This document shows positions 1-36,183 of a stretch of 36,183 nt of DNA, piece after piece; position 1 is the stretch's first letter; every line of letters begins with the position of its first letter. The DNA is from Acidobacteriota bacterium (GTDB taxonomy: Bacteria > Actinomycetota > Acidimicrobiia > ATN3): assembly GCA_003577105.1 (NCBI GenBank), contig QEUQ01000023.1:1-36183 (forward strand), given 5' to 3'. A program made the translations under genes and the position numbers. The notes beneath the pieces are model-generated. The model was given only the letters and a program-made list of their open reading frames with translations, was not told the DNA's origin and did not search any database.

Positions 1-2
1 TC

Positions 3-650
3 TTCATCGAGCCGGACCTAGGACAGGCGCTCGTCTATATCCCGGTTCTCCTGGGAATGCTCCTTGTAGCAGGCGCTAAGGCTCGGGTCTTTGCCGCAAT
101 AGCTTTGGTCGCGATCCTTGGCGGGGTGGTCGCGATCAATTCCCCGATACTCGAGGAGTATCAGCGCCAGCGCCTGACTGTGTTCGCCACCCAAGATGAC
201 AAGTCTGGAGCGGGCGATCCCGCTGCGTACAACCTAAATCAGTCAAAGATCGCGATCGGCTCTGGAGGCTGGTTTGGCAAGGGGTATCGGCAAGGGAGTC
301 AGACGAAACTCGCGTACGTCCCCGAGCAGTACACCGACTTCATATTCACAGCCATTGGGGAGGAATTCGGATTTGCCGGCGGAGCCACGATCCTGCTTCT
401 TTACGCACTGATCGTCTGGCGAGGGCTGCGCGCTGCCGCGCTCAGTCGTGATCTGTACGGAACCCTGGTGGCGGCAGGGATCACGTCGCTCTTCTTGTTC
501 CAGGTATTTCAGAACACCGGCATGACCATGGGGATCATGCCCATCACGGGTATTCCCTTGCCGTTCATGTCATATGGCGGTTCTACGATGATCTCTAGTG
601 CGATCAGTCTCGGGCTACTCAACAGCATTCACATGCGCCGCTTTCAGTAG
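3..650 (+). CDS. rodA: RodA/FtsW-family (SEDS) peptidoglycan glycosyltransferase, 5' end missing
   Basis: This is the C-terminal part (215 codons) of a SEDS-family membrane glycosyltransferase that polymerises lipid II during cell elongation or division. The frame is open from the left edge, so the true start lies outside the window. Family motifs are visible: EPDLGQAL at the first codons, QSKIAIGSGGWFGKG followed by PEQYTDFIF and GEEFGF (the large extracellular loop), and PLPFMSYGGS near the C-terminus. Hydrophobic segments alternate with these loops. The RodA rather than FtsW assignment rests on the actinobacterial neighbourhood and the loop sequence, and FtsW remains possible. The next gene starts about 118 bases downstream. 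Confidence 0.9.
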   Translation, partial: FIEPDLGQALVYIPVLLGMLLVAGAKARVFAAIALVAILGGVVAINSPILEEYQRQRLTVFATQDDKSGAGDPAAYNLNQSKIAIGSGGWFGKGYRQGSQTKLAYVPEQYTDFIFTAIGEEFGFAGGATILLLYALIVWRGLRAAALSRDLYGTLVAAGITSLFLFQVFQNTGMTMGIMPITGIPLPFMSYGGSTMISSAISLGLLNSIHMRRFQ

Positions 651-768
651 CAGTAGCCCCAGCGTCGACGCGGGACCGGTCTGAATTGGTAGAATTTGCG
701 ATGCCGCAATTTCACCGGTGGCAGTCACAACTGACAGGCCGGTCAATCTCCGCGGCAATCTCTGAGCA

Positions 769-2604
769 TTGCGAAGGGCTTCGCATATCCAAGTATTTGA
801 AAGTGTCTGGCCCCAGCTGGAGCGATTGCTCCCACGGGTCCGCAAACCAGCCCGCTATATCGGTGGCGAAAAGAACCTGATCGCCAAGGCGCACGAGGGG
901 GCTGAGCAGGTCAAGTTCCTGCTGGCCTTCCCTGACGCGTACGAGATCGGCCAACCCAATCTCGGCCTGGCGATCCTCTACGAGCTATTGAATGAGCGCG
1001 ACGACTGTCTTGCGGAACGTACCTACGCGCCATGGCCAGACCTAGAAGAGCAGATGCGATCGCAAGAGATACCGCTCTTCTCGGTGGATACGCACATGCC
1101 GGCCGCGGCCTTTGACGTGCTCGCATTTACGCTTCCAAGTGAGCTTCTCTGTACAAACGTTCTGAATATGATCGATCTCGCCGGATTGCCGGTTAGGAGC
1201 TCTGACCGCTTAGGTTCCCATCCGTTGGTGATCGCCGGTGGGCACGGCGCGTTCAATCCTGAGCCGCTCTCTGAGTTCATTGACGCCTTTGCGGTGGGTG
1301 ACGGCGAGGAGGTGGCAGTCGAGATAGCGGATGTGATTCGCCGGCACCGGGCGGACGAGAGCCGGGAGTCGATTCTTAGGGATCTAGCCTCTGTGCCCGG
1401 GGTCTATGTGCCGGCGTGTCCGCCGAGTGGACTGGTTGAGAAACGTGTCGTCGCTTCGCTGGCGGACTATCCCTACCCCAAGAAGCCCCTCGTCCCAGTC
1501 ACAGAGGTAGTCCACGATCGTCTGAGCGTCGAGATCTTCAGAGGTTGCCAGCGATCGTGTCGCTTCTGTCAGGCTGGCATGGTCACCCGTCCGACGAGAG
1601 AGCGCCCGGCTGAGCAGATCAAGGAAATGGTCAGGGGGGGCCTTGCTTCAACGGGCTTTGAGGACGTCTCCTTGCTCAGCCTCTCGTCAGCAGACTACTC
1701 AGGAATCGCCCCGCTCCTCGCTGACATGGTCAGGGACTACTCATCAGACAAGGTGAGCTTGAGCTTGCCCAGCTTGAGAGTGGACGCGTTCACAGTTGGG
1801 CTTGCAGCTGACATCCAAGAGGTGAAGCGGACAGGGCTTACTTTTGCGCCCGAGGCCGGTACTTGGCGGCTAAGGCAGGTGATCAACAAGACGGTCACTG
1901 ATGCCGATCTGTTCTCAGCTGTCGAAGGCGCCTTCTCTCAGGGATGGCGAAGGATAAAGCTGTACTTCATGATCGGTCTGCCCACCGAGACCGATGATGA
2001 TGTCGTTTCGATAGCGAAGCTGGGCCGAGCGGCCGTCGAGATCGGTCGTAAGTACCACAAGGGTGCATCTGTGACCTTGTCGGTCGGCGCGTTTGTTCCA
2101 AAGGCGCACACACCTTTCCAGTGGGCTGCAATGGACAGGCCGGAAGAAATCTTCCGCAAGGTGGAGCTACTCAAGGGAGCTGCCGGTGACAGGTCGGTGA
2201 ACTTGCGTTGGCAGGATCCCAGAACCTCAGTCGTTGAGGGGATCATCAGCCGTGGTGATGCCAGGATCGGCAATGTCATAGAGGCGGTTTGGAGGAAGGG
2301 CGGAGTATTCCAGGAGTGGTCTGAGTACTTCGACGCCGAACTGTGGCTAGAAGCCATGGCGGACGAGGGTCTATCGGCCGACGACTACTGCTTCACTGAG
2401 CGCTCAAGAGATGACCCCTTGCCCTGGGCGCACATCTACGTCGGTGTGTATTCCGACTGGCTATGGAACGACTGGCAGTCAGCCATTGCTGAGGCGATCA
2501 CAGAAGACTGCCGATGGTCTGATTGCTATGACTGTGGTGTGTGCATGGAATTCGGAGTGGAGAACGTGATCGGGTCCGGTCGGCCAAGGGTGAGGTCCGC
2601 GTGA
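769..2604 (+). CDS. TIGR03960-like B12-binding/radical SAM protein
   Basis: A 611-residue radical SAM protein of the TIGR03960 type, whose reaction is not established. The N-terminal half (about 50-200) resembles a cobalamin-binding-like Rossmann domain with a GGHGAFNPEP segment at 157-166. The radical SAM cluster motif is C260-x3-C264-x2-C267, followed by the barrel to about residue 480. A C-terminal Cys group (C581, C586, C589, C592, ending CGVC) could bind a second metal centre. The start is a TTG: an in-frame TGA sits only two codons upstream and no ATG or GTG precedes the conserved VWPQLERLLPRV segment. The next gene, of the DUF2344 family usually paired or fused with it, overlaps its stop codon, so the two are probably co-translated. 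Confidence 0.9.
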   Translation: MRRASHIQVFESVWPQLERLLPRVRKPARYIGGEKNLIAKAHEGAEQVKFLLAFPDAYEIGQPNLGLAILYELLNERDDCLAERTYAPWPDLEEQMRSQEIPLFSVDTHMPAAAFDVLAFTLPSELLCTNVLNMIDLAGLPVRSSDRLGSHPLVIAGGHGAFNPEPLSEFIDAFAVGDGEEVAVEIADVIRRHRADESRESILRDLASVPGVYVPACPPSGLVEKRVVASLADYPYPKKPLVPVTEVVHDRLSVEIFRGCQRSCRFCQAGMVTRPTRERPAEQIKEMVRGGLASTGFEDVSLLSLSSADYSGIAPLLADMVRDYSSDKVSLSLPSLRVDAFTVGLAADIQEVKRTGLTFAPEAGTWRLRQVINKTVTDADLFSAVEGAFSQGWRRIKLYFMIGLPTETDDDVVSIAKLGRAAVEIGRKYHKGASVTLSVGAFVPKAHTPFQWAAMDRPEEIFRKVELLKGAAGDRSVNLRWQDPRTSVVEGIISRGDARIGNVIEAVWRKGGVFQEWSEYFDAELWLEAMADEGLSADDYCFTERSRDDPLPWAHIYVGVYSDWLWNDWQSAIAEAITEDCRWSDCYDCGVCMEFGVENVIGSGRPRVRSA

Positions 2605-3347
2605 GCGCGGAAGTGCGCTTGCGGATTCGGTTTTCGAAGCTTGGAAAGATCCGCTTCATTGGGCATCGAGATCTTGCCCGGGTTTGGGAGAGGGCGATTC
2701 ATCAGGCGCGTGTACCTATTGCTTTCTCGCAAGGGTTCACACCGCACCCCAAGATCTCCTTTGGGCTTGCTGTCGCCGTAGGTTGGGAGAGCGTTGCCGA
2801 GTACCTTGATTTGATGCTGGTTTCGCAGATGCCTTCCCTCCCGCCTGCGCTCAACGTCGCACTCCCCGAGGGCATCCGGATTCAAGACGTGATCGAACTA
2901 GAGGCGAAGCCAAAGAGTCTGTCGAGTGTCGTCTCGCGAGCTGAGTACTCGGTTTGGATCTCGCCGGCAGCCGGCACCTTGAGCGATGAAGCCTTCACCC
3001 TCGCACTTGGCGAAGGTCTGGAATCGATATTGGGAGCTGTCCAAGTTCCTGTAACGCGAAATAAGAAGGGCGAAGAATTCGAGGAGGACATTCGCCCACT
3101 CATCTACGAGCTTGGTCTTGCCAGCTCCGGTCTCGAGGATCATTCCTGCTCTGGAAGGCGGATCCGCATGACCCTGGCGACCCAGCCCCGAGTCCTCCGC
3201 CCCGAAGAGGTCGCGACCGCGCTGACCCTCGGCGGCCTGGCATGTGAAGTCTCACTGGTTAGACGTGAGGCCCAGCATGTTCTCGTTGATGGCATGACTG
3301 TGGATCCAATGCACCGGAGCGTATTGGGACTCGCGGGTGCCGCATGA
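2601..3347 (+). CDS. TIGR03936 / DUF2344 radical-SAM-associated protein
   Basis: A 248-residue protein of the DUF2344 (TIGR03936) family, found next to or fused to TIGR03960 radical SAM proteins. Its biochemical role is unknown to me. The diagnostic N-terminal stretch is present: RIRFSKLGKIRFIGHRDLAR, then AFSQGFTPHPKISFG and the VAEYLDL motif. The frame is open further upstream (to 2541), but GTG 2601 is chosen because it overlaps the upstream stop as GTGA and places the conserved segment 7 residues from the N-terminus. The DNA here is dense operon coding with no promoter visible. A partner role in the radical SAM reaction is inferred from context only. Confidence 0.85.
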   Translation: MSAEVRLRIRFSKLGKIRFIGHRDLARVWERAIHQARVPIAFSQGFTPHPKISFGLAVAVGWESVAEYLDLMLVSQMPSLPPALNVALPEGIRIQDVIELEAKPKSLSSVVSRAEYSVWISPAAGTLSDEAFTLALGEGLESILGAVQVPVTRNKKGEEFEEDIRPLIYELGLASSGLEDHSCSGRRIRMTLATQPRVLRPEEVATALTLGGLACEVSLVRREAQHVLVDGMTVDPMHRSVLGLAGAA

Positions 3348-3368
3348 ATTCGAAAGGTTCACGTCTAG

Positions 3369-5081
3369 ATGGCATGGTTCAGAAGAAAGAAGTCGGAGGC
3401 TCCGCCGGAGTCGGCGCAGGTTCCTGAGGCGCCAAAGAAGTCAGCAGCGCGAACGACGCGCACAACGAGCGCGCGTCCGGCTCAGAAGGCGGCAGCGACT
3501 GGGCGCGACAAGCCTGCTGGTCAGAGGCAGAAGAGCTCTTCGCAGGGGCAAGGGGGCAACCGGACTCAGCGCGCCGAAGGATCTCAGCGCAGCGGGCAGT
3601 CTCGATCGGCCAGTAGTGCTAAGAGGCAAGGCGGAGGAGGCGGGTCACGCCCGCGCGAACAAGCCCAGCGCCAACGAGGCCAAGCCCAGCGTCAGGGCAG
3701 CGGCGATTCGCAACGACGGCGTGAACAGGGCAAGCCAAAGCCGGGAGGCCAGCGATCACAACCCAAGAACGGTCAGCGCTCCAAGCGGCCTGCCGAGCGA
3801 CGCCCGCTAACTACTGAGGAAATAAAGGCAGTTACCGAACCCAAGCACATGTGCGTGCATGTAGGGCCCGAGCGAACTCAAATCGCAATCCTCGAGGGCA
3901 AAGATCTCGTCGAGCACTACACAACCCGCAAGGATCACTCGTCGATCGCCGGCAACATCTACCAGGGCAAGGTTCAGAACGTCTTGCCGGGCATGGAAGC
4001 GGCATTTGTCGACATCGGCACCTCGAAGAATGGCGTCCTCTATGTCGGTGATGTTCAGTGGGATGAGCTCGACGTCGAACCTGGCGCGAAGCCAAAAATT
4101 GAGCAGGTCCTGCAAAAGGGGCAGTCGGTCCTTGTGCAGGTGACAAAGGATCCCATGGGCACCAAGGGAGCGCGGCTGACGACTCAGATTTCCCTGCCGG
4201 GCCGCTTTCTTGTCGTTGTTCCCGAATCGGGCGTTCAAGGCATCAGCCGCCGGTTGCCAGCGGGAGAGCGTGACCGGCTGCGGCGGATTTCAAGCGCGAT
4301 TAAGCCTGAAGGATTTGGGCTGATCATTCGTACGGCGGCCGAAGGCGCATCCGAATCGGACCTTAAGGCTGACGTCGAGAGGCTCCAAGAACGCTGGTAC
4401 GAGATCTACTCAAAGGCACGGGAGGGAGTAGCCCCCGCACTCTTGTACGAAGAGCCCGAGCTCGTCATCAAGGTCTTTCGCGAGACATTTGGGCCTGATT
4501 TCAAGAAGGTCACAATTGATGACAAAGAGACCTACGACCGGGTCATGCAATATCTCGATACCTATGAACCCGACCTGAAGGGCAAGGTCGACTACTACCC
4601 GCCAGACGAGATCCCCCTCTTCGACCGCTATCACGTGACCAGCCAGTTGCAGAAGGGCCTGGATCGCAAGGTTTGGTTGCCATCGGGTGGACACGTCGTG
4701 ATCGATCGGACCGAAGCGCTAACCGTAATCGACGTGAACACAGGGAAGAACGTCGGCAAATCCAATTTGGAGGAGACGGTCTTCAAGAACAATCTCGAAG
4801 CCGCCGAGGAGATCAGCCGCCAGCTTCGATTGCGAGATATCGGCGGCATAATCGTCATTGACTTCATCGATATGGAGATCCGCAAGAACCGCCAGGAAGT
4901 CCTTCAAACCTTCAGGGAATGTCTCGCCAAGGACAAGACACGCACTCAGGTGTTCGATATCTCCGAACTCGGATTGCTTGAGATGACCAGGAAGAATGTG
5001 AGTGAAGGGTTGGTTGAGGCATATTCGCACCCTTGTGAGGCATGCAACGGCCGTGGGCTCACATTCGACAGCCTCGACTAA
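3369..5081 (+). CDS. rng: Ribonuclease E/G family endoribonuclease with long basic disordered N-terminus
   Basis: A 570-residue single-strand-specific endoribonuclease of the RNase E/G family, involved in mRNA decay and rRNA/tRNA processing. Residues 1-150 are a low-complexity Ser/Gln/Gly/Arg/Lys-rich head, probably unstructured and RNA-binding. An S1-like segment follows (about 195-275, GNIYQGKVQNVLPGMEAAFV). The catalytic metal-binding Asp residues are D455 (VIDVNTGK) and D498 (IIVIDFIDM), and the Zn-link is C556-x2-C559 (HPCEACNGRG). The protein ends 11 residues after the second Cys, so the C-terminal small domain seen in E. coli RNase G/E is absent. ATG 3369 follows a gaaagg at about 11 bases. 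It lies 21 bases after the DUF2344 gene, probably in the same operon. The symbol rng versus rne is arbitrary in actinobacteria. Confidence 0.92.
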   Translation: MAWFRRKKSEAPPESAQVPEAPKKSAARTTRTTSARPAQKAAATGRDKPAGQRQKSSSQGQGGNRTQRAEGSQRSGQSRSASSAKRQGGGGGSRPREQAQRQRGQAQRQGSGDSQRRREQGKPKPGGQRSQPKNGQRSKRPAERRPLTTEEIKAVTEPKHMCVHVGPERTQIAILEGKDLVEHYTTRKDHSSIAGNIYQGKVQNVLPGMEAAFVDIGTSKNGVLYVGDVQWDELDVEPGAKPKIEQVLQKGQSVLVQVTKDPMGTKGARLTTQISLPGRFLVVVPESGVQGISRRLPAGERDRLRRISSAIKPEGFGLIIRTAAEGASESDLKADVERLQERWYEIYSKAREGVAPALLYEEPELVIKVFRETFGPDFKKVTIDDKETYDRVMQYLDTYEPDLKGKVDYYPPDEIPLFDRYHVTSQLQKGLDRKVWLPSGGHVVIDRTEALTVIDVNTGKNVGKSNLEETVFKNNLEAAEEISRQLRLRDIGGIIVIDFIDMEIRKNRQEVLQTFRECLAKDKTRTQVFDISELGLLEMTRKNVSEGLVEAYSHPCEACNGRGLTFDSLD

Positions 5082-5089
5082 GCTTGTGT

Positions 5090-5119
5090 TTGACCACTTG
5101 GGTGCGCTCCCGCGACAAT
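5090..5119 (+). promoter_or_regulatory. Candidate promoter for rplU-rpmA-obg
   Basis: In the 131-base gap between the RNase gene and rplU there is a TTGACC hexamer (5090-5095, 5 of 6 to TTGACA), an 18-base spacer and GACAAT (5114-5119, 4 of 6 to TATAAT). Transcription would start near 5126 and give a leader of about 85 bases. The leader holds only a small GGGG-CTCG-CCCC hairpin (5122-5133). I recognised no known ribosomal-protein leader motif. Confidence 0.35.
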
Positions 5120-5212
5120 TTGGGGCTCGCCCCTCCCACATCAAGCGCCGTGCCGCACACGAACTTGGGGCGCGTCGCATTGGCGACCAGTGACTCTCGT
5201 TAGGAAGAAGCC

Positions 5213-5803
5213 GTGATTTACGCAGTCATCAAGACCGGTGGCAAGCAGGAAAAGGTTGTCCCGGGCCAGCGCCTCAAGGTTGATCGAATCAAAGACGCTG
5301 GTGACACTGTCAGCTTCACGCCACTCCTCGTCGTCCGCGATGGTGGCGATGTCGTTGTGGGTGACGACTTGGGCAGCTATCCCGTCGAGGCGAAAGTCAT
5401 CGGCGATGAGCGGGGCGTGAAGATCCACGGGTTCAAGTACAAGTCGAAATCCGGATACCGGCGCCGTTGGGGCCATCGCCAGGAGCTCACGGTTCTCGAA
5501 GTCACCAAGATTGGCGACATCGCGGCGACCGAAGAGAAGCCAGCTGAGGAGTTGAAGCCGGAGTCCACGGGCGCGGCGAAGAAGTCGGCCCCCAAGGCCA
5601 AGAAGACTGAGGCGAAGAAGCCAGAGGCGAAAGCGGCCGACGCCAAGAAGACTGAGGCGAAGAAGGCTGAGACCAAAGCGGCCGACGCCAAGAAGACTGC
5701 GGCGAAGAAGGCTGAGACCAAAGCGGCCGACGCCAAGAAGACTGAGGCGAAGAAGCCATCCCCCAAATCGAAGAAGAAGGCCGAAGACAAGGGCGAGGAG
5801 TGA
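5213..5803 (+). CDS. rplU: 50S ribosomal protein L21 with Lys/Ala repeat tail
   Basis: Ribosomal protein L21, which binds 23S rRNA in the large subunit. Residues 1-102 are a standard L21 (starts MIYAVIKTGGKQEKV; GFKYKSKSGYRRRWGHRQ near 75-92). Typical bacterial L21 is about 100-105 residues, whereas this protein has 196. The extra 90 or so residues are a Lys/Ala/Glu-rich tail built of 15-residue repeats (AKKTEAKKAETKAAD type), resembling histone-H1-like or other basic disordered tails. The start is GTG 5213, preceded by aggaag. The L27 gene follows after 3 bases, and the pair precedes obg as in most bacteria. The tail may add rRNA or nucleic-acid contacts, which is inference. Confidence 0.93.
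   Translation: MIYAVIKTGGKQEKVVPGQRLKVDRIKDAGDTVSFTPLLVVRDGGDVVVGDDLGSYPVEAKVIGDERGVKIHGFKYKSKSGYRRRWGHRQELTVLEVTKIGDIAATEEKPAEELKPESTGAAKKSAPKAKKTEAKKPEAKAADAKKTEAKKAETKAADAKKTAAKKAETKAADAKKTEAKKPSPKSKKKAEDKGEE
5597..5755 (+). repeat. 45-bp tandem repeat (about 3.5 copies) inside rplU
   Basis: Units start at 5597, 5642, 5687 and 5732, exactly 45 bases apart, each beginning gccaagaagact. Three are complete and the fourth is partial before diverging at ccatcc. They encode the 15-residue Lys/Ala repeats of the L21 tail. Units 2 and 3 are nearly identical. The in-frame period means copy-number change would alter tail length without a frameshift. Confidence 0.9.
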
Positions 5804-5806
5804 GAG

Positions 5807-6061
5807 ATGTCAAAGACCAAAGGTGGCGGCAGCACTAGAAACGGCAGAGACTCTGCCTCGAAGCGCCTCGGAGTCAAGGCATTTGGCGGTGAGACGGTCA
5901 CAGCGGGTTCGATCATCGTCAGGCAGCGGGGCACCAAGGTGCACCCGGGTAGCAATGTCGGCAGGGGTGGCGACGACACCCTTTTTGCGACGGCAGATGG
6001 CCTCGTCAGGTTTGGAAGCCGACGCGGACGACGTGTCGTCGACGTTATTCCGGCCGAGTAG
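5807..6061 (+). CDS. rpmA: 50S ribosomal protein L27
   Basis: An 84-residue L27, a large-subunit protein whose N-terminal tail reaches towards the peptidyl-transferase centre. The family signature [19 protein letters not shown] is present at residues 6-24, followed by the [17 protein letters not shown] core. It starts at ATG 5807, three bases after the rplU stop, with gagga upstream inside rplU. The N-terminus begins MSKTKGGG rather than the common MAHKKG. I see no Firmicutes-type cleavable extension. Confidence 0.96.
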
Positions 6062-6103
6062 CACGCCTCCCCGCGCGGTCAGCCTCGGCCGCGCGCTCTG
6101 ACA

Positions 6104-7363
6104 ATGTTTATCGATGAGGCCAAGATCTGCGTTCGTGGCGGAGACGGCGGTGCGGGATGTGTGGCCTTTCATCACGAGAAGTTCAGGCCCAAAGGCGGAC
6201 CCGACGGCGGCGACGGCGGCGACGGCGGCGACGTACTGCTCAGAGCTGTCGGATCCGTTGCAACACTTTCGAAGTTCAAGAAGCAGATCCACTGGAAAGC
6301 TAAGTCCGGGGCGCACGGCTCAGGCGATTGTCGCCACGGGCGCAAGGGCAGAGATGTAGTCATAGAAGTTCCACTGGGAACATCGGTGAGAGGCGCCGAT
6401 CACGAACTCATTGCGGATCTTGTCAACGAGGGGGACGAAGCAGTAGTAGCCAGTGGCGGGCGCGGCGGGCGCGGCAACGCGGCTTTTGCGACGCCGGCGA
6501 ACAGAACACCGCGATTCGCCGAGCAGGGCGAGTTCGGCAATGAGAAGTGGATACTGCTCGAGCTGAAGCTCCTAGCTGACGCGGCCCTTGTGGGCATGCC
6601 CAATGCGGGAAAGTCCACCCTCATCTCTCGTGTCTCTCGCGCGAAGCCAAAGATCGCTGACTATCCGTTCACGACCCTTGAACCACATCTCGGCGTGGTG
6701 GGCATTGATGGCAACGAATTCGTACTTGCTGACATACCCGGGTTGATCGAAGGCGCCGCTGATGGCAAAGGTCTCGGGGACAGGTTCCTTCGCCATGTCG
6801 AACGCTGCCGGGCACTTCTCGTGGTCCTCGACTTGTTCAACGCAGAGGGAGTCGAGCCGTTGGAGCAGGAGCGGATACTCCTCGACGACCTCGCCCGCCA
6901 TGGAGGGGACCTCATTGACAAGCCTCGAATCACCGTGGCGAACAAGATTGACGCTGGACCGGAGTTGTACGAGGACCTGAAGTCCGAACGCCCCGACATC
7001 GACGGGATTTCTGCCGCTACCGGCGCGGGCATCGAGCACACGATGCGCCGCCTCTTCGACCTCGTAAGTGTGGCTCGTGAGGCCGAGCCCGAGCGGGAGG
7101 GGTTTGTGCTTCACCGCCCCGAAGCCCGCGGCTTCACAATTTCGCGTGAGGGCGCTACATGGGTAGTTCGGGGCCGCCAGGTCGAACGTGTATTGGCGAT
7201 GGCTGATCTGACCGATGCCGATACTCTTGCCCATGTCAGGAGAAGGATGCGCTCGCTAGGGGTAGATGACGCACTCATGCGCCAGGGAATCAAAGCAGGC
7301 GACGAGGTCTTGGTAGGTGACATCTCACTCGAATGGGAGGATGACGACGATGAGCGGAAGTGA
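6104..7363 (+). CDS. obgE: Obg-family GTPase
   Basis: A 419-residue Obg (CgtA) GTPase acting in large-subunit assembly and stress control. The N-terminal glycine-rich Obg fold spans about 1-158, with GGDGGAGC and the GGDGGDGGDGGD run at 35-43. The G domain follows: G1 GMPNAGKS at 164-171, switch II DIPG at 210-213, G4 NKID at 280-283, and SAATG at 303-307. A C-terminal OCT domain lies at about 335-412, the form common in Gram-positive Obg. It ends in an acidic tail (WEDDDDERK). ATG 6104 has no clear ribosome binding site. It overlaps proB by 4 bases (GTGA), so translation is probably coupled. Confidence 0.96.
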   Translation: MFIDEAKICVRGGDGGAGCVAFHHEKFRPKGGPDGGDGGDGGDVLLRAVGSVATLSKFKKQIHWKAKSGAHGSGDCRHGRKGRDVVIEVPLGTSVRGADHELIADLVNEGDEAVVASGGRGGRGNAAFATPANRTPRFAEQGEFGNEKWILLELKLLADAALVGMPNAGKSTLISRVSRAKPKIADYPFTTLEPHLGVVGIDGNEFVLADIPGLIEGAADGKGLGDRFLRHVERCRALLVVLDLFNAEGVEPLEQERILLDDLARHGGDLIDKPRITVANKIDAGPELYEDLKSERPDIDGISAATGAGIEHTMRRLFDLVSVAREAEPEREGFVLHRPEARGFTISREGATWVVRGRQVERVLAMADLTDADTLAHVRRRMRSLGVDDALMRQGIKAGDEVLVGDISLEWEDDDDERK

Positions 7364-8502
7364 GCGCGGACGTGGCTGATGCCGCGCGCGGTCGCCGCGC
7401 CGTGATCAAGATCGGTACCTCGAGCATCACTCGCGACTCGGGGGCACTCAATGATTCGGCCGTCGAACGTCTCGTATCCAACGTTGCCGTAGCGGCAAGG
7501 GGTGGCTGGAGCATCTGCCTGGTCTCTTCCGGGGCGATAGCCGCAGGTTTGCCGGCATTGGGGCTCGAGGCGAGGCCCGATTCGGTGGCCGATCTGCAGG
7601 TCTTGGCCGCGATTGGACAGGGTCGCTTGATGCAGCGCTACACGTCTCTATTTGATGATCACGGAATCATTGCCGGCCAGGTCTTGCTCTCGGCGTCGGA
7701 CTTCGGCCAAAGGGTCAACTACCTCAACGCCCGTCAGGCGCTGGATCGCATGACTGAGCTTGGTGTGCTGCCGATAGTCAACGAGAACGACACCGTGGCG
7801 ATTGACGAGATCAAGTTTGGTGACAACGACCGGCTTGCGGCACTTGTAGCGCACTTGATCGGAGCTGAGGTCCTAGTGATGCTCACCGACATCGAAGGCT
7901 TCTTCACGGCCGATCCACGCCTCTCGAGTGAGGCTTCATTGATCGAAGAGATTGTGGAATTCGACCGCGAGCTCGAGGCCATGGCTGGCGGAGCCGGGAC
8001 CGACAGGGCGCGAGGTGGCATGGCATCGAAGCTCGCTGCAGCGCGAATTGCCTCCTGGTCGGGGGTGCGAACGGTAATAGCGTCGGCCGGTGAGGAGAAC
8101 GTCGTCTCGAGAGTGCTGTCAGGCGAATCCATAGGCACTAGCGTTCAGCCTCACTCCCACAAGCTCACTTCGCGGAAGGTTTGGATTGCCTTTGGCGCAC
8201 CGGCTGCCGGCCGGATCGTCGTGGACGCCGGGGCCAAAGACGCCCTCTCAATGAAGCAAGCAAGTCTGCTTCCAGTCGGAGTGCTTTCGGTCGAGGGGGC
8301 ATTTGCCGCGGGCGATGCCGTTGAGTTGATTGGACCAGCAGGCGAAGCATTTGCAAAAGGCCTGAGCGGAATCGACTCCGCGGTACTGGCTGATCTTGCG
8401 GGAATGCGCACTGAGGATTTGCCCAATGGCATCCGCCACGAGGTGATTCATCGTGATGACTTGGTCGTATTGCCTGGAGGCTCGCAGGCTGCACCGGACT
8501 AG
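7360..8502 (+). CDS. proB: Glutamate 5-kinase
   Basis: Catalyses ATP-dependent phosphorylation of L-glutamate to gamma-glutamyl phosphate, the first step of proline synthesis. The amino-acid-kinase domain spans about 13-260, with VIKIGTSSI at 15-23, NENDTVAIDEIKFGDND around 146-162 and the ADP-binding-side DIEGFFTADPR. A PUA domain occupies about 270-370. At 380 residues it is the full-length kinase-plus-PUA form. The start GTG 7360 overlaps the obg stop. The proA gene follows after 35 bases, completing the proline branch. Confidence 0.95.
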   Translation: MSADVADAARGRRAVIKIGTSSITRDSGALNDSAVERLVSNVAVAARGGWSICLVSSGAIAAGLPALGLEARPDSVADLQVLAAIGQGRLMQRYTSLFDDHGIIAGQVLLSASDFGQRVNYLNARQALDRMTELGVLPIVNENDTVAIDEIKFGDNDRLAALVAHLIGAEVLVMLTDIEGFFTADPRLSSEASLIEEIVEFDRELEAMAGGAGTDRARGGMASKLAAARIASWSGVRTVIASAGEENVVSRVLSGESIGTSVQPHSHKLTSRKVWIAFGAPAAGRIVVDAGAKDALSMKQASLLPVGVLSVEGAFAAGDAVELIGPAGEAFAKGLSGIDSAVLADLAGMRTEDLPNGIRHEVIHRDDLVVLPGGSQAAPD

Positions 8503-8537
8503 ACTCATAGGCCGATCTAAAATCGAGGAGGTTCGAG

Positions 8538-9797
8538 ATGTCCGCCCTCACAGAGCAGGGTGAGCGCGCCCGCGTCGCGGCAAGGCGTCTCAACACTGCG
8601 ACATCGGCCGAGAAGGACGCGGCGCTCAGGGCCGCTGCAGACGCGCTAGTCGCCAGAACCGACGAGATAGTTGAGGCCAACGCCGGCGATTTGGAGCAGG
8701 GGCGGAGCGAGAACATTTCCGAGGCACTTCTTGATCGGCTCAGTCTTGATCCAGCTCGCATCGGCGCCATAGCCGATGGCTTGCGCCAAGTTGCCGCCCT
8801 GAAGGACCCAGTAGGTGAGGTGCTCGACGGCTGGACGCTCGCTAATGGAATTGAAATCAAGAAGGTACGCGTGCCTCTCGGGGTCATCGGAATCATCTAC
8901 GAGGCCCGGCCGAACGTCACGGTAGATGCGGCCGGACTGTGTCTGAAATCGGGTAATGCCGTGATACTCAGAGGCTCGAGCGTGGCGCACAGGTCAAACA
9001 CGAAGCTCGCAGAGGTTCTGCGCGACGCCCTGGAGGAATCCGGGCTACCCGCTGACTGTGTCCAGCTCGTCGCGGACACCAGCCGCGAGACCGCGACCGA
9101 GCTCATGGGGATGCGCGGCTATATCGACGTTCTGATCCCTAGGGGGGGAGCAGGTCTGATTTCCAGTGTCGTTGAGAACGCCAAGGTGCCGGTGATTGAG
9201 ACCGGAGTTGGCAATTGCCACGTCTACGTCGACGCTGCCGCTGATATCGACAAGGCACTCGACATCGTTGTGAATGCGAAGACCAACCGGCCCTCGGTCT
9301 GCAACGCGGCTGAGTCGTTGCTAATTCATTCCGCAATTGCACCCGACTTCCTTCCCCGGGTGGGCAAGCTCCTCGCGGACGCGGGAGTTGAACTTCGGGC
9401 GGACCCAGCATCTCGCAAGATCCTCGCTGGAGCTGGAATTGCAGTGACTCCGGCCTCCGATTCGGACTGGGGCGAGGAGTTTCTGGACTTGATCATGGCC
9501 GTGGCGATTGTTGATTCCCTCGACAATGCCATCGCTCACGTCAATGAGTGGGGGTCGAATCACACCGAGGCGATCCTCACCGAGGATCTCAGTTCGGCCA
9601 GGCGTTTTTGCGCCGAGGTGGATGCGGCTGCGACCGTTGTCAACGCTTCGACGCGCTTCACAGATGGCGGTGAGTTCGGATTCGGGGCCGAGATCGGCAT
9701 CTCGACCCAGAAGCTGCACGCTCGCGGTCCCATGGCTCTGCCGGAGCTGACAAGTTACAAGTACATGCTTTGGGGTGACGGACAGGTGCGGAAGTGA
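8538..9797 (+). CDS. proA: Gamma-glutamyl phosphate reductase
   Basis: NADPH-dependent reduction of gamma-glutamyl phosphate to glutamate-5-semialdehyde, the second step of proline synthesis. It is a 419-residue aldehyde-dehydrogenase-superfamily protein. The active-site Cys is C255 in [11 protein letters not shown]; the conserved EARPNVT (122-128) and the [11 protein letters not shown] nucleotide-site region are also present. A strong ribosome binding site (aggagg at about 8526-8531) precedes ATG 8538. A TAAAAT hexamer at 8518-8523 could be a -10 box but lies too close to the binding site to be persuasive. The stop overlaps the next start as GTGA. Confidence 0.96.
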
Positions 9798-10669
9798 GTG
9801 AGAATTCCGGCGAATCGGTGACTGAGGTTATCGAGGGCCTTGAAAGAGCTGGCTATCTTGCTGACGAAGCGATAGCGAATGTGGTGTTCCTCGCTGAGCG
9901 GCTGCAGAAGCCGATTCTGCTCGAGGGTCCAGCTGGAACAGGCAAGACCGAACTTGCAAAGGCGATCTCTCGAATGTCAGGGAGACGGCTCATCCGGCTT
10001 CAGTGTTACGAGGGGCTCGATGAGTCCAAGGCACTCTACGAGTGGAATTACCGGAAACAGCTACTGAGGATCCAGGCTGATCGAGACAGCGCATCTGGTT
10101 GGAGCGAGATAGAGGAGAACATCTTCGATCAGGATTTTCTTCTTGAGCGCCCACTTCTTGAGGCAATTCGATCGAGTGAGCCAGTGGTGCTATTGGTCGA
10201 TGAGGTTGACCGTCTAGAGATCGAGACCGAGGCGCTGCTCCTCGAGATCCTCTCGGACTTCCAGGTTTCGATCCCCGAGCTGGGCACCATCGAGGCGAAA
10301 ACCATGCCCATGGTCGTGCTGACCTCCAATGCGAGCCGCGAACTCTCCGAGGCGCTGAAGCGTCGCTGCCTCTTCCTATTCCTCGACTACCCGAGCCTTG
10401 AGCGCGAGAAGGCCATTGTCATGTCTCGTGTTGACGGGCTCGACGAAATCTTTGCTGAGCAACTTGTGAGGATCGTCCGTTCGATCCGGGAGTTGGAGCT
10501 CAAGAAGCCACCGAGCGTCAGCGAGACGCTGGATTGGGCTCGCACGTTGCTGGCACTTGGGGCCGGCTCGGCCGAAGAAGGCTTGCCGCTGACCCTAAAC
10601 GTTTTGCTCAAACACCGAAGCGACATCGACCGGGTGCGCAAAGAACTGAAAGTCGGAGAGGACTCTTAA
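9794..10669 (+). CDS. MoxR-family AAA+ ATPase
   Basis: A 291-residue MoxR-type AAA+ ATPase, a family that works as a chaperone with VWA-domain partners to mature or activate proteins, often by metal insertion or complex assembly. Walker A is GPAGTGKT at 45-52, Walker B LLVDEVD at 133-139, sensor 1 TSN at 177-179, and an arginine-finger-like LKRRC at 188-192. The start is GTG 9794, overlapping proA. The CoxE-type VWA protein two genes downstream is the expected partner. The target of this pair is not identifiable from the window. Confidence 0.88.
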
Positions 10670-11301
10670 TGGCAAGCGACGGAGTGCGCTTGGTGGAGAG
10701 GTTGCGCCTAGGCGAGCGCCCGACGGAGGCCGATTGGCGCCTCGCCTCATCAATTCTTCAGTTGAGAGATGCGGCCACCGGCTCCCTTGATGCGGCAAAC
10801 GATCTGGTTGGGGATAAGGACAAGGCCGGGAAGCGACTTCGGTTTCAAGTCCGAGTCGAGCTGCTGATTCTTGCCATTGAAAGGCTCGAGTTAGTCGTTG
10901 GCGGCCTGAAGAGCGACCTTGACTCCTATTTCGAGGCGCGAGCCGAAGACGAAGATGACAGCGATGACGACTCTGATGATCGGGGCGGTGAGGTCGCAAG
11001 TGCCGAGGCTCCGGTTGAGACGATCCGCAACGAGATGACGGTTGTGCTTGAGGCAGGCGGGATCGAAGAGAGCGATGCGAAGGCGCTCGGCGACACATTG
11101 GAGAACTTACGGCTTGATTGCGCCTGGCTGATTGAGAGCCTTGCAGGTTTCGTGGACTCTGACGCGGATATTGACGCGAGCCTGGATTTCTGCGGCGACA
11201 TCGAGGCCCGCTTCTCACCTGCCATGCTCGATGTTGCCGGGCAGGCCAAGTTGGTGCCGGCCCTGCGGAGCGCGATGGATCGTGTCCTCTCAGATCACTG
11301 A
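10669..11301 (+). CDS. Acidic protein of unknown function between MoxR and VWA genes
   Basis: I do not recognise this 210-residue protein. It begins at ATG 10669, whose A is shared with the upstream TAA stop (TAATG), and it overlaps the start of the VWA gene by 20 bases. This indicates one translationally coupled unit with its neighbours. The sequence looks largely alpha-helical, with a very acidic central stretch (EDEDDSDDDSDD at about residues 90-101) between an N-terminal helical part and a C-terminal helical part. There is no signal peptide or membrane segment. Its position suggests a role with the MoxR/VWA chaperone pair, for example as an adaptor. That is inference. Confidence 0.75.
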   Translation: MASDGVRLVERLRLGERPTEADWRLASSILQLRDAATGSLDAANDLVGDKDKAGKRLRFQVRVELLILAIERLELVVGGLKSDLDSYFEARAEDEDDSDDDSDDRGGEVASAEAPVETIRNEMTVVLEAGGIEESDAKALGDTLENLRLDCAWLIESLAGFVDSDADIDASLDFCGDIEARFSPAMLDVAGQAKLVPALRSAMDRVLSDH

Positions 11302-12757
11302 TCAGCGGGCATTTGTCGGCGACGGAGCAGTCGGCGACCAAAGCCTTCTAGGCCTCGTCGGGTCGTTTGTTGAAGCATTGAGAAATGCGGGATTGCCGGT
11401 GTCAATCTCGGAATCCCTCGATGCGGTAGAGACGCTTCGCCACGTCGGCATTGATGACCGTGAGGCGTTCAAGGCCGCGATGGGCGCAACCCTCGTGAAG
11501 AGCCAGGGGCACTACAAGGCGTTCGAGACCGTCTTTGAAGTCTTCTTCGCGCTCCGGTCAGAGGATCCCTGGATGGAAGCGGCGAAGAAGGCGGGTGAGC
11601 AGCAGCCCAATGCATCTACGCCTGGGTCAGGAGGCGGTGGCGGGGGAGACGCCGACGAGATCTTCGAGGCACTCATTAGAGCGTTGATGGACTCAGATGA
11701 CGCTCAAATCAGGGCCCTGGCGCAGAGAGCCGTCTCGGCTTTCGCGGGAATGGAACCTGGCAGGCCGGTCGGAGGCACCTACTATCTGTATCGCACGCTG
11801 AGAAACATCAACCTCGACGCGATCATGCGCCGTCTCCTTGAAGAAGAGCGCGAAACGCGAGAGTCGAGCGCAGAAATCTCCGATCTTCAGGAGATTCTGA
11901 TCAAGGACGAGTTCGAGGCTCGACTCTCGAAATTCAGAGATGCGGTTCAGGCCGAGATCCGGCGCCGCCTTGTCGAGGACCGCGGCTCCGAGGCGATGGC
12001 TCGCACTCTTCGCAAGCCACTACCAGAAGAGATCGAATTCATGCATGCGACGACTTCGGAGATGGTCGAGTTGCGCCGTGCGATTCACCCGCTGACTCGC
12101 CGCCTAGCCGCACGCCTCGCCCGCAGGCGGCGCAGCAATCGAACTGACAGGCTCGATATTCGAAAGACGGTGAGGAACTCGCTCTCTACTGGCGGTGTCC
12201 CGGTCGAGCCGAAGTTCAGGAAGCCGCACCCGAACAAACCAGAGGTTGTGATGCTCTGCGACATCTCCGGTTCGGTGGCGAGTTTTGCTCGATTCACTCT
12301 CCAACTCCTCTACGCGATGTCGAACCAGTTCTCACGCATCCGGTCATTCGTATTCGTCGATGCGATTGATGAGATAACGGAGTTCTTCGAAGGTTCAGTT
12401 GACTTCGGTGAAGCGGTCCACCGGATCAACGCGGAGGCCGACGTCGTTTGGGTTGACGGCCACTCTGACTATGGGCACGCGTTCGCTCAGTTCTGGGAGG
12501 AAGAAGAGCGCTCTGTCACAGCAAAGTCGAGCATCTTGATACTTGGGGATGCGCGCAACAACTACCACGCTTCGGAGGCGTGGGTACTACATGAAATGTC
12601 TCAGAAGGCGCGCCACCTGTACTGGCTCAACCCAGAACCTCGAACCTACTGGGATACAGGCGATTCAATCCTTTCGGACTACGCGAGGCACTGTGACGGT
12701 GTCTTCGAGTGCAGAAACCTCAAGCAGCTCGAGGACTTCGTTTCCAAGGTGATTTGA
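11282..12757 (+). CDS. CoxE-type VWA domain protein
   Basis: A 491-residue CoxE-like protein with a C-terminal von Willebrand factor A domain. The MIDAS motif is D327-I-S-G-S331 (CDISGS), with a later D423 (LGDARNN) at the strand expected to complete the fold. The N-terminal 90 residues are helical, a Gly-rich linker follows at about 115-122, and a highly charged helical segment (190-295, with RRRR runs) precedes the VWA domain. The open frame extends upstream to 11132, but GTG 11282 fits best, with a ggag 11 bases before it and a short overlap with the previous gene. Family knowledge: VWA/MoxR pairs activate or assemble target enzymes. No target, such as CO dehydrogenase, is present here. 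Confidence 0.85.
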   Translation: MSSQITDQRAFVGDGAVGDQSLLGLVGSFVEALRNAGLPVSISESLDAVETLRHVGIDDREAFKAAMGATLVKSQGHYKAFETVFEVFFALRSEDPWMEAAKKAGEQQPNASTPGSGGGGGGDADEIFEALIRALMDSDDAQIRALAQRAVSAFAGMEPGRPVGGTYYLYRTLRNINLDAIMRRLLEEERETRESSAEISDLQEILIKDEFEARLSKFRDAVQAEIRRRLVEDRGSEAMARTLRKPLPEEIEFMHATTSEMVELRRAIHPLTRRLAARLARRRRSNRTDRLDIRKTVRNSLSTGGVPVEPKFRKPHPNKPEVVMLCDISGSVASFARFTLQLLYAMSNQFSRIRSFVFVDAIDEITEFFEGSVDFGEAVHRINAEADVVWVDGHSDYGHAFAQFWEEEERSVTAKSSILILGDARNNYHASEAWVLHEMSQKARHLYWLNPEPRTYWDTGDSILSDYARHCDGVFECRNLKQLEDFVSKVI

Positions 12758-13354
12758 GTGGAGCGTGCCCGTCGAATCGGGATCTTCGGGGGCACGTTCG
12801 ACCCTCCCCACATTGCACACATCCTCTGCGCGACTACCGCAATGGACGAGGGCGGCCTTGACGAGGTCGTGCTCATGCCGGCGGGCGACCCCTATCAGAA
12901 GGGCGCCGTGGCCAGCGCCGAAGATCGCTTCGCGATGACTTGTCTTGCGGCTGAGTCCAGTCCGGACCTATCTGTGTCGCGCATGGAAATCGATCGAAGC
13001 GGCCCGAGCTATTCAATTGAAACCGTTGACGCCTTCAAGGCGCAGAGTGGCGGTGCGGAAATATTCCTCATCGGTGGGAGCGACTCGATTGCGGGGATCA
13101 GATCCTGGCGCCACTATGAGCGCTTGCTAGATGAGGTGGGATTTGTGGTCATTCCAAGGACTCCGGCCTCGGTCAAGGAGGCACTTGCCGTGCTCGGCAC
13201 CGGACCGGAGGTAATCCTCGTGGCAGGACTTGCCCAGCTCGATATTTCATCGACAGATATTCGGGCACGCGTTGCAGAGGGCTTGCCGGTCGGACACTTG
13301 GTGCCGTCAAGAGTGGTCAACTACATAAGGGAGCATGGTCTCTACCAGGACTAG
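12758..13354 (+). CDS. nadD: Nicotinate-nucleotide adenylyltransferase
   Basis: A 198-residue enzyme that adenylates nicotinate mononucleotide to deamido-NAD in NAD synthesis. The nucleotidyltransferase motif GIFGGTFDPPHIAH is at 8-21, and the second signature SSTDIRARV is near 166-174, followed by the C-terminal YIREHGLY. It starts at GTG 12758 immediately after the stop of the VWA gene, with no gap. The nadD - LCP protein - rsfS order downstream is typical of actinobacteria. Confidence 0.94.
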   Translation: MERARRIGIFGGTFDPPHIAHILCATTAMDEGGLDEVVLMPAGDPYQKGAVASAEDRFAMTCLAAESSPDLSVSRMEIDRSGPSYSIETVDAFKAQSGGAEIFLIGGSDSIAGIRSWRHYERLLDEVGFVVIPRTPASVKEALAVLGTGPEVILVAGLAQLDISSTDIRARVAEGLPVGHLVPSRVVNYIREHGLYQD

Positions 13355-13437
13355 GCCCGAACTGGCGCTAGCGCAGTGAGAACCTCGCGGGCGTCGGCGC
13401 ACGTATCAAGTTACGCAGTTTGACGGCAATGGTTTCC

Positions 13438-13443
13438 TATACT
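13438..13443 (+). promoter_or_regulatory. Candidate -10 box for the LCP/LytR_C gene
   Basis: TATACT (5 of 6 to TATAAT) lies in the 109-base gap between nadD and the LCP gene, 20 bases before GTG 13464. No good -35 is at the usual spacing; a TTGACG at 13420-13425 is only 12 bases upstream, too close. No ribosome binding site is evident at the downstream start. Confidence 0.35.
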
Positions 13444-13463
13444 TTGCCGGTAGCCCCAGAGTT

Positions 13464-15242
13464 GTGAGCCTGGTGACCGAACACCCGCCCCCTTCACGAT
13501 CTTCACGCAATCGCGGCCGAGGTTCTGCCGACGACTCCGCAGGCCGACGGTTCCGCATTCGCGGGCGCGCCTCGTCTGAAGTGGTCGGCAAGCGCTCTCC
13601 GGGTGCCCGAAGCGCCGGTGATGAGGCATCGCTCGACGGGCCGCCAGTTGTCAGGGTCGACGACCAACCTGGGCCGCCGGTTGCAGACGTCAGTTCGAGT
13701 CCGCCGCCGGTTGCAGACGTCAGTTCGAGTCCGCCGCCGGTTGCGCCGAACGGCGCATTGGATTCGCCTCCGGTCACGGCACCCGCCGATCTGGAGGCGC
13801 CGCCTGACGAAAATGTCCGCCGCCGCTTCTTCGAATTGCGCATGCCGAGACTGCGCCGACCTCCTGTAGAGAGCGAGGTAGAGCTTGGGGCCGATGAGGA
13901 CAAGGGCGTCGGGACTACCGCGTGGACTCCACCGGCAGAAGACTTGCCGGGACATGAACCTACTACCGACGCCGAAGTGCCCGAGCCTGACGAGCCGCAA
14001 CCCGACGAGCCACGCCCTCGATCGCGCAGGGCTGAGCCGCCCCAACCAGAGCGCGTCGGTATGCGCTCTAGACGCCGTCAGATTCAACGGGAGCGCCGGC
14101 GCAAGGCAGGTGCGCTCAGCGCGGGCGCTATTGCCGCAGTCGCTGGGGTGGTGGCCCTGCTTATTGCCGTGTTTGTCGGCACTGTCGTGATCCCGGATGG
14201 CAACGGCAACAAGGGAGTGCCCGTAACTCGCACGCTGTTGTTCGTCGAGGTCGACGCCGCCAACCCCGACGTCGGAGCGATCTCACTCACTCTCTTTGGG
14301 CTCAACGATGACGGTTCGGCATCGGTCGTCTTTCTGCCGCCTGGAACGTCAAGCGAAATACCTGCGCGAGGCCCAGATCGCCTTGGTGACGCAGTCAACC
14401 TTTCGAGCCCGAACCTGATGCGCCTGACTGTTGAGAACCTACTGGGGATACGCGTCGACTCGGTGGTCACGTTGAGCAGCGAAGGCATGCGCCGCTTCTT
14501 CGACCCTCTGGCGCCAATTCCGATCACGATTCCCGAGCGCCTCTCGGCCCAGGAGAACAACGTCTTAGTGCCCAAGTTCATACCCGGCACCTACGAGTTC
14601 GACTCGGCGCGCCTTGTCGAATACATGGACTTCCGCGCAAGTGGCGAGGGCGAAATTCAAAGATTGAGCAGGCACCAGCGAGCCTGGGATGCAGCGCTCG
14701 GGCGAGCTCGCGCGATTGATGGAGGGGAGCGCATGGCCGCCTCCCTTGGTGATGCAAACCTGATTTCTCAGGCCGAAGTTGCTGCACTCGGCGAGTTTCT
14801 CAGTCGTATCTCGGATTCCGACCGGGGGTACGCGCTCTTGCCGGTCGATCCGAAGCAATCGCTCGAGGGAGAGGAACGTTACGAGCCGCGCACCGAAGAC
14901 ATACAGGCAATGGTCATACAGCGCTTCGCCGGAGCGAGATCCGATTTCTCGGAGTCCGGAAGGGTCCGCCTGGGCATACTCAACGGCAATGGCGGTGTTG
15001 GAGTAACTGAGGAAGTTGCCAAGATCCTGATACCAGAGGGATACCGGGTTGTATTCACGGAGAACGCCGACAACTTTGAATACAGCGAGACGCAAATTGT
15101 CTTCAATCGGACGCCTTTTGAAGCGAACGCCAGAGATGTCCAGAGGCGCCTCGGTGTTGGCAAGTTGATATTGAATCGATCTCCCCAAGATGTCGCTGAC
15201 ATCATTGTGATCGTAGGCAAAGATTTCCCACCATCAAGATGA
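13464..15242 (+). CDS. Membrane LCP-like protein with LytR_C domain
   Basis: A 592-residue protein of the LytR-CpsA-Psr/LytR_C group. Residues 1-213 are a Pro/Asp/Arg-rich, probably disordered cytoplasmic segment containing short repeats (PPVADVSSS twice). One membrane helix spans about 215-243. The extracellular part carries an LCP-like fold (about 255-420; NLLGIRVDSVVTLS and FDPLAPIPITIPE match the family pattern). A LytR_C domain follows at about 500-590 (RLGILNGNGG, with VIVGKD at the end). The usual catalytic RDT of the LCP family reads PGT here (FLPPGTSSEIP), so glycopolymer transfer activity is doubtful. GTG 13464 is used; GTG 13473 is equally possible. It sits between nadD and rsfS. 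Confidence 0.82.
   Translation: MSLVTEHPPPSRSSRNRGRGSADDSAGRRFRIRGRASSEVVGKRSPGARSAGDEASLDGPPVVRVDDQPGPPVADVSSSPPPVADVSSSPPPVAPNGALDSPPVTAPADLEAPPDENVRRRFFELRMPRLRRPPVESEVELGADEDKGVGTTAWTPPAEDLPGHEPTTDAEVPEPDEPQPDEPRPRSRRAEPPQPERVGMRSRRRQIQRERRRKAGALSAGAIAAVAGVVALLIAVFVGTVVIPDGNGNKGVPVTRTLLFVEVDAANPDVGAISLTLFGLNDDGSASVVFLPPGTSSEIPARGPDRLGDAVNLSSPNLMRLTVENLLGIRVDSVVTLSSEGMRRFFDPLAPIPITIPERLSAQENNVLVPKFIPGTYEFDSARLVEYMDFRASGEGEIQRLSRHQRAWDAALGRARAIDGGERMAASLGDANLISQAEVAALGEFLSRISDSDRGYALLPVDPKQSLEGEERYEPRTEDIQAMVIQRFAGARSDFSESGRVRLGILNGNGGVGVTEEVAKILIPEGYRVVFTENADNFEYSETQIVFNRTPFEANARDVQRRLGVGKLILNRSPQDVADIIVIVGKDFPPSR
13681..13740 (+). repeat. Perfect 30-bp tandem duplication in the LCP gene
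   Basis: Bases 13681-13710 and 13711-13740 are identical, each starting ttgcagacgtcagttcgagt and ending ccgccgccgg. A further partial copy of the ccgccgg border lies just before. They encode two 10-residue copies (VADVSSSPPP) in the disordered cytoplasmic head, in frame. Confidence 0.95.
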
Positions 15243-15252
15243 GGAGAAGGAA

Positions 15253-15648
15253 CTGACGGGTACAGACGAGCGCGAGGGACTCGTTCGCGAGGCAGCTGCC
15301 GCCGCTGCAGACAAGAAGGCGAGTCATATCGAGGCCCTCGTAATGACGGAGTACCTGTCGATTGTGGACTGGTTCTTGCTCGTTTCGGCGCCAACGTCGC
15401 GCCAGGTAAAGGCAGTTGTCGACGAAGTCGAGAGGCGGCTGAAGGCGATGGGTGAGTCGACCATTCGAACCGAGGGGATTTCCGAAGCGGAATGGTGCCT
15501 TCTGGACTACGGAGATCTGGTGATTCACGTCTTTACCGACGAGATGAGGGCCTTCTATGCGCTGGACCGTCTTTGGGCAGATGCTCCCCGACTGGACCTG
15601 GAATCGGTAACTTTGTCTGGCAGTCAGCAGAGCGCGGGGCTAAGCTGA
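15253..15648 (+). CDS. rsfS: Ribosomal silencing factor RsfS
   Basis: RsfS binds L14 on the large subunit and blocks subunit joining in starvation. The family core DKKASHIEALVM...SIVDWFLLVSAPTSRQVKAVVDEVE is present, and the C-terminal WCLLDYGDLVIHVFTDEMR.FY is diagnostic. The first ATG (15343) would cut off the conserved DKKA helix. The frame is open upstream to a TAG at 15214 with no ATG, GTG or TTG before the helix. The best start is CTG 15253, preceded by gaggagaagg at ideal distance, giving 131 residues, a normal family length. The lytR_C stop is 10 bases upstream. It is the last gene of the nadD operon that is clearly housekeeping. Confidence 0.9.
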   Translation: MTGTDEREGLVREAAAAAADKKASHIEALVMTEYLSIVDWFLLVSAPTSRQVKAVVDEVERRLKAMGESTIRTEGISEAEWCLLDYGDLVIHVFTDEMRAFYALDRLWADAPRLDLESVTLSGSQQSAGLS

Positions 15649-15680
15649 CCCAATCAAGACCACTGCCGTTGGGAGCAAGC

Positions 15681-16046
15681 GTGGCGCGGGTACTGATCGT
15701 CGACGACGAGCCAGGCATTCGCGTCTTGCTGCACATGGCGCTCGCGGAGTACGGACACACGTGTGAAGAAGCTGCCGACGGGTCGGAAGCGCTGACCCGC
15801 CTCTCTTCCAGCAACTATGACCTGGTCTTGTTGGACCTGGCTATGCCGGCAGTTAGCGGCCTGGAGGTTCTTGAAGCTCTCGACAGCGGGCAAGTAGATC
15901 GTCCGATCGTGGCCGTGATAACCGCTCAGAAGACGGCCGAAGCCCATGAACGAGCTAAGTCCCTGGGGTGCAGCCTCTTTGTGACCAAGCCGTTTGAACC
16001 TCGCCATCTCGTGCGTCGCCTGGAGCGCCTGCTCGATTCCGCATAG
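15681..16046 (+). CDS. Receiver-only response regulator
   Basis: A 121-residue single CheY-like receiver domain without an output domain. The acidic pocket is D8/D9 (IVDDE), the phospho-acceptor D52 (LVLLDLAMP), the Thr in AVITAQ and the Lys in VTKPF. The frame is open upstream to 15492, but GTG 15681 is chosen because it places the VLIVDDE strand at the N-terminus, with ggga 7 bases before it. It lies 32 bases after rsfS. No histidine kinase is encoded in the window, so its partner is unknown. Confidence 0.88.
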   Translation: MARVLIVDDEPGIRVLLHMALAEYGHTCEEAADGSEALTRLSSSNYDLVLLDLAMPAVSGLEVLEALDSGQVDRPIVAVITAQKTAEAHERAKSLGCSLFVTKPFEPRHLVRRLERLLDSA

Positions 16047-16102
16047 GGCTCCCGAATCGAGGCGGTGCGAAGCGCTCAGTGCCGGGCTGGCATGATGGAG
16101 CG

Positions 16103-16435
16103 ATGGCGATGCGAACCGACTGTAAGCACTATCAGAGCCGCACAACCACATCCGGTGAAGTGATTCAGACTTGCGATCTCGATGCGGCCCCCGATGCTCC
16201 ATGGAGCTGCCCCGAGGATTGCATTCTCTTTGAGAAGCGTGAGCTCTCAAGGGTCGGATGGGAGATGGGAAGCCTGGCGGAGTCTCCAAGACCTGAGTTC
16301 GACGAGGACCTCTCGATTGATGCAGAGTCTGCCCTGGCGGAGGCGGAGGCGATAATCAACGAGATCGCCCCAGGGGCCGTTGCGGACTTCGAACGGTCGA
16401 AGAAGCGGCGGCGCAGGAGGCGGCGCAAGGGCTGA
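16103..16435 (+). CDS. Small Cys-containing protein with poly-Arg tail, unknown function
   Basis: A 110-residue protein of unknown function. The N-terminal 45 residues hold four Cys in a C-x(n)-C pattern (TDCKHY, QTCDL, WSCPEDC), which could form a metal site. The middle is acidic and helical (EFDEDLSIDAESALAEAEAI). The C-terminus is a very basic run (KKRRRRRRRKG). I recall similar small proteins in actinobacterial genomes, but I cannot name the family. Start choice: ATG 16103, or ATG 16109, which has ggag 8 bases upstream. It lies between the response regulator and the acyl-CoA dehydrogenase on the same strand. Confidence 0.7.
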   Translation: MAMRTDCKHYQSRTTTSGEVIQTCDLDAAPDAPWSCPEDCILFEKRELSRVGWEMGSLAESPRPEFDEDLSIDAESALAEAEAIINEIAPGAVADFERSKKRRRRRRRKG

Positions 16436-16452
16436 AAGCAAGGGAGAGCCGG

Positions 16453-17646
16453 GTGGTAATGGAGATTGACCTCGGTCCGCAGGCCGAGAAGTTCAGACTT
16501 GAGTTCAGGGATTGGCTTGAGGCAAACAAACCCGCTTCGCTCGAGGGCTACGACGATCCGAACGCGAATCCTGACACGCCCGAGCTCATTGACTGGGCGG
16601 AGAAGCTTCGCGAAGGCGGCTATCTTTGCGTGACTTGGCCCGAGAAGTTCGGCGGGCGGGGATTGTCGGCTGCCGAGGTCGCCGTCATGAACGAGGAGCT
16701 TCACGCAGCAGGTCTTCCCCGGGTCACAAGGGGAATGGGCGAGAACTTGGTCGGCCCCGCAATCATCGCTCATGGGACAGACGACCAGCGTGAGCGGTTC
16801 TTGCCGCGCATCATTTCTGGCGAAGACCGGTACTGCCAGGGCTTCTCAGAACCTGATTCAGGCTCAGATCTGGCCTCGCTCAAGACTCGAGGAATCATCG
16901 ATGGCGATGAATTGGTGATTACTGGCCAGAAGGTATGGACTTCGTGGTTCTGGAGGGCGAACATGCTCTTCTGCCTGTGCAGGACAGATCCTGAGGCCCC
17001 CAAGCATCAGGGCATTTCCTACGTCTTGATACCTCTGAAACGAGATGACGGTAGTGAGAACGGAATCGAGTTTCGCCCCCTGCGCCAGATCACTGGTGAG
17101 AGCCACTTCGCCGAGACCTTTATTGAGGAAGCCAGGGCACCTCTCTCAAATGTCATAGGCGGTCTGAATAATGGGTGGCGAGTCGCAATGACTACCCTCG
17201 GAAGCGAGAGAGGCGGGTCTGCGACTACCCAGCACGTTCAATTCAGGAGGGAGTTCTGGAAACTGGTCAAGGCCGCGCGCGAGCGCGGAAAAATTGAAGA
17301 TCCGATCGTTCGCCAGAGACTGGCATGGGCGTACTCGAGGGTCGAAGTCATGCGATACCAAGGGCTGCGACTCCTGTCGGCGCTTCTGGCGGATCAGAAC
17401 CCGGGTCCGGGGGGATCGATCAACAAAATGTACTGGTCTGAATACCAGCGGCGCATGGCGGAGTATGCCGTTGAGATTCTCGGGCCGGAATCAATGATCG
17501 TCGGCGAGGAGTACGAGTTGGAGTACTTCCAACGGCAGTTTCTCCAGACGCGCGGGCACACGATCTGGGGCGGCACCGCAGAGATCCAGCGCAACATCGT
17601 CGGGGAGCGCCTGCTCGGCCTGCCAAAGGAGCCGCGGCCGTCCTGA
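16453..17646 (+). CDS. Acyl-CoA dehydrogenase family protein
   Basis: A 397-residue flavoprotein of the acyl-CoA dehydrogenase superfamily, which oxidises acyl-CoA thioesters to 2-enoyl-CoA using FAD. The N-terminal helical domain has WPEKFGGRGLSAAEVAVM; the FAD-binding mid-domain has CQGFSEPDSGSDLASLKT and GQKVWTSW; the C-terminal domain ends with the characteristic GGTAEIQRNIVGERLLGLP. GTG 16453 has agggag 6 bases upstream and is preferred to ATG 16459. The substrate cannot be told from sequence. The sequence type resembles actinobacterial FadE proteins used for bulky or branched acyl-CoAs. Confidence 0.9.
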   Translation: MVMEIDLGPQAEKFRLEFRDWLEANKPASLEGYDDPNANPDTPELIDWAEKLREGGYLCVTWPEKFGGRGLSAAEVAVMNEELHAAGLPRVTRGMGENLVGPAIIAHGTDDQRERFLPRIISGEDRYCQGFSEPDSGSDLASLKTRGIIDGDELVITGQKVWTSWFWRANMLFCLCRTDPEAPKHQGISYVLIPLKRDDGSENGIEFRPLRQITGESHFAETFIEEARAPLSNVIGGLNNGWRVAMTTLGSERGGSATTQHVQFRREFWKLVKAARERGKIEDPIVRQRLAWAYSRVEVMRYQGLRLLSALLADQNPGPGGSINKMYWSEYQRRMAEYAVEILGPESMIVGEEYELEYFQRQFLQTRGHTIWGGTAEIQRNIVGERLLGLPKEPRPS

Positions 17647-17689
17647 ACTTGGGCCAGGTAGCTATCAGCAGAAGACAGCCTCGGCACTA

Positions 17690-19381
17690 CTAGGAGCGAT
17701 GCTCACCCCTGCGCGACCAGGCGAGCTCGCCATCTACCCAGGTGGCCTCGGGTCGAACCCGCTCTTCAGCAAGCGCGCCGTCGGCGAGGGGATCCGAGTC
17801 GAGCATCACCATGTCGGCCGGGCGTCCGGCCTCGAGCACCCCGCCGGCATAGCCTGAGACCCGCGCGGCGTCTCGGGTGAAGGCTTCAAGAGCGCGCTCA
17901 GGTCCTACGGCCTCCGACGGTGAGACTGGCTCTCCGCGTTGGTTCAGGCGCGAGATGGCGCTGGCGAGCCCTCGCCAGGGATCCGGCTCGCCGGAAGGCT
18001 GGTCGGTTGAGAACGCAACCGATGCGCTGGCGGCATCTAGCGACGCGACCGGCACGACCGCGAATCCCCCTGGCGTCGGTACCTCGGCGAGCCACGGAAA
18101 GAGTGAGATGAATCCGGGTTGAGTGGCTATGTGAACGGGAGAGGACCCGAGTCTCTTGACGACTCCCGGATCTGTGATGGTCACGTGCTCAAGCCGGAAG
18201 GTCTCAACTGGGTTGGACACCTTGTCGTAGGCGTCGAGCGCGGTGGCAATCGTCCTGTTCCCGAGTGCGTGGGTCATGACGGCAAAGCCGCGATCGGTCG
18301 CGTCCTTCACGAGCGCATTGAAGCGCTCCGCCGGAAGCAGCATTTCTCCGCGATGTATGTGCCCTCCCTTCATCGACATCGGCGCGGACCGGTCGGCGAG
18401 CATCATCAGAACGCTCAGGTCCCTGCGTCTCAAGCCGCGGTAGGCAGTCTTGGCAGCCGCAGCAACTAGGCCAAAGGTTGGGAGTGAGAGGGCGCAAAGA
18501 TTTGCGCCATCCATGAAGACCTTGAGCGGGCCTGTTCTAAGCCGCCCAACGGCTTCGCCTGTGGGCGTGCCTTCGAGGCGATCCCCGGGATCGACAAAGA
18601 AGCCTCCCGAACCCGTTGGGCTTACCGTCATTGAAAGGCGGAGAGCGCCGTCCGCGTTGAGGCGCCTGTAAAGGGCCTCAAACTCCGGCGGGGCGCAAGC
18701 GTCGCAAAGGTGCGTGAAGCCAAAGGAGAGCATGCGCTCCTGATGCGCGTCGGCGAGTCCAGCCCAATCCATCGCGGGGTCTTCAAGGGCGGCAGCCTGA
18801 CCAGGCTGGGCAACTATTGTCATGGCCGCGTCGTGGAGGACCCCGGTCGCTTCTCCATCGCGGCCTCTTTCGATCTTTCCGCCTGCCGGGTCTGGCGTTG
18901 ACTTGGTCACGCCACCAGCTTCAAGCGCCAAGTCATTTACCGAGACAGCGTGGTAGCTGGCATGTATGACCATTGCGGGACGGTCAGGAACCGCTTCAGT
19001 CAGCTCCTGGCGGCTTGGCATTCGGCCCTGCTGAGCGTCGTCAGCGCCCCAGCCGATTGCCCATGCGCCGACCGGCGCCTCCGCCATGAGCGCGACTACC
19101 TCGTCGACGCTGGGCGCTACTTCAGGGCGGACATCTACCCAGTATCCCTGGGCAGCTGATTGAGCGAAGTGATGGTGTGCGTCGGTCAGGCCGGGAATCA
19201 GAACCCGCTCTCCAAGCTCAATCACCTCGACTCCACCGCTATCGAGCCCCATCGACGCGGCCATTTCGTCAGCTTCGGTATCGAGAGCGACGACTTTGCT
19301 ATCTGCGGCGAGAAGAGCAGACGCGCGCGGGCGCCGTGGGTTCATAGTGAGAATTGAGCCTCGGAACATGATTGGTCGCAT
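17690..19381 (-). CDS. YtcJ-type amidohydrolase (amidohydrolase_3 family)
   Basis: A 563-residue metal-dependent hydrolase of the amidohydrolase superfamily, YtcJ-like. The short N-terminal beta strand region with IPGLTDAHHHF (H69-H71) provides the first metal ligands. The middle contains IHASYHAVSVNDLALE, HDAAMTIV and GFAVMTHALGNRTI (a later His ligand), then FRLEHVTI, AFSTDQPSGEPDPW (late Asp) and the C-terminal GRPADMVMLDSDPL, all characteristic of the family. There is no signal peptide, so it is cytosolic. Substrate unknown; family members act on amides, imidates and cyclic ureides. It runs divergently from the FAD oxidase gene with only about 70 bases between starts. No ribosome binding site precedes its ATG. 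Confidence 0.88.
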   Translation of the reverse strand: MRPIMFRGSILTMNPRRPRASALLAADSKVVALDTEADEMAASMGLDSGGVEVIELGERVLIPGLTDAHHHFAQSAAQGYWVDVRPEVAPSVDEVVALMAEAPVGAWAIGWGADDAQQGRMPSRQELTEAVPDRPAMVIHASYHAVSVNDLALEAGGVTKSTPDPAGGKIERGRDGEATGVLHDAAMTIVAQPGQAAALEDPAMDWAGLADAHQERMLSFGFTHLCDACAPPEFEALYRRLNADGALRLSMTVSPTGSGGFFVDPGDRLEGTPTGEAVGRLRTGPLKVFMDGANLCALSLPTFGLVAAAAKTAYRGLRRRDLSVLMMLADRSAPMSMKGGHIHRGEMLLPAERFNALVKDATDRGFAVMTHALGNRTIATALDAYDKVSNPVETFRLEHVTITDPGVVKRLGSSPVHIATQPGFISLFPWLAEVPTPGGFAVVPVASLDAASASVAFSTDQPSGEPDPWRGLASAISRLNQRGEPVSPSEAVGPERALEAFTRDAARVSGYAGGVLEAGRPADMVMLDSDPLADGALAEERVRPEATWVDGELAWSRRGEHRS

Positions 19382-19387
19382 CGGCTA

Positions 19388-19393
19388 AACGTA
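19388..19393 (-). promoter_or_regulatory. Candidate leaderless -10 box of the amidohydrolase gene
   Basis: On the minus strand TACGTT (a TANNNT match) ends 6 bases before the ATG at 19381. No Shine-Dalgarno sequence is present between them. This spacing would start the transcript at or near the A of the ATG. The box is a weak match on its own. Confidence 0.25.
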
Positions 19394-19453
19394 GACTTTG
19401 CAGCGCGCTGAGGCAAACGGCGTTGCATGGGTGAGTCCCAGGGAGGATGTCCG

Positions 19454-20836
19454 GTGGAAGGTTACGGAAGCGCTATCTACTGGCTTGAAACTGCGCCGGA
19501 GGTGCCGAACCCACCCCTGACCGCGGACATAAAGGCCGACGTGTGTGTAGTCGGTGGAGGATTCACGGGGCTTTGGACTTCATACGAACTCAAGTCCGCC
19601 GATCCGGCAATGAAGCTAGTCCTGATTGAGGGGGACGAGATCGCTCACGGTGCCTCAGGGCGCAACGGCGGATTCGCGATGACCCTTCTCGACATGAGCC
19701 TCCATCACTTCGTCAAGAATGTGGGTGCCGATGCGGCCAAGGCGGCACACAAGGCCGTTGCCGAATCTGTGGAGGCGATCGGGCGAGTCTGCGATGAGAG
19801 GGAGATCGACTGCGACTACACCCACGGGGGTCTGCTCGTTGTGGCTACGAATCCAGCGCAGCAAGTACGGATCGAAAAGGATCTCGAAGCTGCTGAGGAG
19901 TTGGGTTTGAGGGACTTCAAGGCGCTCACCGGGGATGAGGCACAGGGGTTGGTTCACTCGCCTACCTATCAAGCAGGCATGCTCGAAGAGCACTGTGCAG
20001 TTCTCAATCCGGCCAAGCTAGCGCGTGGACTCAAGCGAGTCCTCGCGGAGATGGCCGTTGAAATCTACGAAGGCAGCCCCGCCACCGGTCTCGAAGAGGT
20101 GTCACAGGGGGTGAAGGTCTCCACTCCGCTGGGGTCAGTCACAGCCGATCAGACCGTACTGGCAACCAACGCCTGGGCGTCACGGCTCCCTGCGCTGTCG
20201 CGAAAGATTGTGCCGCTATACACATACATAATCCTGACGGAACCCCTCAGTGACGAGCAGATGGACTCCATTGGATGGGCCGGGCGTCATGGAATCGAAG
20301 ACAAGCGGAACTACGTTCACTACTACCGATTGACTGCCGACAACCGAATCCTCTGGGGTGGGAGTGATGGCGTGATTTATCGCGATCTAGGTATCAAGCC
20401 TCGTTATGACCGCAATGACGCGATCTTCGCCAAACTGGAAAAGACCTTCAAGACAACCTTTCCTCAGCTCTCCGAGGTTGGTTTCTCTCACCGATGGGGT
20501 GGCCCCGTCGCCATGACGGTTAGGTTCATCCCTGTCTTTGGGACACTTGACGGCGACCGCGTTCACTACGGATGTGGCTACAACGGGCACGGCGTTGCGC
20601 CGTCACACACGGGCGGGCGGATTCTCTCAGATCTGGTCCTTGAGCGTGACAGGGGATATGGAGATCTTTGCTTCGTCAACTCCAAGGAGCTCGCATTCCC
20701 AAAGAATCCCGTCAGCTGGATAGGGGCCGAGTTGACCCGCAAGGCCTTGCTCAAGCAGGACCGAGCGATGGACTCGGGCAAAGACGCAGGCGACATGGAC
20801 CCTCCGCTGCTACGGCTCATGAGCAAGCTAGGCTAG
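19454..20836 (+). CDS. FAD-dependent amine oxidoreductase (PuuB/DAO-like)
   Basis: A 460-residue flavoprotein of the DAO family, closest in pattern to gamma-glutamylputrescine oxidase (PuuB). The dinucleotide fold is CVVGGGFTGLW near the N-terminus, followed by LIEGDEIAHGASGRNGGF, a signature of this subgroup. The C-terminal FAD contact region includes HRWGGPVAMTVRFIPVFG and HYGCGYNGHGVAPSH. The open frame starts at ATG 19427, but GTG 19454 has a strong gggagg 7 bases upstream, so it is preferred. The exact amine substrate is unknown. No other polyamine genes flank it. It is divergent from the amidohydrolase. Confidence 0.85.
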   Translation: MEGYGSAIYWLETAPEVPNPPLTADIKADVCVVGGGFTGLWTSYELKSADPAMKLVLIEGDEIAHGASGRNGGFAMTLLDMSLHHFVKNVGADAAKAAHKAVAESVEAIGRVCDEREIDCDYTHGGLLVVATNPAQQVRIEKDLEAAEELGLRDFKALTGDEAQGLVHSPTYQAGMLEEHCAVLNPAKLARGLKRVLAEMAVEIYEGSPATGLEEVSQGVKVSTPLGSVTADQTVLATNAWASRLPALSRKIVPLYTYIILTEPLSDEQMDSIGWAGRHGIEDKRNYVHYYRLTADNRILWGGSDGVIYRDLGIKPRYDRNDAIFAKLEKTFKTTFPQLSEVGFSHRWGGPVAMTVRFIPVFGTLDGDRVHYGCGYNGHGVAPSHTGGRILSDLVLERDRGYGDLCFVNSKELAFPKNPVSWIGAELTRKALLKQDRAMDSGKDAGDMDPPLLRLMSKLG

Positions 20837-20859
20837 ATACGCCAGACGTGGGAGGCACC

Positions 20860-21531
20860 ATGAGTGAGCAGTCAGGCAGGTCCAGCACTCCGCAACCTCC
20901 AAGGCCAGAGGATCAAGAGCTTGCAGGCCTCCGCCTTTCCGAGCCGGCTCCGGGTTACCTCAAGGTTGTGGCCTGGGTCTGGCTCATAATTTCAGCTGTT
21001 CACCTGGCGCTGCTCATTGTCTATTCGATGATGCTCTTCTTTTCCACCGATGAAGCCATTGAGCACCGCATGCTCCCTGAGGCGCCTGGCAGTCTCGAGT
21101 GGGTCTTCTTTGGATTTGCGTGGGTAATTCTGATAGCGCGGATTGGCGCCTTGTCGGCTGTCGTCAGGCGTGATCGAGCCCAGACGAGCGTCAAGGTTGC
21201 GTGGGTAATTCTCTTTGTGTCGATGTCTGGTCACGTAATTGACGCACTCAGTCCGCGATCCCGCCTGACTATGGTCGGAGACGTCTCCTTTACGCCGCGA
21301 GCTCTCGCAGCATTCGCGGCATTGACCCTGCTTCTCTTGATCTTCCCACCGGTCTTCAAGTGGTTCTGGATAAGTCCGCCGGAGCAGGTGCCATTTCAGA
21401 CTTACTACGCCGAGATTGCCCTTGAAGATGAGATTCGCCAGCTCAAGTCAGGCGAAGCTGAGATAGCTCTTCCCTCAGTACATGATGAAGCCGAGGCGAC
21501 TGCCACAGACGAGCAGCCCCAATCCGAGTGA
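20860..21531 (+). CDS. Four-helix integral membrane protein, unknown function
   Basis: A 223-residue protein with about four hydrophobic helices (residues about 32-57, 77-100, 112-130, 145-167) after a short cytoplasmic Pro-rich head and before a charged, acidic C-terminal tail. I do not recognise a family. ATG 20860 has ggagg about 5 bases upstream, and the gene ends overlapping the PAP2 gene as GTGA. The overlap suggests co-translation with the downstream PAP2 phosphatase. The upstream open frame from 20668 belongs to the FAD oxidase region and is not used. Confidence 0.75.
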   Translation: MSEQSGRSSTPQPPRPEDQELAGLRLSEPAPGYLKVVAWVWLIISAVHLALLIVYSMMLFFSTDEAIEHRMLPEAPGSLEWVFFGFAWVILIARIGALSAVVRRDRAQTSVKVAWVILFVSMSGHVIDALSPRSRLTMVGDVSFTPRALAAFAALTLLLLIFPPVFKWFWISPPEQVPFQTYYAEIALEDEIRQLKSGEAEIALPSVHDEAEATATDEQPQSE

Positions 21532-22133
21532 GGTCGTGCCGGCGATTGGAGTGGAAGCCGGCAGCGCCGATGCTGGCCTCATTCGGGATCTTCACTTCGG
21601 CAGCGGCAGCCTTCGTTGCGCGAAAGGGCGTCTCGGTACGGGAAGAGAGCTGCTTTCGGAGCCTCAACAGCTGGCCCGAATCTCTGCGGATTCCGCTCGG
21701 CGCGCTCATGCAGGCAGGCAATTTTGGGTCGGTCTGGATAGCTGCTGGTCTCGCAAGGGAAGTTCGGCGTCCCGTCGCGGTTGCAGGTACGGTCGCGTGG
21801 GTCGGGTGCAAGCTGATCAAGCCGGCTGTCAAACGCGGCCGACCCGCGTATGAACTCGACGATGTTCGAATTCGTGGCAGGGCTCAGAGCGGGTTGGGCT
21901 TCCCGTCTGGTCATGCAGCCGTTGCATTCTCGCTCGCCACAGTGATCTCGCCCGGATTGCCCAGGACCCTCCGGCCACTTCCGTACTTGCTGGCGGTCTC
22001 GGTCGCGCTGGCTCGCGTCTATGTGGGTGCGCACCTACCGGCTGACATTATTGGAGGCGCCGGCGTCGGAATCGCGGCAGGCGCCTTGGCGCGGGGATCC
22101 GGGCCTCCTACCCCCCACGGGGCCGGCGAGTAG
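21528..22133 (+). CDS. PAP2-family membrane phosphatase
   Basis: A 201-residue PAP2 (type 2 phosphatidic acid phosphatase) membrane protein. All three phosphatase motifs can be aligned: K98-x6-R105-P106, PSGH at 126-129, and A162-R163-x5-H169-x3-D173 (Ser replaced by Ala in the SR pair, a common change). Members dephosphorylate lipid phosphates such as undecaprenyl diphosphate or phosphatidate. GTG 21528 overlaps the previous stop, and the stop overlaps the next start by one base. It is encoded directly before a PAP2-kinase fusion, so it may be the active phosphatase of that unit. Confidence 0.87.
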   Translation: MRSCRRLEWKPAAPMLASFGIFTSAAAAFVARKGVSVREESCFRSLNSWPESLRIPLGALMQAGNFGSVWIAAGLAREVRRPVAVAGTVAWVGCKLIKPAVKRGRPAYELDDVRIRGRAQSGLGFPSGHAAVAFSLATVISPGLPRTLRPLPYLLAVSVALARVYVGAHLPADIIGGAGVGIAAGALARGSGPPTPHGAGE

Positions 22134-24181
22134 TGGCGGGTAAAACCCGGCGAAGGCCGAGTGGCGAGAGGCCACCCTTGCCTAAGGAGTTCAGCCCCTA
22201 TGACGTTGCCTGGCTTGTCACTTGCGTTGCGGCAGTCGCAGCTCTGGCAATTGCGGGTTTCCTGAACCGGGAAAGCGGCTGGCTGGATCGTCTCGACCTG
22301 AGTCTGGCTGACGAGATCTCCGGTGCGAGGGGGCCGGCGCTGATCGGGCTGGCCCGCACAGTCGCGCGCATCGCGAGCCCCGGGCCGCTCCAGCTTCTGA
22401 GCGCTGCGGTCGCGATTGGACTCGTGATTCTCAGGCGCACCCGTCGACTCGTCCTGTTCTTACTGGTTCTATTGGGCGTCTACGGCGCCCAAGCGATGCT
22501 TGCCGGATTGACGCAGCGTCCCAGGCCGGCTGGACTTGAGATTCTCGGCAACTGGGCCGGTTACAGTTTTCCGTCGGACTCCGTCACTGCCTTCACGGCG
22601 ATCTCATTTGCGGCCTGCTTTTGCTTCTTCGCCAAAGGCAGGACTCGGCAGGTGGCTGCTGCCGCCGTTCTGATCTCCAGCGGATTAATTGCACTTGCCC
22701 AGGTGATTCTGGGTGTTGACCATCCAAGTGACTCGATCGGCGGGCTCATGCTTGCGACTGCCATTGCTCTGGTGGTCTTTCGCTCTCTGGCGCCTGACTC
22801 GCTCTTTCCGATCTCGACTGGGGGAAATGCGGCCCACCTTGATCTTGGCGGCCTGCGGGGGGCTGCAATTCGAAGAGCTCTCGCGGATCAACTTGGACTT
22901 GAGTGTCAGTCGGTCGAGCCGTTTGGCTTGGAGGGGTCAGCAGGCTCAACGCCCATGCTGATAACAGCTCGCGATGACGATTCGGGGATCGATCGCCGCT
23001 ACTTCGCGAAGCTCTACTCGACGAGTCACGTACGCGCCGATTGGCTGTACAAGACCTTCAGAACGATTCGCTATGGCCGCCTCGAAGATGAGACCGGATT
23101 CAAGAGCGTCCGGCGAATCGTCGAATACGAGGACTACATTTTGCGACTCATGGCAGATGCCGATCTGCCCGTGGTCAAGACCTACGGCATTGTCGAAATC
23201 ACTCCCGAGCGTGAGTACCTGCTGATCACGGACTTCGCCGATGGTGCTCAGGAGATAGCGGATCAAAGTGTAGAAGTCGACGAGGAAATCATGGGCCAAG
23301 GCGTCGGAGTTGTCAGGCGAATGTGGGATGCCGGCCTCTCTCACCGTGACTTGAAGCCGTCAAACCTGCTCGTACGGGACAACGAGCTAGTCGTGATAGA
23401 CGTGGCATTCGGATCGGTGCGTCCTACACCTTGGCGGCAGGCCGTTGATCTCGCCTGCATGATGTTGGTGCTCGCGCTCAAGGCAGATCCAGAGCGAGTC
23501 TATGAGGTCGCGCTTGGCCGCTTCAGCCGTGATGAGATCGCCGAGGCATTCGCCGCCGCACGCGGAGCGGTGATTCCAGCCCAGCTCCGGAGAATGCTAC
23601 GCGAAGACGGTAGAGACCTCATCTCGCGCTTTCGAAGGCTCTCCGGCGAGCGCCCGCCTGTGAGGATCCAACGCTGGAGCCTGCGAAGAGTGGGCCTCGT
23701 GGCCATTACCGCGATTGCTCTTGGTCTGATTGCGGTCTTGGTGATCGAGACTGTCATAGGGCCCGATAGAGGCGTGGTCGGCCCGCCTGAGTGCCCCGAT
23801 TCTGCGGTCGTAGTTCTCGCGGCTCAGGCCGCTCCCGAAGCGCGAGCGGTCGTCTGCGTCAAAGGCGTGATCAGCGGATGGACCCATGCCGAGACCGTTG
23901 TGACCGAGGAGGGACTGCGCTCGACATATGACAACGATCGCTCCGGTTCCGAAGCCATGATCGTGACCTTTGGCAGGTCCTGTGACCTATCACTTCGCCT
24001 CGCTGAAGGTGACGACACCTCAGGAAGCGAGCACCAAATCACCCATCAAGTCGAGGGAGGATGCGCGGTCTTGACTTTCAGGCCGGAGGGTGAGGCTTCG
24101 GTCGCAAGTGAAGGGCAATCGATGATCGGCTGGGTCGAGCGCAGCGATCTCGGTATCGCTGCTCAAAGTGGACCGAAATAG
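22133..24181 (+). CDS. Degenerate PAP2 domain fused to protein-kinase-like domain and secreted tail
   Basis: A 682-residue fusion. Residues 20-220 are a PAP2-type six-helix membrane domain whose motifs are altered: the K of motif 1 is missing (QRPRP remains at 128-132), PSGH is PSDS (147-150), and the third motif reads QVILGVDHPSD (190-200) with Arg and His replaced. A kinase-like domain follows (about 265-480): FAKLY with K293, HRDLKPSN at 404-411, and VIDVAFG at 422-427 in the DFG position. A single helix at about 519-543 leads to an extracellular tail of about 140 residues with several Cys. The GTG start overlaps the PAP2 gene. Its 3' end overlaps the convergent MBL gene by 19 bases. Function unknown; membrane-linked kinase regulation of lipid phosphate metabolism is inference. 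Confidence 0.85.
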   Translation: MAGKTRRRPSGERPPLPKEFSPYDVAWLVTCVAAVAALAIAGFLNRESGWLDRLDLSLADEISGARGPALIGLARTVARIASPGPLQLLSAAVAIGLVILRRTRRLVLFLLVLLGVYGAQAMLAGLTQRPRPAGLEILGNWAGYSFPSDSVTAFTAISFAACFCFFAKGRTRQVAAAAVLISSGLIALAQVILGVDHPSDSIGGLMLATAIALVVFRSLAPDSLFPISTGGNAAHLDLGGLRGAAIRRALADQLGLECQSVEPFGLEGSAGSTPMLITARDDDSGIDRRYFAKLYSTSHVRADWLYKTFRTIRYGRLEDETGFKSVRRIVEYEDYILRLMADADLPVVKTYGIVEITPEREYLLITDFADGAQEIADQSVEVDEEIMGQGVGVVRRMWDAGLSHRDLKPSNLLVRDNELVVIDVAFGSVRPTPWRQAVDLACMMLVLALKADPERVYEVALGRFSRDEIAEAFAAARGAVIPAQLRRMLREDGRDLISRFRRLSGERPPVRIQRWSLRRVGLVAITAIALGLIAVLVIETVIGPDRGVVGPPECPDSAVVVLAAQAAPEARAVVCVKGVISGWTHAETVVTEEGLRSTYDNDRSGSEAMIVTFGRSCDLSLRLAEGDDTSGSEHQITHQVEGGCAVLTFRPEGEASVASEGQSMIGWVERSDLGIAAQSGPK

Positions 24182-24957
24182 CGCTTCCCCTCGCCGAGCA
24201 GGATTCTGCCGAATTCAAGGTTTGGGAAGTGCGCCGCACCAACGAGAGTGTCTGTGCCCTCGGTCTCTCGCCAGAGGGTCTCCCTGGTCGCCTTCGCAAG
24301 GTCGGGATCGACATCGGCCATTGAATACCACTCGGATTCCTCGAGCTGGACCGGGCAGGAGATCGCGTCTCCGAGAAGAAGCGCCCGCTCGGCTCCAGAT
24401 GAGATCACCAGTCCCGCCGATCCTGGAGTGTGGCCGGGGAGTGCTATGACGTCTACGCCGGGTGCCAAAGTTTCGCCGTCTGCGACTAAGCGGGTTCGTT
24501 CAGACATCGCCTCAATGATGTCGAAGCGAATCATGGAATTGGGTGGAGGATCATCCTGCCAAAATGCAAGCTCCTCAGCGGTGATCGCGATCTCGGCGTT
24601 GGGGAATGTGATTCTGTCGCCCGTGAGAATCCATCCGACGTGGTCAACGTGAAAGTGAGTGATGAAGACTGTAGAGATCTCGGAGGGATCTACGCCCGCC
24701 TTGGCCAAGGAGTCCATTAGCGCACCGCCTCTTGCAAAACCCGCATCGACGTCGCCGAGTCCGGCGTCAACGAGGACCTTCTTGCCCCCGCTCTCGATTA
24801 CAAATGCTCCCAACGGAAATACGTAGTTCCCCTCGCCGTCAAGCATGTCCTTGTGGGACTCCCAATCGGCAGCAGTCGACCCCTGAAAGTAGAGATGCGC
24901 GGGCAACTTCGCCTCACCGTCGCTGATCGGAGTTACGCGGATTTCACCAAGGTCCAT
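24163..24957 (-). CDS. MBL-fold metallo-hydrolase
   Basis: A 264-residue metallo-beta-lactamase-fold hydrolase. The zinc motif THFHVDH gives H101, H103, D105 and H106; PGHTPGS provides the next His and LLGDAIS the bridging Asp. Strand-turn VDAGLGDV precedes. It resembles the AHL-lactonase/quorum-quenching and general hydrolase subgroup, but no specific substrate can be assigned. The open frame extends to 25017, but ATG 24957 has ggagga 6 bases upstream and begins the conserved MDLGEIRVTPISDGE. Its last 19 bases overlap the end of the convergent PAP2-kinase gene. It starts divergently from the Gfo/Idh/MocA gene. Confidence 0.88.
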   Translation of the reverse strand: MDLGEIRVTPISDGEAKLPAHLYFQGSTAADWESHKDMLDGEGNYVFPLGAFVIESGGKKVLVDAGLGDVDAGFARGGALMDSLAKAGVDPSEISTVFITHFHVDHVGWILTGDRITFPNAEIAITAEELAFWQDDPPPNSMIRFDIIEAMSERTRLVADGETLAPGVDVIALPGHTPGSAGLVISSGAERALLLGDAISCPVQLEESEWYSMADVDPDLAKATRETLWRETEGTDTLVGAAHFPNLEFGRILLGEGKRYFGPL

Positions 24958-25035
24958 CGGGTTCCTCCAAGCGGAGAGTAGGGGCTGGGGCAGCCGGGTG
25001 CTAGTAACCTTGCCCACGATACGTTAGGAGCTGAC

Positions 25036-26085
25036 GTGGCAGAGAAGTTGAGGGCGGGGCTGATTGGTGCTGGGCTAATCGGCAAGTTCCACACGTTCAT
25101 GATTGGACGCGCAGCGAGGGCCGGCAAGCTCCCATTTGAAATGGGGCTGGCATTCGATGTTGACGAGACCAAACTCCCGCCCCTCGTTGATATGGGTTGG
25201 GAGATCGCCGGCTCAGCGGAGGAGGTCTGCGAAAGCTCGGATCTTCTGTGGATTTGCGTTCCGACAGCGCATCACAAGCCTCTTGTGGAGCTTGGAATCG
25301 CTCACGGTTGTGCGGTCTTTTGCGAGAAGCCTCTTGGCCGCGATCTCAACGAGGCACTCGCAATCGGCAAGGTTATTGCTGATCGACCTGCCCAGGTCGG
25401 GCTGGTCCTTAGAACCGCACCGCCATTTCGAGTAGCCAAGGAGGCAATGCCACGAATTGGCGAAGTTCAGGCGATTTCCTTCATCGATGACCAGTTCGTG
25501 CCAGTTCAGAAGCAGTATGCATCTGGTTGGCGGGCGGACCCTGAGCTCGCCGGTTCAGGGGTCTTACTTGAACACTCGATCCATGACGCTGACTTGATCA
25601 ACTGGCTAGCAGGCCCGGTGAATTGGGTGATTGGCGAGACTGGCTCATTCCTCAATATTGCACCGGGTATCGAAGACATGGCTTCGCTTCAAATGGGCCT
25701 CGCGGGTGGCGGAGTCGCATCGCTCAATACCACCTGGCACAACGTGACAGGCAGAGAAAGCTCACGCCACATTCAGATCCTGGGGACCGAGGGCGTGATC
25801 GTGATTCGCCATGAGGTCCAGGGCCCGGTAGAGATTCACGTGGGCGACACATCCGAAGTTCTCGAACTTGGACAGCTGTTTGCGCGAATGCTCGAGATCG
25901 AGCCTGGTTGGTACGGCGAGACCGACCTACTCGAACACGTTTGCAACGAGGATGCGCGTTTTGTGCGTGCCGTTGTGGAGAAGGCGCCGCCGACGCCGAG
26001 CATTGAAGAAGCGTTGGAAGCTCACCGCATCGTCCAAGCCGGCTATGACTCCGCGCGAACTGGAGAGCGGATCAGTCTGGTTTGA
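25036..26085 (+). CDS. Gfo/Idh/MocA-family oxidoreductase
   Basis: A 349-residue NAD(P)-dependent sugar or inositol-type dehydrogenase. The Rossmann fold starts GLIGAGLIGKFH at 8-19, and the conserved CEKPLGRD follows at about 95-102. A later segment with EHSIHDADLINWLAGPV carries the catalytic-site Asp/His region of the family. It starts at GTG 25036 with aggag 5 bases upstream. The substrate is unknown; neighbouring sugar-polymer genes make a role in sugar nucleotide metabolism possible, but it lies on the opposite strand and is probably separate from that locus. It ends 9 bases before the convergent cysC stop. Confidence 0.88.
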   Translation: MAEKLRAGLIGAGLIGKFHTFMIGRAARAGKLPFEMGLAFDVDETKLPPLVDMGWEIAGSAEEVCESSDLLWICVPTAHHKPLVELGIAHGCAVFCEKPLGRDLNEALAIGKVIADRPAQVGLVLRTAPPFRVAKEAMPRIGEVQAISFIDDQFVPVQKQYASGWRADPELAGSGVLLEHSIHDADLINWLAGPVNWVIGETGSFLNIAPGIEDMASLQMGLAGGGVASLNTTWHNVTGRESSRHIQILGTEGVIVIRHEVQGPVEIHVGDTSEVLELGQLFARMLEIEPGWYGETDLLEHVCNEDARFVRAVVEKAPPTPSIEEALEAHRIVQAGYDSARTGERISLV

Positions 26086-26094
26086 TCTTTTGTC

Positions 26095-26619
26095 TCAGAT
26101 GTGGCCGAGGCCTCGAAGCGCTTCGATTATCTGTAATGCCGAGTCGCTTGCCGATTCCGTGGCTGTCGCAACTCTGATCTCTGGATCCAAAGGTGCTTCG
26201 TAGGGGTCGTTGAGCCCTGTGAGATTCGGGATTTCTCCCGCCAACGCGCGCTTGTAGAGCCCCTTTGGGTCGCGCTCGATGCAGACCTCTACGGGGCATT
26301 CGACGTGAACCTCGACGAACTGGTCAATCATCTTGCGCGCTTCGAGGCGAGTCTCCGCATAGGGCGAGATCGCCGCAACCACTGCGGGAGTGCCATGAAG
26401 GTTGAGCGTGCGCGCAACGTAGGCGAGCACACGAATGTTCGTATCCCGGTCCTCGCGGCCGAAGCCGAGCGTGTAGAGCGCGTCGCGCCGGATGTCGTCA
26501 CCGTCAAGGTGGGCGAGACTGCCGATCTCTGGTCCGAGAACTTCGACGAGCTCTCGCGCGATCGTGGTCTTGCCGGCTCCCGGAATGCCGGTGAGCCAAA
26601 TTGTGAATGCCTTAGTCAT
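26095..26619 (-). CDS. cysC: Adenylyl-sulfate (APS) kinase
   Basis: A 174-residue APS kinase that phosphorylates APS to PAPS, the sulfate donor for sulfotransferases. The P-loop GIPGAGKTT is at 11-19, LDGDDIR at 38-44, the phosphorylated-serine site SPY at 85-87, and the signature ERDPKGLYKRALAGEI...GLNDPYE at 115-141 is diagnostic. Start: ATG 26619 just before TKAFTIWLTG; the longer frame to 26658 runs back into the propeller-like gene. It is the most downstream gene of the minus-strand polysaccharide operon, 28 bases after the propeller-like gene. No sulfate adenylyltransferase or sulfotransferase is encoded in the window. Confidence 0.94.
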   Translation of the reverse strand: MTKAFTIWLTGIPGAGKTTIARELVEVLGPEIGSLAHLDGDDIRRDALYTLGFGREDRDTNIRVLAYVARTLNLHGTPAVVAAISPYAETRLEARKMIDQFVEVHVECPVEVCIERDPKGLYKRALAGEIPNLTGLNDPYEAPLDPEIRVATATESASDSALQIIEALRGLGHI

Positions 26620-26647
26620 TGCGGGCCTCGTGCTTGGCGGACAGCCG

Positions 26648-27619
26648 TCACGCTTCAAGAGCGTGAAGATGGTACTCCAACCTCATCGCCCTCTCGGCGT
26701 ACGGATCTCGGTCGATGGCATAGGTTGCATTGAAGTCGGAGGCAACTGGCAAGAGATCATAGATTTCGTTGCCCAGAGCCTTGAGGCTGAAGGTCTCTAC
26801 CACGCTCATGTCTGCGGGGTCGATCTTTGATACCCAGGCTCCAAGCAAGGCAAACTCGTCGAAGTCAGTGACCTTGGTCATTCGGTCAGTTGAGCGCGAA
26901 CGCGTTCGCTCCCCGCTTGAGCCTGCAATTAGGTACCCGTCGAGTTCGCATAGGCCCCTCGCGAAGCCTCCGATCTCGGCCTCGCCACTGCCCACTTTCA
27001 CCACTCTGCCCGGATCGGCGCAGACGTACAGGGCATCTTCGACTTCCAGAAGCGAGTGGGGAGAGATGAGTCCGTCGGCAATGACTTGCCCACTCTCGAC
27101 TGCCATCACGCCGCCTCCAGACGGCGGGAGGGAAGCCGAGATGCCCGCGGAACGGCACCATGTCATTGTCAGACCGTGGCTGGTGAACGCGACAGAGTTC
27201 ATGTGGCATTGGTCGCCTAGCTCAGCGAAGGTTCCGGGGAGTCTCCAAAGGAGCTGTTCCTCTTCGATTTCGGTCGGCGACTTGAGCTTCATCTCATATA
27301 GCTCGTCGGTGCCAGTACTCACGGCGACCAAGGTGTGGTCATCGCGAAAGACCATTGAGTGGACATCCTGAATGTGGCGGAAGTCGTACGCGGCCGCCAG
27401 CTCAAGAGTGACTTCATCGTAGATGTGAAGGCGGGGCCCTGGGCTCTGCGATTGGATTCCGACATATACATAGCCATTGCGGCTAGCCAGGCCGGCCGCG
27501 CCCTTGACGTCACTCGAAAACTGAAGGTCTACCCACCGGAAGGCCGACGTCTCAGGATCCAGCAAGCCCAGCACGAATTCGGGTACGAACCGCTCGTTAC
27601 AGAAGCTGATCAGGAGCAC
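26648..27619 (-). CDS. Propeller-like protein of unknown function, paralogue 1
   Basis: A 323-residue protein made of repeated beta-strand pairs typical of a beta-propeller-type fold. I do not recognise a named domain with certainty; DUF4915 or a related glycan-locus family is possible but unverified. It is clearly homologous to the protein at 32470-33459. Shared elements include LISF/LVSF at the N-terminus, VHSM/VHSL, LFWRLPGT-type motif (LLWRLPGT here), DQCHMNSVA (DQWHVNSIA in the other), SPHSL/CPHSL, GFARGLC, and DP..ERA..LE near the C-terminus. No signal peptide or membrane segment. The start is GTG 27619, 17 bases after the methyltransferase stop, with a weak ribosome binding site. A role in glycan assembly is inferred from location. 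Confidence 0.8.
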   Translation of the reverse strand: MLLISFCNERFVPEFVLGLLDPETSAFRWVDLQFSSDVKGAAGLASRNGYVYVGIQSQSPGPRLHIYDEVTLELAAAYDFRHIQDVHSMVFRDDHTLVAVSTGTDELYEMKLKSPTEIEEEQLLWRLPGTFAELGDQCHMNSVAFTSHGLTMTWCRSAGISASLPPSGGGVMAVESGQVIADGLISPHSLLEVEDALYVCADPGRVVKVGSGEAEIGGFARGLCELDGYLIAGSSGERTRSRSTDRMTKVTDFDEFALLGAWVSKIDPADMSVVETFSLKALGNEIYDLLPVASDFNATYAIDRDPYAERAMRLEYHLHALEA

Positions 27620-27636
27620 TGGATTCTCAGGAGGGG

Positions 27637-28773
27637 CTACCGCGGGCGCCTGGCAATGGCACGGGCCAATGACCGAGCCATTCGGTGAATAGCCGGATAC
27701 CTATTCAGAGTCTCATGTAAGCGATCAGCCGCCCGGTAGCCGGCACTAGACTCCATGACTTGCCGGAGTTCATGCAGCGCCTCTTCGGTCTTGGCCAATC
27801 GAGCCTTTGTGACTTCGATGTCGTCAAGGCGGCGCTTGATATCGGCTATGTATTCCTCTTTGATTGACAAGTCAGCCTGAAGGTGGCGGCGTTCAAGCTC
27901 GGCAACGTGAAGCGTCTCGGCTCGCGACTGGCGCGCTTCGCTCAAGTCATCTGTCATCTGACCGAGAAGTCGTTCGAGTTCGCGTACTTGCTCAAAGGCA
28001 CTTGCCGCGCGCTTCTCGGCATCAGCAAGCTGCGTTTCAGCCGAGCGAGCCTGACGGCTGAGAAGAGCCGCAATTCCCTTCTGGTCCGGTCGCATGCCTT
28101 CCGGGGATTCGAGAATCGCGCCGCTCGCGAAGACTACGAATTGATACGTGAGAGCATTGCAATCCGACAGTGCATCGTGGATTGTTTCGTCAGAGTGACG
28201 CGCCCTCGCAATCTCAAGTTGGGCCTCGTCGAGAGGGCGAGTCACATCCAATTCATCAATGATGCCGAGAAGCGCACCATCGAAAAGCTTTCTGATTCCC
28301 GGTTTGTCATAGAAACGGATGTGCTCGTGATCGAGCGGACCACCTTCTGTATAGGGAAATCGTCCATCTAGCAGTTCTAGCTTCACAGTGGCGTGTGCAA
28401 CATTGAAGGCTGATGCAACCACCACTCCGGCCGGGCGGAGGTGATTTCTCATCGCGCGAAGCGCATCTTCCGGATATCTCAGGCTCTCGAGCGCGTCCAG
28501 AATCAAGATTGCATCGAATTCGTTCTCGCCGAGCTCCGTGTGTAGATCGACGCTCTCCAGGTTGCCCGCGATTGCATGTCTGCAAACGCGAGAAAGTTCG
28601 CTTGTCTCCGACTTGTCTTGCTCAATGCACCAGACTTCGCAGGCTCTTCCGGCAAGTGCACTTGCCAGGCCAAAGTTGGTTGATCCCGCAACGAGGACCT
28701 TGCTTGCCGGCGGGACTGCAAGGGCCGCGATCGTCCGTGAGTCATTGAGAGTCGACAGATCCAGCTTGCTCAT
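27637..28773 (-). CDS. Methyltransferase with C-terminal coiled coil
   Basis: A 378-residue protein. Residues about 20-170 form a class I SAM-dependent methyltransferase-like fold: VLVAGSTNFGLASAL takes the place of the usual glycine-rich loop, ILILDALESLRYPEDALR the motif after strand 4, and LRPAGVVVAS the family's LKPGG equivalent. Residues about 232-342 are a long charged coiled coil, ending in a basic tail (RSLARAIARRPR). Such methyltransferase-coiled-coil architecture recalls WbdD-type proteins that cap and measure O-antigen chains. WbdD also has a kinase, which is absent here, so the analogy is only structural. The ATGA overlap with the upstream GT2 gene indicates coupling. Confidence 0.83.
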   Translation of the reverse strand: MSKLDLSTLNDSRTIAALAVPPASKVLVAGSTNFGLASALAGRACEVWCIEQDKSETSELSRVCRHAIAGNLESVDLHTELGENEFDAILILDALESLRYPEDALRAMRNHLRPAGVVVASAFNVAHATVKLELLDGRFPYTEGGPLDHEHIRFYDKPGIRKLFDGALLGIIDELDVTRPLDEAQLEIARARHSDETIHDALSDCNALTYQFVVFASGAILESPEGMRPDQKGIAALLSRQARSAETQLADAEKRAASAFEQVRELERLLGQMTDDLSEARQSRAETLHVAELERRHLQADLSIKEEYIADIKRRLDDIEVTKARLAKTEEALHELRQVMESSAGYRAADRLHETLNRYPAIHRMARSLARAIARRPR

Positions 28774-29951
28774 ATCCCGGCCTTGGACTGGGCTTGCAGC
28801 GAGTTGAGCAGCTGGCTCAGGACTTGACTGCGATCGACGGGAGCATGCTCAGGAAGCGCAATCACGTCCATCGGCGATTCTGCGTTGCCCTGCAGTTTGG
28901 AGAGATGCTGTGAAATTGCCTGGTCCGCCACGATCGCATAATCGTAATTGATCCCCGGTCGACTTAGGTGCCTATCGGGCTCTTCCCAGATCAAATTGAT
29001 GCCGAGGCGTCCAGCGCGAATGCGGTCGTCACCCGTGGCGCCGGATACCGACACCGACAAGGCTAGCCCTCTCGGTTCCTTGGGGAGCGATTGCAGATCT
29101 TCTGGTCTAAGCCCCACGGCAATGACCTTAGTTGGATAGCCGCGCGCCCTTTGGATCGCACTGTCGATCGAGATCGGGGAATCCGGCTCTCGGTCTTCGT
29201 GAGTTGCGATCAGGGCGGCCCACTTCTGCCGAAGGGTCCCAATGTGCTTCTGCACAAGAAACATCTTGTAGTCGCTCTCGGTGCTCGCCGACCGGAAGTG
29301 CATCAAGGCCGATCCCGGATCGAAGATCACGCGCTGTCCGGCCTGTTGAATCTTGAAGCACAGGTCAACATCTTCGTAGTAGCCGGGGAAATACTCCTCG
29401 TCCATGCCGCCGACCAGGTGCCAAGTTGAGTGCCGAACGAGGATCGAGCACGCCGAGCAGTAGTCCGCGTCGCGCAAGAAGTAGTACTGCGCGGATTCGA
29501 TATCGCGTCCGCTGTCAATTGAGCTGGTGACACCATCAGACCAGACAATTGCCCCGGCCTCTTGAATCGTGGAGTCCGGGTTGAATACGAGGCTCCCGAC
29601 AGCTCCCGCCTCCGGAATGCGATCAGCGGTCTCAACGAGTGACTCAAGCCATCCTCGGTAGACGATCGTGTCGTCATTGAGAAAGACAAGATAGTCGCCC
29701 CGAGCGAATTCGCTTGCTCGATTGCAGCCACCAGGAAAACCCAGATTCACGTTGGAGGTAATCACGCGTACCCGCTCGCCAAGGTCGGCTGTGGCATGTG
29801 TGATTTCCGGGTCGGCACCATTCAAGAGGAGGATGATTTCGTAGTTGAGATCTGAAGAGACGTTTTTTTCGATCGAATCTAGGCAAGCGAGAAGCATCTC
29901 AGGGTGATGCCGACTCAAGATCACGACCGAGGCGCGGATATCGGAGCTCAC
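28770..29951 (-). CDS. GT2 glycosyltransferase with an additional C-terminal Rossmann-like segment
   Basis: A 393-residue glycosyltransferase of family 2. The GT-A domain spans about 6-235: SVVILSRHHPEMLLACLDSI at the start, the nucleotide-sugar binding LNDDT around 91-95, and EDVDLCFKIQQAG near 191-203 with the late Glu-Asp of the family. The C-terminal 130 residues (about 265-390) look like half of a GT-B Rossmann fold (INLIWEEPDRHL, YDYAIVADQAISQHL). That would be an additional, probably non-catalytic, remnant. Start GTG 29951 overlaps the stop of the upstream large GT gene as GTGA. Acceptor and donor sugars are unknown. It is cytosolic and probably acts on a growing surface polysaccharide. 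Confidence 0.87.
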   Translation of the reverse strand: MSSDIRASVVILSRHHPEMLLACLDSIEKNVSSDLNYEIILLLNGADPEITHATADLGERVRVITSNVNLGFPGGCNRASEFARGDYLVFLNDDTIVYRGWLESLVETADRIPEAGAVGSLVFNPDSTIQEAGAIVWSDGVTSSIDSGRDIESAQYYFLRDADYCSACSILVRHSTWHLVGGMDEEYFPGYYEDVDLCFKIQQAGQRVIFDPGSALMHFRSASTESDYKMFLVQKHIGTLRQKWAALIATHEDREPDSPISIDSAIQRARGYPTKVIAVGLRPEDLQSLPKEPRGLALSVSVSGATGDDRIRAGRLGINLIWEEPDRHLSRPGINYDYAIVADQAISQHLSKLQGNAESPMDVIALPEHAPVDRSQVLSQLLNSLQAQSKAGI

Positions 29952-32407
29952 TGTCTGAGCGCGGAGTAAATCTTCTCGGTCAAGAAGCCTTCGTATTCGA
30001 TCGGCTGGGGCGCGCGAATTGCACTAGCTGACCTGCTTAGCTCCGAAGGATCATTCGCCAGCCGGGCGAGAAGCCGAGACAACTCATCCACATTGCCCGC
30101 TTCGACAAGGTAGCCGCCGTTGTGATCTCGAACAATCTCGGCCATGCCTCCGAGATTGGCCGCTATGACCGGTACTCCGGCGGCCAGGGAGCTTTGGACG
30201 ACAATCGACTGCGTTTCATTCCACGTCGAGGGAACCACTACCACGTCTGTTTCCCCAAGTATTGGGCCCAGCTCGCTGTATTCATATGGGCCATCAAAGT
30301 GAAAGCGTTCGTCATCAGCTGCTGCCACAATCAGTTCCTCTAGATATTCGGTCTCGTGGTAACAGTCACCGTGGATGTGAGCGTCAATCGGCGACTTTGC
30401 TGCCAGCTTCACTGCCTCGATGAGGACATGTGGCGCCTTATGCCTTTGAAGAGTGCCGAGGAACCTGACCCGAAGGCGGGAACCAGAAGCTGGCCGTTGC
30501 GAGATCTTCAGCACTGAGTAGTCGATGCCGGCAGAGATCTTGATCCAGTCCTCGGTATCAAATCCCTCATTGCTGAAGACTTCACGGACGAAATCTGTCG
30601 GGACGATAACGGCGTCTGCTGACGCAAGTTCGTTGCGGGCCCACTCATGTCGCTCTTCGCCAAGTGCCGTACCCACGCCGCAGACCAATTCACAATTCTT
30701 GCCGGCGTTGGATCCCTTACAAATCGTGCCGTCCGGCCGAATCATGTTGATCCGTGGGCAAGCGTAGAAGTAGTCGTGCAGGTGAATAACTACCGGTTTC
30801 CCGCACTCCTGGGCAACTTGGCGAGTTTCCGGGTAGACCAGCGCATGCATCAGGTGAATCACGTCGGGCTTGGCCGCGTCGATCGCGGCACGGATCGTTG
30901 CTGCGGTGGACTCGTCGTACCTGCACTCACTCGCACTGCTGTGTAGCCGCGTCGATCGCGGCTGGAGTACGCGAATTCCTTCGTGTATGTAGGCCTCCGG
31001 TTGCGCGGTCGTGTCGGGAGATGACGGTGGAGCCGAGAGCACGACTGCGTCATGGCCAATTGCCATCAACTGTGATGCGAGGTTCTGGGTGGCGCGTTCG
31101 ACGCCCGTTGGAAAGAAGGGGAGGTACTGGTGGACGACAAAGAGGATCCGCGTCGCGACATCTGCGGAAGCCGTAGTTGGAATCGAAACCGGAACCGGGG
31201 CAGGAGCTGGAGCCCGCTCCGGGACTTGGGCCTCCGCTTCAGCTGAGAGCGCCGATGCGTCGAGGACGTTGACCCTTTGGGCGAGGTCTCGCCAATGCCT
31301 TGCCGAGCGAGCCAAGTGGGCACCTCGCTCTGCCATTTCCCTGTACTTGCGTAGCGCGTAGACCATCTCAATCCGGTCATGAGTGCGAGCAGGATCTAGT
31401 CTCACAGGCGGCGAAGTTCCTGTATCGTCAGAGGCTGATGGCTTCGTTGGCACACCTGTCAGCTCGGCGAGCTTCTTGAAGTGCTCCGCAAGCGTCGTGC
31501 GATCGCGCTCAATCGTCTCGGAGAAATCCGGTGGAGATGCAAGTATCCACGCGAGTTTCTCGGCAAGCTCGGCCGCCGAAAAGAAAGCCAGGTCTTCCAG
31601 ATTCCGGTCGGCGAGGAACGCGCGAACCTCGGGATCGCGCCCGAAGGCCACAAATGGTGTGTTCTGTTGATGGGCAAACTGCGCTGAGTAGTACGACGAC
31701 GCCACCACTGCCCGAGCGCTGCCCACGCTCGCGAGAAGTTCGGTTGGGGTCTCGGTCAGCTCGATCTCGGGAACCCACCCAAGGTCAATGCCAACGCGCA
31801 GCATTGCGGCAGGCTCGGGGAGTCCAGACTCGACCGTGAGCCATCGGAGTTCCTTCGCCGAGAACGGCGCGAATGCTTCGGCTAGGCCCGCGCATTGCAC
31901 GACCGCGTTGTGTGTGAGGTGAGCGAGAACGACTTCGGTACCGGGGGCTCGCACTTTCTTGCCTGCGGCAAGTGCAGCCGAGACGCAAGGCACGACGACG
32001 ACGTCGAGTCCTGTCGCTTGGTCGACGCGGCTCTTGTCGGCGCCAGTGCGAACTGAGAGGTACAAGTAATCCTTTAGGTACTCGAGGCCGACGGCGCTCA
32101 ACACTCCTGCTGAATTGAGAATGTGTGGTCCCGGTATCCGAAAGTGGTCGAAATATGGGTCGCCAGGACCGTAGATGATCTCCCCTCCACCGACGATAAC
32201 TGGGGAATTCAATTCGTTGGTGACGAGCGGATCAAGTACTTCGAGGCTTGCATTTCGCATCCCGAAAAAGGCGGTCATGACTTCTCGAATTGCGCATTCG
32301 CCTGCCCCAAAGCGCCGCGTGTCGATTAGCAGACGAGCCGAGTTGGTCTTGGTTTTCGGACTGCTGAGTCCAGTAGTCCGCGATCTCGATGTCTTTGACT
32401 GCGTCAC
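29948..32407 (-). CDS. Pyruvyl-transferase-like domain fused to GT4 glycosyltransferase
   Basis: An 819-residue two-domain protein. The N-terminal module (about 23-320) resembles polysaccharide pyruvyl transferases: LLIDTRRFGAGECA, VIVGGGEIIYGPGDPYF, then a SSYYSAQFAH segment in the place where active relatives have S-x-HG. A helical link and Pro/Ala-rich linker (about 325-415) lead to a GT4 GT-B domain (about 420-815) with LFVVHQYLPFFPTGVERA, IHLHDYFYACPRINM, LRVRFLGTLQRHKAPHVL and the nucleotide-sugar motif PSTWNETQSIVVQSSLAAG. The open frame reaches 32476, which would overlap the divergent gene. GTG 32407 is chosen as the only in-frame start before the conserved strand. The N-terminal module is homologous to that of the gene at 33474-36183. 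Confidence 0.82.
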   Translation of the reverse strand: MTQSKTSRSRTTGLSSPKTKTNSARLLIDTRRFGAGECAIREVMTAFFGMRNASLEVLDPLVTNELNSPVIVGGGEIIYGPGDPYFDHFRIPGPHILNSAGVLSAVGLEYLKDYLYLSVRTGADKSRVDQATGLDVVVVPCVSAALAAGKKVRAPGTEVVLAHLTHNAVVQCAGLAEAFAPFSAKELRWLTVESGLPEPAAMLRVGIDLGWVPEIELTETPTELLASVGSARAVVASSYYSAQFAHQQNTPFVAFGRDPEVRAFLADRNLEDLAFFSAAELAEKLAWILASPPDFSETIERDRTTLAEHFKKLAELTGVPTKPSASDDTGTSPPVRLDPARTHDRIEMVYALRKYREMAERGAHLARSARHWRDLAQRVNVLDASALSAEAEAQVPERAPAPAPVPVSIPTTASADVATRILFVVHQYLPFFPTGVERATQNLASQLMAIGHDAVVLSAPPSSPDTTAQPEAYIHEGIRVLQPRSTRLHSSASECRYDESTAATIRAAIDAAKPDVIHLMHALVYPETRQVAQECGKPVVIHLHDYFYACPRINMIRPDGTICKGSNAGKNCELVCGVGTALGEERHEWARNELASADAVIVPTDFVREVFSNEGFDTEDWIKISAGIDYSVLKISQRPASGSRLRVRFLGTLQRHKAPHVLIEAVKLAAKSPIDAHIHGDCYHETEYLEELIVAAADDERFHFDGPYEYSELGPILGETDVVVVPSTWNETQSIVVQSSLAAGVPVIAANLGGMAEIVRDHNGGYLVEAGNVDELSRLLARLANDPSELSRSASAIRAPQPIEYEGFLTEKIYSALRQ

Positions 32408-32457
32408 GCGAGCTGCTTGCCTATTCGACGGGGGGAGAGTCGGGGAAATTGTGTACC

Positions 32458-32463
32458 TATAAT
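32458..32463 (+). promoter_or_regulatory. Perfect TATAAT -10 box, likely leaderless start of propeller paralogue 2
   Basis: TATAAT ends 6 bases before ATG 32470. Transcription would start at or next to the A of the ATG, and there is no Shine-Dalgarno sequence in front of it. No good -35 hexamer is visible at 17-18 bases upstream. The box lies in the 62-base gap between divergent genes. Confidence 0.6.
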
Positions 32464-32469
32464 TCCACG

Positions 32470-33459
32470 ATGCCACAACTCCTCGTCAGCTTCTTCAATC
32501 AGCTGCTCACGCCTAAGTTCTCATTGGGTGTGCTCGACTCTGGCTCGGGCGAGTTTCGATGGTTGGATCTTCAAGCGGACCAAGGTATTTCGGGGTGTGC
32601 AGGATTGGCCAGTCGGCGTGATCGAGTCTTTGTGGCCGCTCAGGCGGGCGGTACGGGACGGCTCCAGATTTATGCGATGCCCGAGTTCAAGCTCCTGTCG
32701 GTCTATGAGCTCCGGCACACACAAGCTGTCCACTCGCTGCTCGCTATTGATGACGGGCGAATTCTTGGTGTGGGAACTGGGAACGACGAGATTTACGAGT
32801 ACGTCGTTGTCAGCGATGAGGTGGTTGAAGAGCGGCTCTTCTGGAGGTTGCCCGGCACCCACCCGGGCTTTGGAGACCAGTGGCATGTGAATTCGATTGC
32901 TCCGTTGGGGGACGGCTTTGCTGTCTCCTACATGGCGCACGCGCTACCCAGTAATGATGATTATCAGTCCGGGGGGATCTTCTCGCTAGCCGACGGGGAG
33001 CTTCTCGCAACAGGCCTCAAATGCCCCCATTCCTTGATGAACTTTGACGGCCGCCTATATGTGGCCCACAACCCCGGAATGATCTCGGAGGTTGGAGGGG
33101 AGTCCGGCGAGGTTGGCGGGTTCGCGCGCGGGCTATGCCGGACAGGCTCCTCGCTCTTCGTCGGGGCAAGTGGCCACAGATGGCAGTCGCGTTCCACTCA
33201 GCGGGCATACATTGATCAGTACGAAGACTTTGTCGCCCAGGGCGCGAAGGTTGTTCAGGTCTCACTAGAGGGCTTCGATGTCATCCTGGAATTTGACCTG
33301 AGGGGTCTTGGCATCGAGGTATTCGAGGTAACTCCTGTTTGTATTGATCCAAGATCGGAGTACCTAATGCCAGGTGATCCCGTCGTAGAGCGTGCATGCG
33401 CTCTTGAGTTCGTTGCCGCCGGGTACCATCAGGCTGTTGAAGTCGACTGGAAAGTCTGA
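32470..33459 (+). CDS. Propeller-like protein of unknown function, paralogue 2
   Basis: A 329-residue protein homologous to the one at 26648-27619, with the same succession of short strands and shared motifs (LFWRLPGT, DQWHVNSIA, CPHSLMNF, GFARGLC, DPVVERACALE). ATG 32470 is chosen because homology begins exactly there (PQLLVSFFNQ versus LLISFCNE) and because of the adjacent TATAAT. The upstream open frame from 32389 overlaps the divergent GT gene. It is the only plus-strand gene between the two minus-strand pyruvyl-transferase-like/GT fusions, and it converges on the second one with a 14-base gap. No signal peptide; function unknown. DUF4915-like families are a possibility that needs a profile search. 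Confidence 0.8.
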   Translation: MPQLLVSFFNQLLTPKFSLGVLDSGSGEFRWLDLQADQGISGCAGLASRRDRVFVAAQAGGTGRLQIYAMPEFKLLSVYELRHTQAVHSLLAIDDGRILGVGTGNDEIYEYVVVSDEVVEERLFWRLPGTHPGFGDQWHVNSIAPLGDGFAVSYMAHALPSNDDYQSGGIFSLADGELLATGLKCPHSLMNFDGRLYVAHNPGMISEVGGESGEVGGFARGLCRTGSSLFVGASGHRWQSRSTQRAYIDQYEDFVAQGAKVVQVSLEGFDVILEFDLRGLGIEVFEVTPVCIDPRSEYLMPGDPVVERACALEFVAAGYHQAVEVDWKV

Positions 33460-33473
33460 CCGGGCAGCCGCTG

Positions 33474-36183
33474 CTAGATCCCCCTAACGAGCTGCTGGAT
33501 TAGTTCATCATCTTGGTCGTGCGCAGCAGCCGCATGGCCGATAGCCACTCCGAGAAATGAACCCATGAGTTGCGCGAGAAACGCTTCGCCTTCATCAGGT
33601 TGGCATGAGTCATGAACAGTGGCGAATTCGTCGAGGTGTGTGTTGGCGAGATGAGCCGTGATGTCCGAGGCCAGGATTTTCTCGACGCGTTCCGATCGGG
33701 ACTCATCCCCGGCCAAGTCACGCAAGTAGTCGGCTACATCTGCAAGCTCCTCATTGAGGATCACGTCGCGGTCGAGACTTGTCCCGATGCCATCCCGAGT
33801 TAGCGTCCCCATCGCCAATCGAACCTCGCCGAGGCGCCCGAGAAGGCTTTTTCGGTTCGAAGATCTGAGCGCCGAGTCAACTGCAGCAATGATGGGAATC
33901 GATGAGATGAGCACCTCGCCCAGGCTCCCCGGGGCCGCAAGGTCGAGGGAGGGATCCTCGAGGGCTTTCGCGGCATGAATCCTGTCGGCAACCTGTCGTC
34001 TCATGTGGTAGATCGCAGGTCTGTCATGTGAGTGGATCACCGCGGTGTTTCCGCAAAAGGCAACTCTCCACCCTGCTTGCATGGCTCTTACGGCAAAGTC
34101 CAGATCCTCGGCAAAGCGGGTCGGCCTGAAGCGAATCTCCTCCCAGGCCTCGCGTCGCATGGCCGAACAAACGTTGTCAACTGCGGCAGCCCACCTTCGC
34201 TTGTCCCCGTAAGCGGCATTGGCAAATGCCAGGTCATGTTCTGGAAAGACCATCGTCGAGTTGAGGTCGAGTGCCCTGTAGTGATGAAACGAGGTATAAG
34301 CCGCGTGCAGCCCGCAGCCGCTGTGCGGAATCTGTCGCGCGGAGCACGCGGCGATTTCGGGATTCGAAGCGAGCATAGATGTGAGATGCGCAAGAGCCTG
34401 GGTGCCGGCTGGTACCGCGTCTTGAGTCATGAATACCAGGTAGTCGCCTGTCGCAATCTCGGCCAGGAGGTTGCGGGTGCTCCCGTGGTTGTAGTCGTCC
34501 TGGGCGATGTGATTGACCTGTGCGCCGGCGCTCTCGGCAAGCTCGATGGTCGAATCTGTTGAGCCGGAGTCGATCACGATCAACTCCATTTTTTCTAACC
34601 CCGCCTGGCAATCCAGGGCATCGAGAGTGCGCTTGAACTCCGGTCCTGCGTTCCACGTTGGGATCAGGACCGATACGTTAAGGGAGTTGCCGGCGTTAGG
34701 TCTCGCCATGCGCTCGTCTGTGGCGGTGACGGCCGCAAACGCCGCATGGCGCCTGCTTCGATGCGTCGCCTCAATTGGCTCGCCGCGATTGGGCTGCTCG
34801 TGGTCTTCGGCCGGTTCGGAAGCATCACTGGTCCCGAGCGGTCTTCCGAGTAGTCGCTCGAGCGCCGGCCGGCCGCGCTCCTGATATCGCGGGGGAACCC
34901 GGTTCCACATCGCCTTCCCTAGCCGCTTGGTCAGCCGAAGCGCCTGACGCGAGAGGCGAGTTTCGGTCGCATGACGTAGCTCATTGTTCAGAAGAAATAG
35001 CTGGTGGGAAATACTTCCGAGGAACTCAGCTTGCCGTTGACCGGCAGCATTTGCCTGCTCGACTAACTCCCGGCTGATTGCGAGCTGTGCCTCAAGGCTC
35101 TCCGATTGAGCTTCGGCTGCTTCCGCCTTAGATCGCTCTTCATTGATCTTTCCGGAAAGGCTCGATAGCTGGTGGCGCAGATTGACAGATTCAGTTTCCG
35201 CGGATGTAGCTCGATCCAGGATCTCGGTTCGGCTACGGCGAGCATCGGCGGCCTGGCGCTCGAGATCGGCGGCTACTTGGCGCAGTCGCCTGACTTCATG
35301 GCCGATGTGACCGAGCTCGGTCATTGCCTGGCGATATGCGAGGCCGTGGAGAGTATCGAGAGTCGCGTGGGCTCGCGACCTCATGTCTATGCCGTCGACG
35401 CGTCTTTCGCTGGTTGGTTCTGGAGAGAGTCCAAGGAGGTCCGCAAGCTTTGCGAAGTGCGCATCCAATCTCTCTGAGTCGGCTTCGATTGTGCGGCTGA
35501 AGTCGGGTTGCACGTTGAAGATGCTCCCGAGGCGCTCTTTGAGTTCCGCGGTGGAGGAGAAGCCATGGCTATCGAGACCACGTTCGGCGAGGAATGCCTG
35601 GACCTTCGGTGGTCTTGAGAAAACGAGGAAGGGCACGTTGTGGGCATGGGCAAAGATTGCTCCGTGCAGCGAAGCGCAAATGAGGAGTCTGCACCGAGTG
35701 ATCGCGCCGAGCTTTTCTTGTGGCGTACTCGCACCGGTAGCCGAGATTTCACGGTCTAGGCCCGCGGCAATCCGAGCCATGGTTGCGCCGTCACCCGCAT
35801 ATGGAGTCAGCGGCAGCCAGAAGATCTCGTAGTCGGATAGGCCTGAGATGAGCTGAGGGAGACCCCTGCAGTGGTGAAGCGCGTTGTGGTGGAAGTGAAC
35901 AAGAAGTGTTCGTTCGGGGTCGATTTCATCGGGGGGAGCTGTTGGCGCAAGTCGCGTTGCGACGCATGGCGTGATCTCGGCGTCGGGGCGGACCCCCTTG
36001 ACGAGGGCATAGTCGGCCTCAGAGCGTACCGAGACATATTCGTAGTCTTTGAGGAAGTCAAGACCAATTGAGGTAGTCAGCCCAGCGGCATTGAGAATGT
36101 GCTTGCCTTCAAGCCTGAAAGCCTCATAAAAGGCATCACCGGGAGACCCGATCAGCTCCCCGCCCCCGACTACCACAGGCGCT
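33474..36183 (-). CDS. Pyruvyl-transferase-like domain, coiled coil and GT2 glycosyltransferase in one protein, N-terminus cut by window edge
   Basis: At least 902 codons, open to the right edge, so the true start is missing. The GTG at 36176 is internal, since PVVVGGGELIG matches PVIVGGGEIIYG inside its paralogue. Residues are counted from that GTG. 1-250: polysaccharide-pyruvyl-transferase-like domain with HILNAAG, SVRSEADY, LVHFHHNALHH and the conserved ICASLHGAIFAHAHNVPFLVF. 270-385: coiled coil. 385-495: basic, then disordered. 500-735: GT2 domain resembling rhamnosyltransferases (SVLIPTWNAG, VIDSGSTDST, MTQDAVP, FAEDLDFAVRAMQAGW). 740-900: helical acidic domain I do not recognise. It probably acts on surface glycan in the cytosol. 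The stop lies 14 bases from the convergent propeller gene. Confidence 0.83.
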   Translation of the reverse strand, partial: APVVVGGGELIGSPGDAFYEAFRLEGKHILNAAGLTTSIGLDFLKDYEYVSVRSEADYALVKGVRPDAEITPCVATRLAPTAPPDEIDPERTLLVHFHHNALHHCRGLPQLISGLSDYEIFWLPLTPYAGDGATMARIAAGLDREISATGASTPQEKLGAITRCRLLICASLHGAIFAHAHNVPFLVFSRPPKVQAFLAERGLDSHGFSSTAELKERLGSIFNVQPDFSRTIEADSERLDAHFAKLADLLGLSPEPTSERRVDGIDMRSRAHATLDTLHGLAYRQAMTELGHIGHEVRRLRQVAADLERQAADARRSRTEILDRATSAETESVNLRHQLSSLSGKINEERSKAEAAEAQSESLEAQLAISRELVEQANAAGQRQAEFLGSISHQLFLLNNELRHATETRLSRQALRLTKRLGKAMWNRVPPRYQERGRPALERLLGRPLGTSDASEPAEDHEQPNRGEPIEATHRSRRHAAFAAVTATDERMARPNAGNSLNVSVLIPTWNAGPEFKRTLDALDCQAGLEKMELIVIDSGSTDSTIELAESAGAQVNHIAQDDYNHGSTRNLLAEIATGDYLVFMTQDAVPAGTQALAHLTSMLASNPEIAACSARQIPHSGCGLHAAYTSFHHYRALDLNSTMVFPEHDLAFANAAYGDKRRWAAAVDNVCSAMRREAWEEIRFRPTRFAEDLDFAVRAMQAGWRVAFCGNTAVIHSHDRPAIYHMRRQVADRIHAAKALEDPSLDLAAPGSLGEVLISSIPIIAAVDSALRSSNRKSLLGRLGEVRLAMGTLTRDGIGTSLDRDVILNEELADVADYLRDLAGDESRSERVEKILASDITAHLANTHLDEFATVHDSCQPDEGEAFLAQLMGSFLGVAIGHAAAAHDQDDELIQQLVRGI

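Follow-up and report, generated by a model that had tools for sequence, protein, structure and literature searches.

A pyruvyltransferase-like head on a coiled-coil glycosyltransferase and its probably inactive copy on a neighbouring GT4 enzyme at an actinomycetotal contig end

Two glycosyltransferase fusions at the contig end

The stretch of DNA analysed here (36,183 nucleotides; hereafter the window) is the entire contig C102 of the host genome (G000; 2.87 Mb, 104 contigs). Most of the window is filled with housekeeping genes, such as those for RNase E/G, Obg, an amino-acid kinase with a PUA domain, and a LytR-type protein. A glycan cluster extends from 26.6 kb to the right contig end, and its genes lie on the minus strand except for one of two genes for DUF4915/TIGR03032 proteins. 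Copy A of these (26648..27619) is on the minus strand, and copy B (32470..33459, plus strand) is located between the two genes of interest, P1 and P2. The cluster also contains, both on the minus strand, genes for a methyltransferase with a C-terminal coiled coil (27637..28773) and a GT2 glycosyltransferase (28770..29951). The latter overlaps the stop of P1 by 4 bases, and the two probably belong to one transcription unit.

P1 (29948..32476, minus strand) encodes 842 residues counted from the first GTG. An alternative start at 32407 is plausible, as the start of the divergent DUF4915 gene is probably at 32470. The protein consists of a head (residues 46–345, 31442..32341), a linker (residues 346–440, 31157..31441) whose first part shares homology with the beginning of the coiled-coil region of P2, and a GT4 domain (residues 441–842, 29951..31156; PF00534, 2.5e-22; PF13439, 8.5e-13).

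P2 (33474..36183, minus strand) is cut by the contig end, and the 902 residues encoded in the window form an open fragment. The missing first ~47–60 residues (LLFDSVNDNTGDRAIGQVM...) were found at one end of C100, another contig of this genome; the ends of the two contigs abut with zero overlap. In the numbering of the fragment, the head (residues 1–258, 35409..36182) is followed by a predicted long helix or coiled coil (residues 267–404, 34971..35384), a GT2 domain (residues 503–740, 33963..34676; PF00535, 1.9e-15), and a C-terminal region. The linker contains heptad runs at residues 295–343 and 350–380, and the structural model has a single helix at 267–404 with a pLDDT of about 40–63; the full-length model, with a mean pLDDT of 35, is usable for this long helix only. 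The coiled coil is weakly predicted. A genome of the same order but of another family (G001) encodes a 919-residue P2 homologue, which keeps the whole architecture (39% identity over the full length and 56% in the head). About 60 residues of the coiled coil are missing from this homologue, and the coiled-coil prediction is weak there as well.

A sequence-only reading of this DNA had described two genes at 29948–32407 and 33474–36183 with a shared N-terminal module, joined to a GT4 domain in one protein and to a coiled coil and a GT2 domain in the other. Both genes are indeed open reading frames on the minus strand, both peptide pairs quoted as examples of the similarity are present in P1 and P2, and the GT4 and GT2 assignments were borne out; the linker of P2 is predicted to be helical. 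The N-terminal domains of P1 and P2 are 40% identical across 263 residues (E 2e-63), a similarity well above what chance would give.

Relationship and active-site residues of the heads

The heads had been called pyruvyl-transferase-like, and an HMM search had been suggested as a check. The P2 head passes the Pfam PS_pyruv_trans family (PF04230) with 5.7e-14 and 53.1 bits, for which the gathering cut-off is 25.3 bits, whereas the P1 head gave no match to PF04230 at E 0.1. A profile of the head subfamily matched the canonical PS_pyruv_trans profile over 257 columns in a profile–profile comparison (probability 98.8, E 7.8e-17), and P1 alone matched the C-terminal motif region of the canonical profile. 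As far as the sequences go, the P1 head is related to PS_pyruv_trans only via P2 and the subfamily profile. With this qualification for P1, a relationship between the two heads, and of both with polysaccharide pyruvyl transferases, is supported, and the glycosyltransferase folds that carry them are unrelated, as had been proposed. The homology does not stop with the head but reaches into the first part of the linker, with residues 40–401 of P1 aligning with residues 2–356 of the P2 homologue in G001. The P1 head was modelled as a GT-B fold comprising two Rossmann-like domains (pLDDT 87.4, pTM 0.88). A fold search with this model returned 145 PDB matches at E ≤ 0.001; among the matches listed (50 of 145), all 50 were GT-B-type enzymes, and pyruvyltransferases were absent. 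Sequence searches of the PDB with the head or with the head profile gave no relevant match.

Pyruvyltransferases conserve an NxGD motif, an RxxxS/T motif, and a histidine (PMC10629545), and in CsaB the residues R148, H308, and K328 are important for PEP (PMC10435577). The residues concerned are needed for, or implicated in, the binding of PEP or acceptor. In the alignment, the N, G, D, R, H, and K at the corresponding positions are all retained in P2, in its G001 homologue, and in all four relatives found outside (L021–L024). In P2, the NTGD motif is encoded on contig C100, and R53, H173, and K193 are present in the window fragment. In the P1 head, GAGE replaces NTGD (N to G57 and D to E60), the histidine is replaced with tyrosine (Y263), and the lysine with glutamate (E283); the arginine is retained (R143). 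Two features depart from the known enzymes beyond P1: both window heads keep the arginine corresponding to CsaB R148 but have aspartate at the S/T four residues downstream, and the position of CsaB R306 is serine or a similar residue across the head subfamily. Among the six other heads, 38 columns show no variation; P1 has lost 11 of them, including the N and D of NxGD, the histidine, and the lysine, while the other six heads show one to seven losses each out of 28–34 invariant columns. Four of the six known catalytic positions are among the losses in P1, a slight excess over expectation (hypergeometric p 0.047).

The loss of the catalytic N, D, His, and Lys from P1, and their retention in P2, suggest that the P1 head is probably a pseudoenzyme, catalytically dead though folded. 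The loss of a single residue is not proof, since the H308S variant of CsaB keeps some activity (PMC10435577), and therefore the argument for P1 rests on the combined losses. Alternatively, the P1 head may still be an enzyme with a changed reaction, using another donor or acceptor. The confidently predicted fold would fit such an enzyme, as would the 27 of 38 subfamily-invariant columns that are kept, among them the conserved arginine and the glycines of GGG, and the chemical relatedness of some of the substitutions (D to E). However, the changes of His to Tyr and Lys to Glu abolish two positive PEP-binding groups of CsaB, the N of NxGD is replaced with glycine, and the branch of the P1 head in the phylogenetic tree is about 2.4 times longer than that of P2 (1.19 versus 0.49). 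We consider an active P1 head unlikely. The scaffold role previously suggested for the heads therefore fits P1, in which catalytic residues are lost, but not P2, in which they are kept.

Origin of P1 and rarity of the head subfamily

The comparison with G001 provided insight into the origin of P1. Directly downstream of the P2 homologue, G001 has a stand-alone GT4 gene without a head, the product of which is 44% identical to the GT4 half of P1 across 402 residues and is thus its counterpart. The match of P1 to the G001 P2 homologue stops in the linker at residue 401, and the match to the G001 GT4 starts at residue 443. P1 is best explained, from these alignments, as a copy of the P2 head and linker start that was joined to the neighbouring GT4 gene. 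In the tree of the heads, P1 falls on its long branch outside the clade of P2 and G001 (support 93/93), yet a clade of P1 and P2 is not rejected (AU p 0.062), and therefore the tree does not fix the date of the duplication.

The head had been regarded as an interchangeable module. One duplication of the P2 head onto the ancestral neighbour GT4 accounts for both proteins, so that the heads are not freely interchangeable, and free shuffling among glycosyltransferase types was rejected for P1 and P2 in favour of this single event; the only other glycosyltransferase partner found in the head subfamily is GT2, in a Chloroflexi relative (L021). It may also be asked whether the fusion in P1 arose by chance, is decaying, or is a chimera made in assembly, in each case with a functionless head. 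P1 was found in one genome only and P2 sits at a contig break, as might be expected in that case, but P1 is an open frame of 842 residues, G+C and GC3 are even over its joint, its head is structurally intact by prediction, and the gene order matches that of G001, in which the GT4 gene lies downstream of P2. We regard this explanation as very improbable. Assembly error, which the sequence-only reading had named as a possible source of the fusions, was rejected, given that the composition is even over P1, the P2 architecture recurs in G001, and the order of P2 and GT4 is consistent.

The head subfamily is rare. Any match at E 0.001 was observed in seven of the 395 genomes of the class, with strong matches in three only, and a single genome each was found among 281 Chloroflexota genomes and 287 genomes of the phylum of Saccharibacteria. 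Four loci were found in a public genome set. No relative was found in viral contigs, and an initial scan of genome contigs with the P1 head yielded zero confirmed relatives. The Chloroflexi relative (L021) comprises the head, a helix, and two GT2 domains; the relatives from Saccharibacteria (L022) and Actinomycetota (L023) comprise the head and a short helical tail, and that from Saprospiraceae (L024) is the head alone. The Saccharibacteria relative adjoins genes for an ABC-2 permease and a Wzt_C ATPase. A Wzm/Wzt transporter with a carbohydrate-binding domain was not found in the window; the host genome has a Wzt_C ATPase gene on another contig. The presence of this gene was dropped as support, as 104 of 247 class genomes (42%) carry one.

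Proposed function and comparison with known systems

We infer from the retained residues and the domain order that P2 is a glycan-assembly protein of three parts, with a ketal-pyruvyltransferase at the N-terminus, a GT2 domain, and a long coiled-coil spacer between the two. By analogy, it most likely resembles the polymerase-terminator proteins of ABC-transporter-dependent polysaccharides. In WbbB and ORF6-O7, the order is terminator, coiled coil, and glycosyltransferase, the coiled coil carrying the terminator at its distal end (PMC11231755). In a corresponding mechanism, the GT2 domain of P2 would act at the membrane to lengthen a lipid-linked chain, and the head, held at the opposite tip of the coiled coil, would cap the chain with pyruvate from PEP once the chain reaches it, the helix acting as a ruler. 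The head and linker start of P2 would then have been copied onto the neighbouring GT4 gene to give P1, in which the copied head has lost residues of the PEP site and would be retained as a non-catalytic module. This module may dock the GT4 domain into the P2 complex through an interaction with the P2 head or through an acceptor that both heads bind. The homology, the domain architecture, the adjoining GT4 gene in G001, and the fate of the active-site residues in the two heads are observed, and they speak for this model, as do the head, helix, and two GT2 domains of the Chloroflexi relative and the transporter genes beside the Saccharibacteria relative. Pyruvyl transfer by P2, chain capping, the ruler, and docking by P1 are inferred. 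Against the model count the weak prediction of the coiled coil and its shortening in G001, the location of the Wzt_C gene away from the locus, the failure of the WbbZ pyruvate to set chain length, the departures of the heads at CsaB R306 and at the S/T position, the residual activity of CsaB H308S, and the lack of pyruvyltransferases among the 50 fold matches listed for the P1 head. The model as a whole, with P2 as a terminator-ruler-polymerase with a pyruvate cap and P1 as a dead head docking a GT4, is put forward tentatively, at somewhat less than even confidence.

Another possibility is that P2 is a bifunctional fusion that adds a sugar and pyruvylates that sugar or a branch residue in each repeat, without length control; the helix would then serve only to keep membrane-associated oligomers together, and the P1 head would be an accessory remnant. 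Pyruvate on every repeat is known for CsaB (PMC6801904, PMC10435577), and the helix of the G001 homologue is much shorter. In addition, fusions of PS_pyruv_trans and glycosyltransferases with other layouts are common in Actinomycetota. PF04230 was present in 95 of the 296 sampled Actinomycetota genomes, and inspection of large open reading frames identified fusions with WecG/TagA (L026, of the CsaB-WecG type), with GT2 (L080) or GT8 (L082) ahead of the PS_pyruv_trans domain, and with a GT4-like domain (L071), GT2 (L083), or a GT47-like region and GT2 (L084) behind it. Four further large candidates from the survey of the phylum (L068, L070, L072, and L073) were attributed to reading frames that are extended in GC-rich genomes and not to fusion. 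Such fusions are thus recurrent in Actinomycetota, and the earlier description of the combination as unusual is not supported. Against the bifunctional fusion, the Chloroflexi relative repeats the order of cap, helix, and GT2, as does L083 with a head of another kind. We consider such a fusion a possible but doubtful explanation.

In P2 and in the Chloroflexi relative, the candidate cap enzyme, spacer, and glycosyltransferase reside in one polypeptide, which makes the idea of chain length set by a pyruvate cap directly testable. P1 provides a clear case in which a sugar-modifying domain has lost catalytic residues after duplication while its predicted fold is kept on a different glycosyltransferase, and it would show how modifying enzymes turn into scaffolds in glycan assembly. 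A broader proposal, that pyruvate-capping terminator-ruler-polymerases occur in Actinomycetota and Chloroflexota and that a second, catalytically inactive cap domain brings a GT4 into the complex to give a multi-glycosyltransferase assembly with paired active and pseudo-pyruvyltransferases, seems to us somewhat unlikely.

Among known systems, the P2 head is like CsaB, WbbZ, and Pvg1p (PF04230) in its profile match and in the NxGD, Arg, His, and Lys of the PEP site. Unlike these enzymes, the head subfamily has no counterpart of the arginine R306 of CsaB and the window heads have an Asp/Glu-type residue at the S/T of RxxxS/T; moreover, the P2 head is fused to a helix and GT2, and the P1 head is without the N, D, His, and Lys. 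The combination of a pyruvyl transferase domain with a glycosyltransferase is shared with CsaB-WecG/TagA and the other Actinomycetota fusions (L026, L071, L080, and L082–L084), but these have other head subfamilies and other partners, and a duplicated dead head was seen in none of them. WbbY/WbbZ of Klebsiella pneumoniae O1b, which makes a terminal pyruvate, likewise brings a pyruvyltransferase and a glycosyltransferase polymerase to the chain end, as is proposed for P2; in contrast to P2, WbbY and WbbZ are separate proteins. WbbZ is the only proven terminal pyruvyltransferase, and its pyruvate does not determine chain length; control of length by pyruvate, proposed for other bacteria, is unvalidated (PMC10629545). 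WbbB (K. pneumoniae O12), ORF6 of O7, and WbdD/WbdA (O9a/O3) differ from the present locus in several respects: the candidate cap in P2 is pyruvate and not Kdo, methyl, or phosphomethyl, P2 has one GT2 and not two (the Chloroflexi relative has two), the P1/P2 locus is without a linked ABC transporter, and its second protein carries a duplicate cap domain that is probably dead. P2, its G001 homologue, and the Chloroflexi relative nevertheless share with these systems the arrangement of an N-terminal, putatively end-modifying enzyme, a predicted helix, and C-terminal glycosyltransferase modules.

Pyruvyltransferase-like domains in other genomes

A PS_pyruv_trans-like head followed by a helix and a GT2 domain was found in a different Actinomycetota family (L083, G592:C171). 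The position of the His motif in this head reads SSPDG, and the motif looks lost, as in P1, the window protein that joins a probable pseudo-pyruvyltransferase head to a GT4 domain. The sequence suggests that the L083 head is a second degenerate head that arose independently. Fusions of the CsaB-WecG/TagA type (~585 aa; L026, L038–L043, and L046), assigned by a Pfam check for L026 and by frame length for the others, all come from one actinobacterial family. In Saccharibacteria, a glycan-export cluster (L022:4804-11345) comprises genes for an ABC-2 permease, a Wzt_C ATPase, a head-family pyruvyltransferase, a WsaF-type GT4, an epimerase, and a GT2.

In the EX7E motif of GT4, the usual second Glu is Ser both in P1 (ETQSIVVQS) and in the stand-alone GT4 of G001, a genome of the same order (ETHSLVAES; L004:16341-17561).

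Genes around P1 and P2

P1 is flanked by two DUF4915/TIGR03032 proteins (window 26648-27619 and 32470-33459) sharing 40% identity, which are the only copies in the genome (G000); no copy was found in the G001 genome or in that of G079, of the same class. The pair possibly duplicated together with the heads. The literature collection searched contained no paper on DUF4915/TIGR03032.

At the end of contig C100 of G000 (L015:14106-16340), a GH94-superfamily gene lies immediately ahead of the start of P2, the protein with the GT2 domain, and an alpha-L-rhamnosidase gene lies farther upstream. A second PS_pyruv_trans gene in G000, canonical and stand-alone, is located away from the window (G000:C47:4269-4955, L018); the product of the adjoining gene has multiple membrane spans and resembles a flippase.

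Methyltransferase with a coiled coil

The gene run containing P1 and P2 also includes a gene (window 27637-28773) encoding a methyltransferase domain with a coiled coil behind it and a C-terminus that is basic. The protein is reminiscent of methyl-type chain terminators; no kinase domain was recognised in it.
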